Below, one piece after another: positions 1-64,000 of a stretch of 64,000 nucleotides of DNA. The number at the start of each line of letters is the position of its first letter. Position 1 is the first letter of the stretch. The notes under the pieces were generated by a model, which did no database searches, was not told the origin of the DNA, and worked only from the letters and a program-made list of their open reading frames with translations. The position numbers and the translations under genes are program-made. This DNA is from Lawsonibacter asaccharolyticus (lineage in GTDB: Bacteria; Bacillota; Clostridia; Oscillospirales; Oscillospiraceae), in contig BFBT01000001.1 of assembly GCA_003112755.1 (NCBI GenBank), positions 1,674,001-1,738,000 of the forward strand. The letters are read 5' to 3'.

Positions 1-1248
1 CTGGAACACGCCTATGTGGCGGTAGAGGGGACGAAGATCGCCTCCGTGGGGACCGAGCCCCCCGAGGGGACCTTTGACCGGGTGGTGGACGGCGCCGGGA
101 AGGTGCTCCTCCCCGGCTTTGTCAACGCCCACACCCACCTGCCCATGACCCTGATGCGGGGCTACGGCGGGGGATGCGACCTGCACACCTGGCTCAACCA
201 GTATATCTTTCCTGCCGAGGCGCGCCTGGACAGCCGGGCGGTGGCGGCAGGGGCCGGGCTGGGCCTGGCGGAGATGATCGCCTCCGGCGTCACCTGTGTA
301 GCTGATATGTATATGCACACCGGGACCATCGCGGAGCAGATCCTGGAGGCGGGCATCAGTGCCAACCTGTCCTGCGGCGGGGTGTACTTCGGCGCGCCAG
401 AGGATTTCTCCCCCGAGACCTGCGGCGACTGCCGGAACCAGGCCGCCCTGACAGAGGAGTGGCATGGGGCGGGGGCGGGCCAGATCCTGGTGGACGCCTC
501 GGTCCACGGGGAGTACACCTCCAATCCCCCTCTGTGGCGGTGGATGGCCGAGTATGCCGCAGAGCACCGACTGGGGATGCACGTCCACGTCTCTGAGACC
601 CAGTCGGAGCACCAGGCCAGCCTGGAGCGGTGGGGCAAGACCCCCATCCAGGCCCTGGACGGGTGCGGGGTGTGGGACTGCGGCCGCTCACTGGCGGCCC
701 ACTGCGTCTACACCACGGAGGAGGACTGGGCTCTCATGGCGGAGAAGGGGATCTCCTGTGTCCACAACCCCTGGTCCAACCTGAAGCTGGGCTCCGGGGT
801 GGCCCCTATCCCGGCCATGATGCGGGCGGGAGTCAACGTGGCCCTGGGCACCGATGGCATGTCCTCCCACAACAGTGCCGATCTCTTCTCCGATATCAAG
901 CTGGCCGCCGTCCTGCACAACGGGGTGGAGCGGGACCCCATGGCCGTGAGTGCCTGGGCCGCCCTGGAGATAGCCACCGTCAACGGCGCCCGGGCCCTGG
1001 GCAGGGATACCGGGGTCATCGCCCCGGGAAAGACGGCGGACCTGATCCTGGTGGACCTCTCCGCCCCCAATCTCATCCCCTGTCACGACCCGGTGGAGGA
1101 CCTGGTCTTTTCCGCCCACGGCTCTAATGTGGAGATGAATATGGCCCGGGGACAGGTCATATATGAGAAGGGGAGCTTTCTCACCCTGGACCTGGAGCGG
1201 GTCCGCTGGGAAGTGGAGCACTACGCCCTCCCGCTGATCTTCGGGTGA
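1..1248 (+). CDS. mtaD: Amidohydrolase, MtaD/SAH-deaminase type (5' end outside window)
   Basis: The reading frame is open from base 1, so the N-terminus lies upstream; a GTG at 16 is internal, because the codons before it already read as the family's N-terminal beta-sandwich. Metal-dependent deaminase family acting on 5-methylthioadenosine / S-adenosylhomocysteine or related adenosines. Visible metal and active-site motifs in order: NAHTH followed by LPMTLMRG, then HVHVSETQSEH, then AAHCVYTTEEDW, then LGTDGMSSHNSADLF carrying the catalytic Asp. The phrase SLERWGKTPIQAL is typical of the MtaD branch. Predicted cytoplasmic role in purine/methionine salvage. The exact substrate is not provable from sequence; another aminohydrolase such as guanine or cytosine deaminase-like is less likely. 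The next gene begins 33 bases downstream with its own ribosome binding site. Confidence 0.85.
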   Translation: MEHAYVAVEGTKIASVGTEPPEGTFDRVVDGAGKVLLPGFVNAHTHLPMTLMRGYGGGCDLHTWLNQYIFPAEARLDSRAVAAGAGLGLAEMIASGVTCVADMYMHTGTIAEQILEAGISANLSCGGVYFGAPEDFSPETCGDCRNQAALTEEWHGAGAGQILVDASVHGEYTSNPPLWRWMAEYAAEHRLGMHVHVSETQSEHQASLERWGKTPIQALDGCGVWDCGRSLAAHCVYTTEEDWALMAEKGISCVHNPWSNLKLGSGVAPIPAMMRAGVNVALGTDGMSSHNSADLFSDIKLAAVLHNGVERDPMAVSAWAALEIATVNGARALGRDTGVIAPGKTADLILVDLSAPNLIPCHDPVEDLVFSAHGSNVEMNMARGQVIYEKGSFLTLDLERVRWEVEHYALPLIFG

Positions 1249-1281
1249 GGACCCAGTCTCACAAATTGAGGAGGATACACT

Positions 1282-3093
1282 ATGACCCGACAAGACCAAG
1301 CGCCCCGCCGAATGGCAGCGGCCAAACCGAATACATTTTTTGGAGGAGCCGCCATCCTGGCAATGGGGATCTTGGTGGTAAAGGTCATCGGCCTGTTCTA
1401 TAAGATCCCGCTGGTCAACATCATCGGCAGCGAGGGAAGCGCCGATTTCAACAACGCCTACAACATCTACTCAGTGCTGCTGACCATCTCCACCGCCGGC
1501 CTGCCGGTGGCGGTGTCCAAGATGGTGTCGGAGGCCAACGCCCTGGGGCGGCAGAACCAGGTGCACAAGGTGTTCCGCCTGTCCCTGGCAGCCTTCCTGA
1601 CCCTGGGTGTGGTATCCTTCCTGATCATGTATTTTGGCTCAGAGCAGCTGGCCGGCATGATGCACGACTCCCTTGCGGCGGCGGGCATCCGCGCGCTGGC
1701 GCCGGCGGTGATCTGCGTGGGCTGCCTGTCCGCCTTCCGGGGCTATGCCCAGGGCCACGGGAATATGACGCCCACCGCGGTCTCCCAGATTCTAGAAGCG
1801 CTGTGCAAGCTGGTCATCGGACTGGGGCTTGCCTACTGGCTGGTGCGGGCAGGCCAGCCCAGCCATGTGGCGGCGGCGGGGGCCATTACCGGCGTCACGG
1901 TGGGCACCATCCTGGCCCTGGCCTATATGATCTTCAACTTTGTCTCCACCCGCATGCGGGAGGAGAAGGACACTCAGGACGCTCCGGACTCCGCCCGGCG
2001 CATCCTGTCCACCCTGATGAAGATCGCCATCCCCATCACCATCAGCTCCTCCATGGTGGGCATCGTCACCGTCATCGACTCCGCCCTGGTCCAGGGACAG
2101 ATCCAGAAGGTGCTCATCTCCGACCCGGACAGCTGGGCGCTGTACCAGCAGGTGGTGGACTTCGTCCCCCTGGAGGCGGCACGGGACGCCTGGCAGCAGG
2201 CCGTGAGCTCCGGCGCGGCGGCGGAGGCGGTCTCCCAGCTCTACGGGGCGGTGGAGCTGGCGGCGGAAAATATCAGCCGTAGCCTCTATGGGAATTACAG
2301 CGGCGCACTGACCATCTATAACCTGCCCCTCTCCCTGATGGCCGCCATCACCGCCTCGGTCATCGCCGCAGTCTCCGCGGCCCTGGCCCGGCGGGACCGC
2401 CGGGGGGCGGCCAGGATCACCGGCTCCGCCCTGCGGATCACCGCTCTGCTGGCTTTCCCTATGGGGGTGGGGCTCTTCGTGCTGGGCACCCCCATCATCC
2501 GACTGATCTTTCCGGAGCTGGACGCCTCTGTGGCGGGGCCCCTGTTGTCTACCCTGGGCATCGCCTCCATCTTCGTCTGCCTGATGCTGGTGTGCAACTC
2601 TGTCCTCCAGGCCCATGGCTTCATCAATCTGCCCGTGGTCATCATGGCACTGGGGGGCGTAGTGAAGATCGTCACCAACTACAACCTGGTAGCCGTGCCC
2701 ACCATCGGCATCTCCGGGGCACCGGTGGGCAATGTGCTCTGCTTCGGACTGTGCATGGTACTGGACTTGGTGGTCATCGCCCGGGTGATCCACGGCCGGC
2801 CGGACTACCTGCCTCTGCTGGCCAAGCCGGCAGCCGCGGCGGGCGTGATGGGGCTGGGGGCCTGGGCGGTGTACGGCCTGCTGTCCAAGCTGCTCAGCTA
2901 TGAGGAGGTTACCCAGGCGGGGGAGACGATCCAGACCCTGGGGAAGACCGGCAACGGGATCGCGGTGATGGGAGCCATCCTGATCGCGGTCATCATCTAT
3001 GCGGTTTTGGTGGTGGCTCTCCGCGCTATCTCCCGGGAGGACCTCTCCCTCATGCCCAAAGGGGACAAAATCGCGAAAATTTTGAGGCTATGA
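1282..3093 (+). CDS. Polysaccharide/lipid flippase, YabM/SpoVB-like (MOP superfamily)
   Basis: A 603-residue polytopic membrane protein with about 14 hydrophobic segments. The N-terminal block (GILVVKVIGLFYKIPLVNIIG, then NNAYNIYSVLLTIS and GLPVAVSKMVSEANA) is characteristic of the SpoVB/YabM oligosaccharide flippase family of Firmicutes. These proteins move undecaprenyl-linked envelope precursors across the membrane. ATG at 1282 is preceded by GAGGAGG about 8 bases upstream. Position directly before mazG matches the Bacillus yabM-yabN order, which supports YabM rather than the lipid II flippase MurJ. A long hydrophilic insert around residues 265-330 is larger than usual. Function is by family; the lipid substrate is unknown. 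Confidence 0.85.
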   Translation: MTRQDQAPRRMAAAKPNTFFGGAAILAMGILVVKVIGLFYKIPLVNIIGSEGSADFNNAYNIYSVLLTISTAGLPVAVSKMVSEANALGRQNQVHKVFRLSLAAFLTLGVVSFLIMYFGSEQLAGMMHDSLAAAGIRALAPAVICVGCLSAFRGYAQGHGNMTPTAVSQILEALCKLVIGLGLAYWLVRAGQPSHVAAAGAITGVTVGTILALAYMIFNFVSTRMREEKDTQDAPDSARRILSTLMKIAIPITISSSMVGIVTVIDSALVQGQIQKVLISDPDSWALYQQVVDFVPLEAARDAWQQAVSSGAAAEAVSQLYGAVELAAENISRSLYGNYSGALTIYNLPLSLMAAITASVIAAVSAALARRDRRGAARITGSALRITALLAFPMGVGLFVLGTPIIRLIFPELDASVAGPLLSTLGIASIFVCLMLVCNSVLQAHGFINLPVVIMALGGVVKIVTNYNLVAVPTIGISGAPVGNVLCFGLCMVLDLVVIARVIHGRPDYLPLLAKPAAAAGVMGLGAWAVYGLLSKLLSYEEVTQAGETIQTLGKTGNGIAVMGAILIAVIIYAVLVVALRAISREDLSLMPKGDKIAKILRL

Positions 3094-3134
3094 GCTGATT
3101 TCTAGTGAAAATACCTTGCAGAGGATGAGAAACT

Positions 3135-3923
3135 GTGGTAAATTTTCAAAGTATGGAACGATATAGCTTCCAGGACCTGAACCGGATCATGGCGCTGCTG
3201 CGCCAGCCGGGCGGCTGTCCCTGGGATCGGGAGCAGACCCACGAGAGCATCCGGCGGAACATGCTGGAGGAGGCCTATGAGGCGGTGGAAGCCATCGACG
3301 AGAAGGACCCCGGACACCTCAAGGAGGAGCTGGGGGATGTGCTGCTCCAGGTGGTTTTCCACGCCAGAATGGCGGAGGAGGAGGGGCTCTTCACCCTGGA
3401 CGATGTGGTGGACGGCATCTGCAAAAAGCTGGTGTTCCGCCACCCCCATGTCTTTGGCACAGTGGACGCCCGGGACTCCGGCCAGGCGCTGAACACCTGG
3501 GACGCCCAGAAGCGGGAGGAGAAGGGGCAGCGCACCGCTGCCGACACCCTGGACAGCGTGGCCAGATCCCTGCCTGCCCTGATGCGGGCGGAGAAGATCC
3601 AGGACAAGGCCAGAAAGGCGGGCTTTGACTGGGCGGAGATGGGGCCGGCGCTGGACAAGGCGGAGGAGGAGCTGGGTGAGCTGCGCCAGGCCGTGGAACA
3701 GGGGGCCAATGTGGAGGAGGAGCTGGGCGACCTGCTCTTCGCCGCCGTCAAGGTGGGCCGCTTTGCAGGGCTGGACAGTGAGCAGGCCCTGCACGGCACC
3801 TGTGAAAAGTTTATCCGCCGCTTCCGGCGGGTGGAGGAGCTGGCCGGAGGACGGCCGCTGGACAGCCTGGGACTGCACCGGCTGGAGGAGCTGTGGCAGC
3901 AGGCCAAGCAGGATGAGGCTTAA
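3135..3923 (+). CDS. mazG: Nucleoside triphosphate pyrophosphohydrolase MazG
   Basis: Two tandem MazG helical domains. The first carries the metal site as EEAYEAVEAID and KEELGDVLLQVV with a CPWD motif just before it (GGCPWDREQTH). The second is near residues 190-225 (EEELGDLLFAAVK). The enzyme hydrolyses non-canonical or excess NTPs to NMP and pyrophosphate in the cytoplasm. GTG at 3135 is chosen because GAGG sits 10 bases upstream; the ATG at 3153 is a possible alternative but has no ribosome binding site. At 262 residues it is the normal full-length two-domain form, without the methyltransferase domain fused in Bacillus YabN. It lies between the flippase and HU. Confidence 0.9.
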   Translation: MVNFQSMERYSFQDLNRIMALLRQPGGCPWDREQTHESIRRNMLEEAYEAVEAIDEKDPGHLKEELGDVLLQVVFHARMAEEEGLFTLDDVVDGICKKLVFRHPHVFGTVDARDSGQALNTWDAQKREEKGQRTAADTLDSVARSLPALMRAEKIQDKARKAGFDWAEMGPALDKAEEELGELRQAVEQGANVEEELGDLLFAAVKVGRFAGLDSEQALHGTCEKFIRRFRRVEELAGGRPLDSLGLHRLEELWQQAKQDEA

Positions 3924-4000
3924 AGGCTGAAAAGCTTTAAGTAATATTATTCAAAAGACTGGCGCACAGGCGCCGAAACATGCTTTAGGAGGAAATCACA

Positions 4001-4276
4001 ATGAATAAGACCGAACTGATCAATGCCGTGGCTGAGAAGGCTGAGCTGTCCAAGAAGGACGCGGAGGCCGCCGTGACCGCCATGATCGACGCCATTACCG
4101 GCGCTCTGGTGGAAGGCGAGAAGGTCCAGCTGGTCGGCTTTGGCGCCTTTGAGGTGAAGGCCCGTGCCGAGCGTGTCGGCCGCAACCCCCAGACCAAGGA
4201 GACCATCACCATCCCCGCCTCCAAGACTCCCGTGTTCAAGGCTGGCAAGGCCCTGAAGGACGCCGTCTCCAAGTAA
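4001..4276 (+). CDS. hup: DNA-binding protein HU
   Basis: A 91-residue HU/IHF-family nucleoid protein. It begins [20 protein letters not shown] and contains the conserved arm region [20 protein letters not shown] with the DNA-intercalating proline (NPQT). ATG at 4001 follows TTAGGAGG with good spacing. It bends and packages DNA as a homodimer. The upstream 77 bases contain a small GGCGC/GCGCC hairpin in the leader, and an intrinsic terminator follows directly, so it is probably an abundant monocistronic message. Confidence 0.95.
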
Positions 4277-4289
4277 GCAGGATTATAGA

Positions 4290-4320
4290 AAAAGGGGGTG
4301 CCTTCGGCACCCCCTTTTCT
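4290..4320 (+). terminator. Intrinsic terminator after hup
   Basis: A 9-bp stem GGGGGTGCC/GGCACCCCC with loop TTC, flanked by an A tract and a T tract (TTTT at 4315-4318). It separates hup from the S4-domain gene. Confidence 0.9.
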
Positions 4321-4335
4321 CCATGGAGGAATACG

Positions 4336-4578
4336 ATGCGATTGGATAAATGGCTGAAGGTATCCCGCCTGATCAAGCGGAGGACCGTGGCAAATGAGGC
4401 ATGTGACAACGCCCGGGTCATGGCAAACGGACGGCCGGTGAAGGCCAGCTATGACGTAAAGGAGGGGGATGTGCTGGAGCTGCGGTTCGGAGAGAGAACG
4501 GTCAAGGTGGAGGTGCTGGTAGTGGCAGAGCACATGGGCAAGACCGAAGCGGCCGCTATGTACCGGGAGATCCTTTAG
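4336..4578 (+). CDS. rqcP: S4 RNA-binding protein RqcP (YabO/HslR family)
   Basis: An 80-residue S4 domain protein beginning MRLDKWLKVSRLIKRRTVAN, with the typical VMANGRPVKASYDVKEGDVL core. The family binds stalled 50S subunits with peptidyl-tRNA and helps RqcH add alanine tails during ribosome-associated quality control. The start has GGAGG 8 bases upstream. In Bacillus, yabO follows mazG and is followed by yabP, yabQ and divIC; here HU sits between and the downstream genes are absent, replaced by a convergent transporter. Confidence 0.9.
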   Translation: MRLDKWLKVSRLIKRRTVANEACDNARVMANGRPVKASYDVKEGDVLELRFGERTVKVEVLVVAEHMGKTEAAAMYREIL

Positions 4579-4588
4579 AGAAATAAGA

Positions 4589-4626
4589 AAGCGCGCTACC
4601 CCCAAAAACAGGGGCGGCGCGCTTTT
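4589..4626. terminator. Bidirectional terminator between convergent rqcP and Na/Pi genes
   Basis: Stem GCGCGC plus CCCC around an A-rich loop pairing with GGGG and GCGCGC, with T tracts on both strands (TTTT at 4623-4626; TTTCTTATT on the minus strand). It lies exactly between two convergent stop codons. Confidence 0.85.
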
Positions 4627-4631
4627 GTCAT

Positions 4632-6275
4632 TCAGCTGTGTTCCCGGATGCTGGACATCTCCTGGGCGATGTTCAGGACATGGTCGCCAATGCGTTCGAA
4701 GTCGGTGAGCAGCTCAGAGTAAAGGATACAGGCCTCATCAGAACAGGTCCCGGCCTTCATCCGCTCCAGCTGATCCTTGCGGAACAGGTCGGTCATGTCA
4801 TCGATGCGCTGCTCCAGAGCAGAGACGTCCGTCAGCCAGAGCAGGTCGCCAGCCTCCCGCTGATGCAGGGCGTTCAGCGCCTCCAGACAGATGTCCCGCA
4901 TCTGGCAGATCTCCTCCTGAGCCTGGGCGGAGAACTGGATGTGCCGTTCCTCCAGCAGCTTGGAATAGCCGCAGATGTTGATGGCGTGGTCGCCGATGCG
5001 CTCGATATTGCCGGTGATGGTAAAATAGCTACTGACGATGCTGGAACCCTGCTCGTTGGTCTCATAGGTGATGAGACGGGAGATATACTTGGAGATCTCC
5101 TTATTGAGGAAATCCAAGTAGCTCTCCATCTTCTCGGCCTTGGTCAGAAGACTGCTGTTCCGACTGAGCACCGCGTCGAAGCTGGTCTCGATGTTGTCCT
5201 GGGCCATATCCAGCATCCGATCCAGCTCCTGCTGCAGCTGGCCGATGTGGATAGCGGAGGCGCCCAGGTTGCCGTCCTTGCTGCTGACCTGGACGGGGGT
5301 CAGGTATTCCAAGTGCATCTCGTCCCGGTTCTCCTCCGGCTGCTCGGGCAGGATACGCACCGCCAGGCTGGCCAGTTGATTGCCCAGAGGAAGCAGCAGA
5401 AGGGTAGTGACAATATTGAAAATAGTGTGCATGTTGGCAATCTGGGCAGCCGGCGCATCAGGGGTAAAGGAGGCCACCAGATCGGCCAAGGGAAACAGGA
5501 TGCAGAGGATGGTAAAGAGCACCGTGCCGATGATGTTGAACATCAGGTGGATGATAGTAGCACGTTTGGCGCTGCGGCTGGTGCCGATGGAGGCCAGGAC
5601 CGCAGTGATACAGGTACCGATATTCTGGCCAAAGAGGATGAACACAGAACTGGAAAAGCTGATGGCACCGCTGGTGGCCAGAGCCTGGAGGATGCCCACT
5701 GAGGCCGAAGAGGACTGGATCAGGGCGGTAAACAGGGCGCCCACGGCGATGCCCAGCAGGGGGTTGGAGAATCTGGTCATCAGGTCCACAAAGGCCTGGG
5801 AGTCACGCAGAGGCATCATGGAGGAGCTCATCATCTCCATGCCGATAAACAGCACGCCGAGACCGGCCATGATCTGGCCGATGTGGTGGGCCCTGGGCAT
5901 CTTGACAAAGACCACCATGGCCACGCCGATGAAAGCGAAGAGAGGGGCAAGGGCGCCCACGTCCAGAGCAATCAGCTGTCCGGTGATAGTGGTGCCGATA
6001 TTGGCGCCCATGATGATCCAGACCGCCTGGTTCAGGGTCATCATCCCGGAATTGACGAAGCCCACCACCATGACTGTGGTGGCGGAGGAGGACTGGATCA
6101 CGGCGGTGATGCCCGCGCCCACCAGGACGCCCAGAAAACGGTTGGCAGTCAGCCGCTCCAGGATCAGCTTCATCTTGCTGCCGGCAGCGGCCTCCAGGCC
6201 GGAGCTCATCATCTGCATGCCGTACAGGAACAGCGCGAGACCGCCCAAAAGACTCAGAAGGCCTGAAACAGACAT
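4632..6275 (-). CDS. Na/Pi cotransporter family protein with PhoU-like C-terminal domain
   Basis: Sodium-dependent phosphate transporter of the NptA/SLC34-like family, 547 residues. Two inverted halves each carry the QSSSA signature (VIQSSSATTVMVVGF near residue 60 and LIQSSSASVGILQAL near residue 190). The C-terminal ~220 residues are a cytoplasmic helical PhoU-like region with two ERIGDH motifs. The start is fixed at ATG 6275 by GAAGGAGGAA just upstream; the open frame extends 55 codons further, but that stretch is leader RNA. The gene has its own consensus promoter and a 160-base leader with a hairpin. Membrane-located phosphate or other anion uptake is the family role; specificity is inferred. 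Confidence 0.88.
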   Translation of the reverse strand: MSVSGLLSLLGGLALFLYGMQMMSSGLEAAAGSKMKLILERLTANRFLGVLVGAGITAVIQSSSATTVMVVGFVNSGMMTLNQAVWIIMGANIGTTITGQLIALDVGALAPLFAFIGVAMVVFVKMPRAHHIGQIMAGLGVLFIGMEMMSSSMMPLRDSQAFVDLMTRFSNPLLGIAVGALFTALIQSSSASVGILQALATSGAISFSSSVFILFGQNIGTCITAVLASIGTSRSAKRATIIHLMFNIIGTVLFTILCILFPLADLVASFTPDAPAAQIANMHTIFNIVTTLLLLPLGNQLASLAVRILPEQPEENRDEMHLEYLTPVQVSSKDGNLGASAIHIGQLQQELDRMLDMAQDNIETSFDAVLSRNSSLLTKAEKMESYLDFLNKEISKYISRLITYETNEQGSSIVSSYFTITGNIERIGDHAINICGYSKLLEERHIQFSAQAQEEICQMRDICLEALNALHQREAGDLLWLTDVSALEQRIDDMTDLFRKDQLERMKAGTCSDEACILYSELLTDFERIGDHVLNIAQEMSSIREHS

Positions 6276-6333
6276 AGGGATTCCTCCTTCAATCAACACA
6301 GCTTCCGCCGAGAGGAGCGAAACAAAGGGCATG

Positions 6334-6380
6334 GAAAAAGCATAACCCACATCATAAGATGATCGGCGCGGGCTATGCTT
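6334..6380 (-). promoter_or_regulatory. Leader hairpin with U tract upstream of Na/Pi gene
   Basis: In minus-strand sense, AAGCATA-g-CCC pairs with GGG-t-TATGCTT around a ~20-base loop that itself contains CATC/GATG, followed at once by TTTTT. It has terminator form and sits in the 5' leader between promoter and start codon, so it could be an attenuator. No known riboswitch class recognised. Confidence 0.5.
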
Positions 6381-6444
6381 GAAAACTGTACCAACAGGGT
6401 TCCACATCAAAACCATGTTCAATACCGGAATATTCTGCAATGAT

Positions 6445-6474
6445 ATTATAAGGGGGAAGGCTTCCCAGTGTCAA
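6445..6474 (-). promoter_or_regulatory. Sigma-A promoter of the Na/Pi gene
   Basis: Read on the minus strand, -35 TTGACA (6474-6469) and -10 TATAAT (6450-6445), both perfect consensus, separated by 18 bases. Predicted start near 6438, giving a leader of about 160 bases. Confidence 0.85.
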
Positions 6475-6552
6475 TACCATTCTTGGACAAAATTTGACAG
6501 CCGGAGCATAGGACTGTTTTGCGAGATGCGCACACTGGGGTAGAAAAGCGAA

Positions 6553-6824
6553 ATGTCTACCAAAAGTCTACCAAAAAAGGGCGGCGGTGGCCTGGAGTTT
6601 CAGGGCCTTGCTGCCCCTCCTGTTTTCATGTGTCTACCAAATGTCTACCAGGGAAACTTTTTAGGCGTAATCTCGGGGATTTTTCCCTTGATCTCCCCCT
6701 TTTTATAACCAATTCCTCCTGTGTCAGAAGTGTTGTACAGGCATAGTGGGCCGAAATGTTCTAGAAAAGGCCCGGTTTGTCAGAAAACAGCGACTTTTGT
6801 CAATATAAAAAGGAGGAATATCCA
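6553..6824 (+). promoter_or_regulatory. Conserved SLH leader, copy 1
   Basis: A 272-base leader shared with 24831-25102 and 50853-51124. Four TCTACCAAA-type direct repeats flank a GC-rich hairpin: two before it at 6556-6572, two after it in 6632-6650. The hairpin pairs GGGCGGCG at 6579-6586 with TGCTGCCC at 6609-6616, is preceded by A6 and followed by CTCCTGTTTT, and so has the form of a terminator that shields the gene from upstream transcription. A second small hairpin pairs GGGCC (6749) with GGCCC (6770). AAAAAGGAGGAATATCCA precedes the start. No convincing -35/-10 pair is visible. Confidence 0.65.
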
Positions 6825-9800
6825 ATGAGAAACCTGAAGCGTGCTCTCAGCCTGGCTCTGGCTTCCGTTATGCTCCTGGGCATGATGGTCGTGGGTTCCA
6901 GCGCTAAGGGTATCGACGATTTCACCGACAAGGCCGAGATCGTCAATCAGGATGCCGTGGCGGTCACCTCTGCCATCGGCATGTTCGAAGGCTACGAGGA
7001 CGGGTCCTTCGGCCCCGAGAACGTAGTCACCCGCGCCGAGATGGCGGTCATCATCTGCACCATGCTGTATGGCGCCGGTGTGAACGTCAACCAGTTCGCG
7101 GAGACCAATGTGTTCACCGACGTCCCCGCATGGGCGGAGGGCTATGTGAACCTGTGCTCCAGCCTGGGCATCGTGGCCGGCGTGGGCGAGGGCAAGTTTG
7201 ACCCCAACGCCACCGTGACCACCGCGCAGGCCGTGCTGATGCTGTGCCGCGCCCTGGGCTACTTCCAGAACGCCGCTGACTTCGGCGACAACTGGATGCT
7301 GGCCGCCACTGCCAAGGGCACCGCTCTGGGCCTGTACGGCGACCTGAAGCTTACCGCTGAGGCCGGGCTGACCCGCGACAACGTGGCTGAGCTGGTGTTC
7401 AACGCCCTGACCAAGGCTGTGCCCGTTCAGTACAATGAGCTGCTGGGCGTGTACTACAACGAGAACAAGGGTATCCTGTACTCCCTGACCTACTACTACA
7501 CCGATACCCTGGGCTACAAGAACTTCGACCTGGTCTACAAGACCAACGAGAACACCGATTACGGCCGTCCCGGCACCACCTGGGGCATCGGCTCCTATCG
7601 GATGGACGGTTCTCCCTCCGGCGAGGGCAACAAGGAAGGCGTGCTGAATGAGGACGGCTCCCTGATCCCCGAGCGGGTGAAGATGACCTCCGACGATGAG
7701 ATCATCACCGTGGCCGACACCCCCGACTTCACCTACACCGCCAACACCAAGGAGAACGTGATCTACAAGGCCGTTGGCAAGAGCGTGGTGGATGACTACG
7801 CCTGGAACATCTATGTGGACGGCGCTGAGCAGGCCGGCGACGATCTGGCTCCCGCCAACGACAAGGACACCGACTACACCTACACCGCCAAGGGCGCTAC
7901 CACCGAGATCTATGTGGATGATGTGAACGAGACCGTCACCGTGGTCATGATCAACTACTACATGGCCGAGGTCACCAAGGTCAAGGACGGCGAGAACACG
8001 GTCCGTGTGCTCAGCAACGCCACCAAGACCAGCCCCATCGACGAGCGGACCATCGCCGCCAACGGCTTCGCCGTGGATGAGTATGTGGTCATCACCGTGG
8101 ACGTGGACGATGATGGCGACTCCTTCGTGGCCTCCATCGATGCTCCTGCCACCGCCGAGGGCTCTGTGTCCTACGTCAGCAAGCTGTCCGAGGCCGAGGG
8201 CAACAAGGATGGTCAGTATGCCAAGCTGGATGACGGCAACAAGTACACCTACTCCAAGTACACCGCCTCCGACCTGGATGACATCAACATGGAGCACCCC
8301 ACTCTGGACGTGAACTACCGCCTGTACCTGGATCCCAACGGCTATGTGCTGGGCTTCCTGGCTCTGGACAACTACTATGAGAATTACCTCTACGTGGAGT
8401 CCGCTGCCAGCTACCTGAACTCCATCGACGCCAAGGTGATCTTCACTGACGGCACCGAGAAGCAGGTCAAGATCGACGACGAGTACATTGATGGCACCAA
8501 GATTTCCAACGAAATTGGTATGGCGAATGTTGGAAACGCCTATGACGATAGTAGCAATCCCGGCCTGGTTGGCCGTGCCTACGCTTACACTGAGAGCGAC
8601 GGCGTCTACACCCTGCGTCCTGTGTGGCCCAGCATGATCGACACTGGCCGCCCCGGCACCGGCACTCTCGCTAAGGACTACTACAAGAATTACCGCGATG
8701 TGTCTGTTGACGTGACTGTGAACTATGCCGCTGGCACCGCCGGCGAGACTGCGGCTCAGGTGAACGCGAAGAACACCGTCATCAAGAGCGGCGCCGCTTA
8801 CATCACCGCCAATGGCACGACCTACATTGTGGACAAGGACACCAAGTTCGTGGACGTGGATGAGAATCAGGTCTACACCGGCTTTGAGAACGTTCCCGAC
8901 TACATCGCTGACAGCACTGTTGACGGCGGAAAGGTGAGCTTCTGGGCCATCGATACCCGGTCCACCGACGGCGTTGCTGAGGTCATCTTCATCTATGAGG
9001 GCGAGGCCAGCAACAGCAACGACGTTTACTTCTACTCCGCTACTGGCTCCTTCGAGACCCACAGCCGCAATGAGAACTACAAGACCCATGATGTCTATGT
9101 GGACGGCGAGAAGCAGACCATGAACTTCACCCCCGCCGGTCATAAGGATCAGAACGGCGACGAGGTGGGGCTGGGCCTGTACCGCGTGAACAAGACCGAC
9201 GGCAAGGGCTTTGTGACTGATATCACCAAGATCACCAGCTTTGAAAATGTAGTCTCTGTGGGCGGCAACTCCTTCTCCCTGGGCACTTCCGCTCCCAAGC
9301 AGTACATCACCGACAAGGATACCGTGATCGTTGTGGCCACCTATGACCGCAAGGACAACGGCAGCCTGAAGGACCCCGTGGTCTCTCTGGGCTCCCTGAA
9401 GGATATGAATGTGGCCAAGGATAAGAATGGCAACATCATCGATGACTACAACACCGTGGTCTATGTGGCCAACACCTCCGACAGCGGCCGCATTGCCGAT
9501 CTGGTCTACATTGTGAAGACGGAGAAGGCTGTCTATGACAATACCGTCACCTTCACGAACTATGCCGGCGGCACCTACACTCTGGCCGTCCAGAGCACCA
9601 ACGCTCAGGATAACGGCGACGGCACCGTGGGCATCAATGACAACCAGACACTGAAGTTCAAGATCACCCCCAAGACTGTGGGCACCACCACCTATGAGCT
9701 GGTCTCCGTCAAGCTGGGCGACGAGGTCCTGACCGCTGACACCAACGACGTGTACTCCGTCAAGGTGGGCACCAAGGATCTGACCATCGACGTGACCACC

Positions 9801-10991
9801 AAGGCTCAGGTCGTGGGCAAGGGCGATGTCTCCATGGACCCCGCCGGCAACATCACCGTGACCTGGAAGAATGGCGATACCAACAAGCCCGGTCCCGACG
9901 AGGCCGTTGAGAACGTCAAGACATTCCTGAAGGCCGCTGGCTGGAAGGGCGACATCACTGTCACCAAGCAGGGCGTCAACTATGTCTTTACCGGCAAGGA
10001 CAGCTACGGCTGGGACGCTCAGGCCACCTGGGATACCGCTAACAACTTCTATGAGGTCATCGCTGTGTCCGTCAACGGTACCGGCGTGGAGGTGAAGAAA
10101 GGCTCCAACGTTACCGCTGCCTTCACCGCCCTCGGGCTGACTGCCGCCGGCAACATCGTGAACGCCGCTACCAAAGCCAAGGTACTCGGCACCGATGTTG
10201 CGGACGACGGGACTGCCTATGCCGACAAGTACATCGCCCTGACCGTGAGTACTGAGACCACCTACGGTCTGGCCGATGACAAGGTCGGTGCTGACAAATT
10301 CGGCTCCGGCGCCGGCAACTACTACAATGTTGGGGGAGCCGTCTACAAGGCCCTGGCCGACGTGACCTACGGGGACCTGGACAGCGACACCGACTACAAT
10401 GCCACCGTCGTCGATGGCAACAAGGGGTACTACAAGCTGACCGAGAACGGCCAGGCCGACAAGTACCTGAAGGCAAACGCTGATGCCCTCACTGGCCTGA
10501 CTGCCAGCACGAAGGTTCTGCTGAAGAACGACGCCACTGGCGCGGTGACCGCCGTGGACGTGTCCAGCAACAAGATTACCATGCCCGCCTACGACGCCAC
10601 CGTGCGGCTGAAGGATGCCTATCAGCTGACTGCTCTGGACCTGTCCACTCCCCAGCTGGGTTCTGACGTGGAGCAGACCTGGTCTGAGAACGTGGTGAAG
10701 GCTGACGACGGCAAGTACTACGCCGCGGCCGGCGCTGTCACCGTGACTCTGAGCAACGTGTCCATCAAGCAGACTGGCGTCAACCTTATCCTGACTGTGG
10801 GCGGCACCGGCGCGAGCCTGAAGGGCTGCGATCTAGCTGCCACTGAGGTTGCCGGAAAGTATGCCGACGCCGTGCTGGGCACCGGTAAGATCACCGTGGA
10901 GGCCGACACGACCTACACTGGCACCATCACTCTGGGCCTGAACGTGGGCAGCTCTGCTACGGAAATCACCCTGACTTGGGGTAACAGCTGA
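6825..10991 (+). CDS. Secreted SLH-domain surface protein, copy 1
   Basis: A 1388-residue cell-surface protein. Signal peptide residues 1-27 (MRNLKRALSLALASVMLLGM, ending GSSA). Three SLH modules follow at about 33-84, 97-147 and 155-198 (FTDVPAWAEGYVNL; TRAEMAVIICTML), predicted to anchor the protein to pyruvylated secondary wall polymer. The rest is a beta-rich, Asp/Thr/Gly-rich extracellular region with no recognised enzyme domain; residues ~890-980 resemble a bacterial surface repeat fold. The start is ATG 6825 with AGGAGG eight bases upstream. Residues 1-325 are almost identical to copy 3 (51125) and residues 1-213 to copy 2 (25103); beyond that the copies diverge. Ligand unknown; S-layer or adhesin role is inferred. 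Confidence 0.88.
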   Translation: MRNLKRALSLALASVMLLGMMVVGSSAKGIDDFTDKAEIVNQDAVAVTSAIGMFEGYEDGSFGPENVVTRAEMAVIICTMLYGAGVNVNQFAETNVFTDVPAWAEGYVNLCSSLGIVAGVGEGKFDPNATVTTAQAVLMLCRALGYFQNAADFGDNWMLAATAKGTALGLYGDLKLTAEAGLTRDNVAELVFNALTKAVPVQYNELLGVYYNENKGILYSLTYYYTDTLGYKNFDLVYKTNENTDYGRPGTTWGIGSYRMDGSPSGEGNKEGVLNEDGSLIPERVKMTSDDEIITVADTPDFTYTANTKENVIYKAVGKSVVDDYAWNIYVDGAEQAGDDLAPANDKDTDYTYTAKGATTEIYVDDVNETVTVVMINYYMAEVTKVKDGENTVRVLSNATKTSPIDERTIAANGFAVDEYVVITVDVDDDGDSFVASIDAPATAEGSVSYVSKLSEAEGNKDGQYAKLDDGNKYTYSKYTASDLDDINMEHPTLDVNYRLYLDPNGYVLGFLALDNYYENYLYVESAASYLNSIDAKVIFTDGTEKQVKIDDEYIDGTKISNEIGMANVGNAYDDSSNPGLVGRAYAYTESDGVYTLRPVWPSMIDTGRPGTGTLAKDYYKNYRDVSVDVTVNYAAGTAGETAAQVNAKNTVIKSGAAYITANGTTYIVDKDTKFVDVDENQVYTGFENVPDYIADSTVDGGKVSFWAIDTRSTDGVAEVIFIYEGEASNSNDVYFYSATGSFETHSRNENYKTHDVYVDGEKQTMNFTPAGHKDQNGDEVGLGLYRVNKTDGKGFVTDITKITSFENVVSVGGNSFSLGTSAPKQYITDKDTVIVVATYDRKDNGSLKDPVVSLGSLKDMNVAKDKNGNIIDDYNTVVYVANTSDSGRIADLVYIVKTEKAVYDNTVTFTNYAGGTYTLAVQSTNAQDNGDGTVGINDNQTLKFKITPKTVGTTTYELVSVKLGDEVLTADTNDVYSVKVGTKDLTIDVTTKAQVVGKGDVSMDPAGNITVTWKNGDTNKPGPDEAVENVKTFLKAAGWKGDITVTKQGVNYVFTGKDSYGWDAQATWDTANNFYEVIAVSVNGTGVEVKKGSNVTAAFTALGLTAAGNIVNAATKAKVLGTDVADDGTAYADKYIALTVSTETTYGLADDKVGADKFGSGAGNYYNVGGAVYKALADVTYGDLDSDTDYNATVVDGNKGYYKLTENGQADKYLKANADALTGLTASTKVLLKNDATGAVTAVDVSSNKITMPAYDATVRLKDAYQLTALDLSTPQLGSDVEQTWSENVVKADDGKYYAAAGAVTVTLSNVSIKQTGVNLILTVGGTGASLKGCDLAATEVAGKYADAVLGTGKITVEADTTYTGTITLGLNVGSSATEITLTWGNS

Positions 10992-11029
10992 TTTGTTCCG
11001 CTGAACGGCACACAGGTATTGAGCAAGGA

Positions 11030-11055
11030 GGACCCCGGGCAGATGCCCGGGGTCC
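11030..11055 (+). terminator. Stem-loop after SLH gene 1
   Basis: A perfect 11-bp stem GGACCCCGGGC/GCCCGGGGTCC with loop AGAT, 38 bases after the stop codon. There is no clear T tract after it, but an equally strong stem occupies the same place after both other SLH genes. Confidence 0.65.
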
Positions 11056-11171
11056 CCAGCTTGTCGGAAAAGCCTAGCAGAATTTGCGCCCACAGGCGCG
11101 AATCCAGTTCTAAGCTGTTTTACCTGGTGATATGCGCGTCGGGGAAAACGCTTCTCAGGCTACAGGTGTGA

Positions 11172-11300
11172 GTTTTGTCCGCCTACGGCGAACAAAACCT
11201 GCGTGCGGCAGCCTGCAATTTTCTTGCAAAAGTGGCTTTGCCACTTTTGCGGCAGTCACGGCTGCTCCCCAGGCTGATGCCTTGGGAGCAGCTCCTTTTT
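11172..11300. other. Cluster of three hairpins in the 335-base gap after SLH gene 1
   Basis: Three inverted repeats in 130 bases: 11172-11198 (GTTTTGT plus CGCC pairing with GGCG plus ACAAAAC), 11226-11250 (perfect 11-bp GCAAAAGTGGC/GCCACTTTTGC, loop TTT), and 11262-11291 (CTGCTCCC plus AGGC pairing with GCCT plus GGGAGCAG, followed by CTCCTTTTT). The last has terminator form on the plus strand. No gene is supported in 10992-11326, and this segment is not shared with cassettes 2 or 3. Confidence 0.6.
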
Positions 11301-11326
11301 CATCCTGCCTCGATTGGAAAAAGGCA

Positions 11327-11749
11327 TCACGAGCCGACTTCCAGGAAAGCTATGACCGTATAATTTTTCCCCAGCTCATTTCCAGATAAGGAATCGCTGT
11401 CAGCAAAACGGGACCAGGAAAGGGTGTTGCCCTCCCAGACGGCCGCGGGCATCCCTGAGGCACTGCCGCTTTGCCGCAAATAGAGAAACGGGACCCCCTG
11501 GACCCCGCACCACCAGGTGACTACGCCTCCCATTCCAATGACCAGCAAGGGCTTTTGAGGAAAAACAAGCGATTGCCCATCTCCTCCCGTTCCTGTGTAG
11601 GACATAAAATACATCCGACAGTTGCACTGCGCCAGCTGGTGGAGCGCCCCGTCGATCTTGGCGTTGTCGGAGTTGAAGTCCACCCGCTCCACCTTGTCCG
11701 CGGCCTCCCACTGGGAGAGCCCATAATACTGAGTCTGTCCGCTTACCAT
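11327..11749 (-). CDS. Phage tail-fibre-like protein, copy 1
   Basis: A 140-residue protein on the minus strand, convergent with SLH gene 1. The N-terminal ~35 residues (SGQTQYYGLSQWEAADKVER, then VDFNSDNAKIDGAL) are the adaptor motif seen at the start of many clostridial prophage tail-fibre proteins. The C-terminus (YFMSYTGTGGDGQSLVFPQK, later LSWSRFADSD and KNYTVIAFLE) resembles the beta-rich tip domain of such fibres. AGGAGGGA precedes ATG 11749. No other phage genes are nearby. Same N-terminus and upstream leader as the genes at 28557 and 54994, with a different C-terminus. Function unknown; secretion signal absent. Confidence 0.7.
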   Translation of the reverse strand: MVSGQTQYYGLSQWEAADKVERVDFNSDNAKIDGALHQLAQCNCRMYFMSYTGTGGDGQSLVFPQKPLLVIGMGGVVTWWCGVQGVPFLYLRQSGSASGMPAAVWEGNTLSWSRFADSDSLSGNELGKNYTVIAFLEVGS

Positions 11750-11772
11750 AAAAAATCCCTCCTGTCCTGACT

Positions 11773-11793
11773 GGGCCCGGCAGATCCGGACCC
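11773..11793 (-). promoter_or_regulatory. Leader hairpin of tail-fibre-like gene, copy 1
   Basis: GGGTCCGG/CCGGGCCC, 8 bp with one U-G pair and a 5-base loop, in the minus-strand leader. The same hairpin occurs at 28802-28822 and 55800-55820. Confidence 0.5.
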
Positions 11794-11959
11794 GCTCAAA
11801 ACCGGAGGGAAAAGCTGTTTTGTGAGACGTTTCAATACAAATTATGGAAGTGAAGCGGAACTGCGCCCATTTCTGCCCCGCCTGTGCGGAAGCCCCGGTA
11901 TTGAGAGAGGCGGCCCGATGGCGGCGCCGCGCCTCCTCCTTCTCTCTGCGGCTCCCATT

Positions 11960-12158
11960 TCACCCGTGCAGGGCGGACTCCTGTTCCATGGCGGTGAAGA
12001 AGGGGACGCCGAGATGGCTGTAAAAGGCCAGATAGATGATGATATCCCTGGGTGCGTGGATGTCACCGATCTCAGCGCCGATGTGCTTGATCACCGATCC
12101 GGATGTCCCAGCACTGGTTGGACAGACGCCCAATGCTTTTCGAGATGGTTTTTACCGA
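11960..12158 (-). pseudogene. Truncated copy of the Spo0A-C-like gene
   Basis: Matches the 3' half of the intact minus-strand gene at 55987-56391 almost base for base (IYLAFYSHLGVPFF and following to the stop). It carries an 11-base deletion near 12095-12105 that shifts the frame, and the homology ends abruptly at 12158, so the 5' half is missing. A dead remnant marking the right end of cassette 1. Confidence 0.75.
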
Positions 12159-12273
12159 AGACTTATTATACCTCAAGACCTCATCATGCAGTCTGCATCA
12201 TACGCAAAGTACCAGACTGTAAGTAAACGAGAGCTCATCTCCGGCTTTCCTCCAAGCATCTCTTGTACCAAAT

Positions 12274-12323
12274 ATAAAAATACCGGCTGTCCTGGTAAAG
12301 CTCAGGGCAGCCGGTATTTCTTT
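12274..12323. terminator. Terminator downstream of the catabolic operon
   Basis: A 17-bp stem (AAATACCGGCTG plus CCTG pairing with CAGG plus CAGCCGGTATTT, one wobble) with T-rich flanks on both strands. It lies about 170 bases beyond the rpiB-like stop codon and closes the minus-strand operon. No gene is seen in 12159-12489. Confidence 0.8.
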
Positions 12324-12489
12324 AATGCGCAGTGCCAGACCGATCCCCGCAGGCCTCTGTACAAAACTCAGCGGAAAATTTCTGGACTAATCTCCGAAGC
12401 GGCTTCCCACATCTGCCCACAGGCTGCAATGAGAGACTTATCATCAAAGCTCATGACCTTATGAGAGGCAGGAGGCCAAGCCTGTTTCA

Positions 12490-12930
12490 TCACCGCTCAT
12501 AGGCGGCAATTCGATCTATCTTTGGCTGAGATGCGCACCCGGGAGTAAACTCGGAGGAGAGAAAGGTCTCGGCCAGTCTTTCCATCAGCCGGATTCCAAT
12601 GGTAAAGGCACCAAAGCAGGCAATATTTGCGTTGTTGCTCTTCCTGGCACGCTCGGCGGAGTACACATCGGTGATCAGCGCGGCATAGGCGCCTTTTACT
12701 TTATTTGCCGCAATAGACACACCAAGCCCCGTACCACAAATCAGAATTCCGCGGTCATACTCTTTTCTGGAAACAGCTTCGGCAACTTTTATTGCAACAT
12801 TTGCATAAATCGGATCATCGCTCCCAAAGTCAGTAAGCAAAAATCCTTTTTGCCCCAAGTATTGCATCAGGGCGGCTTTCGCAGACGCCGCATTTGGGTC
12901 ACAGCCAACCGCAATTTTCAGCATCGCCAT
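12490..12930 (-). CDS. RpiB/LacA/LacB-family sugar-phosphate isomerase
   Basis: A 146-residue aldose/ketose phosphate isomerase of the RpiB fold. Visible signatures are IAVGCDPNAA near the N-terminus, the active-site segment GILICGTGLGVSIAANKVKG, and SNNANIACFGAFTIG. The family interconverts ribose-5-P/ribulose-5-P or tetrose and hexose phosphates. Last gene of the minus-strand operon, 16 bases after dhaL, which suggests it acts on a phosphorylated ketose made by the DhaKL-type kinase, as EryI-type isomerases do in tetritol pathways (inference). Two ATGs (12930 and 12924) share one ribosome binding site; the first is used. Confidence 0.85.
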   Translation of the reverse strand: MAMLKIAVGCDPNAASAKAALMQYLGQKGFLLTDFGSDDPIYANVAIKVAEAVSRKEYDRGILICGTGLGVSIAANKVKGAYAALITDVYSAERARKSNNANIACFGAFTIGIRLMERLAETFLSSEFTPGCASQPKIDRIAAYER

Positions 12931-12946
12931 ATTCCTTTCCTGTATG

Positions 12947-13591
12947 TCAGTTCTCCAGTACGGACTTCATTCCATCTGCCATGGCCTGCAGGAGAATGCA
13001 GCAGGAGGTGGCTCCGGCGTCCAGCACACCGCGGGAACGCTCTCCCAGCCGTGCCGCCCTCCCATACTTCGCCGTCAGGTCTTTCGTAGACTGCTTTCCC
13101 TGCTCCGCGACCTGCTTCATCTCCTCCAATGCTGCAGAAAAATCCGTTTGGGCATTTGCTGCTTCACGGACATATTGGCAAACAGGATAAAGCGTATCGA
13201 CGAGAGTCTTGTCACCGGGACGGGCGTCAACAATCTTATAAAGCCCATCCAGGCCGGAGCGGAGCATTTCACTGAATGTTTCCAGCGTAATATCCTCAAC
13301 ATCTTCTATGACAGAGGACATTTCCATGAAAATGGTGCCGTATATCGGCCCCATGGACCCGCCGATTTTATTCAGCAGAACAGATCCCAGATCGAACAGT
13401 CCGTCTGAAAGCGAAGTGTCTTGATCCCCCAGCTGTTCTTCGTACAAGGTAAATCCCTTGTTCATGTTCATGCCGTGGTCGCCGTCGCCGATTAGTCCGT
13501 CCACATCTCCCAGCAGCTGCTTGTTTTGCTGTATAGAGTGGACCATTGCCAATAAAATACCACGACCGTTTTTGTTTTTTACCACCGACAT
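12947..13591 (-). CDS. dhaL: DhaL-type ADP/ATP-binding kinase subunit
   Basis: A 214-residue nucleotide-binding subunit of the dihydroxyacetone-kinase family. It shows the Mg-nucleotide aspartates in LLGDVDGLIGDGDHGMNMNK, the GGSMGPIYGTIF turn, and PGDKTLVDTLYP. ATG 13591 has GAGGGA six bases upstream, and the gene starts 10 bases after dhaK ends. No DhaM phosphotransferase subunit is encoded in the window, so the pair may be ATP-dependent or may borrow a PTS partner elsewhere. Substrate probably a short ketose or ketose derivative. Confidence 0.88.
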   Translation of the reverse strand: MSVVKNKNGRGILLAMVHSIQQNKQLLGDVDGLIGDGDHGMNMNKGFTLYEEQLGDQDTSLSDGLFDLGSVLLNKIGGSMGPIYGTIFMEMSSVIEDVEDITLETFSEMLRSGLDGLYKIVDARPGDKTLVDTLYPVCQYVREAANAQTDFSAALEEMKQVAEQGKQSTKDLTAKYGRAARLGERSRGVLDAGATSCCILLQAMADGMKSVLEN

Positions 13592-13601
13592 TTCTGTTCC
13601 C

Positions 13602-14615
13602 TCAATTCTGTTTGAAACCCATCGTCCAGGCATCCATATCCATCAATTCTTTCAGCTCCTCATCCAGCTTCATAACAGTCACCGTAGCTCCCATCATGTC
13701 CAGTGAGGTAAAGAAATTCCCAGCATAATGGCGATAGATCCGAATCCCCTTCTCCTCCAGGATGGATTCGATCTCATGATAGAGGACATAGACCTCCATC
13801 AAAGGTGTAGCCCCTAAGCCGGACACCAGTACGGCAACCTCGTCCCCACTCTGGAAGGGATAATCAGGCAGCACGATGTCGAGCATGCGCTTGGCCATCT
13901 GCTTCGCGCTTTCGATCGGACAAACTTCAATGCCCGGTTCCCCATGGTGCCCGATCCCGACCTCCATGGTTCCCTCTTTGATCTCGAAGTTCGGATGCCC
14001 CACTGCGGGAAGAGTACATGGGGTCAGGCCGATCCCAACGCTTCTGCAGTGGTCGATCGCCTTCTGTGCCGCGGAGATGACCTCATCTAATGTACCGCCC
14101 TTTGCCGCCTTAGCTCCTGCGCATTTCCACATAAAAATCTCGCCGGCAACGCCACGACGCTTTTCCCGCTGATCTTTTGGCGCAGATGCCACATCATCGT
14201 TTGCGACCACAGTCTTTACGGTCAGCCCTTCACGTTTGGCCATCTTGACCGCCATTTTTACATTCATGTTGTCGCCGGAGTAGTTTCCGTACAGGCAGGC
14301 GATACCCCGGCCGCCGTCAGCGGCGCGGAAAGCCTCCAGGAAAGCCAGCGCTGCCGGGGAGGAACATATCTCCCCCACCGCAGCAGCATCACACATATTT
14401 TTTCCGACATAACCGATAAAGGCCGGTTTATGCCCAGAGCCGCCCCCCGTAACGATCCCAACCTTATCCGCGATGGGCGCATCCACTGCAGCTACAACGC
14501 CTCTTGGATTTTCCTCTCCGGTTTTGACCAATTTTACGATATCACTATGGCATTTTACGAAGCCGGCAAGCATTTCATCAACAATATCGTCCGGATTGTT
14601 CATGATTCGTTGCAT
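13602..14615 (-). CDS. dhaK: DhaK-type substrate-binding kinase subunit
   Basis: A 337-residue DhaK-family subunit that binds its ketone substrate covalently through a histidine. The glycine-rich GGGSGHKPAFIGYVG lies near residue 57 and the hemiaminal-forming histidine is in GIGHHGEPG (residues ~221-228). GGGGAGGA lies seven bases before ATG 14615. Together with dhaL and the RpiB-like gene it forms a kinase/isomerase module at the end of the operon. The wider context (isomerase-like gene, flavin dehydrogenase) argues for a substrate other than plain dihydroxyacetone, such as a tetrulose; that is inference. Confidence 0.88.
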   Translation of the reverse strand: MQRIMNNPDDIVDEMLAGFVKCHSDIVKLVKTGEENPRGVVAAVDAPIADKVGIVTGGGSGHKPAFIGYVGKNMCDAAAVGEICSSPAALAFLEAFRAADGGRGIACLYGNYSGDNMNVKMAVKMAKREGLTVKTVVANDDVASAPKDQREKRRGVAGEIFMWKCAGAKAAKGGTLDEVISAAQKAIDHCRSVGIGLTPCTLPAVGHPNFEIKEGTMEVGIGHHGEPGIEVCPIESAKQMAKRMLDIVLPDYPFQSGDEVAVLVSGLGATPLMEVYVLYHEIESILEEKGIRIYRHYAGNFFTSLDMMGATVTVMKLDEELKELMDMDAWTMGFKQN

Positions 14616-14700
14616 AATTTATCCTCCCCTTGTGTTCAATCATCAGCAGGAAGTCTGTCCCCGTGCACAGTCATTACCCCGCGGCAAAAATCGCAGCAGA

Positions 14701-15660
14701 TTACATCTTCACCATAGAATCAAGCGCCTCTTGCACCCAGCGGACACGGGCATGATCCACGGTTTCCAGCAATGAGCAGTCCGCGGCTACGATCAATCCG
14801 TCGGCCCCCGCCTCCCGGACGATCTCCTTTGTGTGCTCTATAACGGCCTTACGATCTGCCAGATAGATCGGGCTGCCTTCTTTGTTATTGAAACCGCCCA
14901 TGACCGCCTTTTTCTTTGTGAAATATTTGCGTCCATCCTGCAGGGATAATTTATCGGTATGGACATCCCAATGCATTGCCGCACAGGGAAAGTCCTTCCA
15001 ATTTTCCAGCCTATTGGGCACTCCCCAATATCCGCACAGATGAATGATGTTATACGGAGAGAGACGATTTGCCTCCTGCACCAGTGACAGGTCATAGGGC
15101 CGGAGCAGTTCATGATAGCACGCTCCGGTAAAGCCGTTCAAATCATTATTCTGCATCGGCAGAAACATGCCGGTCACACCAGCGTCTGAGATCAGCCGGT
15201 GCATAAACTCCATTTTGAACTCGTTCACCCTGGTTATCGCCTCAAACAGGGCGGGCTCGCGCCGTTCCAAATGGTCATAGACCAGTTCATCGCTCGTAGA
15301 ACTCCTCAGTGTGGACACCGGATTGAAAACATTGTAAAAAACAGCCGTTTCATCCTGAATTGCTTCCCGAAGCCGCTTGATATGGGTAAGCTGATCCTGT
15401 ACAAACGGATCATCCATACTCGGCAGCGCAATGTGCCTCCAGTCACATGGGCGCTGGACATTCAGGTCGGGAAGAGCTACAAAGCCATCACACATCATTT
15501 TTATAAAGTCTTCGCCAGTCTCCCGATAAAAACGGACATGTGAATCCACAAAGTTTTCCTTTTCCATATCGGCCCCCACAAAGTGGTGCCAGAACACCAT
15601 AGGCGGACGGTCCACCGGCAAACCCTGCAATGCCCGAAGGGTCCGTTCCTTACGGTCCAT
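14701..15660 (-). CDS. Uroporphyrinogen decarboxylase (URO-D) family protein
   Basis: A 319-residue URO-D-fold protein (MDRKERTLRALQGLPVDRPP at the N-terminus). It is shorter and more divergent than HemE, and no haem genes are nearby. In anaerobes this family includes corrinoid-dependent methyltransferases (MtaA/CmuA type) and demethylases. The HLCGYWG segment is the position where methyltransferase members carry a zinc-ligand His/Cys pair, but this is not a proof. AAGGAGG precedes ATG 15660. Embedded between a transporter gene and dhaK, it probably acts on the pathway substrate rather than on porphyrins. Confidence 0.75.
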   Translation of the reverse strand: MDRKERTLRALQGLPVDRPPMVFWHHFVGADMEKENFVDSHVRFYRETGEDFIKMMCDGFVALPDLNVQRPCDWRHIALPSMDDPFVQDQLTHIKRLREAIQDETAVFYNVFNPVSTLRSSTSDELVYDHLERREPALFEAITRVNEFKMEFMHRLISDAGVTGMFLPMQNNDLNGFTGACYHELLRPYDLSLVQEANRLSPYNIIHLCGYWGVPNRLENWKDFPCAAMHWDVHTDKLSLQDGRKYFTKKKAVMGGFNNKEGSPIYLADRKAVIEHTKEIVREAGADGLIVAADCSLLETVDHARVRWVQEALDSMVKM

Positions 15661-15788
15661 TTTCTCTACCTCCTTGTATCAGACCAGCACCGTTTGTGAG
15701 CTGTCCCTGCGGAAACAGCATAGAGATTGGGAATGACTGTACCTGCCGGAGCGGGATATCTGCGCTTCCGACAGGCACAGCCAAAGGA

Positions 15789-17204
15789 TCACACACAAGA
15801 GCTATGTTGTGAATCCTTCTGTGCTTCCGACGGACAATACATAGGATTTGTGGGACTGACCTTGCAGACCTTTCTCTTCCACACTTTCAGGAAAAAGATA
15901 GAAGCGACCCAGAGGAGACCGTAAACCACAACCACGCCCAGGTAAGACCATTCCGCACCGGTCGACAACAGTACAGGTCCCAAGGAAAGCGCGGTAATTT
16001 CCACCACATGTTCAAAGGGAGTCAAGATCGCAGTATCGCTCAGAGCGGTGCTCCGGTTATTCGGATCGACTACGCGCAGCAGACAGAAGCCCGTAGCAAA
16101 CGTGCCCGTGGCATAACCCCAGTTGAACAATCCGCGTTCAAACCAATCCTTGCCGATCAGATGGGGGCCGCAGAACCAGAACCACACTACCATCCAGACA
16201 GTAAAGGCCAGCATCAGCAGCAGGAAGGGGGCCGCATATTTGATGATAACGTCCACCTGGACCATCGCCAGGCTGAATACCACCACATAGTCAGAGATCA
16301 GATTGCCGAATCCGTTGATCACCTTAGGGTCCACCGAGTCGTTGACCTTCGTCGCCTGGAAAACATAGTACAAAATCAAGGACACAAAAAATGCGATCGA
16401 AAATTCAGGGAGCTCGATCCCCAGCGCTTTGCTGCCGTAAATCGTAATGATATGTGCCAGCCCGGTGGGGATCATGATAAGGGCCAAGTGCCACGCCAAG
16501 GGCTCCAACGTAATGGAGGCGATCGTCTCCTCACCAATGGAGCCGCGCTTGCCCTTGGGGATAATTCCGGTAAGGAGCTCCCGGCTGATCGTATCTGTAT
16601 TCTCGATATAAGATGTATATCCCCTTTTTGTCGCCAGCTTGGTCATGATAATGCCGCCGATCAGCCCCAAAAGCATGCCGTAGGCAGCCGCTGTGATACC
16701 CAGTCCAGTAAAATCAGAGAATCCATACTTATCCAGCACCTGGCCGGCCGCAATGGCTGGGCCGGTACCGCCAAGGAAGGAGACGGGGATCAGCCACCCA
16801 AATGCAGGATGCAGGTCACCGCTGGTATGCAGACGGGAGAGAAGGAGTATGGAAAGGATCATGGGAACGGAAAACTGTACAGCCCAGTTGATCTGGCGAT
16901 AGACACAGTAACCGGCAATATCCTTGGCCCGTTTTTTCCCTTCGCCCTTTTTGATCCCCAGTCCCTGGAGGCCAATGGTGGCAAAAAGGACTGTGATCAG
17001 TGCACCGGCATAGTCCCCGCACAGACTGGTCAGGGGAACGATCTTCAGGCCATAAGGTCCAACTACCCAGGCAATAAAACCAGCGATCAGGCTGACCGGG
17101 ATAAAGAAGTTCTGGAGTATTTTAACATGCTCACGAATGATCTTTGCCACGAAGAGAATAACGGATACCCAAAAGAAGTCCATAATTACTGAGTAAAAAT
17201 CCAC
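15789..17204 (-). CDS. GltS-family sodium/carboxylate symporter
   Basis: A 471-residue membrane protein with ~12 hydrophobic segments and the paired glycine-rich re-entrant motifs of the sodium/glutamate symporter family (SFLGGTGPAIAAGQVLDKYG and FNWGYATGTFATGFCLLRVV). The start is GTG 17204 with GGGAGGGA six bases upstream; the next in-frame ATG, seven codons later, lacks a site. The C-terminal tail is cytoplasmic and basic. As the only transporter in the operon it is the probable importer of the substrate, likely an amino-acid-like or other carboxylated compound. Confidence 0.82.
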   Translation of the reverse strand: MDFYSVIMDFFWVSVILFVAKIIREHVKILQNFFIPVSLIAGFIAWVVGPYGLKIVPLTSLCGDYAGALITVLFATIGLQGLGIKKGEGKKRAKDIAGYCVYRQINWAVQFSVPMILSILLLSRLHTSGDLHPAFGWLIPVSFLGGTGPAIAAGQVLDKYGFSDFTGLGITAAAYGMLLGLIGGIIMTKLATKRGYTSYIENTDTISRELLTGIIPKGKRGSIGEETIASITLEPLAWHLALIMIPTGLAHIITIYGSKALGIELPEFSIAFFVSLILYYVFQATKVNDSVDPKVINGFGNLISDYVVVFSLAMVQVDVIIKYAAPFLLLMLAFTVWMVVWFWFCGPHLIGKDWFERGLFNWGYATGTFATGFCLLRVVDPNNRSTALSDTAILTPFEHVVEITALSLGPVLLSTGAEWSYLGVVVVYGLLWVASIFFLKVWKRKVCKVSPTNPMYCPSEAQKDSQHSSCV

Positions 17205-17293
17205 AGTAGTCCCTCCCTTTCGATCAATAATTTTTTATAGATCCATCCCTTTTCTGTGTACTTCAGGCCGAGAAGATGCGGCACTTTCAATCT

Positions 17294-18421
17294 CTAGTGG
17301 CTGGGCAGCCGGAAGCGGTCATACCGCAGGCCGGACAAATCGGCGGCAGGCGCCTCTCCCACAGCCATCTGGGCCAGCACATATCCCGCCGCAGGGCCGA
17401 TCCCGAAGCCATGTCCGGTGAATGCACAGCCCACATAGAGGCCCTCGACCTCTTCCACCGGCGAAATGACAGGGGAGCCGTCCCAGCACATATCCAGCTG
17501 TCCGCTCCAGGAGCGGATCACTTTCACGCCCTTCAAAGTGGGCATATATTCCAGGAAAAAGCGTGCGATCCGTGGTGCTGAAAAGGAGAATGTAACCTCC
17601 CTCGGGTAAGTGGCGTCATATATCTCGTAGTTGCTGTCGCCGCCGATCACCCAAGTTCCGTTGCGCTGCTGCTGGGCATAGAAGCAGCCATCCGCGGCGG
17701 AGATAAACTTGTCGGTCACGGCTGGAATGGGCTCTGTGACGAACGCCTCGGTCAGCTGAGGCAGCATAGGGACATCCAGCCCCACGGTGCGCATGATCTT
17801 TCTGGAGCCAAATCCCGCACACAGGATGACGCTGTCTGCCTCATAGATCCCGTCGTCTGTATGTACCCTGCGGATCCTTCCAGCCACCTTTTCCAGCTTG
17901 AGGACCTTGATATTGGTGATAAACTGTGCGCCCAATTCCCTTGCCCGCTTATACAGAGCAAGGGTGGTGCGCATCGGGTTTGCATGACCGTCTGTGGGAC
18001 AATAGGTGGCATATTGGACCTCCGGCGATACATCAGGGATCAACTCCCGGATATCCTGGCCGTAGACCATCCTTACATCCAGCCCCAAGGAGCTGTTCTG
18101 CCGCACCAGCTCTTCCAGCGCCTCCCGATCCTTCTCTGTTTTACCAAGGCGCATATTGCCGTTCTGGATATACTCAATATCCTCTCCCAGTTCTTCACCC
18201 AGAGTGGGCCAGATATGTTTTACCCCAAACATGGCCAAAGGAAGCTCACGGTTGTCACGTCCGGACTGTCTGGCTCCGCTGCCATTGCGCCCGGATGCGC
18301 CGCAGGCAACTTCCCTGCGCTCCAGAACTGTTACCTTTACCCCTCGCTTTGCCAGATAATAGGCGGCGGCGCATCCGACGACGCCGGCTCCAATGACAAT
18401 GACATCACTGGCCTTATTCAT
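17294..18421 (-). CDS. FAD-dependent amine dehydrogenase, DAO / sarcosine-oxidase-beta type
   Basis: A 375-residue flavoprotein. It has the Rossmann dinucleotide motif VIVIGAGVVGCAAAYYLAKR at the N-terminus, the GASGRNGSGARQS flavin-contact region, and a C-terminal GCAFTGHGFGIGPAAG motif. The family oxidises secondary amines such as sarcosine, proline, hydroxyproline or opines. ATG 18421 follows GGGAGGTGG and overlaps the stop of the upstream [2Fe-2S] gene, implying coupling. With its three neighbours it forms the catalytic subunit of a hetero-oligomeric dye-linked dehydrogenase of the PDH1/HypO/OoxAB kind. Confidence 0.85.
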   Translation of the reverse strand: MNKASDVIVIGAGVVGCAAAYYLAKRGVKVTVLERREVACGASGRNGSGARQSGRDNRELPLAMFGVKHIWPTLGEELGEDIEYIQNGNMRLGKTEKDREALEELVRQNSSLGLDVRMVYGQDIRELIPDVSPEVQYATYCPTDGHANPMRTTLALYKRARELGAQFITNIKVLKLEKVAGRIRRVHTDDGIYEADSVILCAGFGSRKIMRTVGLDVPMLPQLTEAFVTEPIPAVTDKFISAADGCFYAQQQRNGTWVIGGDSNYEIYDATYPREVTFSFSAPRIARFFLEYMPTLKGVKVIRSWSGQLDMCWDGSPVISPVEEVEGLYVGCAFTGHGFGIGPAAGYVLAQMAVGEAPAADLSGLRYDRFRLPSH

Positions 18422-18767
18422 CTCTGCCACCTCCCAGAAATTTTGGATAAAATGTATCGTTTCCATAGACACCCATGGGGACCGGACGCACAGGCGACCG
18501 GGCAGTGATCACATCCGTTTCAGTGGGAGAAATGCCCAGTTCCTGTGCAATGATGGCCCGAACGGTCTTGTTGCAGCTCTGTCCCTGGCACAACCCCATG
18601 CCGGCCCGAAGGAAACGCTTGACTTCATTCATCGTGTACATGCCGGCGTGGACCGCCCGGCGAATTTCGCCTCTTGTGATCTCTTCACAGCGGCAAATAA
18701 CGACATCATCATCGGGACGAGGCTCAAATTCTCCCAGATGATAGGTCTCATCAGAAATGGAACTCAT
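18414..18767 (-). CDS. BFD-like [2Fe-2S] subunit
   Basis: A small iron-sulphur protein with the BFD cysteine pattern: VICRCEEITRGEIRRAV, then GLCQGQSCNKTV, giving CxC and CxxxxC about 33 residues apart. Predicted to carry electrons between the two flavoprotein subunits. ATG 18767 is chosen because GAGGAGGGA lies upstream, though the spacing is rather long; ATG 18806, which overlaps the previous stop codon as ATGA, is an alternative that would add 13 residues. It overlaps the DAO-type gene by 8 bases. Confidence 0.8.
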   Translation of the reverse strand: MSSISDETYHLGEFEPRPDDDVVICRCEEITRGEIRRAVHAGMYTMNEVKRFLRAGMGLCQGQSCNKTVRAIIAQELGISPTETDVITARSPVRPVPMGVYGNDTFYPKFLGGGRDE

Positions 18768-18802
18768 AGAATTATTTTCCCTCCTCAAATGCGTTTCCGG
18801 TA

Positions 18803-20401
18803 TCATCTGGCGCTTCCGCTTTCCCTGGCAAAAAATCGTGCCTTTCCTGTCATGTTGGCCGGCACCTTCATCGTCAAGATCGGGGTGCGGTCATAGGGAG
18901 CCGTAATTTTCACATCCACTATCTCGGCCGGACAGACCGGCTTGCCGCTTCGGTCCAATGCGGTGCCCTTTTCTCCCTTTGCCGGCAGCGGGCGGAATTC
19001 GTAAGGCAGCGAAACGGCCCCGTATCCTGGCTCCAAGTCCTCGTTTACAAGGAAAATAGCTTGGCCGGGACATGCACTGACACACAGGCCGCAATTGATA
19101 CATTCAACTTCCGGATGCACAACAGGCAGGTTCGTGATCCGGTCGCCCACCGTGATACAACGCTTGGGGCAAACATCCTGGCATGGGTTGCACGGGATAT
19201 TCTGTGTACACTCTACGACCGGATGGAAGCCGCTCCCCCCGGCCTCGCAGCCCGGGAAGTTTGAGATCTCATCTTCCTCTAAATACCCCTTAGCCAGCAG
19301 GCTGGCCGACAGAGGGATCCCTTCGTCAGTCGCCGTGATCTTGGGGTTCCCCTTATTGGCCCCTGCAAACATTCCCTGACGCAGCTGATCCAGCGAGGAT
19401 TGGTATAATGTGTAAAGCCTGTCGTGCTCCTCCTGGCTGATGTAGCCGGCCCGTAGGGCAGCGGCAGCCCCGGCGATGCGCCCGGAAATCATGGCCGAGC
19501 TGGCCTCCTCGATACCCGTCACATCTCCTGCGGCAAAAATGCCGGAAACGCTGGTCTCTCCAAATTGATTCACTACAGGATGAACGCCGCCTTTTTTGGG
19601 GTCATCTGACAATCGGCATCCAGCTGTCATGGCCAGCTGATACATCGGAGACAGGCCTACCGCCACACAGATGGTGTCTACATCAAACTCCTTTTCTGTT
19701 CCAGGGACCGGCTTCCACGTCTTGTCGACCTGCGCGATCACTGCTTTTCTGACGTGGTCCTCTCCTTCGGCACGCAGAATGGTATGTCCGAGGTAGAACG
19801 GGACGCCGGTGCGGGCTAATTTTGCCGCGTGGACGCCGTATCCGCCGACCCGAGGCGCCGCATCGACCACAGCAACCAGTTCACAGCCCGCCTGCATCAG
19901 CTGCAGGCCCACCACCAGTCCAACATTTCCGGACCCCATCATCAGCACACGCTTGCCAGGCATGACTCCGTGAAGGTTCATCTGTGTCTGCGCGGAACCA
20001 GCCCCCATGACTCCCGGCAGTGTCCAGCCAGGGAAAGCCAAGGTGTTTTCGGATGCTCCCGTGGCGATAATAATGTTATCCGCCTTACAGGTGTAGACCT
20101 CGTCTCCTTTCATAATGGAGATGTCTTTATGGGGGAAAATTCCCATTACTGCGGCGTCCAGAACGACCTTCGCGCCCACTTCCTCCGCCTGCTTTACCAG
20201 TTGAGCGCCGATGTCGACCCCGCGGATGCGGGCCTTATGCTCCTTTGATCCAAAGAATTTATGGATCTGCTTAAACAGCTGACCACCGGGCCTGGCATTC
20301 TCATCAAAGACGATGGTGTCCAGTCCCTTTGAGGCCGCCTCAATGGCAGCGGACAGTCCGGCCGGACCTGCGCCAATGACCACAAGATCATATCGCTTCA
20401 T
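18803..20401 (-). CDS. NAD(P)/FAD oxidoreductase with two [4Fe-4S] clusters
   Basis: A 532-residue subunit. FAD motif DLVVIGAGPAGLSAAIEAAS at the N-terminus, NAD motif VLMMGSGNVGLVVG near residue 150, ATG-type IIIATGASE, and the second FAD contact GIFAAGDVTGIEEA near 290. It then has a C-terminal ferredoxin-like extension with two cysteine clusters (CTQNIPCNPCQDVCPKRC and CINCGLCVSACPG). This is the alpha-type electron-transfer subunit of sarcosine/proline/opine dehydrogenases, here with an added 8-iron ferredoxin domain, consistent with an anaerobe passing electrons to ferredoxin or NAD. It overlaps its upstream neighbour as ATGA. Confidence 0.85.
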   Translation of the reverse strand: MKRYDLVVIGAGPAGLSAAIEAASKGLDTIVFDENARPGGQLFKQIHKFFGSKEHKARIRGVDIGAQLVKQAEEVGAKVVLDAAVMGIFPHKDISIMKGDEVYTCKADNIIIATGASENTLAFPGWTLPGVMGAGSAQTQMNLHGVMPGKRVLMMGSGNVGLVVGLQLMQAGCELVAVVDAAPRVGGYGVHAAKLARTGVPFYLGHTILRAEGEDHVRKAVIAQVDKTWKPVPGTEKEFDVDTICVAVGLSPMYQLAMTAGCRLSDDPKKGGVHPVVNQFGETSVSGIFAAGDVTGIEEASSAMISGRIAGAAAALRAGYISQEEHDRLYTLYQSSLDQLRQGMFAGANKGNPKITATDEGIPLSASLLAKGYLEEDEISNFPGCEAGGSGFHPVVECTQNIPCNPCQDVCPKRCITVGDRITNLPVVHPEVECINCGLCVSACPGQAIFLVNEDLEPGYGAVSLPYEFRPLPAKGEKGTALDRSGKPVCPAEIVDVKITAPYDRTPILTMKVPANMTGKARFFARESGSAR

Positions 20402-20718
20402 TCATCTTCCTCCTTTTTTGCGGAGACGCCGTACTGAGTCTGAACTTTCATTCCTTCCTTCAGCGCAGTCATGCAGGTACGGACATTGGGAACTCCGTCC
20501 ACAACCATGACGCAATCGGTGCATCGGCCGATGGAGCAGTACAGGCCGCGGGGCTTATGCAGCTTGGTGGTATAGCGATGTATCTCTACACCGTTGGATT
20601 TCAGCGCCATGGCAATGGGCTCTCCCTCATATCCCTCCATGGGCTTTCCGTCGTACTCAAAGGTCACCAGCCGTCCCTTTGGGAATTCATTAATAATTGG
20701 ATGTTCCGTCACTCTCAT
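20398..20718 (-). CDS. [2Fe-2S] gamma-type subunit (Fer2_4)
   Basis: A 106-residue plant-type-like ferredoxin domain with GLYCSIGRCTDCVMVVDG and NVRTC supplying the four cluster cysteines. This is the small subunit that accompanies HcnA/SoxA/OoxA-type dehydrogenases. ATG 20718 has GAGGAGGGA seven bases upstream; a further upstream ATG at 20754 overlaps the isomerase stop codon and is less likely. It overlaps the next gene by four bases. Confidence 0.82.
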   Translation of the reverse strand: MRVTEHPIINEFPKGRLVTFEYDGKPMEGYEGEPIAMALKSNGVEIHRYTTKLHKPRGLYCSIGRCTDCVMVVDGVPNVRTCMTALKEGMKVQTQYGVSAKKEEDE

Positions 20719-20750
20719 GAAAATTCCCTCCTCAATTTCAGCAGGTCCGA

Positions 20751-22163
20751 TCACTCGCCCATGACTTCGCAGTCAATATTCAGCATACTGCAGATCGTTT
20801 TCAAATCTTCTATGTGATCCCCATATACGGCATGGCAGTGATTGGCATCAAAGTCCTCCAGGAAAATGTTGTGGTCAAAGGGCAGCTTGGCAAACACATG
20901 GGGCCACTCCATAGTCGTCTCGGCCATTTTTTCTTCCGGAAGTGTAACGAATTCCGCGGGGATCAAGGTCATGCGGTATTTTCCTTCTTTGCGGTTCAGA
21001 CGGGCGATTGTGGCCTTTCCAGGATGGGTCATGCAGTTCACATGGCAGCCGCCCCCGGCATATATGTTAAGCGCCGGATAGAGGGACACTTGCTTGAGAT
21101 TCTCCCTGTAATCATCACTGGCTCCTGCATAGTAGGTGGACTGAGAGCCGCAGTTGCAGAAAACCATGACATCATGGTCTGCGTCATAGTGGCGCACATC
21201 CATAAAAATGACCGGATCGTGGGTCAGCAGCTTCAGGATCTGCATGGTAAGGGCTGCGTCACAGTCCGCCTCACAGGCATATACCACCGGCTCCTTCGGG
21301 CCGTCCCAATCGTAAGGGTCGTTGCAGAACGCAGCGCTGATACACTGAGTGCAATAGTGCCGGCTCATCTCATAGTGACATTTGACCCCGACAAAATCAT
21401 AGTGATGCTCTCGTATGATCTGCTTTATGGCCTCATAATGCCGAATTTGAAGCTGGAGCTTTTCAGGCGTAAGCTGCCGGCCGTCATAATGAATTTTTTT
21501 CACATGCTCTTCCAGCCAGGCCATGGCTTTATCCACCTGTTCCTGAGGAATCGTCTCGCCAATGCGCAGAATTTCGGATTGATCCAAATGCTCAATATCG
21601 ACGCCGAATTGTTTCTGCCAGTCCTGCATACTGACCACTGCGCTGTACATCCCAAGGCTCCGTCCACCGATCAGTCCGTATTTCTGTCCGTTGAGCTGGG
21701 TCACAACGGCTCCGCACCTGGCATACGCCAGCAGCTTGTTCAGGACCGCGGGTTCGTGGAAGTCTCCGGCCACACGATAATGCTTTATGCCAAGATGGTT
21801 GAGTGCACCGCCGGCCGCAAGCATTGCGACCATCCCGGGCCAATCGGGATTCAAATTTGCGGCAAGGACAAAGGGGCCTTTCCCGTTTCGGGCCGCAATG
21901 GCCGAAAAATTGGGGAAGGCGAACACGCCATAGGAGAATACTGTAATATCCACACCACGGCTGCGCAGCAGCTCGGCCTGTTCTTTGGCATCCCGCTCTG
22001 AGGCCACAAGTTTGTCCGCTACGATGACCTCTACCTGGCCGCTCCCGCGCAGCGCCTCCTCTATGACATCCACCTGTTTTTGAACAATATCCTTGAGTTC
22101 CTCATGGACCTCTGGGTCACCGTCAGAGAATCCAATAATTCCGACAATAGGTTTTCTCAACAT
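20751..22163 (-). CDS. L-fucose/L-arabinose isomerase-like protein
   Basis: A 470-residue protein related to the FucI/AraA isomerase superfamily, with the N-terminal Rossmann-like domains (IVGIIGFSDGDPEVHEELKD) and a C-terminal catalytic part rich in Glu, Asp and His (VKCHYEMSRHYCTQC, VYACEADCDAALTMQ, VFCNCGSQS, GGGCHVNCM). Members isomerise aldoses and ketoses with Mn. The unusual density of cysteines in the catalytic half differs from classical FucI. ATG 22163 is preferred over 22169 because GGAGGT is correctly spaced for it. First gene of the operon, so probably acts early on a sugar moiety (inference). Confidence 0.72.
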   Translation of the reverse strand: MLRKPIVGIIGFSDGDPEVHEELKDIVQKQVDVIEEALRGSGQVEVIVADKLVASERDAKEQAELLRSRGVDITVFSYGVFAFPNFSAIAARNGKGPFVLAANLNPDWPGMVAMLAAGGALNHLGIKHYRVAGDFHEPAVLNKLLAYARCGAVVTQLNGQKYGLIGGRSLGMYSAVVSMQDWQKQFGVDIEHLDQSEILRIGETIPQEQVDKAMAWLEEHVKKIHYDGRQLTPEKLQLQIRHYEAIKQIIREHHYDFVGVKCHYEMSRHYCTQCISAAFCNDPYDWDGPKEPVVYACEADCDAALTMQILKLLTHDPVIFMDVRHYDADHDVMVFCNCGSQSTYYAGASDDYRENLKQVSLYPALNIYAGGGCHVNCMTHPGKATIARLNRKEGKYRMTLIPAEFVTLPEEKMAETTMEWPHVFAKLPFDHNIFLEDFDANHCHAVYGDHIEDLKTICSMLNIDCEVMGE

Positions 22164-22188
22164 AACCATTACCTCCGTCCGCCTCTAT

Positions 22189-22257
22189 ATTTCAAATATG
22201 AAATGCTATTATCATATTTGATTTATTTAATTATATTACTGTTATCCTGTTTGTCAA
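22189..22257 (-). promoter_or_regulatory. Promoter and operator-like palindromes of the catabolic operon
   Basis: Minus-strand promoter: -35 TTGACA (22257-22252), 16-base spacer, -10 TATAAT (22235-22230). Just downstream, in the leader, lie two overlapping perfect inverted repeats: ATTTCA-N4-TGAAAT (22189-22204) and CAAATATG-N12-CATATTTG (22193-22220). Their position over the transcription start of a catabolic operon next to a divergent IclR gene makes them the best operator candidates in the window. Confidence 0.75.
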
Positions 22258-22337
22258 TAATTTACGAAAGATTTTTTTGTGTATTTCAAAAATTGATTTT
22301 TATTACAAAATGAAGGAGGCTATTTTTGTTATGACTG

Positions 22338-22366
22338 TTGACAAAAAGAGACCGCTTATGTAACAA
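22338..22366 (+). promoter_or_regulatory. Promoter of the IclR gene
   Basis: TTGACA at 22338-22343, 17-base spacer, TAACAA at 22361-22366. It is divergent from the operon promoter about 80 bases away. Confidence 0.65.
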
Positions 22367-22435
22367 TAAGAAATATACGTCCAAGTTTTAAGCGGAATTT
22401 CCATATAGAATTCGGAATATGTAAGGATGATAGAA

Positions 22436-23218
22436 ATGGAAAATTTAGAAAATCCTGTAGTGCCTGCGGTAAATCGTGCCTTGAATATTTTGGAATTTGT
22501 AGCAAAAGCCAGGGAGCCGGTCAGCATTAAGCAAGTCGCACAAAGTTTGGAGCTGCCAAATACAACGGCTTTTCGCATCGTTAAGCAATTATCCATACGG
22601 GGATATTTGGAAGAGTCTGAATCCCAGCCTGGCTGCTATCATCTGGGGCTTCAGCTTCTGACATTATCCAACGGAATGACCTATATCAATAACCTGCGGC
22701 AGGTCTGCCATGCTGAACTGGACCATCTGGCCATTGAGAGCCATCAGGCGGTCCAAATGGGAATTTTGAAGGGCAACCACGTCACCTACATCGAGCAGAT
22801 CCTTCCTCCAAACCCAGTACTGATTTATACTACCCCTTATGCAGAATTGCCCCTAAATATCAGCGCCGCCGGAAAAGTTCTCGCCGCATTTTCTTCCCAA
22901 AGTACCTTGCCCCAGTTATTGAGCCAAGTACAGTTTCAAAAAATGACTTCCAAAACGATTGATGACGTGGGCAAATTCATCAGCTACTTGGATAGAGTGC
23001 GTCAAATGGGCTATGCAGAGGACAACGAGGAATTCGCACTTGGCATCGGCTGTCTGGCGGCACCGGTGTTCAATCATGAGCTGCGCTGTGTAGCAGCGAT
23101 TGGAGTCACAGGGGGGATCCAGGATTATTGCGGCGAATCAAGAGAGACCTTGGTTGCGATGCTGCTCCGCACCGCTGATACAATTTCACAAAAGCTGGGA
23201 AGGCCGCAAAACAGCTGA
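22436..23218 (+). CDS. IclR-family transcriptional regulator
   Basis: A 260-residue regulator. N-terminal winged helix at residues ~10-70 (AVNRALNILEFVAKAREPVS and SLELPNTTAFRIVKQLS) and a C-terminal effector-binding domain with the usual GKVLAAFSS, AEDNEEFALGIGCLAAPVFN and IGVTGG segments. ATG 22436 is chosen since AAGGA lies eight bases upstream; ATG 22427 abuts that site. Divergently transcribed from the ten-gene operon, it most likely represses that operon until a pathway metabolite binds. Confidence 0.88.
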   Translation: MENLENPVVPAVNRALNILEFVAKAREPVSIKQVAQSLELPNTTAFRIVKQLSIRGYLEESESQPGCYHLGLQLLTLSNGMTYINNLRQVCHAELDHLAIESHQAVQMGILKGNHVTYIEQILPPNPVLIYTTPYAELPLNISAAGKVLAAFSSQSTLPQLLSQVQFQKMTSKTIDDVGKFISYLDRVRQMGYAEDNEEFALGIGCLAAPVFNHELRCVAAIGVTGGIQDYCGESRETLVAMLLRTADTISQKLGRPQNS

Positions 23219-23336
23219 TTGCGTATTTCCTTGGGAAAAAGCGCCGCTACGGCAATTGTGCCCAGCCATCTGAAAAATGTTTTTACCAATTTTAGAAAAA
23301 GGAAATACTGGAAAATCAGAAGCTCTAAAGAAAAAA

Positions 23337-23360
23337 AGGACCTGCATATCAGCAGGACCT
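23337..23360 (+). terminator. Probable terminator after the IclR gene
   Basis: AGG-A-CCTGC/GCAGG-A-CCT stem with one A-A mismatch, preceded by an A7 run and followed by CTTTAGG. Weak T tract. Nothing else is recognisable in 23219-23489. Confidence 0.5.
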
Positions 23361-23489
23361 CTTTAGGTGTACAGTTAAATTTTTACGAGGATACCGCAGC
23401 TGCTTTAGAGGTATTCTCTGGCAGTAATTTCTTCGCCCAATTCTTTTCAGCTGATGCGAGTTTTGGAGCCCCGCTCAACAGTCAGATTA

Positions 23490-23745
23490 GATACTGATCT
23501 GGGACAAGGCCGGTTTTCTTGGTCGTCTCAATAGGGCTGTCAGCAATTGTGCGGTTCTGGGCACAGCCCTCCGTGTTGGAGAACAGCCAGTTTTTTCACC
23601 TCACTGCAAAGAGCTTTACACTGCGCTCCGCCCGGTTGTTGCTCGATTCAACCGTCCGTCCTCCAGAAAACAGATCAGATATGGCCACTGTTTCCGCAGG
23701 CAGTGCAGTGCCCTGCCCAATGCCAGCAAAATGTCCATCACCGGT
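23490..23745 (-). pseudogene. IS66-family transposase C-terminal remnant
   Basis: Minus-strand translation gives KQWPYLICFLEDGR, then after a frameshift near 23655 VESSNNRAERSVKLFAVR, a TGA stop, and KNWLFSNTEGCAQNRTIADS. This is the SNNRAER...KNWLFSNT signature of the C-terminal IS66 transposase domain. One frameshift and one nonsense codon are visible and the rest of the element is gone. No inverted repeats found. Confidence 0.85.
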
Positions 23746-23936
23746 CTGGAGCGAACCATACGATGTTTAGTCGTTTTCCGGCAATACATCCGCTGATTTC
23801 TACTCAATCCCAGACAGAACATTGCTGAAGCATGTTGGTGAGGCTGCTTGTTATTGTTTTGATAGCTCTGCCCCGTTTTCCCGGCTATCTTTCTCCTTCT
23901 GCAATATCGTGTGTTGCTGCAAAAGGAGTGAGCGGT

Positions 23937-24375
23937 ATGGCAAAACGCAGAGCCAACGGGGAGGGAAAGCTCCGAAAACGGGACGGCCGCTGGGAGGGCC
24001 GGTACACCACCGAACACGCCCCAGGGACGGACAAAGCCATTTACCGAGATGTGCTGGGGCGCATCCAGGAGGAAACCAAGAAAGTGGGGGAGTACTCTCT
24101 GGGGGCTCCCCAGTCTTACCAGCGGCTTCATGTCCCACAGCGGTGTGCTTCACATACTCCGCCGGGTGCTAATGCTGCTGGGGGTTCGTAAGGTCCAGTT
24201 CTATAATCTCAATCGCACATTTGTAACCCTGACACTCCAGAGCGGGGTGGATATGAAAACCGTCTCTGGGATATTGGGGCGCTACTCAGCGGGGTTTACT
24301 CTGGACACCTACCCCTATGTCACGACAGTAGCCCAGAAGACGACGGAGAAAATTATCAACATACTAAAAAGCTGA
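23937..24375 (+). pseudogene. Tyrosine recombinase (phage/ICE integrase) remnant
   Basis: It begins MAKRRANGEGKLRKRDGRWE at ATG 23937 after AAAGGAG, the N-terminal DNA-binding domain of Tn916/phage-type integrases. After about 40 codons the frame breaks and jumps to the C-terminal catalytic region read in another frame (LNRTFVTLTLQSGVDMKTVS, then GILGRYSAGFTLDTY). The core domain is deleted, the HxLR box is degraded to YNLN, and the second catalytic His is Arg; only the nucleophilic Tyr context remains. It lies 175 bases from two tRNA genes, the usual integration site of such elements. Confidence 0.85.
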
Positions 24376-24513
24376 AATCAGATATGAGCCCAGCGAAGAG
24401 GGCCGTTTGGAGAGAAGGCACAGCGGAGGATCCTGAGCTTGTACCGATGAGGGTCAAAATCTGGATCAGTTCTCAATGGCCAAAAATAAACCGCCAAAAA
24501 AGTTGTAAAAATA

Positions 24514-24547
24514 TAAATCGCTGAAATCATACGATTTCAGCGATTTA
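24514..24547 (-). terminator. Terminator of the tRNA-Leu / tRNA-fMet transcript
   Basis: A perfect 15-bp stem (TAAATCGCTGAAATC with its complement, loop ATAC) followed on the minus strand by TATTTTTAC. Confidence 0.9.
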
Positions 24548-24548
24548 T

Positions 24549-24624
<76 letters not shown>

Positions 24625-24630
24625 AAATCT

Positions 24631-24717
24631 TGGTGCCGGAGACCGGGGTCGAACCGGCACGGGATCACTCCCACGGGATTTTAAGTCCCGGGCGTCTGCC
24701 AATTCCGCCACTCCGGC
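24631..24717 (-). tRNA. tRNA-Leu (TAA)
   Basis: Minus strand, GCCGGAGTGGCGGAATTGGC at the 5' end, anticodon loop CTTAAAA giving anticodon TAA, long class II variable arm, T arm GGTTCGACCCC, and encoded CCA. Six bases upstream of tRNA-fMet in the same transcript. Confidence 0.95.
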
Positions 24718-24747
24718 GCTTTTCCGCTCTCCGCTTGAAGCTTATCT

Positions 24748-24776
24748 AGCTTATCATGCTATCGTAAAAATGTCAA
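24748..24776 (-). promoter_or_regulatory. Promoter of the tRNA-Leu/fMet operon
   Basis: Minus-strand -35 TTGACA (24776-24771), 17 bases, -10-like TAAGCT (24753-24748). The same TAAGCTAGATAA run occurs after the -35 of the mntP leader promoter. Confidence 0.65.
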
Positions 24777-24830
24777 TAGTTTTTTGGGGGGTGGCAAATA
24801 TTTTTTCAGTCTCTTAGGTTAAAAATAAAA

Positions 24831-25102
24831 ATGTCTACCAAAAGTCTACCAAAAAAGGGCGGCAGGGGCCTGGAGTTTCAGGGCCTTGCCGTTCCTTCTG
24901 TTTTTGCGTGTCTACCAAATGTCTACCAGGGAAACTTTTTAGGCGTGATCTCAGGGATTTTTCCCTTGATCTTCCCCTTTTTATAACCAATTCCTCCTGT
25001 GTCAGAAGTGTTGTACAGGCATAGTGGGCTGAAATGTTCTGGAAAAGGCCCAGTTTGTCAGAAAACAGCGACTTTTGTCAATATAAAAAGGAGGAATATC
25101 CA
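24831..25102 (+). promoter_or_regulatory. Conserved SLH leader, copy 2
   Basis: Same structure as at 6553. The GC-rich hairpin here pairs GGGCGGCA (24857-24864) with TGCCGTTC (24887-24894); every difference from copies 1 and 3 keeps the pairing. It is followed by CTTCTGTTTTT and flanked by the four TCTACC repeats. The downstream GGGCT/GGCCC hairpin has a G-U pair. AAAAAGGAGG precedes the start. Confidence 0.65.
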
Positions 25103-28100
25103 ATGAGAAACCTGAAGCGTGCTCTCAGCCTGGCTCTGGCTTCCGTTATGCTCCTGGGCATGATGGTCGTGGGCTCCAGCGCTAAGGGTATCGACGATTT
25201 CACCGACAAGGCCGAGATCGTCAATCAGGATGCCGTGGCGGTCACCTCTGCCATCGGCATGTTCGAGGGCTACGAGGACGGGTCCTTCGGCCCCGAGAAC
25301 GTAGTCACCCGCGCCGAGATGGCGGTCATCATCTGCACCATGCTGTATGGCGCCGGTGTGAACGTCAACCAGTTCGCGGAGACCAGCGTGTTCACCGACG
25401 TCCCCGCCTGGGCGCAGGGCTATGTGAACCTGTGCTCCAGCCTGGGCATCGTGGCCGGCGTGGGCGACGGCAAGTTCGACCCCAACGCCACCGTGACCAC
25501 CGCGCAGGCTGTGCTGATGCTGTGCCGCGCCCTGGGCTACTTCCAGAGCGCCGCTGACTTCGGCAATGACTGGATGCTGGCCGCCACCGCCAAGGGCACC
25601 GCTCTGGGCCTGTATGGCGACCTGAAGCTCACCGCCAACGCCGGGCTGACCCGCGACAACGTGGCTGAGCTGGTGTTCAACGCCCTGACCAAGGCCGTGC
25701 CTGTTCAGTACAACGAGCTGCTGGGTGTGTACTACAACGAGAACCAGGGCATCATCTACTCCCTGGAGTTCAACTACCTGCAGACCCTGGGCTACAAGAA
25801 CTTCGACCTGGTGTACCGCACCGACACCGAGACCATCTATGGCCGTCCCGGCACTACCTGGGGCACTGGCTCCTACAACGTGCCCACCAACGCCGGCACC
25901 ACTCAGAAGGACGAGTATCTGACTGAGAACGGCGGCCTGATCGCCGACAAGGTCCGGATGCTGGATAAGAACGAAATCATCACTGTCCCTAACACTCCCG
26001 ACTATGTCTATACCGCCAACACCAAGGAAGAGGCCGTGTACGACGATCTGGGCTCTACCGTCTGCAACGACACCAAGGGCGACGACAAGTACACCTGGAC
26101 TGCCTTCATCAACGGTGAGGAGCAGGATGAAGCTGTCATTCCTACTGAGAACGAGGACGACAAGTGGGTCTACACCGATAAGGGCGCTGTCGTGGAGGTG
26201 TACATCGATGACTACACCCTGGACGTGACCGTGGTGGAGATCAACTACTACCTGGGCGAGGTCTCCAAGGTGGACGGAGACGAGGGCACCATCAATGTCC
26301 GTGCTCTGTCTTCCGAGGCTAAGCTGGACGACCGCACCTTTGCTACCGCTGACTTCGAGGAGGACGACTATGTTGTCTTCACCGTGGACTACAACGACGA
26401 CGAGGACTTCTACATCTGCGAGCTGATGGCCCCCGAGACTGTCAGCGGTGAGGTCACCCGCGTGGATAAAGACGCTGAATCCAACAGCGCCAACAACGAC
26501 AACGACGACAGCTATGTCCGCATCGACGGCAACAAATACTCCTACGCCAGCAAGAACCACAACGTCTATGATCTGGACGAGGGAAAGAATGTTCACCCCG
26601 TTCTGAACGAGAACTACACTCTGTACCTGACTCCAGAGGGATACATTCTGGGTTATGCTCTGGCTGACCAGTCCCCCGACCAGTACCTGTACGTGGAGGA
26701 CTCCGACGAGGAGCTGGGCGACTGGGTCGCTAAGGTGGTCCTGGAGGACGGCACCTCCTCCAAGGTGGAGCTGAAGAACGACTACGTCAAGTCTGATAAT
26801 GGTGACTACGACATCAAGTGGGTGAAGGACGACGGTACCGACTACGGTCCCAGCGACCAGATCCAGAAGGTCCGCACCAACATCGACAAGCATGTCTTCG
26901 CCTACACCGTCAATGACGCCGGCCTGTACACCCTCACCGAGGCCGATCATCTCTGCTATGACACCGTGGATACTCAGACTACCGTGACCGGTGTCCAGAT
27001 CCACAACGGCAAGGCCTACATCGAGACCGGTGCCAACAGCATCATCGTGGACCGGGATACCATCTTCGTGGACGTAGACAACAACGTGGCTTACACCGGC
27101 TATGATGAGGTCCCCAACGTGGATGACGCCGACATCGCCTATGTCAAGGACGGCCGCACCGCCGAGGTGGTCTTCATCGTCAATGGCGAGATCTACGACG
27201 AGAACAGCACCTACTTCATGCTCACCGATAAGACCCGTGAGTCCCTGAACAAGGACGAGGACTTCTGGGAGTACAGCAAGGCCTATGTGAACGGCCAGAA
27301 GCAGACCATCACCGTGGCCTATGACGCGGTCCAGATGTGGGATGCTGCCAAGGGCGAGTGGGTCAAGGATACCAGCAAGGTGAACAAGGTCCTGGAGGTC
27401 GGCGTGCTGTACAAGGCAGTCAAGAGCAACGACGACGGCTACTTCACCGCCATCCGGCCCGTGGAGCTGGACAACGAGTTTGTGACCGAGGTCGCCCATG
27501 ACGCCTTCTGGATCACCGACAATCACAACTACGCCGAGGACAAACAGGTCAAGTACGACACCGACGGCGAGACCATCTTTGTCGTGGTGGAGCAGACCTA
27601 TAAGAAGAACGGCGATGAGGATAAGCTGGTCATCGACGACGGCGACATCAACGACATGTTTGAGGGTGTGGACGACGACGGCATGATCTCCTATGTCTCT
27701 GTCATCGAGGAGGATGAGGAGTACGCCGAGCTGGTCTACATCTGGCTGGAGAAGGCCCCTGTCCTCTCTGATGACGCTTCTGTGAAGTCCATTGAGTTCA
27801 AGGGTATTGAAGTGAACTCTGACGGCTATGAGGACGGCGAAACCTATTCTCTGGAGATTCCTTACGGAAAGAATATCAGAAACGATGAGTTTAAAGCTGC
27901 CATTACAGTTGCTGATTATGCCGATGTCGAGGTATTCTGGGGCGACGGCACAACCGACGTCTATGCCGGTGATATGGACAGTAGCACGGATGCTATCTCC
28001 GGCCTGCCTGCAACCTTGACCATCGTGTGCACTTCTCAGGATGGCGAAAAGACCAGCACCGTGAAGGTCAACTTGAGCGAGGGCGCGGCTCCTGAAGCTG

Positions 28101-28504
28101 GTGAGAAGATCACTGGTGATGTGACTGTCATTAGGTCCGGCAATCCTGCGGATCTAGCCGCTGAGCCCAGCGGTGCCTATGTGTTCGAGACCATTACGAC
28201 TCCTCCTGCTGCCGGGCTTAGTGGTAATGCTGATGAAAACATCTTCTTCAAGTTTACCACTACCCGCAACAATCAGTCTGTTAAAGTGGTGATTAAGGAC
28301 AACGAGGGCGAGACTTTGTGGACTGAGACTCTGAAGTTTACCGACGAGGGAGACCACTACTCCTATGTCCATATTCTAAACAGAGCCGATGACGACCATG
28401 ACCACAACCTGGGGATGGGCACTGGCCTCAAGACTGGTTCCTACTCCTGGTCCGTCACCTCTGGTGATGATGTGCTGGCCGCGGGTTCTTTCACTGTGGA
28501 ATGA
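25103..28504 (+). CDS. Secreted SLH-domain surface protein, copy 2
   Basis: A 1133-residue protein with the same 27-residue signal peptide and three SLH modules as copies 1 and 3 (residues 33-198). Identity ends at about residue 213; the remaining ~920 residues are very acidic (many Asp/Glu-rich stretches such as ENEDDKWVYTDKGA and NNDNDDSYVRIDGN) and beta-rich. The last 200 residues carry a bacterial surface beta-domain (KSIEFKGIEVNSDGYEDGET) and a second beta-sandwich. The codon usage of the final ~700 bases is less G/C-ending than the front, suggesting a separate origin. ATG 25103 follows AAAGGAGG. Surface display is inferred from SLH; ligand unknown. Confidence 0.88.
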   Translation: MRNLKRALSLALASVMLLGMMVVGSSAKGIDDFTDKAEIVNQDAVAVTSAIGMFEGYEDGSFGPENVVTRAEMAVIICTMLYGAGVNVNQFAETSVFTDVPAWAQGYVNLCSSLGIVAGVGDGKFDPNATVTTAQAVLMLCRALGYFQSAADFGNDWMLAATAKGTALGLYGDLKLTANAGLTRDNVAELVFNALTKAVPVQYNELLGVYYNENQGIIYSLEFNYLQTLGYKNFDLVYRTDTETIYGRPGTTWGTGSYNVPTNAGTTQKDEYLTENGGLIADKVRMLDKNEIITVPNTPDYVYTANTKEEAVYDDLGSTVCNDTKGDDKYTWTAFINGEEQDEAVIPTENEDDKWVYTDKGAVVEVYIDDYTLDVTVVEINYYLGEVSKVDGDEGTINVRALSSEAKLDDRTFATADFEEDDYVVFTVDYNDDEDFYICELMAPETVSGEVTRVDKDAESNSANNDNDDSYVRIDGNKYSYASKNHNVYDLDEGKNVHPVLNENYTLYLTPEGYILGYALADQSPDQYLYVEDSDEELGDWVAKVVLEDGTSSKVELKNDYVKSDNGDYDIKWVKDDGTDYGPSDQIQKVRTNIDKHVFAYTVNDAGLYTLTEADHLCYDTVDTQTTVTGVQIHNGKAYIETGANSIIVDRDTIFVDVDNNVAYTGYDEVPNVDDADIAYVKDGRTAEVVFIVNGEIYDENSTYFMLTDKTRESLNKDEDFWEYSKAYVNGQKQTITVAYDAVQMWDAAKGEWVKDTSKVNKVLEVGVLYKAVKSNDDGYFTAIRPVELDNEFVTEVAHDAFWITDNHNYAEDKQVKYDTDGETIFVVVEQTYKKNGDEDKLVIDDGDINDMFEGVDDDGMISYVSVIEEDEEYAELVYIWLEKAPVLSDDASVKSIEFKGIEVNSDGYEDGETYSLEIPYGKNIRNDEFKAAITVADYADVEVFWGDGTTDVYAGDMDSSTDAISGLPATLTIVCTSQDGEKTSTVKVNLSEGAAPEAGEKITGDVTVIRSGNPADLAAEPSGAYVFETITTPPAAGLSGNADENIFFKFTTTRNNQSVKVVIKDNEGETLWTETLKFTDEGDHYSYVHILNRADDDHDHNLGMGTGLKTGSYSWSVTSGDDVLAAGSFTVE

Positions 28505-28524
28505 TTCCCAGCGCGACTTCTGCC

Positions 28525-28552
28525 GCCCCCCGGAGCATTTGCTCCGGGGGGC
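28525..28552. terminator. Stem-loop between SLH gene 2 and the convergent gene
   Basis: A perfect 12-bp GCCCCCCGGAGC/GCTCCGGGGGGC with loop ATTT in the 52-base gap between convergent stop codons; likely serves both. Confidence 0.75.
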
Positions 28553-28556
28553 TCTC

Positions 28557-28778
28557 TCACTTCCCCTCCAGCTTCTCCACCCGGGCAGACAGGGCGTTGA
28601 TGTCGGCGCGCAGCTTATCCAGCACCACATTGAGAACACTGGGGCTGACGATCAGATCTCGCATGGCTTTCAGCGCCCCGTCGATCTTTTGATTATCAGC
28701 GTTAAACTCCGTCTGGAGCACCTGATCCGCGGCCTCCCACTGGGAGAGCCCATAATACTGAGTCTGTCCGCTTGCCAT
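28557..28778 (-). CDS. Tail-fibre-like adaptor protein, copy 2 (short)
   Basis: A 73-residue protein. It begins like copies 1 and 3 (MASGQTQYYGLSQWEAADQV, then FNADNQKIDGALKAM) but ends in a short heptad-type coiled coil (LDKLRADINALSARVEKLEG) with no tip domain. AGGAGGGA precedes ATG 28778. It may be a minimal member, or one whose tip was lost. Confidence 0.65.
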   Translation of the reverse strand: MASGQTQYYGLSQWEAADQVLQTEFNADNQKIDGALKAMRDLIVSPSVLNVVLDKLRADINALSARVEKLEGK

Positions 28779-28801
28779 AAAAAATCCCTCCTGTCCTGAC
28801 T

Positions 28802-28822
28802 GGGCCCGGCAGATCCGGACCC
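28802..28822 (-). promoter_or_regulatory. Leader hairpin of tail-fibre-like gene, copy 2
   Basis: Same GGGTCCGG/CCGGGCCC stem as at 11773 and 55800, in the minus-strand leader of the 73-residue gene. Confidence 0.5.
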
Positions 28823-28917
28823 GCTCAAAACCGGAGGGAAAAGTTATTTTGTGAGACGTTTCAATACAAATTATGGAAGCAAAGCAAAACTGTGCTCATT
28901 TTGCCCCGCCTGTGCAG

Positions 28918-29330
28918 GGCTCACGGGCATTTTTTGAGGGGAGTGCTGGGATACGGCCTGATGAGGACATCGGACCCCGCAAAAAGGGAGGCATCTGTGG
29001 ACGCAGATACCTTCCTTCTTGATGAGACAGTCGGGGAATACCGCCCGCAGGCCGGCCCCGCCCACTGCGAGCCCGACGAAGCGGGATGCAGTGGGAAAGA
29101 AAAGACAGCAAAACAAGCGTCCCCTGACTTATAAAATAAGTCGGAGCAAGCGATACAAAACTTGCTCCGACGTGGAAGGGACGGTTAAAATCTGGGCTAT
29201 AGAGATGTCAGACCGGTCTTCTGACCGGCGGCGCTGATGCGCCGTAAATTCGCAGGTCCGCAGGACTAAACAATTGCGCAGGGAGGGCTTTGACCGACAG
29301 GGCATCGAAATGCCAAAGGGAGCGGCATCC
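28918..29330. other. Intergenic stretch with hairpins, no supported gene
   Basis: No ORF here has a ribosome binding site or family motif. Visible structure: 11-bp inverted repeat GTCGGAGCAAG/CTTGCTCCGAC (29140-29171), CCGGTC/GACCGG near 29215-29230, and GGCGC/GCGCC near 29230-29243. It may hold an untranslated RNA or decayed element; nothing recognised. Confidence 0.5.
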
Positions 29331-29368
29331 AAAAAGAAAGACACGACAAAAGTCGTGTCTTTCTTTTT
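29331..29368. terminator. Terminator after tRNA-Leu(CAG)
   Basis: A 17-bp perfect stem AAAAAGAAAGACACGAC with its complement, loop AAAA, directly at the 3' end of the tRNA on the minus strand. Confidence 0.9.
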
Positions 29369-29455
29369 GGTGCGCGAGGCGGGACTTGAACCCGCACGTG
29401 CGTAATGCACACTAGAACCTGAATCTAGCGAGTCTGCCAATTCCACCACTCGCGC
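29368..29455 (-). tRNA. tRNA-Leu (CAG)
   Basis: Minus strand, GCGCGAGTGGTGGAATTGGC at the 5' end, anticodon loop TTCAGGT giving CAG, class II variable arm, T arm GGTTCAAGTCC, encoded CCA. Confidence 0.95.
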
Positions 29456-29493
29456 ATATTGGCGGCACACAGAAAACGCTCAGTGCAGGTGAT

Positions 29494-29522
29494 ATATTAG
29501 CATAACTTGGTCCTGCTGTCAA
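29494..29522 (-). promoter_or_regulatory. Promoter of tRNA-Leu(CAG)
   Basis: Minus-strand TTGACA (29522-29517), 17-base spacer, TAATAT (29499-29494). Confidence 0.85.
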
Positions 29523-29598
29523 CACTTTTTGCGGAAAAACGTCAGCCGAAATGAAAAAAGATGGGTGCATAAAGAGAGGAGCAGTACAATAAAAATGA

Positions 29599-29628
29599 TT
29601 GACAGAGCGTGGTCCCGCGTGGTAAGCT
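29599..29628 (+). promoter_or_regulatory. Promoter of the mntP riboswitch transcript
   Basis: TTGACA at 29599-29604 and TAAGCT at 29623-29628 with an 18-base spacer, ending a few bases before the first conserved riboswitch block. Confidence 0.65.
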
Positions 29629-29636
29629 AGATAAAC

Positions 29637-29753
29637 ATATAAGGGAGTAGTCGGCGCGCCGCGCGGCAGAGTCAACAAACTGGAGGAAAGTCCTCCTGGC
29701 TCTGCATGAAACGATGAGACTTATCTGTCGTGGGGACAGATAGGTCTTTTCTT
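29637..29753 (+). promoter_or_regulatory. yybP-ykoY manganese riboswitch
   Basis: Contains the family's conserved blocks GGGAGTAG, then GTCAACAAACTGG, then CTCTGCATGAAACGATGAGAC, arranged as in yybP-ykoY (mntP/alx) leaders. The 3' part can form a 12-bp stem (GACTTATCTGTC with GACAGATAGGTC, 29719-29747) followed by TTTTCTTTT, an intrinsic terminator overlapping the sensor. Mn binding to the sensor is expected to allow read-through into mntP, 54 bases downstream. Confidence 0.88.
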
Positions 29754-29806
29754 TTGCCCGTTCCAGAGTCGGGGAGGACCGGCTGCGTGTGAGGAGGAAC
29801 CACAAT

Positions 29807-30367
29807 ATGAGCCTGTGGGAATTGTTTGTTATTGCGGTAGGACTGTCTATGGACGCCTTTGCAGTGGCCATATGCAAGGGACTTTCGGTGGGGCGGGTCA
29901 GGGGAAGCCACGCCGTGACGGCAGGAATCTATTTCGGCGGCTTTCAGATGCTGATGCCTCTTCTGGGCTATCTGCTGGGGGTGCGCTTTCAAGAGATCAT
30001 CGCAGGAGTGGACCACTGGATCGCCTTCCTCCTGCTGGGGCTGATCGGAGCGAACATGATCCGGGAGTCCCGGGGCGGGGAAGAGCACGTGGACAGCTCC
30101 TTCCGCCCCCGGTCCATGCTGCCCCTGGCGGTGGCCACCAGCATCGACGCACTGGCGGTGGGAGTGACCTTCGCCTTTCTGCGGGTGGAGATCGGGCCGG
30201 CCGTTTCCTGCATCGGTGTCATCACCTTCCTGCTGTCGGCGGCGGGCGTGTATATCGGCGGAGCTTTTGGGGACCGCTTCCAGGGCAAAGCGGAGCTTGC
30301 CGGCGGGGTGATCCTGGTCCTGATGGGGAGCAAGATCCTGCTGGAGCATCTGGGGTTCCTTGGCTGA
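29807..30367 (+). CDS. mntP: Manganese efflux pump MntP
   Basis: A 186-residue, six-helix membrane protein of the MntP family: [20 protein letters not shown] at the start with the conserved SMDAFAVA motif, and the matching second-half motif [15 protein letters not shown]. It exports Mn(II). ATG 29807 follows GAGGAGG; an in-frame ATG 18 bases earlier lies on top of that site. The preceding Mn riboswitch independently supports the assignment. Confidence 0.95.
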
Positions 30368-30392
30368 GGGGAGAGAAAGACAGGCTCCATTC

Positions 30393-30421
30393 TTGTACAG
30401 GGAAGCATAATGTGGTATAGT
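30393..30421 (+). promoter_or_regulatory. Promoter of the cation symporter gene
   Basis: TTGTAC (30393-30398), 17-base spacer, TATAGT (30416-30421), about 75 bases before the start codon. Confidence 0.65.
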
Positions 30422-30496
30422 GGTCCTGAAAGCGGCGCTCCGCGTGCTGTGTGAAGGCGGGGCGGCTTCTGAACTGGGAAATGGAGTGTGGAGAGT

Positions 30497-31717
30497 ATGA
30501 AAAAAATACTGAGCAGTCTTCCCGTCCGTCTGATCATCGGCGTGGTGATCGGCATCATCATCGGTCTGGGCTCTGCGGACCTGTGGATCGGAGGCACCGA
30601 CGTGGGCGGCACGATCATGCAGGTGGTACTGACGCTGAAAAACCTGCTGGGCTCACTGATCAATTTCTGTGTCCCGCTGATCATCATCGGCTTTATTGCC
30701 CCGTCTATCACCCGTCTGCGGAGCAATGCCTCCCGGATGCTGGTCCTGGCGCTGGCACTGGCCTATACCTCCTCAGTATGCGCCGCACTGATGTCAATGG
30801 GGGCCGGCTACGCCATCATCCCCGGCCTGTCCATCCAGTCGGCGGCGGAGGGGCTGAGGGAGGCGCCGGAGCTGCTGTTCAACCTGGACATCGCGCCCGT
30901 CATGTCGGTGATGTCCGCGCTGGTCTTTTCTGTGTTGGTGGGCCTGGCGGCCACCTGGACCCGGGCCAAGGTCATCACCCAGGTGCTGGAGGAGTTCCAG
31001 CGGGTGGTGCTGGCGGTGGTCTCTCGGGTGGTGATCCCCATCCTGCCCTTCTTTATCGCGGGCACCTTCTGCGGGCTGGCCTATGAGGGCAGCATCACCC
31101 GCCAGCTGCCCGTCTTCCTCATCGTGATCCTGATCGTGATGGTGGGACACTACCTCTGGCTGGCAGTTCTGTATCTGCTGGCGGGGCTCTACTCCGGGGA
31201 GAAGCCCTGGGAGGTCCTGCGCCACTACGGGCCCGCCTACCTCACCGCGGTGGGCACTATGTCCTCCGCGGCCACCCTGGCCGTGGCCCTGGAGGGAGCA
31301 CGGAAGTCCAAGGTGCTGCGCCGGGACATGGTGGACTTCGGCATCCCCCTGTTTGCCAACATCCACCTGTGCGGCTCAGTGCTCACCGAGGTGTTCTTCG
31401 TGATGACGGTGTCCAAGGTGCTCTACGGTGAGCTGCCCTCCCTGCCCACAATGATCCTCTTCTGCTTCCTGCTGGGTGTCTTTGCGGTGGGGGCGCCCGG
31501 CGTGCCCGGCGGCACGGTGATGGCCTCCCTGGGCCTGATCATCAGCGTAGTGGGCTTCGACAATGACGGCACCGGCCTGATGATGACCATCTTTGCGCTT
31601 CAGGACAGCTTTGGCACCGCCTGCAACATCACCGGAGACGGGGCGCTGACCCTGATGCTCACTGGATATGCCAAGAAGCACAACATTCAGGAGGCACCTG
31701 GAAATCCGTTGGCCTGA
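30497..31717 (+). CDS. Dicarboxylate/amino acid:cation symporter (DAACS family)
   Basis: A 406-residue protein of the GltP/DctA/SdcS family with about eight helices and two re-entrant loops. Motifs seen are NLLGSLINFCVPLIIIGFIA, GTMSSAATLAVALEGARKSK (the Ser-rich loop), and NITGDGALTLMLTG (Asn/Asp substrate and cation contacts). It imports acidic amino acids or C4-dicarboxylates with Na or H ions. ATG 30497 is preferred (GGAG at 30483); GTG 30488 is possible. Monocistronic, with its own promoter and terminator. Confidence 0.85.
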   Translation: MKKILSSLPVRLIIGVVIGIIIGLGSADLWIGGTDVGGTIMQVVLTLKNLLGSLINFCVPLIIIGFIAPSITRLRSNASRMLVLALALAYTSSVCAALMSMGAGYAIIPGLSIQSAAEGLREAPELLFNLDIAPVMSVMSALVFSVLVGLAATWTRAKVITQVLEEFQRVVLAVVSRVVIPILPFFIAGTFCGLAYEGSITRQLPVFLIVILIVMVGHYLWLAVLYLLAGLYSGEKPWEVLRHYGPAYLTAVGTMSSAATLAVALEGARKSKVLRRDMVDFGIPLFANIHLCGSVLTEVFFVMTVSKVLYGELPSLPTMILFCFLLGVFAVGAPGVPGGTVMASLGLIISVVGFDNDGTGLMMTIFALQDSFGTACNITGDGALTLMLTGYAKKHNIQEAPGNPLA

Positions 31718-31720
31718 CAC

Positions 31721-31768
31721 AAAAAACAGCGCGCGCCGGGGAAACTCCCCCCGGCGCGCGCTGTTTTG
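31721..31768 (+). terminator. Terminator after the symporter gene
   Basis: A very strong stem AAAACAGCGCGCGCCGGGG with complement CCCCGGCGCGCGCTGTTTT, six bases after the stop codon. Confidence 0.9.
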
Positions 31769-31871
31769 TTCCGGAAATGGGCTGGAACCACAGCGCCCGG
31801 CCTGTTTACACAGACCGGGCGTTGTGGAGAAGAGAATAAGAAGACAGGAAGCGAAAGTAACAGGGGCCCCC

Positions 31872-32798
31872 TTACTTGACCGTCTGGAGCAGGTCGCTGG
31901 AGCAGCCTGCCCGCAGGAGGTAGCTGTCAGTGGTGTGGCCCAGAATGGTCTGCACCTTTCTGGAGATGGCCATCACCTTGCGCACGTCGATGCCGGTGGT
32001 GATACCGGACTCGTCGCACATGTGGATCACATCTTCAGAGGAGATGTTGCCGGCAGCACCGGGGACAAAGGGACAGCCGCCAAGACCGCCAAAGGAGGTG
32101 TCAAAACGGGTCATGCCGGCCTCCATGGCGGCCATGATATTGGCCATGGCAACGCCGCGGGTGTTGTGGAAGTGGAGCCACCAAGAGACAGTGGGGAATT
32201 TGGTGTGGACATGGGAACACATCTCATAGACCTGGTTGGGGACGCCCATGCCAGAGGTATCGGACAGGGAGATCTCGGTGATGCCCACGTCCAGATATGC
32301 ATCGATGATGGAGTCGATCTCGGACTGAGGGATGCGGCCGTCCCAGGGGGAGCCGAAGGGCATGGAAATGGAGCCGGAGACCTCGATCCCGTGCTCCGCG
32401 GCGGCCTTGACACAGTCGGCAAAACCGGCTACACTCTCCTCAGGAGTCATATTCAGATTCTTCAGGTTGTGCTCACGGCTGGCGGAGACATTCAGCTTCA
32501 CCTTTTTGCAGCCGCAGTCCGCGGCGCGCTGGACGCCCCGCAGATTGGGGATCAGAGCGCGGAACTCCACGCCGGGGAATTCATTGACCAGAGCCTTGAA
32601 CAGGTCATCCGTATCTGCCATCTGGGGCACCTTTTTGGGGTGCATGAAGGAGCCGACCTCGATCACGGGGAAGCCGGCGTCCACCAAGTCCCGCAGAAGG
32701 GAGAGCTTATCCTCGGTGGAGACGATGGTCTTTTCGTTCTGGAGGCCGTCGCGCAGGCCCACCTCACAGATGGTGATTTCAGAGGGTAGATTCATCAT
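31872..32798 (-). CDS. HMG-CoA lyase-like pyruvate carboxyltransferase-family enzyme
   Basis: A 308-residue TIM-barrel lyase. It has the catalytic N-terminal motif EVGLRDGLQNE, the metal-binding HFHNTRGVAMANIMAA, and the cysteine loop FGGLGGCPFVPGAAGN that closes the active site in HMG-CoA lyases. The family cleaves HMG-CoA to acetyl-CoA and acetoacetate, or related branched acids. Divergent from the TIM-barrel/AroE/TRAP genes and possibly part of the same catabolic regulon. GGAGG lies 11 bases before ATG 32798; the second ATG at 32795 is equivalent. 31769-31871 holds no gene. Confidence 0.85.
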   Translation of the reverse strand: MMNLPSEITICEVGLRDGLQNEKTIVSTEDKLSLLRDLVDAGFPVIEVGSFMHPKKVPQMADTDDLFKALVNEFPGVEFRALIPNLRGVQRAADCGCKKVKLNVSASREHNLKNLNMTPEESVAGFADCVKAAAEHGIEVSGSISMPFGSPWDGRIPQSEIDSIIDAYLDVGITEISLSDTSGMGVPNQVYEMCSHVHTKFPTVSWWLHFHNTRGVAMANIMAAMEAGMTRFDTSFGGLGGCPFVPGAAGNISSEDVIHMCDESGITTGIDVRKVMAISRKVQTILGHTTDSYLLRAGCSSDLLQTVK

Positions 32799-32904
32799 AG
32801 CTGGGGAAACCTCCTTGATAATGCCGGCACGGCGGCGGGGTTTTGTGGAAAATGTGCGAAACGCCTGCCGGATGCCGGAACATTCATTAGCATCTTATAC
32901 GATT

Positions 32905-32936
32905 ATCATACTGTATTGGTCTCCATTATTCCAATA
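32905..32936 (-). promoter_or_regulatory. Promoter and LysR-type dyad of the HMG-CoA-lyase-like gene
   Basis: Minus-strand -35 TTGGAA (32934-32929), 18-base spacer, -10 TATGAT (32910-32905). Overlapping the -35 is a perfect TATTGG-N11-CCAATA dyad (32914-32936), the classic T-N11-A geometry of a LysR box, suggesting control by the LysR gene at 39780. Confidence 0.6.
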
Positions 32937-33548
32937 TAAGTTTTACATTAAACTATGGAAAATTTCGATGGTTGAGGCGCGGCGGCGGACCGTCAAAGAG
33001 CTCCGCGCCCCTTGCCCTGGGGCTGCCGGCGGCCTGGAAGCGGGACCGGGAGGGGCTTGGAGAGCCCCAAAGGGGGAAAATCGTCAGACATCATGGAGAA
33101 ATAGGGGAGCTTAAATAAAGTTGAGCGATTTGCACAATCGAAAAATTTGCATGTCCAAATCCTTAAAAAAACCAAGGTTCCTGTATGGGTGCACAATTTT
33201 GATAGGGTAAAACTATACAAATAGAACAATAAATTGGGATGAGAAGCGGGTAAAGCATGCGAAGTATTGATGAAATTATGAAGAGTTCGCAGTAGACGAA
33301 TTTGTAGTTTTGAAATAAAATGGGAGACAACGAAAAGAGGGAATTGGTGATAGTGCCACAAGGGTGATATTTCCAGTGCCCTCTCCTCATGTTTGCCGCC
33401 GGGATTGTTTATTTTTATGGCAGCCATCGGCGTGCCGGCCCGGGCGGGCAGGGGGGACGGATGTTCCCGCCGCCTCCAGCTCAAAGGCCGGGAAACGGCC
33501 CCTGCGGGACCGAATACAATATGATATTAGAATTCGGAGGAATGCAGT
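32937..33548. other. Long divergent intergenic region, no supported gene
   Basis: About 610 bases between divergent units. A GC-rich part (32970-33075, with GGGGCT/AGCCCC stem near 33055) is followed by an AT-rich part (33110-33370), which probably holds the promoter of the plus-strand genes (TTGATA near 33198 is a candidate -35). Small frames here lack ribosome binding sites. Confidence 0.5.
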
Positions 33549-34388
33549 ATGTCCAGAAAGTTTTCGTTGGCCTATTTGACCATCCCCGGTACCGCCCCTG
33601 TGGACCAGATCCGCATCGCCAAGGAGGCGGGGTATGACTTCGTCAGCCTGCGCACCATCCCGATGCACCTGCCCGGAGAGCCGGAGTTCCTGCTCCACAA
33701 GGACGCCAAGCTGTTCGAGGAGACCCGCCAGGCTCTGAAGGAGTACGACATGCCCGTGATGGACATCGAGCTGGCCCGCGTCCGCCCCGACCTGGACATC
33801 AACGAGTATGACCCCGCGTTTGAGAAGGCAGCCGAGCTGGGCGCCACCGACGTGCTGGGCAGCATCTGGACCCGGGACAAGGCCTACTACATCGATCAGG
33901 TGGCCAAGATCGCCGAGATGGCCAAGAAGTACGGCCTGAAGTATAACGTGGAGTTCCTGCCCTGGGCCGGTGTCCGCAACCTCCAGGAGGCCATCACGCT
34001 GGTGGACACTGTGAAGGCGGACAACCTGTACATCATGGTGGACACCCTCCATGCCGGCCGCGCCGGTGTCACCGGTGCCGAGCTGGCCCGCACCGATCCC
34101 AAATACTTCAACTTCATCCACCTGTGCGACGGCCCCGCCGGGCCCGACGGAGACCCCGTCCTGGACAACATCAAGGACGAGCTGATGCTCTTCACCGCAC
34201 GTGAGGGCCGCCTGTACCCCGGAGAGGGTGCCATGGACATCGCCGGCATGGTGAAGGGGATGCCCGAGATCCCCCTGTCCATCGAGCTGCCCAACCTGAA
34301 GCGGATCGAGGAGCTGGGTGTGGCCGGCCATGCCAAGCGCTGCCTGGATACTGCCAAGGCTTACTTTAAGGAGCACGGCATCGACTGA
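33549..34388 (+). CDS. Xylose-isomerase-like TIM-barrel protein
   Basis: A 279-residue sugar phosphate isomerase/epimerase-fold protein (AP-endonuclease-2 superfamily). Typical metal-site elements: NVEFLPWAGV (Glu), IMVDTLHAGRAG (Asp/His), FIHLCDGPAG (His/Asp) and SIELPNLKR (Glu). The family contains hydroxypyruvate isomerase, IolE, and 3-dehydroshikimate dehydratases of the QuiC/AsbF type. Placed 61 bases before a shikimate-dehydrogenase-like gene, a dehydratase role on a cyclitol or dehydroshikimate-like compound is attractive but unproven. ATTCGGAGGAATGCAGT precedes the start. Strong codon bias suggests high expression. Confidence 0.75.
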   Translation: MSRKFSLAYLTIPGTAPVDQIRIAKEAGYDFVSLRTIPMHLPGEPEFLLHKDAKLFEETRQALKEYDMPVMDIELARVRPDLDINEYDPAFEKAAELGATDVLGSIWTRDKAYYIDQVAKIAEMAKKYGLKYNVEFLPWAGVRNLQEAITLVDTVKADNLYIMVDTLHAGRAGVTGAELARTDPKYFNFIHLCDGPAGPDGDPVLDNIKDELMLFTAREGRLYPGEGAMDIAGMVKGMPEIPLSIELPNLKRIEELGVAGHAKRCLDTAKAYFKEHGID

Positions 34389-34449
34389 GTCCTGCCGTCT
34401 GATATCACCGCAATAAAACTTTTTTGAAGAGAATGAGAGAGGGATCGTT

Positions 34450-35310
34450 ATGAAGATCGACATCAACACCAAAATGATCACCCTGCTGGGCAAACCTCTG
34501 GGCCAGTCTTTCGCAGCCCGGATGCAGAACGCCGGTTATGAGGCCGCCGGTCTGAACATGCTTTACTTCTACACCGAGGTGGACAAGGACCACTTGGGCG
34601 ATGTGGTCAACGGCCTGCGCTACATGAACTTTGCCGGCTTCGCCGTGACCAAGCCCAACAAGGTCCGCGTGCTGCGCTACCTGGACGAGCTGGACCCCCT
34701 GTGCAAGAAGATGGGCGCCAGCAACACCGTGGTCAAGACCCCCGAGGGCAAGCTGATCGGCTACAATACCGACGGCGTTGGCTTCTACACCTCCCTGGTG
34801 GAAGAGGGCAAGATCAACGTGGAGGAGTCCACCTTCTTCTGCTTCGGTGCCGGCGGCGCCGGCCGTGCTATGTGCAGCGTGCTGGCCTATCACGGAGCCA
34901 AGAAGATCTACATCACCGACTTCTATGAGCCCTGCGCTGAGTCCCTGGTCATGGACATCAACGAGAACTTTGCCCCTGTGGCTGAGCTGGTCCACCACGG
35001 CGACTACGCCAAGATCGCTGAGTGCAACGTGGTTATGAACGCCAGCGGCATCGGCATGGGCTCCACCATCGGCCAGACTCCCATGCCCGTGGAGCACATC
35101 CAGCCCGGTCAGTTCTATTTTGACGCCTGCTACAACCCCGACAAGACCCAGTTCCTGCTCAACGCGGAGGAGAAGGGCTGCCAGGTGCTCAACGGTCTGG
35201 GCATGTCCCTGTATCAGGGTGCCGCACAGATCGAACTGTGGACTGGCGAGAAAGCCCCTGTGGAAGCCATGCGCAAGGAGCTCATGGACATCCTGGCGGA
35301 GAGCAAGTAA
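34450..35310 (+). CDS. Shikimate/quinate dehydrogenase-like enzyme (divergent substrate site)
   Basis: A 286-residue AroE-family NAD(P)-dependent dehydrogenase. The catalytic Lys is in AVTKPNK (Lys71) and the Asp in GYNTDGVGF (Asp108), and the dinucleotide loop GAGGAGRA is intact. The N-terminal substrate motif that is normally SxS (as in HSLSP) reads GKPLGQSFAARMQ, so one of the two carboxylate-binding serines is absent. Biosynthetic aroE is therefore unlikely; a catabolic relative acting on quinate, dehydroquinate or another cyclic acid fits the neighbouring TRAP importer. The start is ATG 34450 after GAGAGAGGG. Confidence 0.82.
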   Translation: MKIDINTKMITLLGKPLGQSFAARMQNAGYEAAGLNMLYFYTEVDKDHLGDVVNGLRYMNFAGFAVTKPNKVRVLRYLDELDPLCKKMGASNTVVKTPEGKLIGYNTDGVGFYTSLVEEGKINVEESTFFCFGAGGAGRAMCSVLAYHGAKKIYITDFYEPCAESLVMDINENFAPVAELVHHGDYAKIAECNVVMNASGIGMGSTIGQTPMPVEHIQPGQFYFDACYNPDKTQFLLNAEEKGCQVLNGLGMSLYQGAAQIELWTGEKAPVEAMRKELMDILAESK

Positions 35311-35509
35311 GGACCCCCCATCTGCGCTGTGCGCTGTTTTGAATGAGAAGACAAGAAGAGAGAGAGGAGGAAACCACGCATTGGGGTATTTCCGCGTTCC
35401 GGGGGGAGAAGAGATCGGGATGCGGAGCAGTCCGGCCCCCCGCCGGACATGTCTGCCGCCGGGAACAGCCCGGTGAAAGACGTTGTAAGTAGTAAAGAGG
35501 AGGTAAAAC

Positions 35510-36070
35510 ATGAAAGTCATCAAATGGCTGGATGAGCACTTTGAAGAGACCTTCCTGGTCATTTTCCTGGTCCTCATCTCCTGCATCACCATGCTGCAGA
35601 TCATCGCCAGAACCTTCTTCGCCGCCCTTTCCTGGCCGGAGGAGTTCTGCCGCTACTGCTGGATCTGGAGCGTATTCATTTCCCTGCCCTACACTATGCG
35701 CAAGGGCAACATGCTGCGCGTGAACGTGCTGGTGGACCTGCTGCCCACCAAGGTCCGCAACGCGATCAACATCGTGATCGATCTCATCAACACTGTGGTG
35801 ATGGCGCTGTTTTTCACTGGTTCCATTACCGTGATCCAAAACGCCCTGAACAGCGGCCGTACCTCTCCCGCTATGGAGCTGCCCATGGCCGCTGTGTACA
35901 TCTGCCTGCTGATCGGCTTCGGCCTGGGTGTCCTCCGCGGCATCCAGCAGATCGTGCTTCATGTCATGCACTTCAACAAGAAGGAGCTGACCACTCTGGA
36001 GCAGGCTATGGCGGACGCCGCTGAGGAGGCCGCCGCGGCCAAGGGTGATCTGGAAGGAGGCGCGAACTAA
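35510..36070 (+). CDS. dctQ: TRAP transporter small permease (DctQ)
   Basis: A 186-residue protein with four hydrophobic helices and the SWPEEFCRYCWIWSVFISLP region conserved in DctQ subunits; the C-terminal tail is acidic and alanine-rich. Partner of the large permease, which starts on its stop codon (TAATG). AGAGGAGG precedes ATG 35510. The 200 bases upstream (35311-35509) contain a GTCCGG/CCGGAC hairpin and no gene. Confidence 0.9.
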   Translation: MKVIKWLDEHFEETFLVIFLVLISCITMLQIIARTFFAALSWPEEFCRYCWIWSVFISLPYTMRKGNMLRVNVLVDLLPTKVRNAINIVIDLINTVVMALFFTGSITVIQNALNSGRTSPAMELPMAAVYICLLIGFGLGVLRGIQQIVLHVMHFNKKELTTLEQAMADAAEEAAAAKGDLEGGAN

Positions 36071-37362
36071 TGGCTGCATTAATGGTATTTATCGTATTTC
36101 TGATCGCAATCGCCGTGTCCGTGCCCATTGGCGTGGCCATGTGCCTGGGTACCCTGTTCCCCCAGTATTTTATGAACGCCGGAGCACCGGTGGACCAGCT
36201 GATCAACTTCACACTGTCCGGCGCTGACTCCACTCCCATCCTGGCGGTGCCTCTGTTCATCCTGGGCGGCGTCATCATGGCAGAGGGCGGCATCTCCCGC
36301 CGGCTGTTCAACTTCTTCTCCTACTTCGTAGGAAACATCCCCGGCGGTGTGCCCTGTGCGGCTATCCTGACCTGCCTGTTCTACGGCGCCATCTCCGGTT
36401 CCGGCCCGGCCACCACCGCCGCCGTCGGCTCCATGTGCATCCCCTTCATGGTGGAAATGGGCTATGAGAAGCGCTGGAGCGCCGGCCTGATCGCCGTGGC
36501 CGGCGGCCTGGGCGTCATCATTCCGCCCTCCATCCCCTTCGTGCTCTACTCCCTGGCCACCGGCGTTTCCACCGGCGACCTGTTCCTGGCCGGCGTCATC
36601 CCCGGTATCCTGATTGGCCTGTTCATGATGGCCTATGCGGTGATCTTCTGCATCACCAAGGGCGAGGACAAGCAGCGCATCCGCGCCAAGATGTCCGAGC
36701 TGCGGGGCAACGGCTTCCTGAAGCTGTTTGCTGACAGCTTCTTCGCCCTGCTGTGCCCCATCATCGTGCTGGGCGGCATCTACTCCGGCATCGTCACCCC
36801 CACTGAGGCTGCCTGCGTGTCCGTGTTCTACGCGCTGTTCGTCTCCCTGGTGGTGTACCGCTCCATCACCTTGAAGGACCTGATCCCCTTCCTGGCCAGC
36901 TCTGTCAAGACTTACGGCGGCCTGGCCTTCGTGCTGGCTTTCGCCACCGCTTTCGGCCGCGTGCTGTCCCTGACCCGCGCCACCAAGGTGATCGAGGACT
37001 TCATTGTGGGCAACTTCACCACTTCCTGGAGCGTCCTGTCTGTCCTGGTCATCCTGTTCCTGATCCTGGGCATGGTCATGGATACCGGCCCCGCCATCGT
37101 TATCCTGGCCCCCATCCTGCTGCCCGCTGTGCAGGCCCTGGGTGTGGACTCCGTCCACTTTGGCGTCATCCTGGTGTGCTGTCTGTCCATCGGCCTGGCC
37201 ACGCCTCCCTTCGGCCTGGACCTGTTCGTGGCCGGAAACCTGGCGGAGGAGCCGCCTATGGCTGTCGCCAAGCGCGCGGTCCCCTTCATCATCGCTTTCC
37301 TGCTGGCCCTAGCTCTCATTACTTATGTGGAGCCTGTCAGCTTGGCACTGTTGGGCCGCTGA
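36070..37362 (+). CDS. dctM: TRAP transporter large permease (DctM)
   Basis: A 430-residue, ~12-helix ion-coupled permease. Conserved DctM motifs seen are VPLFILGGVIMAEGGISRRL, GAISGSGPATTAAVGSMCIP, VIIPPSIPFVLY, PTEAACVSVFYA and LATPPFGLDLFV. It couples Na entry to solute uptake delivered by the periplasmic-type binding lipoprotein. Translation is coupled to dctQ by a one-base overlap. Confidence 0.93.
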   Translation: MAALMVFIVFLIAIAVSVPIGVAMCLGTLFPQYFMNAGAPVDQLINFTLSGADSTPILAVPLFILGGVIMAEGGISRRLFNFFSYFVGNIPGGVPCAAILTCLFYGAISGSGPATTAAVGSMCIPFMVEMGYEKRWSAGLIAVAGGLGVIIPPSIPFVLYSLATGVSTGDLFLAGVIPGILIGLFMMAYAVIFCITKGEDKQRIRAKMSELRGNGFLKLFADSFFALLCPIIVLGGIYSGIVTPTEAACVSVFYALFVSLVVYRSITLKDLIPFLASSVKTYGGLAFVLAFATAFGRVLSLTRATKVIEDFIVGNFTTSWSVLSVLVILFLILGMVMDTGPAIVILAPILLPAVQALGVDSVHFGVILVCCLSIGLATPPFGLDLFVAGNLAEEPPMAVAKRAVPFIIAFLLALALITYVEPVSLALLGR

Positions 37363-37455
37363 CCGCTGATCTTGGTTCACCCTTGACCTGGCCGGCCTCT
37401 GGCCGGCCGGGCAAGTGAACAAATAAAACATACCATTTAAGAGGAGGAAACAAAC

Positions 37456-38571
37456 ATGAAGAAATTTGCAGCTCTTGTCCTGGCTGGCGCCATGACTCTG
37501 GGCCTGGCCGCCTGCGGCGGCGGCAACACCAGCACCCCCGCCGCCAGCTCCACCCCCGCTGCCAGCACCCCTGCTGCCAGCACCCCCGCTGCCAGCACCG
37601 GTTCTGACTACGCCAGCCTGGACCCCGTGGTCCTGCGCGGCGCTGACTCCTCCGGCGTGGGCGCCGCTGCCCAGCAGCTGGGTGAGCTGGTTGCCGAGAA
37701 GGTGGACGCCATCACTGGCGGCCAGCTGACCGTTGAGTACTATCCCAACAGCGAGATGGGCGGCGACATGGATATCCAGCAGCAGATGCTGGACGGCACC
37801 CTGGACTATGTGGTGCTGCAGACCGCTCCCACCGTCTCCTTCGTGCCCGCCGTGGCCGTGTTCGATCTGCCCATGGTCTTCGCTCAGTATGACGGCGACA
37901 CCATCGACCAGGTGCTGAACGGCGATGACAGCGAGTTCCTGAAGGCCATTGCCCCCAAGTATGAAGAGAAGAACATGAAGATCCTGGGCTACCTGCAGAA
38001 CGCCACTTACCGTCTGACCACTTCCAATGTGAAGCTGGACACTCTGGATGCGTTCAAGGGCCTGCAGATCCGCACCATGGAGAACCAGAACCACATGGCT
38101 TTCTGGTCTGCTCTGGGCGCTGCCCCCACTCCTCTGGCCTGGCCTGAGGTGTACATCTCCCTGCAGAACGGCACCATCGACGCTCAGGAGAACGCCGCTG
38201 ATACCTGCATGACCTCCAACTTCCAGGAGGTCCAGAAGTATCTGAACTTCACCAACCACATCCTGTACCTGAACCAGATCATCATCAACAATGACAAGTT
38301 CAACAGCCTGGACCCCCTGTATCAGGATGCCCTGACTCAGGCCGTGGAGGAAGCCATTGCTGAGCTGCGTCCCGCTCTGACCGAGCTGGATAAGAGCAGC
38401 AAGGACACTCTGGCTGCCGGCGGCATGGAGATGGTGGAGTACGCTCCCGAGTTCTATGACGAGATCCTGAACCTGCAGGGCGTGCAGGATCTGTACACCA
38501 AGATCGACGGCGAGGTCGACGGTCTGGGTACCATCCTGCAGGACGAGCTGGCCGCTGTTGCCGGGGCCTGA
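37456..38571 (+). CDS. dctP: TRAP solute-binding lipoprotein (DctP)
   Basis: A 371-residue lipoprotein: signal with lipobox GLAACGGG (Cys near residue 21), then a PAAST-repeat linker of ~25 residues, then a DctP fold (KGLQIRTMENQNHMAFWSAL includes the conserved Arg that binds the ligand carboxylate; GTIDAQENAADT is also typical). So the imported compound is a carboxylate. A GC-rich palindrome (GGCCGGCC repeats near 37390) in the 93-base gap after dctM, followed by AAGAGGAGG, may favour high expression of this subunit. Confidence 0.92.
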   Translation: MKKFAALVLAGAMTLGLAACGGGNTSTPAASSTPAASTPAASTPAASTGSDYASLDPVVLRGADSSGVGAAAQQLGELVAEKVDAITGGQLTVEYYPNSEMGGDMDIQQQMLDGTLDYVVLQTAPTVSFVPAVAVFDLPMVFAQYDGDTIDQVLNGDDSEFLKAIAPKYEEKNMKILGYLQNATYRLTTSNVKLDTLDAFKGLQIRTMENQNHMAFWSALGAAPTPLAWPEVYISLQNGTIDAQENAADTCMTSNFQEVQKYLNFTNHILYLNQIIINNDKFNSLDPLYQDALTQAVEEAIAELRPALTELDKSSKDTLAAGGMEMVEYAPEFYDEILNLQGVQDLYTKIDGEVDGLGTILQDELAAVAGA

Positions 38572-38606
38572 TCCCCAGCTGCGGACAAGCGCGTACCCAT
38601 GAATTT

Positions 38607-38645
38607 CAAACGGGCCGGCGCCCCAGCGGCGCCGGTCCGTTTCTT
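38607..38645 (+). terminator. Terminator of the TRAP operon
   Basis: AAACGGGCCGGCGCC paired with GGCGCCGGTCCGTTT (one wobble), loop CCAGC, followed by CTTCCTTT. Confidence 0.85.
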
Positions 38646-38762
38646 CCTTTGGGTGGCCCCGTGGGTCTGCTCCCGGCAGAGAAATATTCCGGAGGCGGTC
38701 CCATGCGTCCAGCCAGATCTGATCCGCTGAAAGACTGCTGTGTTTTGGAGAGGAGCGTTTCT

Positions 38763-39671
38763 ATGGAGCTGCTGAAGAAAAGCCGGGCATTTCTGCTTCT
38801 GTTTGTCACCTTCTTCTTCTGGGGGAGCGTGTACGTGGGGGGGAAGCTGATCTCTGACGATGTGCCCGCCCCCCTGCTGGGCTGCCTGCGGTGTTTTGTG
38901 GCCTCATTTCCCCTGATGCTCATGGCCCGGAAGCACTTCGGCGTGAAGATCGACCGGGCGGACTGGAAATACTTTGCCGGGGTGGGGGTCATGGGCTATT
39001 TCCTCACTATCTTCCTCATCCAGCTGGGGATCTCCCTCACCGGGGCCTCTATGGCCTCCCTGGTCAACTCGGTGACACCAGTGGGGGTCACCATCTTCGC
39101 TGCCCTCCACCTGAAGGAAAAGATTACCCCCACCAAGGTGCTATGTCTGGTGCTGGCACTGGTGGGCACCTTCGTCATCACCACCGGCGCCACCGGCCAG
39201 GGGGAGATGGCGGGCATCCTGGTGGTGCTGGCGGCAGTGGTCACCTGGAGCGTGGCCTCTGTCTTCATGCGCCAGCTCACCGCCAAGTATCCCCCCATTC
39301 TGGTCACAGCCTACGGCATGGTCATCAGTCTGATTTTCCACATCCCTACGGGGCTGGCGGCCGCGGTGCAGGCAGGGGGCACCGGCCTGAGCTCCGCCAA
39401 CATCCTGGTGGTGCTCTATCTGGGGCTGGTGGGCTCCGGGCTGGCCCAGTACACCTGGACGGCCAGTCTGGCCGAGCTGCCTGCCAGCACCTGCTCCCTC
39501 TTTTACCCTCTCCAGCCCATGTTCTCTGCCCTGCTGGGCATACTGCTGCTGAACGAGACTTTCACCCCCTCCTTCCTGGTGGGATTGGTGCTCATCTCCG
39601 CTGATGTCATCCTCAGCACCCTGGAGACCCGCAAGCTGGCAAAGCAGGCGCAGGCCGGGTCAGACCGATAA
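38763..39671 (+). CDS. EamA/DMT-family transporter
   Basis: A 302-residue protein with ten hydrophobic segments formed by two EamA repeats (FFFWGSVYVGGKLISDDVPA in the first; VVTWSVASVFMRQLTAKYPP and YPLQPMFSALLGILLLNETF in the second). The family exports or imports metabolites, often amino acids or nucleotide precursors. ATG 38763 follows GAGAGGAG. It sits between the TRAP operon and the LysR gene and could export a pathway product; that role is a guess. Confidence 0.85.
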   Translation: MELLKKSRAFLLLFVTFFFWGSVYVGGKLISDDVPAPLLGCLRCFVASFPLMLMARKHFGVKIDRADWKYFAGVGVMGYFLTIFLIQLGISLTGASMASLVNSVTPVGVTIFAALHLKEKITPTKVLCLVLALVGTFVITTGATGQGEMAGILVVLAAVVTWSVASVFMRQLTAKYPPILVTAYGMVISLIFHIPTGLAAAVQAGGTGLSSANILVVLYLGLVGSGLAQYTWTASLAELPASTCSLFYPLQPMFSALLGILLLNETFTPSFLVGLVLISADVILSTLETRKLAKQAQAGSDR

Positions 39672-39706
39672 GATATGCTTTTTCTGTCCCGAACTGAAAA
39701 ATATAT

Positions 39707-39735
39707 TTGATTTTTTCATCGAATTATGGCATAAT
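39707..39735 (+). promoter_or_regulatory. Promoter of the LysR gene
   Basis: TTGATT (39707-39712), 17-base spacer, CATAAT (39730-39735). It is bracketed by an 8-bp inverted repeat, CTGTCCCG (39684) and CGGGACAG (39756). Confidence 0.6.
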
Positions 39736-39779
39736 TGAATCAATATATTAAGATCCGGGACAGAAAGGGGGAGCGCCGT

Positions 39780-40703
39780 ATGAATTTACGGCAGCTGCAA
39801 TATTTCAAGACCATCGCCGAGCTGGAGCACTACACCCGGGCGGCGGAAAAGCTGTATGTCAGTCAGTCCAACCTGAGCCACTCCATTCAGGAGCTGGAGG
39901 ACGAGCTGAATGTGGAATTTTTTGTTCGAAAAGGACGCAACATCAAACTGACCAAATATGGGGAGCTGTTCCTCCCCTATGTTTCCCAGGCCCTGAACCT
40001 GCTGGACACCGGAGTGGCCCGACTCCAGGATTATATCAACCCAAACAGCGGAACGGTGGTAATGGCCTGCTTTCCCTCCCTGGCGGAGTTCGCGCCTGAG
40101 CTGATCGTGCGCTATTTATCCGAGACCAACCGGGTGGGGGTGCGCCTCCAGTTCAACCAGGAGGCCACCTTCATGCAGCTGCGGGACAAGCTGCTGGCCG
40201 GGGAGATCGACCTGCTCTTCTGTACTAAAATCGACGACCCCCGGGTGGAAGGGGCCCTCATCGGTGAGCACCAGATCGTCCTGCTGGTCCCGGAGAGCCA
40301 CCGGCTGGCTCAGCGGGAGTCGGTGGACCTGCGGGAGCTGGACGGGGAGCCCTTCATCTCTTTCGACAACAACTGCCAGCTGCGCTCCGTCACCGACGAG
40401 CTGTTCCGGAGCCTGGGCATCCAGCCCAAGATTACCATGGAGACAGCCCAGGACGTCATTATGTACGGCATGGTGGCCGCCAATCACGGCGTCGCTATCG
40501 TTCCCAGGCCCCTGGGCGGGACCCCCTACAATGTGAAGGTGCTGCCCATCGAAAACGAGATCCCCGCGCGGAAGCTGTATATCCAATGGAACAAGGAGCA
40601 GTATATGCCCCCCGCCGCCGAATATTTCCGGGATTTTATTATCCGCAGCGGCCTGATCTTCAACCACTTCTTGGAGCGGCACAATCTGAAAGAGGGCTCC
40701 TGA
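39780..40703 (+). CDS. LysR-family transcriptional regulator
   Basis: A 307-residue regulator. N-terminal winged helix (MNLRQLQYFKTIAELEHYTR, YVSQSNLSHSIQELEDEL) and a C-terminal periplasmic-binding-like effector domain. ATG 39780 is chosen as the canonical LysR N-terminus; an in-frame extension of 15 codons upstream is leader. Flanked by the transport/dehydrogenase genes on one side and the ThDP enzyme on the other, it is the probable activator of both. Confidence 0.9.
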   Translation: MNLRQLQYFKTIAELEHYTRAAEKLYVSQSNLSHSIQELEDELNVEFFVRKGRNIKLTKYGELFLPYVSQALNLLDTGVARLQDYINPNSGTVVMACFPSLAEFAPELIVRYLSETNRVGVRLQFNQEATFMQLRDKLLAGEIDLLFCTKIDDPRVEGALIGEHQIVLLVPESHRLAQRESVDLRELDGEPFISFDNNCQLRSVTDELFRSLGIQPKITMETAQDVIMYGMVAANHGVAIVPRPLGGTPYNVKVLPIENEIPARKLYIQWNKEQYMPPAAEYFRDFIIRSGLIFNHFLERHNLKEGS

Positions 40704-40728
40704 AGCGAAATGACCGGACAAAAGACTT

Positions 40729-40766
40729 GGCCGGCCTGTCCCACCTCGGACAGGCCGGCCTTTTTT
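40729..40766 (+). terminator. Terminator after the LysR gene
   Basis: A 13-bp stem GGCCGGCCTGTCC/GGACAGGCCGGCC, loop CACCTC, then TTTTTT. Confidence 0.95.
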
Positions 40767-40812
40767 GGCACATCCCATGCAGGAATTTGAACAATGAATG
40801 AAAACTAGCTAT

Positions 40813-40841
40813 TTGACAAATAAGAGGGAATATACTATTCT
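40813..40841 (+). promoter_or_regulatory. Promoter of the ThDP enzyme gene
   Basis: TTGACA (40813-40818), 17-base spacer, TATTCT (40836-40841). Start predicted near 40848. Confidence 0.8.
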
Positions 40842-40847
40842 TTGTAT

Positions 40848-41045
40848 GGTAGTAGTAGACAGAAAAAAGAGAGATGCCCTGCGGCTGTTGCTGAAAAATA
40901 GCCAAAGTGGAAGGATTAAAAATTTCCCTTGATCTATGAATTGATTCCATAGGAAATGAGGGAGAGGCCGCCGGGCAGGAACACTGTTTGGGAGAAGCGG
41001 GCGAAAGCCTGATAAGAGATTGCTGATCCAAAAAAATGATATGGA
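40848..41045 (+). ncRNA. Structured 5' leader of the ThDP enzyme gene
   Basis: A leader of about 200 bases with a closing stem TGCCC-GCGGC (40875-40885) paired with GCCGC-GGGCA (40967-40977). It encloses smaller hairpins, including CTATG/CATAG (40934-40952) nested in CCCT/AGGG (40926-40962). No T-box sequence, THI box or other known riboswitch core was recognised, and no terminator follows, so any control would act on translation. Confidence 0.45.
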
Positions 41046-41057
41046 GGATTTCACACA

Positions 41058-42890
41058 ATGAGCAAGAAACTGGTATCTGACCTGTTGGTAGACTACCTGG
41101 AGCGCCGGGGTGTCACCAAGCTGTTCGGACTGTGCGGCCACACCGTCATCGGCATGCTGGACGCCCTTTCCCGCAGCAAGAAGATCGAGTACATCGGCAC
41201 CCGGCATGAGGCCGTGGCTTCCACCGCGGCTGACGGCTACGCCCGCATCACCCACAAGGCCTCCGTGGTCATGTGCCACCTGGGCCCCGGCCTGACCAAC
41301 GTGCTCACCGGCGTGGCCAACGCCTCCCTGGACTCCATCCCCATGGTGGTCATCGCGGGCGATGTGCCCAGCTACTACTTCGGCCGTCACCCCCATCAGG
41401 AGATCCAGATGCATGAGGACGGTGACCAGTACAGCATGCTCAAGCCCGTGTGCAAGCGCAGCTGGCGTGTGGACGATGTGGAGGCCCTGCCCTACATCCT
41501 GGACAAGGCGTTCCGTCTGGCTGAGGCCGGCCGTCCCGGCCCCGTCCTGGTGGACGTGCCCATGGACATGTTCTCCCGTGAGATGGAGGAGGAGCTGTGG
41601 GCCCGCACCTACAAGGACAGCCATGTGACCATGAAGCCCGCCCTGGACCCCGCTGCCGCCAAGGCCATTGCCAAGAAGCTGGTGGAGGCCAAGAACCCCG
41701 TCCTCCACGCCGGCGGCGGCATCCTGCTGGCTCAGGCCTCCGAGGAGCTGGCCGCTCTGGCCGAGTTCCTGGATCTCCCTGTGTCCCGCACTCTGGCCGG
41801 CCAGGGCTGCCTGTCCGACCAGCATCCCCTGATGGTGGGCCAGACCGGCTTCTGGGGCCTGGAGTTCACCCACTCCCTGACCACCAATGCCGACGTGATC
41901 CTGGGCCTGGGCACCCGCTTCGGCGAGGCCGACAGCTCCAGCTGGTATCAGGGCGTCACCTTCGATCCCGATAAGACCACCTTCCTGCAGATCGACATCG
42001 ACCCCAACGAGATCGGCCGCAACTACGCTGTGGAGATCGGCGCCATCGGCGACCTGAAGATCGGCCTGGCCCAGATCCTGGAGGAAGTGAAGAAGATCTG
42101 CCCCGAGGGCAAGAGCAACCCCGAGCTGCGTGAGCAGATCGCTGCCGCCAAGGCCGCGTTCAAGGCCAGCAACGAGGCCATCTCCAACGACGGCCGCTTC
42201 CCCATGACTCCCCAGCGCATCCTGAAGGACGTGAAGGAGGTCATCCCCGAGGACGCCATCATCTTCACCGATGTGGGCTGGAACAAGAACGGCGTGGCCC
42301 AGGAGTTCGACATCACCGTTCCTGGCACCATCCACCACTCCTCCGGTCTGGCTACCATGGGCTTCGGCGCTTCCGCCGTCCTGGGCGGCAAGCTGGCTGC
42401 CCCCGATAAGATCGTGCTGACCCTCACCGGCGACGGCGGCTTCGGCGTCAACCCCACCTGCATGGCTACTGCCGTGGAGAAGGGCATCGCCTGCACCTGG
42501 GTGGTCATGAACAACTCCGCTTTCGGCACCATCGCCGGTCTGGAGAACGCCAACTACAAGACCAAGTTCGGCACCGTGTTCCACACTCCCGATGGGGAGT
42601 CCTACAGCCCCTGCTGGGCCGACGTGGCCAAGGCCTACGGTGTGGACTCCATCCGCTGCTCTACCGCTGACGAGTTCAAGCCCGCCCTGGAGAAGGCCAT
42701 CGAGGCCAACAAGGCCGGCAAGCCCTTCCTGGTGGAGGCCCCCATGGAGAACATCGTGGTGCCCACCCCCGGCTGCTGGAACATCAACGACATTTACAGC
42801 CCCAACGAGCTGGTCAAGGAGGGCAAGCTGGTCAAGAAGGAGAACGGCCAGTACGTCGCCCCCAGCCACTCCAAGTCCCACAACGCCTAA
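41058..42890 (+). CDS. Thiamine-diphosphate enzyme, acetolactate-synthase/decarboxylase-like
   Basis: A 610-residue ThDP enzyme with the three usual domains: N-terminal Pyr domain with the catalytic Glu in IGTRHEAVASTAADGYAR, central domain, and C-terminal PP domain with the GDG...NN cofactor motif (TGDGGFGVNPTCMATAVEKG and VVMNNSAFG). Relatives include acetolactate synthase, glyoxylate carboligase, IolD and benzoylformate/oxalyl-CoA decarboxylases. No small regulatory subunit or branched-chain genes are near, arguing against a biosynthetic AHAS. GGAGG precedes the start. Strong codon bias implies high expression. Reaction unknown. Confidence 0.82.
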   Translation: MSKKLVSDLLVDYLERRGVTKLFGLCGHTVIGMLDALSRSKKIEYIGTRHEAVASTAADGYARITHKASVVMCHLGPGLTNVLTGVANASLDSIPMVVIAGDVPSYYFGRHPHQEIQMHEDGDQYSMLKPVCKRSWRVDDVEALPYILDKAFRLAEAGRPGPVLVDVPMDMFSREMEEELWARTYKDSHVTMKPALDPAAAKAIAKKLVEAKNPVLHAGGGILLAQASEELAALAEFLDLPVSRTLAGQGCLSDQHPLMVGQTGFWGLEFTHSLTTNADVILGLGTRFGEADSSSWYQGVTFDPDKTTFLQIDIDPNEIGRNYAVEIGAIGDLKIGLAQILEEVKKICPEGKSNPELREQIAAAKAAFKASNEAISNDGRFPMTPQRILKDVKEVIPEDAIIFTDVGWNKNGVAQEFDITVPGTIHHSSGLATMGFGASAVLGGKLAAPDKIVLTLTGDGGFGVNPTCMATAVEKGIACTWVVMNNSAFGTIAGLENANYKTKFGTVFHTPDGESYSPCWADVAKAYGVDSIRCSTADEFKPALEKAIEANKAGKPFLVEAPMENIVVPTPGCWNINDIYSPNELVKEGKLVKKENGQYVAPSHSKSHNA

Positions 42891-42925
42891 GTTTGCCCCG
42901 CACTTCCTTCTTGTGTGTTTTTTCA

Positions 42926-42968
42926 GAGAAATGCCGCCCCACTTGGGGCGGCATTTCTCGTCTTTCTA
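42926..42968 (+). terminator. Terminator after the ThDP enzyme gene
   Basis: A 15-bp perfect stem GAGAAATGCCGCCCC with complement, loop ACTT, followed by GTCTTTCT. Confidence 0.88.
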
Positions 42969-43148
42969 GAAAAGGGCGCAGAGAATGTAAAAATTGAGAC
43001 CACAGATTGGACGGCCGGAAGTTGCGGCTAATTTCCTTGACACCCCATCTCCGTGGGGGTACAATATCTCACAACAGGACATATGAAGGCAGCTTTGCAG
43101 GCCGGACCGGGGAAGGGGCCGGCCTGCGGAAGTGGAGGAAGTTCAGAT

Positions 43149-43853
43149 ATGGCAAAACATGTAAAGCGGTCGGTGGTCCCCATCTATCTGGTGGGTGCGG
43201 TCTGGCTGGCCTATGCGCTGCTGTTCCCACTGTACCAGCCGGTCCATTACCTGCTGTGCGGGGCGCTGTCGGCGGCGGCCTTCATCGTGGGGAAGGGACT
43301 CTTCCCCAATAAGGTGTATGAGGTGCCCGGAGAGCCGGAGGAGAACAAACAGGAGGAGCCCGAGAAGAAGGAACCTCCTAAAAGTACCGGCGATCCGGAG
43401 ATCGACGCCCTCATCAAAGAGCGGGACCGGGCGGTGGGTGAGATGCGCCGCCTCAACGACAGCATCGAGGACGAGGAGATATCCGCCCAGATCGATCATC
43501 TGGAGGAGGTCACCCGGAAGATCATCGACCTGGTGGTGAAGCAGCCTAAAAAGCTGCCCCAGATCCGCCGGTTTCTGGATTACTATCTGCCCACCACCCT
43601 GAAGATCCTGAATGCCTATGACCGTATGGATGCGGCCGGCATCTCGGGGGAAAATATCGACGCCACCAAGAAGAAGGTGGAGCAGATGATGGCTACCATC
43701 TCCCAGGCTTTTGACAGGCAGCTGGACGCCCTGTTCGGGGATGAGGCACTGGACATCTCTACCGATATCACCGTCATGGAGCAGATGCTCCAGCGGGAGG
43801 GGCTGGGCGGCCAGAAGAAGGACGGAGACGGAGGCGTGACCCTGGAGCTGTGA
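43149..43853 (+). CDS. xpaC: XpaC-like membrane protein (5-bromo-4-chloroindolyl phosphate hydrolysis family)
   Basis: A 234-residue protein. Two hydrophobic helices at the N-terminus (residues ~10-50) are followed by an acidic linker and a coiled helical domain (EIDALIKERDRAVGEMRRLN onward) typical of XpaC. ATG 43149 has GGAGG ten bases upstream. As in Bacillus (yceG-yceH) and many clostridia it is paired with telA. The family name comes from an indirect phenotype; the biochemical function is not established. Confidence 0.82.
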   Translation: MAKHVKRSVVPIYLVGAVWLAYALLFPLYQPVHYLLCGALSAAAFIVGKGLFPNKVYEVPGEPEENKQEEPEKKEPPKSTGDPEIDALIKERDRAVGEMRRLNDSIEDEEISAQIDHLEEVTRKIIDLVVKQPKKLPQIRRFLDYYLPTTLKILNAYDRMDAAGISGENIDATKKKVEQMMATISQAFDRQLDALFGDEALDISTDITVMEQMLQREGLGGQKKDGDGGVTLEL

Positions 43854-44016
43854 GCCGAGAAGAGTGGGGGAGACCGTGGAACAGGTGGAGAAACTGATCA
43901 TGGGGCAATGGAGATGGCCGTGCTGACGGGATATGACTTCTGGAAAGCGGGGACCGAGGTCCCGTGATATCTAGGACAATGAGATCAGAAACGTGACGAT
44001 ACAGGAGGAAACGACA

Positions 44017-45222
44017 ATGAGCGACAATCTGGATATGACCCCTCAGCTGACTCTGACGCCGGAGGCGGACACCGCTGCGGCCGCGGCACCGGCCGCCCCG
44101 GAGGCCCCCACCTTGACCCTCGAGCCTGCAGCGGCGGACCCGGCTGACGAGGCCGCAGCCCAGAAGGAGCGGGACGCTCACGCCGTCAAGCTGGATGAGA
44201 GCCAGCTCACGGAGGCGGAACGGAAGATGGTGGATGAGTTCTCCCAGAAGATCGACATCACCGACTCCAGCGTGGTGCTCCAGTACGGCGCCGCCGCCCA
44301 GAAGAACATCGCCGGCTTCTCGGAAAACGCACTGAACAACGTGCGGACCAAGGATCTGGGCGAGGTAGGGGAGGCCCTGTCCTCTCTAGTGGTGGAACTG
44401 AAGGGCTTCGGCAAGGAGGAAGACGAGGGCGGCTTCCTGGGCTTCTTCAAAAAGAAGCGGGATAAACTGGAGGCCATGAAGACGAGCTACGCCAAGGCCG
44501 AGGTCAACGTGGACAAGATCGTGCGGGTGCTGGAGAACCACCAGGTGGTGCTGATGAAGGACATCGCCATGTTGGACCAGATGTATGACCTCAACACCAA
44601 ATACTACAAAGAGCTGACTATGTATATCATCGCGGGGAAAAAGCGGCTGGAGCATGTCCGGGCCCACGACTTGGAGGAGCTGAAGAAGAAGGCCGCCGAG
44701 ACCGGGGCCCAGGAGGACGCACAGAAATACAACGACTATGCCAACCTGTGTAACCGCTTTGAGAAGAAGCTCCACGATTTGGAGCTCACCCGGATGATTT
44801 CCATCCAGATGGGCCCTCAGACTCGGCTGATCCAGAACAACGACACCCTGATGCTGGAGAAGATCCAGTCCTCCCTGGTCAACACCATCCCCCTGTGGAA
44901 GAGCCAGATGGTGCTGGCCCTGGGGCTGGAGCACAGCCGCCAGGCCACGGCCGCCCAGTCCGCAGTTACCGACATGACCAACCAGCTGCTCCAGAAGAAC
45001 GCGGACCTGCTGAAGATGGGCACTATCGAGACCGCCCGGGAATCTGAGCGCTCCGTGGTGGATATCCAGACCCTCCAGCACACCAACCAGCAGTTGATTT
45101 CCACCCTGGACGAGGTGATGAAGATCCAGCAGGAGGGCAGCCAGAAGCGGAAGGAGGCCGAGCTGGAGCTGGGCCGCATTGAGGGCGAGCTGAAGCAGAA
45201 GCTGCTGGAGCTGAGAGGCTGA
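44017..45222 (+). CDS. telA: TelA-family toxic anion resistance protein
   Basis: A 401-residue cytoplasmic, mostly helical/coiled-coil protein. After a low-complexity Ala/Pro N-terminus (~50 residues) it shows the TelA core: KIDITDSSVVLQYGAAAQKN, GFFKKKRDKLEAMKTSYAKA, IPLWKSQMVLALGLEHSRQA and ETLQHTN-like helices near the end. Family members are linked to tellurite and antimicrobial-stress tolerance. ATG 44017 follows CAGGAGG, 163 bases after xpaC. Co-occurrence with xpaC and a TPM protein supports an envelope-stress module. Confidence 0.88.
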   Translation: MSDNLDMTPQLTLTPEADTAAAAAPAAPEAPTLTLEPAAADPADEAAAQKERDAHAVKLDESQLTEAERKMVDEFSQKIDITDSSVVLQYGAAAQKNIAGFSENALNNVRTKDLGEVGEALSSLVVELKGFGKEEDEGGFLGFFKKKRDKLEAMKTSYAKAEVNVDKIVRVLENHQVVLMKDIAMLDQMYDLNTKYYKELTMYIIAGKKRLEHVRAHDLEELKKKAAETGAQEDAQKYNDYANLCNRFEKKLHDLELTRMISIQMGPQTRLIQNNDTLMLEKIQSSLVNTIPLWKSQMVLALGLEHSRQATAAQSAVTDMTNQLLQKNADLLKMGTIETARESERSVVDIQTLQHTNQQLISTLDEVMKIQQEGSQKRKEAELELGRIEGELKQKLLELRG

Positions 45223-45258
45223 GGCCGGCGGTCCTGTCCCGCTGCGTGAGGTGAAACG

Positions 45259-46344
45259 ATGAACTTTTTGAAAAAGACTTGGGTGGCCATAGCGCTGACT
45301 GTGATCATGGTCGTGGCGGCTATCGGCGTGGGTCAGCTGCGGGCTCCCGTCCCCGGAATGCCCACAGACACATCCAACAGTGCCTCCGGCGCGCTGGACA
45401 CCTCCCTGTCCACGTCGGAGTATGACACCTGGATCTCAGATCAGGCCGGGGTGCTGTCCTCCTCCGCAGAGGAGCAGATCAGCCTCTATAACGCCAACTG
45501 GGACTATCGGTACAACAGTCTGATCGCCGTACTGATGGTGGACAGCCTGGATGGGCAGGACATCGAAAGCTATGCTTACGACCAGGGGACCCAGATCGGC
45601 CTGGGCCAGGGCGACGCCCTGCTGGTGGCTGCGGTGGATGACGAGCTCTATTACGTGGCTACAGGCAACGACTTCTCCACCATCCTGACCAGCAGTGTGA
45701 CTTCCCGGCTGGATGGGATGCTTTCCAGCAACTTCGGTGCCCAGCGCTTTGAAGAGGGTGTGCTGTCCTTCTTTGCGGAGATGAACCAGGTATATATAGA
45801 CAACTTCGGACTGGGCAACGCCGGAGGGGGAGGGAGCTACCAGGTCAATGAGCGGACCATGGGGGTGATCTCCCTGCTGGTCCTTCTGGTGGCGGCCCTG
45901 ATGGTGCTCTCCGCCATCGACCGGGCGCGCTACAACAGCTACCGGGCACGTTTTTATGGGGTGGCCTCCCCACCCTATGTGTTCCGGCCTATCCTCTTCT
46001 GGCATGGTCCGGGATACGGCTGGTACCGGCGCCATTGGCACCGTCCGCCGCCGCCACCGCCCGGAGGTCCGAGAGGGCCCAGAGGACCAGGTGACCCCGG
46101 TGGATTTGGCGGGATCGGCGGCGGCAGCCGTCCGCGGAGCGGAGGATCACGTGGCGGCGGCTTTGGCGGCAGCGGTGGTTTCGGAGGCTCCTTCGGCGGC
46201 AGCCGCGGCGGAGGCTTCGGCGGTTCCCGCGGCGGTGGCTTTGGTGGGAGCTTCGGCGGTCGTGGCGGAAGCTTCGGTGGCCGTGGCGGAGGCTTCGGAG
46301 GCGGCTTTGGCGGTGGCCGCGGCGGCGGCTTTGGCGGCCGGTGA
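45259..46344 (+). CDS. TPM-domain membrane protein with glycine-rich tail
   Basis: A 361-residue protein. N-terminal membrane anchor (residues 8-24), extracellular TPM domain at ~50-190 (WISDQAGVLSSSAEEQISLY; GLGQGDALLVAAVDDELYYV), second membrane helix at ~205-222, then a ~120-residue tail of Gly/Arg/Ser/Phe repeats (GGFGGS and GGGFGG units). TPM domains (YgcG/Psb32 type) are acid-phosphatase-like and implicated in membrane protein maintenance. It follows telA by 36 bases. The low-complexity tail creates long spurious frames on both strands. Confidence 0.82.
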   Translation: MNFLKKTWVAIALTVIMVVAAIGVGQLRAPVPGMPTDTSNSASGALDTSLSTSEYDTWISDQAGVLSSSAEEQISLYNANWDYRYNSLIAVLMVDSLDGQDIESYAYDQGTQIGLGQGDALLVAAVDDELYYVATGNDFSTILTSSVTSRLDGMLSSNFGAQRFEEGVLSFFAEMNQVYIDNFGLGNAGGGGSYQVNERTMGVISLLVLLVAALMVLSAIDRARYNSYRARFYGVASPPYVFRPILFWHGPGYGWYRRHWHRPPPPPPGGPRGPRGPGDPGGFGGIGGGSRPRSGGSRGGGFGGSGGFGGSFGGSRGGGFGGSRGGGFGGSFGGRGGSFGGRGGGFGGGFGGGRGGGFGGR

Positions 46345-46482
46345 GTGCTGAACAGCAGAATGCCCCGTCCCGCCGTCACCGGTCCGCGTCTGGCTGGTCC
46401 CCAGCATGGGCGGGGCTTCCTCCCAAGAGGGCCGGAGACCCGGCCAGGGCCCAGAGGACCTGAAAGAAATGCAAGCAGACAG

Positions 46483-46548
46483 CCCCTTAAGGGGCCCTGA
46501 AAAGTTTGGGATCTCTCCCCTTTTCGGGCCTCTTAAGGGGCGCTTTTT
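46483..46548 (+). terminator. Large terminator after the TPM gene
   Basis: A ~21-bp stem (CCCCTTAAG, GGCCC and GAAAAG pairing with CTTTTC, GGGCC and CTTAAGGGG, one bulge and one wobble) followed by CGCTTTTT. Confidence 0.85.
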
Positions 46549-46647
46549 ATGCCTGCGGCCTGTAAGGAGACAAAAAAGCAGAAAATGAATGTTGCGATTA
46601 TGTTGCTATTATATAAAAATTAGTGAAAATATTGTGAACTAAATCAA

Positions 46648-46676
46648 TTGAATTTTGGAGCCCGACTTTCTATAAT
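46648..46676 (+). promoter_or_regulatory. Promoter of the permease-amidase operon
   Basis: TTGAAT (46648-46653), 17-base spacer, TATAAT (46671-46676), 47 bases before the start codon. Confidence 0.75.
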
Positions 46677-46723
46677 GAGATCATACCACTCCGGCAAAAA
46701 ATAAAAGCTGAGGAGAGATGAAC

Positions 46724-47956
46724 ATGGGCGAAGAAAAAAGTAATGTTGTCATTACAGAGGAAGGAGCACTCAGTGTGAAGAAGCTGACCTTCTGGGAAGC
46801 AGCTATGATCATCGTGGGTGCAAATATCGGAGCCGGTATTTTAGGACTGGCTTATTCCTCCCGGAAGGCCGGATGGCCTATCCTGCTGATGTGGCTTATT
46901 ATCGCGGGGGTATTTACGACGGTCTCCATGCTGTATGTGGCTGAGACTACCCTCCGCACGAAAAAGCCCATGCAGCTGCCGGGGCTGGCAGAACGATATG
47001 TGGGAAAATTGGGGGCGGTACTGGTCTTTATTTCTGTGTGCGCCAACTCCATTGGCTGCATGATCTCCTATACCAGCGGCAGCGGAGAAATTTTGGCTGA
47101 GCTGCTGGGGATCTCCCCCACACTTGGAAGCCTGATCTTTACTGTGCCGGCCGTAGTAGTAGTGTGGCTGGGACTGAAAGCAACCGGCCTGGCAGAAAAA
47201 TTTATCAGTACCGGCATGATCATTTTGCTGGCCGTTATTATCGGGGTCTCCTTCTTATCTGGGAAAGCGGATATCAGCCAGGCGATCTACACCAACTGGA
47301 CCTATGCGGTGCCTGTGTTCAACGTGGCGATCTTCTGCTATATCGCCCAGTATGCAGTCCCTGAACTGGCCCGCGGCCTGCGGCATAATGCTCGCGCACT
47401 GCCCAAAGCGGTCACCATCGGCATGCTGATCACCGGGATACTGCTGGCACTGGTCCCTCTGGCTGTCATTTCCCTTACTGGACCGGACAATGTCACGGAG
47501 GTAGCGACGCTCGCCTGGGGCCAGGCGCTGGGCAGCTGGGCAATGTTTGTAGCCAACATTTTTGCCCTGTGCGCCATGATGACCTCTTACTGGGCAGTGG
47601 GCGGCTCTATGCTGACGAACATTGTGGACATGTTCAAGTTCAAGAGCGAGAATCATGTGCCGACCCGCCTGATCTCGCTGGCATGTGTGGTTCTGCCTCC
47701 ATTCATTTTAGCTTACAGCGGCTTGGTCAGCTTTGTAGACGCCATTTACCTGGCTGGGACCTTCGGTGGTGTCATTATGTCCATTCTGCCTGCGCTGATG
47801 GTAAACAGTGCCCGGAAAAACGGCGACATGGAGCCGCCCTGGAAGTGCGGCTGGTACTCTGCGCGGTGGGTCCAGGTGCTCATCATCACGCTCTTCTGTG
47901 CGGCAGCCCTCTATGCGGTTTTGGATCTGGTGGGGATCCTGCCCTCAGGCTGGTAA
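46724..47956 (+). CDS. Amino acid permease, aromatic/hydroxy amino acid (HAAAP-like) family
   Basis: A 410-residue, 11-helix transporter. The first helix carries IIVGANIGAGILGLAYSSRK, the unwound GxG-type substrate site of the APC superfamily; later SYWAVGGSMLTNIVDMF is typical of the Trp/Tyr/Ser permease branch. ATG 46724 is preferred because AGGAG at 46711 lies eight bases upstream; the ATG at 46718 is too close. The acetamidase/formamidase gene follows 18 bases later, suggesting import of an amino acid amide or similar compound. Confidence 0.8.
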   Translation: MGEEKSNVVITEEGALSVKKLTFWEAAMIIVGANIGAGILGLAYSSRKAGWPILLMWLIIAGVFTTVSMLYVAETTLRTKKPMQLPGLAERYVGKLGAVLVFISVCANSIGCMISYTSGSGEILAELLGISPTLGSLIFTVPAVVVVWLGLKATGLAEKFISTGMIILLAVIIGVSFLSGKADISQAIYTNWTYAVPVFNVAIFCYIAQYAVPELARGLRHNARALPKAVTIGMLITGILLALVPLAVISLTGPDNVTEVATLAWGQALGSWAMFVANIFALCAMMTSYWAVGGSMLTNIVDMFKFKSENHVPTRLISLACVVLPPFILAYSGLVSFVDAIYLAGTFGGVIMSILPALMVNSARKNGDMEPPWKCGWYSARWVQVLIITLFCAAALYAVLDLVGILPSGW

Positions 47957-47974
47957 AAGAGGGAGGAAAATGCA

Positions 47975-48868
47975 ATGCGTGTCATTCCCAAAGACAAAGT
48001 GATCTTCAGCTTCAATGCGGAGCATCCCTGTCAATATAGCGTCGAGGATGGGGAGACCTTCTGGGTGGAGACAGATGACTGTTACAGCGGCCAGATCACA
48101 GACGCCTCGGTAAAGCGTCCGGATATCGATATCACGATCATGGACTGCTCTGTTGGGCCGATCGAGGTGCGGGGTGCCAAGCCGGGAGATACCCTGTGTG
48201 TGGAGATCCTGGCCATTGAGCTCGGCAGACAGGGGGTTATGGTGACCTCAAAGGGATTGGGCGTACTGGGGGACCGGATTACAGAGGCTGACACTAAGGT
48301 GATTCCCATTGAGGATGGATTTGCCTGCTTTTCTGACAAGATCCGTCTCCCATTGACCCCAATGGTGGGTGTGTGCGGGGTAGCCCCCAGACCTGGGCTG
48401 GATATCCACTGTGCAGTGCCGGGGGATCACGGCTCTAATATGGATACGAAGATGGTGAAGGCGGGGGCCCGTGTCTATCTTCCTGTGTCGGTCCCAGGAG
48501 CCGGCCTGGCAGTGGGGGACCTGCACGCCTGTATGGGTGACGGGGAATTAAGCGGGACCGGGATCGAGACACCCGGCCGGATCTGTCTCAAAACCACGCT
48601 TTACAAGGACCGGTCGGTGAGCAGACCGGTCATCGAGACAGTGGAAGCCCTCTATTTTACAGCATCCGCTGTGACTTTGGACGATGCTATTCGATTGGCG
48701 GTATCTGATACAGTTGCCTTTCTGGAGAAAAAACTGGAACTGGATTTTCCGGATGCATACCGTTTGCTAAGTGCGACTTGTGACATTCAGATCAGTCAGG
48801 TAGTCAATGATTTGAAGACAGTTCGGGTCCGCTGCCCCAAATTTGATACAGGGATCCCCACGCTGTGA
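47975..48868 (+). CDS. Acetamidase/formamidase family protein
   Basis: A 297-residue FmdA/AmdA-family amidohydrolase that releases ammonia from short amides. Recognisable segments are VETDDCYSGQITDASV at the N-terminus, GPIEVRGAKPGDTLCVEILA, the HCAVPGDHGSNMDTK loop, and the signature GDLHACMGDGELSGTGIE that holds metal-binding residues. Cotranscribed with the permease upstream. GGGAGG precedes ATG 47975. Confidence 0.88.
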   Translation: MRVIPKDKVIFSFNAEHPCQYSVEDGETFWVETDDCYSGQITDASVKRPDIDITIMDCSVGPIEVRGAKPGDTLCVEILAIELGRQGVMVTSKGLGVLGDRITEADTKVIPIEDGFACFSDKIRLPLTPMVGVCGVAPRPGLDIHCAVPGDHGSNMDTKMVKAGARVYLPVSVPGAGLAVGDLHACMGDGELSGTGIETPGRICLKTTLYKDRSVSRPVIETVEALYFTASAVTLDDAIRLAVSDTVAFLEKKLELDFPDAYRLLSATCDIQISQVVNDLKTVRVRCPKFDTGIPTL

Positions 48869-48881
48869 GGCGCGGCCAATG

Positions 48882-48919
48882 TCCAGACAGCCCCTGATCG
48901 GGGGCTGTCTGGCATTTTT
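48882..48919 (+). terminator. Terminator after the amidase gene
   Basis: CCAGACAGCCCC/GGGGCTGTCTGG stem, loop TGATCG, followed by CATTTTTG. Confidence 0.9.
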
Positions 48920-49001
48920 GCACTTATACGTCCGGCTTGAACGCTTCAGCGTTCCATGATATACTGACTTTGACCCGGTTAGAAAGGGGGGAGGTGGGCC
49001 T

Positions 49002-50090
49002 GTGCTCGGTAAGATAAGGCGGATGTGTCCCCTCTGCTGGCAGGACAGCGTGATTTTAGTGGTGACCATGGCGGTGGTATTGGACCTGGGTCTGCTGCTC
49101 CAGCCCGTAGGGGCGGATGACTGCCATGCAGCCTTGCTTTTTGTGACAGGTGTCTTGGTGGTGGCCCGTTCTACCAATGGATATTTTTATGGGATGACGG
49201 CGAGCCTGATCGCCGCAGTGGTCGTGAATTATGCCTTTATGGAACCCTATTACCGGTTTGAGCTGCGGGGGGCTGGTTACCCATTCACATTTGTCACACT
49301 GTTTAGTGTCTCTATCGTGACCAGCGCGCTTACTACCCATATCAAAGAGCAGGAGGAGGCCCAGATCGAGGCGGAGCGGGAGCGACTGCGCGCCAATCTG
49401 CTCCGGGCAGTGGGGCATGACCTGCGGACTCCGCTGACTTCCATCATCGGATCAGCAGAGGCGATACTCAGTCCGGGAAATTGTCTGAGCGATGAGGAGA
49501 ACAGGACCCTGCTCCGCAATGTGTGCAGTGAAGCAGAGTGGATGATCCGTATGGTAGAAAATTTATTGTCTATCACCCGTGTAGGCGGGGCGTCTTACCA
49601 CTTGAAAAAGAGTCCGGAGATGCCAGAGGAAGTAGTGGGTGAGGTAATGGAAAAATTCCAAAAGCACTTCCCCAATACCACAGTGGAAGTAGAGGTGCCT
49701 GACGTCCTGCTGGAAGTGCCTATGGATGCGATGCTGATCGAGCAGGTGCTATACAACCTGATGGAAAATGCGGTGATCCATGGGATGGCGGAGAAGATCC
49801 GGATTCGGGTAGATGCGGGAAAGCACTGGGTCCGTTTTTCTGTCAGTGACAACGGGGCGGGGATCCCGCAGGAAAAGTTGGAGCATCTATGCGGGGACTA
49901 TATGGAATTGGCAGATACCAGTTCTGGAGATAAAAAACACAATATGGGTATTGGGCTGATCGTCTGCCGCGATATTATCAAGGTGCACGGAGGAAATTTT
50001 GAAGGCAGAAATCAGCTGGAGGGAGGCACGGAGTTTTGGTTCACGCTTCCCTTAAAGGAGGAACGGCAGTATGGCGGTCATAAAGGATAA
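49002..50090 (+). CDS. KdpD-like sensor histidine kinase, short form
   Basis: A 362-residue kinase. Four helices at residues ~16-110 form a DUF4118/KdpD-type membrane domain. HisKA phospho-acceptor box AVGHDLRTPLTSIIGSAEAI (His139), then N box YNLMENAVIHG, G1 box SVSDNGAGIP and G2 box HNMGIGLIVC. It lacks the ~500-residue N-terminal KdpD/USP region of the classical K sensor. GTG 49002 is chosen because GAGG lies seven bases upstream; ATG 49023 is an alternative. The regulator gene overlaps its end by 20 bases. No kdpFABC genes in the window. Confidence 0.85.
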   Translation: MLGKIRRMCPLCWQDSVILVVTMAVVLDLGLLLQPVGADDCHAALLFVTGVLVVARSTNGYFYGMTASLIAAVVVNYAFMEPYYRFELRGAGYPFTFVTLFSVSIVTSALTTHIKEQEEAQIEAERERLRANLLRAVGHDLRTPLTSIIGSAEAILSPGNCLSDEENRTLLRNVCSEAEWMIRMVENLLSITRVGGASYHLKKSPEMPEEVVGEVMEKFQKHFPNTTVEVEVPDVLLEVPMDAMLIEQVLYNLMENAVIHGMAEKIRIRVDAGKHWVRFSVSDNGAGIPQEKLEHLCGDYMELADTSSGDKKHNMGIGLIVCRDIIKVHGGNFEGRNQLEGGTEFWFTLPLKEERQYGGHKG

Positions 50091-50781
50091 AATTTTAGTG
50101 ATCGAGGATGAAAAAAGTATCAACTATCTGATCGGAACGGTCCTGACAGCCAATGGATATGATGTCATCAAGGCCTATACCGGAACAGAAGCGTGTCAGA
50201 TGCTTGACGCCTACTGCCCTGACTTGATTATTCTGGATCTGGGGCTCCCAGATATGGATGGAGTGGATATCATCCGACGTATTCGAGGGTGGAGCGTTGT
50301 TCCAATTATAGTGGTATCTGCCAGGACCAGAGAACGAGACAAGATCGAAGCATTGGATCTTGGCGCGGACGACTATCTGACCAAACCTTTCGGCGGAGGA
50401 GAACTGCTGGCGCGTATCCGCACCGCTCTGCGCCATACCAGGACGCAAGCCGCCGATCCTGGATTGGCGCGTACAGGGATCTACCGGTGTGGCCGGCTGC
50501 GAGTCGATTTTGACAGCCATCTGGTATGGCTGGGAGAAGAGAACGTGCATCTGACTCAGAGTGAGTATAGGATCGTTGCTCTGTTGACCCAATATGCCGG
50601 AAAAGTTTTGACATATGATTTTATCATTCGAGAGATCTGGGGGCCGAATGCTGTAGGAGATACTCAAAATCTGCGGGCCAATATGGCAAAGATCCGTCGC
50701 AAACTAGAAAAGAACCCGGCGAAACCCCAGTATATTTTTACTGAGGTAGGTGTGGGTTACCGCATGGCAGAAGGAGATTGA
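50071..50781 (+). CDS. KdpE-like OmpR-family response regulator
   Basis: A 236-residue regulator: receiver domain with the acidic pair (VIEDEKS), phospho-acceptor Asp56 in LIILDLGLPDMDG, Thr/Ser switch VVSART and Lys in YLTKPF, then a winged helix (EYRIVALLTQYAGKVLTYDF and VGYRM). Similarity to KdpE is clear. AAGGAGG precedes ATG 50071 inside the kinase gene, so the two are translationally coupled. Targets unknown; the nearest downstream unit is SLH cassette 3, separated by its own terminator-like leader. Confidence 0.88.
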   Translation: MAVIKDKILVIEDEKSINYLIGTVLTANGYDVIKAYTGTEACQMLDAYCPDLIILDLGLPDMDGVDIIRRIRGWSVVPIIVVSARTRERDKIEALDLGADDYLTKPFGGGELLARIRTALRHTRTQAADPGLARTGIYRCGRLRVDFDSHLVWLGEENVHLTQSEYRIVALLTQYAGKVLTYDFIIREIWGPNAVGDTQNLRANMAKIRRKLEKNPAKPQYIFTEVGVGYRMAEGD

Positions 50782-50852
50782 GGTCCCTTGCAAATGAAAA
50801 ACAGCATATTATAATTGTAAGAGATCCAATCATATTCTTGACAAAAAGCGCG

Positions 50853-51124
50853 ATGTCTACCAAAAGTCTACCAAAAAAGGGCGGCGGGAGCCTGGAGTTT
50901 CAGGGCCTCGCCGCCCCTTCTGTTTTCATGTGTCTACCAAATGTCTACCAGGGAAACTTTTTAGGCGTGATCTCAGGGATTTTTCCCTTGATCTTCCCCT
51001 TTTTATAACCAATTCCTCCTGTGTCAGAAGTGTTGTACAGGCATAGTGGGCCGAAATGTTCTAGAAAAGGCCCGGTTTGTCAGAAAACAGCGACTTTTGC
51101 CAATATAAAAAGGAGGAATATCCA
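50853..51124 (+). promoter_or_regulatory. Conserved SLH leader, copy 3
   Basis: As at 6553 and 24831. The hairpin pairs GGGCGGCG (50879-50886) with CGCCGCCC (50909-50916), the most GC-paired version, followed by CTTCTGTTTT, with TCTACC repeats on both sides. AAAAAGGAGG precedes the start. Confidence 0.65.
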
Positions 51125-54100
51125 ATGAGAAACCTGAAGCGTGCTCTCAGCCTGGCTCTGGCTTCCGTTATGCTCCTGGGCATGATGGTCGTGGGCTCCA
51201 GCGCTAAGGGTATCGACGATTTCACCGACAAGGCCGAGATCGTCAATCAGGATGCCGTGGCGGTCACCTCTGCCATCGGCATGTTCGAGGGCTACGAGGA
51301 CGGGTCCTTCGGCCCCGAGAACGTAGTCACCCGCGCCGAGATGGCGGTCATCATCTGCACCATGCTGTATGGTGCCGGTGTGAACGTCAACCAGTTCGCG
51401 GAGACCAATGTGTTCACCGATGTCCCCGCCTGGGCGGAGGGCTATGTGAACCTGTGCTCCAGCCTGGGCATCGTGGCCGGCGTGGGCGAGGGCAAGTTTG
51501 ACCCCAACGCCACCGTGACCACCGCGCAGGCCGTGCTGATGCTGTGCCGCGCCCTGGGCTACTTCCAGAACGCCGCTGACTTCGGCGACAACTGGATGCT
51601 GGCCGCCACTGCCAAGGGCACCGCTCTGGGCCTGTACGGCGACCTGAAGCTGGCCGCCAACGAGGGTCTGACCCGCGACAACGTGGCTGAGCTGGTGTTC
51701 AACGCCCTGACCAAGGCTGTGCCCGTTCAGTACAATGAGCTGCTGGGCGTGTACTACAACGAGAACAAGGGTATCCTGTACTCCCTGACCTACTACTACA
51801 CCGATACCCTGGGCTACAAGAACTTCGACCTGGTCTACAAGACCAACGAGAACACCGATTACGGCCGTCCCGGCACCACCTGGGGCATCGGCTCCTATCG
51901 GATGGACGGCAACCCCTCCGGCGAGGGCAACAAGGAAGGCGTTCTGAATGAGGACGGCTCCCTGATCCCCGAGCGGGTGAAGATGACCTCCGATGATGAG
52001 ATCATCACCGTGGCCGACACCCCCGACTTCACCTACACCGCCAACACCAAGGAGAACGTGATCTACAAGGCCGTTGGCAAGAGCGTGGTGGACGATTACA
52101 CCTGGAATGTCTATGTAGACGGCGATGAGCAGGCTGATCCTGCGATCCCTGACAACGACAAGGACACCGACTACGCCTACACTGCCAAGGGCGCTACCAC
52201 CGAGATCTATGTGGACGACGTGAACGACACCGTCACCGTGGTCATGATCAACCACTACATGGCCGAGGTCACCAAGGTCAAGGACGGCGAAAACACCGTC
52301 CGCGTGCTCAGCAACAAGACCATGACCAACCCCATCGACGAGCGCACCATCATCGCTGACGGCTTTGCCAAGGGCGACTATGTGGTGGTCACCGTGGACG
52401 TGAACGACGATGATGACTCCTTCATCGCCTCCATCGCTGATCCCGAGGCTGTCGAGGGCACCGTGACCCGCGTCAGCAAGGACTCCGACCCCGAGGGCAA
52501 CCAGGGCAGCTATGTGAAGATGGACGATGGCAGCAAGCACACCTATTCCAAGTACACCGCGTCCGACCTGGACGACATCAATGAGGAGCATCCCACTCTG
52601 GACATCTCCTACCGTCTGTATCTGGACCCCAACGGCTATGTGATCGGCTTTAAGGCTCTGGAGGGTTACTACGACAACTATCTGTATGTGCAGGATGCTG
52701 ACGTGTCCCTGAGCACCATCACCGCCAAGGTGGTCTTCACCGACGGCACCGCCAAGACCGTGGAGATCGACGACGAGTATGTCGCTCTGAGCTCCAGCAA
52801 CACCAAGTTCGACACCGATAACGATGGCAAGATCCAGGGTGCCGAGATCACCGCCGCTGTCACCCTGCTGGCCGGCAACGTCTTTGCCTACACTGAGGAC
52901 AACGGCGTCTACACCCTGCGTCAGATCGTGAATATGAACACTACCCGTCCCAGTACCAACCGCTACAAGGACACCCAGGACAAGGCTGAGGATACTGGCG
53001 CCGGGACTGTGACCATCAACAACGACGCCGCCTACATCAAGGCGAACGGCACCTCCTACATCGTGGACGAGCAGACTGCCTTTGTGGATGTGGACGAGAA
53101 GACTCTCTACACTGGCTTCGAGAACGTGCCTGACTACCGCAACGGCACCGGCACCGACTATGTGAAGTTCTGGGCCATCGACAGCACCGATGACGGCGTT
53201 CTGGACGCTGTGTTCATCTATGGCGGCGTGGCCTCCAACAGCAACAAGACCTACTTCTATGTGAAGGATGCCGGCGACTTCGAGACCTACGACAAGAACA
53301 AGACCTACAAGGAGCACAACGTCTACGTGGACGGCGAGCCCACTGCCATGGTCTTCACCCAGAGCGCCCACAACAGCGTCAACGCCAAGGGTGTCTACTG
53401 CGTTGAGACCACCAACGGCGACGGCATCGTCACCTCCGTGACCTACATCGGCACCAACACCAATGGCGTCCAGCAGGCTTACACCAACGATGATGTCAAC
53501 AATGACTTCTACACCGTGAAGGCCGTTGGCTCCCGCAGCTTCTCCCTGAACGACGCCAACCAGGAGCAGCTGACTGTGAACAACGAGACCGTCTATGTTC
53601 TGGCCACCTATGACCTGAAGGACAACAAGAGCACCTATAAGGCTCCCTCTGTGGGCGACGGTTCTCTGGATGACCTGAAGGAGGATGTGAAGAACGACGG
53701 CGACTACTTCACCTATGTCTATGTCGCCAAGACTTCCAACGATGGCAAGACCGCTGACCTGATCTTCATCGAGCAGTGGGAGAAGAAGCCCACCGTTTAC
53801 TCCACTGTGAACTTCGACAACAGCATCCGGACTGTAGTCGACGGCAACAATGACCCTGTCGCCAACGGCGACAAGGTGGCCAACGGCACTGTTCTGACCA
53901 TCACTCCCAATGTTGCCGCTGGTCAGAACGAGGCACTTGTGGTCGAGGCCAACGGCACTGCCGTGACTCCCGACGGCACCGGCGCCTATAAGTACACTGT
54001 GACTGGAAATACCGTTCTGTCTGCTAAGGTCGTTGCACAGAAGATCACTGTTGATCTGGTGATGAACCAGAAGGCCATTGTGGAGATCGACGGCGTGAAG

Positions 54101-54841
54101 TACACTTCTGACGCCAATATCGACCTGGCCGCTGGCGTCCATGACTTCAAAGTGACCTATGCTACTAACGTCCCTGCCTACCTCCAGGGTGAGACCGGCG
54201 ATGCCAAGGTCACTGTGGATGATTTCGGCGGCGGCACGAAGATGATCAATGTGACCGGTTCCGGCACTCTGACTGTCGGCGTGGAGTCCTTTGATCTGAC
54301 CCTGCCCGCTAATGTGACCGGTGCTTGGGATGCCCAGGCTGCTAATGCGAACGCCACTACTGCGGTTCCCAAGGATGCTGTGGTGACCATTACCTATGAG
54401 GCGGCGGACGATACCGCTACCGACTGGGCTTCCGCCACCATTGAGATCAACGGTGTGGCCGAGACTGCCACCATCGCTGCCCAGGGCAATGGCACTGGAA
54501 CCAAGGCTAAGGTGACCTATCAGCTGACCATGACTGAGGACACCACTGTCGGCGACGTGAAGGGAACTCAGAAAACCTACACTGTTACCAGTTCTGTTGC
54601 CGACTATGAGCTCAAAACTGATAAGGAGGAGTATGTGAAGGGTGAGACCGTTAAGGTAACCCTGACCAAGACTACCAACGGTGTAACCGCAAATACTACC
54701 GTTAACAGTGTGACTGCTACTCCTACCATCAGCATCTCCAATGGGAATGTTAAGGCTGGTACTGCGGACACTCCCGAAATTGTGACCTTTGACTTTACAA
54801 TTGCTGCAAATACCGAGCTGACTGCAATGGTCCTGGCCTAA
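51125..54841 (+). CDS. Secreted SLH-domain surface protein, copy 3
   Basis: A 1238-residue protein with the shared signal peptide and three SLH modules (residues 33-198). Residues 1-325 are nearly identical to copy 1 apart from a few changes (LAANEG for LTAEAG; DGNPSG for DGSPSG). Similarity then declines through the middle (for example IYVDDVNDTVTVVMIN against IYVDDVNETVTVVMIN) and disappears in the C-terminal ~400 residues, which here form Ala/Thr/Val-rich beta domains (DGNNDPVANGDKVANGTVLT). No enzyme motif. ATG 51125 follows AGGAGG. Predicted wall-anchored surface layer or adhesin. Confidence 0.88.
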   Translation: MRNLKRALSLALASVMLLGMMVVGSSAKGIDDFTDKAEIVNQDAVAVTSAIGMFEGYEDGSFGPENVVTRAEMAVIICTMLYGAGVNVNQFAETNVFTDVPAWAEGYVNLCSSLGIVAGVGEGKFDPNATVTTAQAVLMLCRALGYFQNAADFGDNWMLAATAKGTALGLYGDLKLAANEGLTRDNVAELVFNALTKAVPVQYNELLGVYYNENKGILYSLTYYYTDTLGYKNFDLVYKTNENTDYGRPGTTWGIGSYRMDGNPSGEGNKEGVLNEDGSLIPERVKMTSDDEIITVADTPDFTYTANTKENVIYKAVGKSVVDDYTWNVYVDGDEQADPAIPDNDKDTDYAYTAKGATTEIYVDDVNDTVTVVMINHYMAEVTKVKDGENTVRVLSNKTMTNPIDERTIIADGFAKGDYVVVTVDVNDDDDSFIASIADPEAVEGTVTRVSKDSDPEGNQGSYVKMDDGSKHTYSKYTASDLDDINEEHPTLDISYRLYLDPNGYVIGFKALEGYYDNYLYVQDADVSLSTITAKVVFTDGTAKTVEIDDEYVALSSSNTKFDTDNDGKIQGAEITAAVTLLAGNVFAYTEDNGVYTLRQIVNMNTTRPSTNRYKDTQDKAEDTGAGTVTINNDAAYIKANGTSYIVDEQTAFVDVDEKTLYTGFENVPDYRNGTGTDYVKFWAIDSTDDGVLDAVFIYGGVASNSNKTYFYVKDAGDFETYDKNKTYKEHNVYVDGEPTAMVFTQSAHNSVNAKGVYCVETTNGDGIVTSVTYIGTNTNGVQQAYTNDDVNNDFYTVKAVGSRSFSLNDANQEQLTVNNETVYVLATYDLKDNKSTYKAPSVGDGSLDDLKEDVKNDGDYFTYVYVAKTSNDGKTADLIFIEQWEKKPTVYSTVNFDNSIRTVVDGNNDPVANGDKVANGTVLTITPNVAAGQNEALVVEANGTAVTPDGTGAYKYTVTGNTVLSAKVVAQKITVDLVMNQKAIVEIDGVKYTSDANIDLAAGVHDFKVTYATNVPAYLQGETGDAKVTVDDFGGGTKMINVTGSGTLTVGVESFDLTLPANVTGAWDAQAANANATTAVPKDAVVTITYEAADDTATDWASATIEINGVAETATIAAQGNGTGTKAKVTYQLTMTEDTTVGDVKGTQKTYTVTSSVADYELKTDKEEYVKGETVKVTLTKTTNGVTANTTVNSVTATPTISISNGNVKAGTADTPEIVTFDFTIAANTELTAMVLA

Positions 54842-54868
54842 GGCGCTTTTAGCTCCTAAAGGCTGAGA

Positions 54869-54900
54869 TGATCCCCCCGGACTGACGTCCGGGGGGATCA
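54869..54900 (+). terminator. Terminator after SLH gene 3
   Basis: A perfect 14-bp stem TGATCCCCCCGGAC/GTCCGGGGGGATCA, loop TGAC, followed by CTGTTTATTTTTATG. Confidence 0.88.
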
Positions 54901-54993
54901 CTGTTTATTTTTATGATTCTTTTGATATCCCCCTGGGGTAATGAGAATATCAAAAGGAAAATGCGGCCCAGGAACATAGAACAAAATTGTGGG

Positions 54994-55776
54994 TCATCTT
55001 TTCAACCCATACAGGGCGAATTCCGAGCCTGGAGCGCAGAGAGTGCCGTCCTTTGGGACAAACTGGACGCTGGAGAGGCTCTCCCAGTCGACCCCCACCA
55101 GAGCCGCACTGTCTGAACCATTCATGACCGCCTTGGAACAGTACCAAACATGGCAGGGCAGACGGTCCGCGGCACCGGGGATAAAAAACCACTCCGCGAA
55201 TCCCGCGGCAAAAAGAGAGTTGGTAAAGGAGAGATACAGGCCGTCTGTCCTGTTGATCCCCCCTGTGTCATACTGGCCCGAACTGACCTGGTTCATCCGC
55301 AGGATAACATTACCCAGAGCTGAGACGCCGCAGATGTGGAAATGGAGCCGCAGCTGGCGGAAACGGCTTTTGTCGATCTCCGGGAAGCTCAAACTGATCA
55401 GACTGCTTTCCTCTGTCAGAGACCATTCCCCCAGCCTGACCCAGCAGTTTTCGCTCCGCAGGGCCGCCGTGTCTGCCTCGTGGGACTGGCTCAGGGCCCT
55501 GATCTGGGCGGCCAGCTCCGTCTTGTCAGCCTTTCCGCTCTCCAGGGCGGAGATGCGCCCCTCCGCCGCCGAGAGGGCGGTCTTGTCAGCCTTCTGCTCC
55601 ACCACGTTGGACAGGCTGTCCACTGCAGATCTGTCGGCCTTCTGGCCCGCCTGCTCCGCCAGGGCGCGGAGCGCCCCGTCCACCCTGGCGTTGTCGGAGT
55701 TGAAGTCCACTCGCTCCACCTTGTCCGCGGCCTCCCACTGGGAGAGCCCATAATACTGCGTCTGTCCGCTTGCCAT
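54994..55776 (-). CDS. Phage tail-fibre-like protein, copy 3 (long)
   Basis: A 260-residue protein with the full architecture. Adaptor (SGQTQYYGLSQWEAADKVER, residues ~1-35), a helical coiled-coil stalk at ~40-110 with repeats KADRSAVDSL, KADKTALSAA and KADKTELAAQ (the KADK heptads typical of trimeric fibre shafts), then a beta-rich head (LGEWSLTEESSLISLSFPEI; ending APGSEFALYGLKR) like receptor-binding tips of Firmicute phages. AGGAGGGA precedes ATG 55776. No capsid, tape-measure, holin or integrase genes nearby. Convergent with SLH gene 3. Biological role unknown. Confidence 0.72.
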   Translation of the reverse strand: MASGQTQYYGLSQWEAADKVERVDFNSDNARVDGALRALAEQAGQKADRSAVDSLSNVVEQKADKTALSAAEGRISALESGKADKTELAAQIRALSQSHEADTAALRSENCWVRLGEWSLTEESSLISLSFPEIDKSRFRQLRLHFHICGVSALGNVILRMNQVSSGQYDTGGINRTDGLYLSFTNSLFAAGFAEWFFIPGAADRLPCHVWYCSKAVMNGSDSAALVGVDWESLSSVQFVPKDGTLCAPGSEFALYGLKR

Positions 55777-55799
55777 AAAAATTCCCTCCTGTCCTGACT

Positions 55800-55820
55800 G
55801 GGCCCGGCAGATCCGGACCC
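55800..55820 (-). promoter_or_regulatory. Leader hairpin of tail-fibre-like gene, copy 3
   Basis: GGGTCCGG/CCGGGCCC stem, identical to those at 11773 and 28802. The surrounding leader up to the motif ATTTGTATTGAAACGTCTCA (55852-55871) is conserved in all three copies. Confidence 0.5.
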
Positions 55821-55986
55821 GCTCAAAACCGGAGGGAAAAGCTGTTTTGTGAGACGTTTCAATACAAATTATGGAAGTGAAGCGGAACTGCGCCCATTTC
55901 CGCCCCGCCTGTGCGGAAGCCCCGGTATTGAGAGAGGCGGCCCGATGGCGGCGCCGCGCCTCCTCCTTCTCTCTGCGGCTCCCATT

Positions 55987-56391
55987 TCACCCGTGCAGGG
56001 CGGACTCCTGTTCCATGGCGGTGAAGAAGGGGACGCCGAGATGGCTGTAAAAGGCCAGATAGATGATGATATCCCTGGGTGCGTGGATGTCGCTGATCTC
56101 AGCGCCGATGTACTTGCCCACCAATCCTCTGGCGACCAGGATGTCCCAGCACTGGTTGGACAGACGCTCAATGCTTTTCGAGATGGTTTTTACCGACTGC
56201 GGCTCCCCGTTTTTGCCACGGAGCAGCACAGCCACTGGAGAATAGATGTCCCGTGTGAAGTGGAGCTCATCGATGGTCTGTCTGTGGGTGAACAGCAGCT
56301 CTGCGGCAATGTCCACAGCACGGGCCAAGGGGCGGGTGTCGATCCCGGCGGCCCCGAAAATAGAGCGGATAACAGTTTCTGTTTTCGTCAT
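55987..56391 (-). CDS. Small protein resembling the Spo0A C-terminal DNA-binding domain
   Basis: A 134-residue, helix-rich protein. The order of segments resembles the Spo0A effector domain: an N-terminal helix (TVIRSIFGAAGIDTRPLARA), a helix pair, then TISKSIERLSNQCWDILV in place of the recognition-helix region (TASRVERAIRHAIEVAW in Bacillus), and a C-terminal helix (APRDIIIYLAFYSHLG). It lacks any receiver domain. The match is by eye and not certain. ATG 56391 has only a weak AGGATAGG site. It follows the tail-fibre-like gene leader; a frameshifted half copy exists at 11960-12158. Possible regulator of the cassette, by context only. Confidence 0.5.
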   Translation of the reverse strand: MTKTETVIRSIFGAAGIDTRPLARAVDIAAELLFTHRQTIDELHFTRDIYSPVAVLLRGKNGEPQSVKTISKSIERLSNQCWDILVARGLVGKYIGAEISDIHAPRDIIIYLAFYSHLGVPFFTAMEQESALHG

Positions 56392-56711
56392 AAAGACCTA
56401 TCCTTTCCCTGGAATATGCCCCTATCATAAAGTAAATTCCGGGAAACAGATGGTAAGAGACATAAAACGACAAAAATCCTCGCAATTCCACCTCCAAAAA
56501 AGACACTTTCGGAAGAGAGCTGGGGCTATGGAGAAGCGCGGGATATGGAGAGCGACCCGGCAGAAAAATGCCCCGTCGTTTGTCACGCCGTACTGGGGCG
56601 CCGCGCCCTGCCTGCGGCGGGGGGCCACATGACGAAAGGGTCCCCTGAACTTTTCCATAGAAGCTGCCTTTTGGAACAGGCCGGGCCGACGGCCTCACTG
56701 TTTGGACGGAA

Positions 56712-56758
56712 CAAAAAAGCCCGGTGACGGAGCGCTCCCGCGCCTCCGTCACCGGGCC
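56712..56758 (-). terminator. Terminator of rlmI
   Basis: A 14-bp stem GCCCGGTGACGGAG/CTCCGTCACCGGGC, followed on the minus strand by TTTTTTG. The rest of 56392-56711 shows no gene. Confidence 0.9.
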
Positions 56759-56770
56759 CTGTCAAAACAG

Positions 56771-57973
56771 TTACTTTTCGTCGCACACCTGGAAGATATA
56801 AAATTTCAGATAATAGGAGTCGTCTGCCGCCCACAGGATGGGATGGTCGGGCGACTGAGTGCGGTATTCCACCTGCCGCAGGCGCTTGTGGACGTTCCGC
56901 GCCGCCTGACCGATGGTCTGGGTGAACAGCTCATAGTCCATGAAGTGGGAGCAGGAGCAGGTGGCCAGAAAGCCCCCGTCCCGGACCAGCTTCATGGCCC
57001 GCAGGTTGATCTCCCGGTATCCCTTGACCGCCTTTTTCACCGAGCTGCGGGACTTTGTGAACGCAGGCGGGTCCAGGATCACCACATCGAATTGCTCCCC
57101 CTGCTGCTCCAGCTGGGGGAGCAGGTCGAACACATCCGCGCAGAGGAACTCCACCCGGTCCTCCAGCCCGTTGAGGGCCGCGTTCTCCCTGGCCTGGGCC
57201 ACCCCAAGCTCGGAGGCGTCCACCCCAATGACGTGCTCCGCCCCGCAGATACCGGCGTTGAGGGCGAAGGAGCCCGTATGGGTGAAGCAGTCCAGCACCC
57301 GGGCGCCCCGGCAGAGCCGCCCCACCGCCTGGCGGTTATACTTCTGGTCCAGGAAGAAGCCGGTCTTCTGGCCGTCCTTCACATCCACGAAGTAGCGGAC
57401 CCCGTTCTCCACGATCTCCACCTTGGTGTCAAAGGGAGCCCCCAGGAAGCCCTTGTACCGTTCCATCCCCTCCTGGAGGCGGACCTTGGCGTCGCTGCGC
57501 TCATAGACGCCCCGGATGGCGATGCCGTCCTGGGCCAGCAGCTCCTTCAGCAGCTCCACGATGGTGACCTTGAAGCGGTCGATGCCCAGAGCTAGGGACT
57601 CTACCACCAGCACGTCGGAGAACTTGTCCACCACCAGCCCCGGCAGGAAGTCCGCCTCCCCGAAAACCAGGCGGCAGCTGCTGGTGTCCACCACCTTTTT
57701 CCGGTACTCCCAGGCGTTTTTCAGCCGCATGAGGAAGAAATCCTCGTTGATCTCCGCGTCCGGGTCCCGGGTGAGCATCCGAACGGTAAGCTTGGAGCGC
57801 CGGTTCAGAAAGCCCTGGCCCAGCGGCCAGCCGTTCTCGCCGCAGACCCGGACCAGGCCGCCGTCCTCCGCCCCCGGCGAGATATCCGCGATCTCATTGT
57901 CATAGACCCAGGGGCCGCCTTTCTGCAGGTTCCGTCCCTCTCCCTTTTTCAGTGTCACAACAGCGTCTGTCAT
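56771..57973 (-). CDS. rlmI: 23S rRNA (cytosine-C5)-methyltransferase, RlmI family
   Basis: A 400-residue protein with an N-terminal PUA-like domain (KKGEGRNLQKGGPWVYDNEI), a central EEHEE domain, and a C-terminal Rossmann methyltransferase (VLDCFTHTGSFALNAGICGA for AdoMet; DVVILDPPAFTKSR catalytic PP motif; LATCSCSHFM with the catalytic Cys). The length fits the RlmI/YwbD family. AGGAGGA precedes ATG 57973. Confidence 0.9.
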   Translation of the reverse strand: MTDAVVTLKKGEGRNLQKGGPWVYDNEIADISPGAEDGGLVRVCGENGWPLGQGFLNRRSKLTVRMLTRDPDAEINEDFFLMRLKNAWEYRKKVVDTSSCRLVFGEADFLPGLVVDKFSDVLVVESLALGIDRFKVTIVELLKELLAQDGIAIRGVYERSDAKVRLQEGMERYKGFLGAPFDTKVEIVENGVRYFVDVKDGQKTGFFLDQKYNRQAVGRLCRGARVLDCFTHTGSFALNAGICGAEHVIGVDASELGVAQARENAALNGLEDRVEFLCADVFDLLPQLEQQGEQFDVVILDPPAFTKSRSSVKKAVKGYREINLRAMKLVRDGGFLATCSCSHFMDYELFTQTIGQAARNVHKRLRQVEYRTQSPDHPILWAADDSYYLKFYIFQVCDEK

Positions 57974-58078
57974 AAAAGTTCCTCCTGCCCAGAGGGGGCA
58001 TTTTCTGTTTTAAGGCATTGCTTCCGAGGCGCGCCGGTGTCCATCATTTCATTTTCCCGCGCAAAAGGTCTTTGCCTT

Positions 58079-58519
58079 TTACCACTCAAAATAGTCGCTC
58101 ACTTGTGTTAAATGAAATACAAATACCCGGCGTAGCATACCATTTTCATCTGGCTGTACATTTTGGTGCATCTCTGTTAGGCGGTACTCTCCCACAAAAT
58201 ACATTGCTTTATCTTTCTTTTCAAAAACAAGAAGATGCTTTTTGTTGGTTCTATGGGACAAAACCTCGATATTTAGATGGTACATATGTTTATTTTCGTC
58301 AGGACTATCCTGATGTCCTCTCCGACCTATCCCGGTGTACATACAGTGGGAATAAGAACCGGTGGGATAAAAATAATCTGTATAGATCTCGCCATCGTTC
58401 ATAAATAGAAGAATAGTATCTGTTTGAGCAGATACTGCGATCCCCTTTTGAGTATCACCGCCCAAAAGGACGCTGATTTCCTGACGAGTGTTGAACTTCT
58501 GTTTAAAAGAGAGCTTCAT
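58079..58519 (-). CDS. Stand-alone ScoMcrA-like SRA-domain protein
   Basis: A 146-residue protein with the pattern of the SRA-like domain found at the N-terminus of type IV McrA-like HNH endonucleases: MYTGIGRRGHQ, then HLLVFEKKDKAMYFVGEYRL, then PDENGMLRRVFVFHL. This domain recognises modified (5-methylcytosine or phosphorothioate) DNA. No HNH nuclease is attached or adjacent. Base composition is clearly more AT-rich than the GC-rich rRNA methyltransferase genes on either side, a sign of recent acquisition. GGGAGGA precedes ATG 58519. It could be a modification sensor, a decoy, or the remnant of a restriction gene. Confidence 0.68.
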   Translation of the reverse strand: MKLSFKQKFNTRQEISVLLGGDTQKGIAVSAQTDTILLFMNDGEIYTDYFYPTGSYSHCMYTGIGRRGHQDSPDENKHMYHLNIEVLSHRTNKKHLLVFEKKDKAMYFVGEYRLTEMHQNVQPDENGMLRRVFVFHLTQVSDYFEW

Positions 58520-58539
58520 GCTTGTCCTCCCTACAAGTG

Positions 58540-59901
58540 TTAGCGATTCCTTCGTTCCATCCGCAGCACCGTCTCCACATGGGCGGTCCTGGGAAACAGA
58601 TCCACCGGCTGGGCCTGGACGGCCTGGTAGCCCAGCTCCTCCAGCCGTTTCACATCCCGGGCCAGGGTGGCCGGGTCGCAGGAGACGTAGACGATGCGGT
58701 CCGGCGCCATGGAGGACAGCACCGCCGGCACCTCCGGGGCGAGCCCTTTGCGGGGCGGGTCCACGCAGATGACCTGGGGACGCAAGCCCTGGCCGGCCAG
58801 GCGGGCCGCCACCTCCCCCGCGTCCCCGCAGAAGAATTCCGCGTTGGTGACACCGTTGCGCAGGGCGTTGGCCCTGGCGTCCTCGATGGCCTGGGGGACC
58901 ACCTCCGCCCCGATGACATGCCCGGCCAGGCGGGCCAGGCACAGGGAGATGGTGCCGATGCCGCAGTACAGGTCCAGCACCGTCTCCTCCCCGGTGAGCC
59001 CGGCGAATTCCAGCGCCAGCTGGTACAGCCGCTCCGTCTGATCCCGGTTGATCTGGAAGAAGGAGGGAACGGACAGGCGGAAAGTGAGCCCGCACAGCTC
59101 CTCCTCCAGCCAGTCCCGGCCCCAGAGGGTGCGGTACGCATCGCCCAGGATCACGTTGGTATCCCGGAGATTCACATTGAGGACCAGCCCGGCCAGCTTG
59201 GGGACAGCGGCGCGCAGGGCACCGGACAGCTCTCCGGTGTGGGGCAGCTCCTTCCCGTTGGCCACTACGCAGCACAGGGCTTCCCCCGCCCGGTTGGTAC
59301 GGATATACAGGTGCCGGATCAGCCCCCGGCCGGTGGACTCATCATAGGCGGGGATCTGAAAGTCCTCCATCCAGCCCTTGAAGGCCAGACGCAGGGCCGT
59401 ATCCGCCTCCGGCTGGAGCAGGCAGTCTTCCGTGTCCACCACGTCATGGCTCCTGGGGCGGTAAAAGCCGATGGACAGCCCGCACTTTCCTCGGGAGACA
59501 GGGAACTGCACCTTGTTGCGGTAGCGCAGGGGGGACTCCGCCCCCAGTACCGGAGGCAGTTCCAGATGGACGCCGCCCACCCGCTCCAGGGCGTCCCGCA
59601 CCCGCTGGCCCTTGGCCGCCAGCTCCTCCTCATAGGACATGTGGCGGTACTGGCACCCCCCGCACCGCCCGCTGTAAGGGCAGTCCGGCTCCTGCCGGAC
59701 GGGGGAGGGGGAGATCAGGCGGGTCCCTTTGCCCCAGGCCACCCCCTTGTTCACCTTGAGCAGCTGGACCTCCCAGTCCTCCCCCCGGATGGTCCCGGGA
59801 ATGAAGACCACCCGGCCGTCCAGACGGGCCACCCCCATTCCTTCCGCGGTATAGCCCTCGATATGGAGGGGATGCACTGTGTTTTTTCTGACCTCGGCCA
59901 T
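58540..59901 (-). CDS. rlmD: 23S rRNA (uracil-C5)-methyltransferase, RlmD/RlmCD family
   Basis: A 453-residue TrmA/RumA-family enzyme. N-terminal TRAM domain (residues ~8-60), iron-sulphur cysteine cluster CPYSGRCGGCQY plus a distant Cys, then the methyltransferase core: FQINRDQTERLYQLAL, VLDLYCGIGTISLCLA, CVDPPRKGL, and YVSCDPATLARD containing the catalytic Cys. ATG 59901 follows GAGGGA; the frame extends further upstream without a site. Which uracil it modifies cannot be told from sequence. Confidence 0.9.
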   Translation of the reverse strand: MAEVRKNTVHPLHIEGYTAEGMGVARLDGRVVFIPGTIRGEDWEVQLLKVNKGVAWGKGTRLISPSPVRQEPDCPYSGRCGGCQYRHMSYEEELAAKGQRVRDALERVGGVHLELPPVLGAESPLRYRNKVQFPVSRGKCGLSIGFYRPRSHDVVDTEDCLLQPEADTALRLAFKGWMEDFQIPAYDESTGRGLIRHLYIRTNRAGEALCCVVANGKELPHTGELSGALRAAVPKLAGLVLNVNLRDTNVILGDAYRTLWGRDWLEEELCGLTFRLSVPSFFQINRDQTERLYQLALEFAGLTGEETVLDLYCGIGTISLCLARLAGHVIGAEVVPQAIEDARANALRNGVTNAEFFCGDAGEVAARLAGQGLRPQVICVDPPRKGLAPEVPAVLSSMAPDRIVYVSCDPATLARDVKRLEELGYQAVQAQPVDLFPRTAHVETVLRMERRNR

Positions 59902-59993
59902 GGGATTCCCTCGCTTCAAAACCGTTTTTCTTATCATATCATGGCCGGATGGAGCCGTAAAGCCCATTTTGCCTCAGGACGGCAGAGAGAACA

Positions 59994-60021
59994 GGAGCGC
60001 CGCCCTTTCGGGCGGCGCTCC
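59994..60021 (-). terminator. Hairpin downstream of the serine hydrolase gene
   Basis: A perfect 12-bp GGAGCGCCGCCC/GGGCGGCGCTCC with a 4-base loop, 23 bases past the stop codon; only a weak T-rich tail (TGTTCTCT). Confidence 0.7.
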
Positions 60022-60044
60022 GCATAGGGCGCAGAGGGCGGCGG

Positions 60045-60872
60045 TCAGTCCCGAAGGGCCTGATACACCGCCAGGGAGACCTGGGAGATGGCGGCGATGC
60101 CCGCGCTGTCGTTCTCCAGATCCCCGGTGAACATGGCAATCAGGTAGCGGCGGCCGTCAGGCAGCTCAAAGATGCCCACGTCGTGCTGGATGCCCACCAG
60201 GTCGCCTGTCTTGTTGGCCACCAGGACCTGCCCTTCCGGGATGGCGGACTTGGAGCCGGAGTAGGAGGCAACTGCCGGCAGAAGGGCGGGCAGCTTGTTG
60301 CGGCACTGCTGAGATGCCATGATATCGAAGATGGTCTGGGAGATCTCCGGATTGACGAATTCGCCCCGGGAGATAGCAGAAAGCAGACGCCCAGTCTCCC
60401 CGGCGCACATGTAGTTGTTCTTTCCCTGCTGGATGGCTTCAAAATCCATCATTTTCCGCATCAGGGTAATATTCTGATAGCCCATCTCCCGGCAGAAGCT
60501 GTTGAACCGCTCCATTCCGATCACATCCATGATCTCATTGGTGGCGATGTTGTCGCTGAGTACGATCATCAGCTTGGCCAGATCCCGCAGGGAAGGGGTG
60601 TAATCGGTGCCCAGCTCACACAGGATGCCGGTCCCGCCCACCCGGTTGCGGGGGTCGATGGTGCGGGGGGCGTCCAGGTCCACCAGCCCCTGCTGTGCGT
60701 CCCGCATGAGAAGGGCCAGCATAGGGACCTTGATGACGCTGGCCGAGGGAAACACATGCTCCGGGTTGATGGTGAAGATCTCGCCGGACTGGCAGTCCTC
60801 CACATAGAGGCCCACCGTCCCGGCCAGTCCGGAGAGGATGCGATAGATTTCATTTTGAGGGATACGTTTCAT
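60045..60872 (-). CDS. Class A beta-lactamase-like serine hydrolase, no signal peptide
   Basis: A 275-residue penicillin-recognising fold. All three core motifs are present: SxxK as PSASVIKVP (Ser ~43), SDN as LSDNIATNE (~105-110), and KTG as VANKTGDLVG (~220). The N-terminus (MKRIPQNEIYRILSGLAGTV) is hydrophilic with no signal peptide or lipobox, so the protein appears cytoplasmic, unlike true beta-lactamases. The omega-loop ExxLN motif is not evident (LMRKMMDFEAIQQGKNN instead). Probably a peptidase/esterase relative rather than a resistance enzyme. AGGAGG precedes ATG 60872. Confidence 0.82.
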   Translation of the reverse strand: MKRIPQNEIYRILSGLAGTVGLYVEDCQSGEIFTINPEHVFPSASVIKVPMLALLMRDAQQGLVDLDAPRTIDPRNRVGGTGILCELGTDYTPSLRDLAKLMIVLSDNIATNEIMDVIGMERFNSFCREMGYQNITLMRKMMDFEAIQQGKNNYMCAGETGRLLSAISRGEFVNPEISQTIFDIMASQQCRNKLPALLPAVASYSGSKSAIPEGQVLVANKTGDLVGIQHDVGIFELPDGRRYLIAMFTGDLENDSAGIAAISQVSLAVYQALRD

Positions 60873-60907
60873 GAGAATATGCCTCCTGTCCTATTTCCGA
60901 AAGCTAG

Positions 60908-62212
60908 TTACAGAATGAACGACGCCAGCACAGCGAGGATCACTGTGCCGGGTATAATGGCAAAGTACGAGAGCTTCATCATCGGCTTGATGTTGCTGGC
61001 ATGGGCCAGTCCCATCTGTCCGATCATGTCCACGCCGGGATAGGCAAATGAGGTGATCTGATGACCGATGAGGACAATCATGCCCCACAGCTCCATGGAA
61101 ATGCCCAGGGTCGGGAGGAAGGAGCTGAACAGGCTGTCGATCATCATGGCCTGGGCCACGGCGGCACCGTTGATGCCGAAGATGCCCACCAGCACAGTCA
61201 GCAGGGTGAAGCCCACCTTCCCGGTGGGGCCGATCAGAGGCTCCAGCAGCTGGAGAAGGGCATCAAAGGCACCGGACTGGGTGACAAAGTTCAGGAAGGG
61301 GTTAAAAATGAGGAACATGAAGAACAGCCACATCATTTTTCCGCAGCCCTCCATCATGCTGTCAAAGATGGTGCCAACGGGCATTCTGGCAAACAGACCT
61401 GTGATGATCGCAGCCACGATCATCACCAGGATCACGAAGGATGCGCCGCCATTGGTGGCAATCCCATAGATCACCATCAGAGCCATAGTGACCGCAAAGG
61501 CGATGGTGGCGCGGCGGGTGGCCGGGTCCATCTGGAAGTTCTCCGCAGCGGCCTCCCCGTCAGGGCCGAAGTTCTCCGTCCCCTGGGTCTCCTTCTGGAC
61601 TTTGTTGGCGATGAGGAAGGTGCCCACCCACATGACGATGGATACGGGCAGTCCCGCACACAGCAAAAGGCGGGGATAGGAGAGCCCGGTGATGCTCATC
61701 AGGGTCACCATAGGCGGGGAGAAGGGGCTGAGGAACAGTCCGGTCTGACCGGCGCCCTGGAAGATGACGGCCAGCGCGGAGGGAGTGATGCCCACCGCAG
61801 CTACCAGCGGGATCACGATGGGGGCGATCACGGCGTTGGCACCTGCCAAAGTGCCCAGCAGGGTGACCAGCACCACGGAACAGACCATGGTGGCGATCAT
61901 AGCCCGCTTCTGGGTACGGACGCCGATCTTCCGCATCAGCACATTGACGATGGCGGCGGCTACGCCTGTCTTTCTCAGCACCATGCCCAGTCCTGAGCCC
62001 AGCATGATGATGAATCCCACCAGGGCCAGGAAGGAGCCCATGGACTCGTAGATCACCGCGCCCAGGCCGTTCAGGGGCTGTTTCACCATGATTGCGCCCA
62101 CAACAGCGCAGATGGACACGTTCACCAGAGGATGCATCCCTTTTTTAAATGCCAGGACGATGTACAGCAGCAGCGGAAACAGACCGCAGATAGGGGGAAG
62201 GTTGAAGATCAT
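60908..62212 (-). CDS. Ion-transporter-superfamily permease (GntP/NhaC-like)
   Basis: A 434-residue, ~12-helix membrane protein made of two similar halves. Recurrent elements are GLGAVIYESMGSFLALVGFI, GTLAGANAVIAPIVIPLVAA and the matching second-half GINGAAVAQAMMIDSLFSSF, with PFSPPMVTLMSITGLSYPRL in the first re-entrant loop. The family transports organic acids or exchanges Na/H. The specific subfamily is not clear by eye. GAAAGGAG precedes ATG 62212. Confidence 0.7.
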   Translation of the reverse strand: MIFNLPPICGLFPLLLYIVLAFKKGMHPLVNVSICAVVGAIMVKQPLNGLGAVIYESMGSFLALVGFIIMLGSGLGMVLRKTGVAAAIVNVLMRKIGVRTQKRAMIATMVCSVVLVTLLGTLAGANAVIAPIVIPLVAAVGITPSALAVIFQGAGQTGLFLSPFSPPMVTLMSITGLSYPRLLLCAGLPVSIVMWVGTFLIANKVQKETQGTENFGPDGEAAAENFQMDPATRRATIAFAVTMALMVIYGIATNGGASFVILVMIVAAIITGLFARMPVGTIFDSMMEGCGKMMWLFFMFLIFNPFLNFVTQSGAFDALLQLLEPLIGPTGKVGFTLLTVLVGIFGINGAAVAQAMMIDSLFSSFLPTLGISMELWGMIVLIGHQITSFAYPGVDMIGQMGLAHASNIKPMMKLSYFAIIPGTVILAVLASFIL

Positions 62213-62375
62213 GGCAGCTTCTCCTTTCTTGATTCACACAGTTGTTTTTACCGGCACAGGCAGACAAGATATGCGGGGACAGGGATGGGGTCATCGCTCA
62301 CATTTTCATGGCAACATTTCAACATACACCTCCCGGGGCCTGCCTCTGCCTGGAGCGTTTCCCAGGCCTATTTCT

Positions 62376-62427
62376 AAAAAAACAAAGGGACCCCCTTGGC
62401 TGCCAGCAGGCAATCAAACAGGTCCCT
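62376..62427 (-). terminator. Terminator after the first DUF3870 gene
   Basis: Minus strand: AGGGACC ... GGTCCCT with an inner TGCC/GGCA hairpin, then TTTGTTTTTTT. A second hairpin TTGGAGG/CCTCCAA (62441-62459) lies between it and the stop codon. Confidence 0.8.
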
Positions 62428-62479
62428 ATTTATTCGGCTGTTGGAGGGGAGACCTCCAACACCATAAATAAAGAAAGAT

Positions 62480-62815
62480 TCAGTTGTACCCGCCCCCCTG
62501 GCACTCCCTCAGGCGGGCAGCCACATCCCGTAGGATGACGGTGATAGCCCGGCGGGAGTCGCCGAAGTAGCGGCTCTGGACCCGGGAGATCATCTCCTCC
62601 AGGTCCGTGTGGAGGCTGAGACCAATGAGCAGGGACGCCAGAAAATCGCTGGTGATCTGGCAGACTGTGTCAAACTGGACATCATATACCAGGCCGCTGG
62701 AGGGGTCCACGATAAAAGAGCCGGCCAGGGCGCGGTGCACGCTGTGGATCGGGTTCTGGTTCGCCACCTTGGCCAGGCCAACGACACAGATGGCCCCCGA
62801 AGGGAAATCGGACAT
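62480..62815 (-). CDS. DUF3870 family protein A
   Basis: About 111 residues. Family pattern visible: SGAICVVGLAKVANQNPIHS, then a vestigial catalytic-like strand SFIVDPSSGLVYDVQF, TSDFLASLLIGLSL, DLEEMISRVQSRYFGDSRRA and ITVILRD. DUF3870 is a small domain of Firmicutes with no known activity. ATG 62815 is favoured by the family N-terminus although GGAGGG is only four bases upstream; ATG 62860 would add 15 residues. Confidence 0.7.
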   Translation of the reverse strand: MSDFPSGAICVVGLAKVANQNPIHSVHRALAGSFIVDPSSGLVYDVQFDTVCQITSDFLASLLIGLSLHTDLEEMISRVQSRYFGDSRRAITVILRDVAARLRECQGGGYN

Positions 62816-62979
62816 ATACCCTCCAGCCCCCTTGGCCCGCTGGGAAGCGGAACGGATCATATGCCTGAATTATAATAAAAAAGATCGCTCTTGTCAACAG
62901 AAATTGTGCAAAAAGCAAAATCCTGTTCCCGTTCTACTGTCGTTTTTTACCAATCAGACAGAGCGAGAGAGCGCCGGCC

Positions 62980-63348
62980 CTACTTTCGGAGCGGCAGGGA
63001 ACGGGGGCTGCGAGCCCTCATCTTGGAGTACGCATCCTTCAGACAGACAATCAGCGCCCGCTGACCCGGGCCGAAATACTGCTGCTGGATGGACAGGATG
63101 ATCTCGTCCAGCTCCTGGTAAAAGTTCCGCCCCACCAGGAGGGATGCGATGTAGTCACTGTTGATGCCCAGGATGATGTTGCACTCTGCGTCCAGGATGC
63201 GTCCGCTGTCCCGGTCCAGGATCAGGACCAGGAGGAGCAGCTCACTTTCCGCCGAATTCAGCGCCGTGTTCAGCGCCCTGGACATCCCGGCTGCCAAAAT
63301 CGTATTGGGGCCATAGCGGGCCCTGCGGATCAGATCTGTCTGTTCCAT
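62980..63348 (-). CDS. DUF3870 family protein B
   Basis: A 122-residue paralogue of the preceding gene: LILDRDSGRILDAECNIILG, then NSDYIASLLVGRNFYQELDE, IILSIQQQYFGPGQRALIVC. The N-terminal glycine/alanine motif of the family is replaced by a longer helical segment, so it is the more divergent member. AGGAGA precedes ATG 63348 by seven bases; an upstream ATG at 63390 lacks a site. Gap to gene A is 164 bases. Confidence 0.68.
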   Translation of the reverse strand: MEQTDLIRRARYGPNTILAAGMSRALNTALNSAESELLLLVLILDRDSGRILDAECNIILGINSDYIASLLVGRNFYQELDEIILSIQQQYFGPGQRALIVCLKDAYSKMRARSPRSLPLRK

Positions 63349-63390
63349 CTGTGCTCTCCTTTTCCTCCTGATCGTCAAAGGCTGGTACAC

Positions 63391-63429
63391 AGCAAGGCGG
63401 CATAAGCTGTGCGCCTATGCCGCCTTGCT
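63391..63429. terminator. Inverted repeat after secA
   Basis: A perfect 14-bp AGCAAGGCGGCATA/TATGCCGCCTTGCT with an 11-base loop, between the secA stop and the DUF3870 B start. No T tract, so a terminator is likely but not certain. Confidence 0.6.
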
Positions 63430-63462
63430 CCAGATACGGGTCCACTGCTTTTGTGTGGGTTC

Positions 63463-64000
<538 letters not shown>

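Follow-up and report, generated by a model that had tools for sequence, protein, structure and literature searches.

Why does a gut bacterium keep, at several places on its chromosome, a gene for a surface-layer (S-layer) protein that faces a gene for a protein resembling a phage tail fibre? The question is raised by a window of 64,000 nucleotides, the whole stretch of DNA analysed here, from Lawsonibacter asaccharolyticus (G000:C1:1674001-1738000; genome size 4.28 Mb). A first-pass annotation had described in it a convergent cassette of an SLH gene and a tail-fibre-like gene, with conserved outer arms and a variable interior, present three times. The cassette is real, with near-identical arms and diverging interiors, and three is the correct number for the window (units F, G and H), but the whole genome contains nine units.

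Nine units of one plan

A 260-aa query from the SLH N-terminus found nine matches genome-wide at 78-100% identity. These are the SLH genes of units A to I, at 833, 848, 893, 963, 978, 1681, 1699, 1725 and 1758 kb. The fibre-like gene, here called the adaptor, gave eight matches with a single sequence and again eight with a profile, each at an SLH unit, and neither search found a copy away from the units anywhere in the genome. A convergent adaptor is thus present at eight of the nine SLH genes; unit I (C1:1758 kb, L055) has the leader and the SLH gene without an adaptor.

Unit F opens with a left leader on the forward strand (6553-6821) that contains two copies of GTCTACCAAANGTCTACC (6555-6572 and 6632-6649). 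Its S-layer type SLH gene (6822-10991, forward strand, 1389 aa) has a conserved N-terminus and a variable C-terminus, and is met by a tail-fibre-like adaptor on the reverse strand (11327-11749, 140 aa) with a short beta tip, modelled at a mean pLDDT of 87.5, and by the right leader of the adaptor (11750-12158, reverse strand). Unit G repeats this order with a left leader (24831-25099, forward; paired repeat at 24833-24850 and 24910-24927), an SLH gene of 1134 aa (25100-28504, forward), an adaptor of only 73 aa (28557-28778, reverse) and a right leader (28779-28917, reverse). In unit H the left leader (50853-51121, forward; paired repeat at 50855-50872 and 50932-50949) precedes an SLH gene of 1239 aa (51122-54841, forward), which converges with a tail-fibre-like adaptor of 260 aa having a long coil and a beta-sandwich tip (54994-55776, reverse); the right leader (55777-56196, reverse) is taken up to the end of the homology with unit F. 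The conserved SLH start codon follows AAAAAGGAGG, at 6822, 25100 and 51122. Two tRNA genes, for Met and Leu, lie right before unit G (24549-24717), and another tRNA-Leu gene lies right behind it (29368-29455).

Unit H matches unit F at 91.5% over 50844-52779 and at 94.3% over 55654-56196, and its matches to unit G are at 82.9% (50853-52426) and 92.9% (55717-55914). The right end of unit H had been placed at 56391; we moved it, because the homology stops near 56196 and another ORF starts at 56391. This ORF of 134 aa (55987-56391, reverse strand), upstream of the unit H adaptor, had no match in Pfam, PHROGs or NCBIfam, and unit F retains only broken pieces of it. Across the genome, homology between units begins ~270-280 bases 5' of the SLH gene (only ~45 in unit D) and extends roughly 120-420 bases past the adaptor start.

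PF00395 was found above its cut-off in all three SLH genes of the window, in two stretches apiece, and with nine such genes in the genome the family belongs to the SLH-anchored class. When identity was plotted along the aligned units, as the first-pass annotation had proposed, the pairwise mean for the SLH proteins dropped from 96% at residues 1-200 to ~20% past position 900 (eight units without D, 28 pairs). Judging by their domains, the nine proteins may form the coat of the cell as an S-layer. The whole genome contains 91 SLH-domain matches, far above what the nine unit genes explain.

With at most one mismatch, the genome has 16 copies of GTCTACCAAANGTCTACC, all of them in pairs 77 bp apart, and these pairs precede eight of the nine unit SLH genes. 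Control searches of the whole genome returned no occurrence on the other strand and none of the reversed sequence. The paired direct repeat is also present in other genera, at a spacing of 86-88 bp. A GC-rich, perfect-looking stem-loop was read by eye between the paired repeats of locus L191 (G152). That GTCTACCAAANGTCTACC is the site of a regulator is a guess.

Pairing, fibre likeness and possible exchange of the interiors

The pairing of the two genes, on which the first-pass annotation depended, extends across genera. A convergent SLH gene lies within 1.1 kb of the adaptor in 26 of the 33 named-organism loci in which 4.5 kb or more past the adaptor could be read; these came from 79 named loci, drawn from the best 80 of 94 matches. 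The median gap between the two genes is 79 bp (37 loci with a readable partner). A 32-row profile of the adaptor N-terminus found adaptors in 47 of 150 genomes of the family, and a single sequence found them in 33. Since the adaptor pattern missed divergent adaptors, 25 loci were read by position: a convergent SLH gene was less than 800 bp away in nine and slightly farther in two, and an SLH neighbour was absent in the remaining 14, some of them cut by contig ends. Both this count and that of 26 in 33 were made with an SLH profile of ten rows, one of which (L004) was on the wrong strand. Many contigs end inside the partner SLH gene, the start of which is probably a repeat. The adaptors of G012, G023, G043, G055, G068, G074, G132 and G143 had no SLH neighbour within several kb. 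Where a genome has more than one adaptor, the units can stand in tandem (G128) or as mirror pairs (G118, G082, G071, G022 and G014).

The adaptor looks like a phage tail fibre. It has the same plan of a docking N-terminus, a coiled stalk and a variable beta tip, and thus the helical stalk and beta tip by which we recognised a fibre. Residues 1-40 have a mean identity of 77% (21 pairs from seven units, unit D omitted), and the tips within the genome are of several kinds. Two adaptors, those of units G and E, both of 73 aa, consist of the docking segment and coil and lack a tip. The best structural matches of the unit F model were viral tail fibres. In the phages Lietuvens and PVJ1, the adaptor N-terminus begins the gene behind the baseplate genes, and the docking motif was N-terminal in all five phage stretches that had been picked by that motif. 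Among six phage stretches picked by baseplate J alone, the motif was found in one, phage MRSA107, near the start of the post-baseplate gene (E 1.4e-6), and was absent from five.

The tips vary together with the interiors of the coat proteins beside them. Across 51 of 54 units, after removal of a duplicate genome and of two units under the length limits, similarity between tips was correlated with similarity between SLH interiors (r 0.46), a value reached in 0 of 4999 full permutations and 10 of 4999 within-genome permutations. The correlation of the tips with the SLH N-termini was r 0.15. We compared 1062 cross-genome pairs whose SLH N-termini were unlike: interior and tip were both alike in two, the interior only in one and the tip only in none.

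One of the cross-genus comparisons has the form of a block. Between G128 and G118, 2.9 kb match at 76% DNA identity, from about SLH residue 260 across the junction to about adaptor residue 61, against reference levels of 65-72% for module DNA (the module is described below) and 64-70% for recG. Protein identity is 35% (SLH) and 43% (adaptor) in the arms, and 73% and 68% in the respective interiors. In a second cross-genus pair the interior is at 60% and the arms at 37%, and tip and docking segment are equally alike, at 48% each. The proposal that the arms serve as homology blocks for the exchange of interiors gained from the behaviour of the G128/G118 block, but the pattern fits two histories: the interior may have been imported, or it may be old and the arms on either side made uniform within each genome. 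Within our genome, the SLH gene of unit C groups with those of A, E and G and its adaptor start with those of B, F and H, which suggests that the pair can be re-sorted. Among metagenome relatives, 95 of 528 pairs had N-termini at least 95% identical and tips below 40%, some of these proteins being assembly fragments or chimeras.

A single head-tail module on the same chromosome

Three contigs in a virus database carry the SLH-adaptor pair beside terminase and portal genes, and it was through them that a head-tail module was found in the genome of the window. This module is contractile, single in the genome, and lies outside the window, ~740 kb away (G000:C1:921229-934407). It contains the terminase large subunit, the portal, the major head protein, the tail sheath (PF17482/PF04984), a LysM hub, a gp44-like hub, baseplate J (Baseplate_J) and, by a weak Pfam match, a Gp48-like protein. 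It therefore has the contractile tail, head and packaging genes of a PBSX-like element, and is set apart from an R-type tailocin, a tail without head or packaging genes, by having both. Its gene order may resemble that of the xkd genes.

The contigs could also mean that the units are stray or spare fibres of ordinary prophages with S-layer cargo, left by repeated insertions, and the similar fibre starts of free phages agree with such an origin. We think this improbable, because the module type on those contigs is a single-copy element in bacterial genomes. Of the 150 family genomes, 57 have a single portal gene, split into two pieces in G099 and interrupted by an internal stop in four. Order-wide, a search of 295 genomes found one portal in each of 43, and 32 of these belong to other families. 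Portal distances follow recG distances (Mantel r 0.78, 29 genomes, 0 of 9999 permutations, slope 0.70); in six of 30 genomes recG and the portal are less than 20 kb apart. Reading of the genes recognised none for integration or replication, and no integrase was recognised by eye in the 60 kb round the module. Six genome pairs (dS 0.56-0.93) gave dN/dS values of 0.07-0.39 for terminase and portal. Single copy, distances that follow recG and purifying selection are the marks of a domesticated element, and such a fixed, vertically inherited head-tail cluster is one of the traits of a gene transfer agent (GTA). The module, with its terminase, portal and major head protein, would encode a domesticated PBSX- or GTA-like particle that may package and transfer DNA.

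The adaptor tracks this module. Among the 150 family genomes, 42 have both adaptor and portal, five the adaptor only, 15 the portal only and 88 neither (Fisher p 5e-19), so that the portal is present in 42 of 47 genomes with an adaptor and in 15 of 103 without. Counted by genus, the only level of kinship that was handled, the numbers are 34, 5, 11 and 56 (p 5e-13). When four weak adaptor matches were dropped, the portal was present in 39 of 43 adaptor genomes. The five genomes with an adaptor and no portal are G010 (a weak match), G025, G050, G132 (99% complete) and G140, and the adaptor is missing in 15 of the 57 portal genomes. In G150, G152 and G089 the SLH gene and the module stand back to back, and the paired repeat lies in the space that separates them; the arrangement is the same in G151, where no repeat was found. 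No regulatory motif common to the adaptor leaders and the module was found.

The tight pairing at 26 of 33 loci and the co-variation with the SLH interior are also what would be expected if the adaptor were a protein of the cell that aids or decorates its partner coat and has nothing to do with a particle. Of all the explanations considered we give this one the least credence. The adaptor has a polar docking segment at its N-terminus and no signal peptide visible to the eye, its start and tip resemble phage fibres, and it tracks the portal though an SLH neighbour is missing in several genomes.

The module itself appears to lack a fibre. In the genome of the window, no fibre gene stands behind its last baseplate gene, and the genes that follow read as ordinary host genes. 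Among 20 further stretches, 14 modules were readable past the last baseplate gene; in none of the 14 was the fibre pattern or an adaptor profile match found within the next 3.5 kb. G024 has an adaptor profile match 4.6 kb past its last baseplate gene, on the same strand. In several modules, small genes of other kinds follow the last baseplate gene, some of them holin-like by eye. At L237 (G064), the last baseplate gene is followed immediately by an ORF of 158 aa, which could encode another type of tip protein.

Proposed fibres in trans and their probable receptors

Because the fibre-like gene tracks a single head-tail module, its likely function shifts from that of a surface antigen to that of one half of a receptor-ligand pair of a particle. 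The idea that the fibre-like partner and the surface protein are diversified together agrees with the correlation between tips and interiors, and antigenic variation has become the less likely purpose. We lean modestly towards the view that a domesticated PBSX/GTA-like particle receives the adaptors in trans as its fibres, and that each fibre gene is linked to the gene of its probable S-layer receptor. The units would supply fibres in trans to one contractile, DNA-packaging, phage-like particle, and the producing cell would load onto it whichever fibre or fibres are expressed; each fibre would probably bind the S-layer protein encoded beside it. Because the variable ends of the two convergent genes adjoin, flanked by the conserved arms, coat and fibre can move as one block; recombination in the arms would then move a coat variant and its matching fibre together, and the particle would keep recognising cells with the same coat, that is, kin. 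We infer the assembly of fibres on the particle, the receptor role of the S-layer and the delivery of DNA to kin from the gene content and its distribution.

The same genes could serve a killer particle, a PBSX-type or tailocin-like weapon whose fibre binds the coats of competitors and whose linked S-layer protein is the coat that spares the producer. Linkage of a weapon's specificity to immunity is a common logic. Passages of PMC12946183 describe PBSX itself as packaging host DNA yet working as a tailocin without injection. We hold this explanation to be unlikely, as the head genes, needless for a pure killer, are retained under purifying selection. The co-variation of tip and coat does not discriminate, because it suits avoidance as well as binding. 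Pairing with the cell's own coat seems to suit delivery to kin and to suit killing less, though PBSX both packages DNA and kills.

The trans-encoded fibres that we favour can be compared with several known systems. Mu, P1 and R-type tailocins also combine a constant docking part with variable tips; their fibres vary by inversion or allele change within their own locus, which is not known to carry a receptor gene, and R-type tailocins differ further from our module, which retains head genes. The slpA cassette is an exchangeable S-layer variant at one locus and is not known to include a tail-fibre gene, and here there are nine loci and a fibre gene. PBSX of Bacillus subtilis, which our module may resemble, is contractile, DNA-packaging and chromosomally fixed in a Gram-positive host; it has its own fibre gene inside the cluster and, unlike our units, is not known to have an S-layer partner. 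The gene transfer agent of Rhodobacter capsulatus (RcGTA) is non-contractile, and its fibre is encoded apart from the main cluster, with no known linkage to receptor genes. SlpA of Clostridioides difficile is reported to be a general phage receptor (PMC10100898), PBSX is reported to package host fragments of ~13 kb, and the tail fibre of RcGTA is reported to bind the capsule as its cell-surface receptor (PMC10218006). Our module shares with RcGTA a domesticated chromosomal head-tail cluster and a fibre that would be encoded elsewhere and bind a surface receptor; it differs in that its fibres would form a family, each beside an S-layer gene, and its packaging and transfer of DNA are only predicted. 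FpGTA of Faecalibacterium, as far as passages of PMC12946183 go, has its head genes and its fibre or receptor-binding genes at two separate loci, the second also with baseplate and lysis genes, and is most likely podovirus-like. It is alike in being GTA-like, from gut Oscillospirales and split between loci, whereas the module here has a contractile sheath, and those passages mention no S-layer gene. Among the open-access papers listed by our literature searches, none, judged by its title and the opening of its abstract, describes an S-layer gene paired with a tail fibre in this way.

GTAs and PBSX-like particles need to recognise the right recipient. If our reading is true, linked pairs of a fibre and its probable receptor would be a direct mechanism for kin-restricted exchange of DNA (or for self-sparing killing), and would help to explain the large S-layer gene families in these gut bacteria. 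More tentatively, and with more doubt than belief, we suggest that the units supply the receptor side of a contractile GTA spread through the order Oscillospirales in the gut: a particle that delivers DNA, with its docking fibre and its receptor on the cell coat stored as two-gene cassettes that can be exchanged, so that coat type would decide which cells exchange DNA. GTA-like packaging has been reported in Oscillospiraceae, according to passages of PMC12946183, where a search of four genome bins, one of them of Onthomonas, gave a strong candidate operon in one, a Faecalibacterium bin. Such an agent may underlie that packaging, and the module offers a candidate gene cluster for it.
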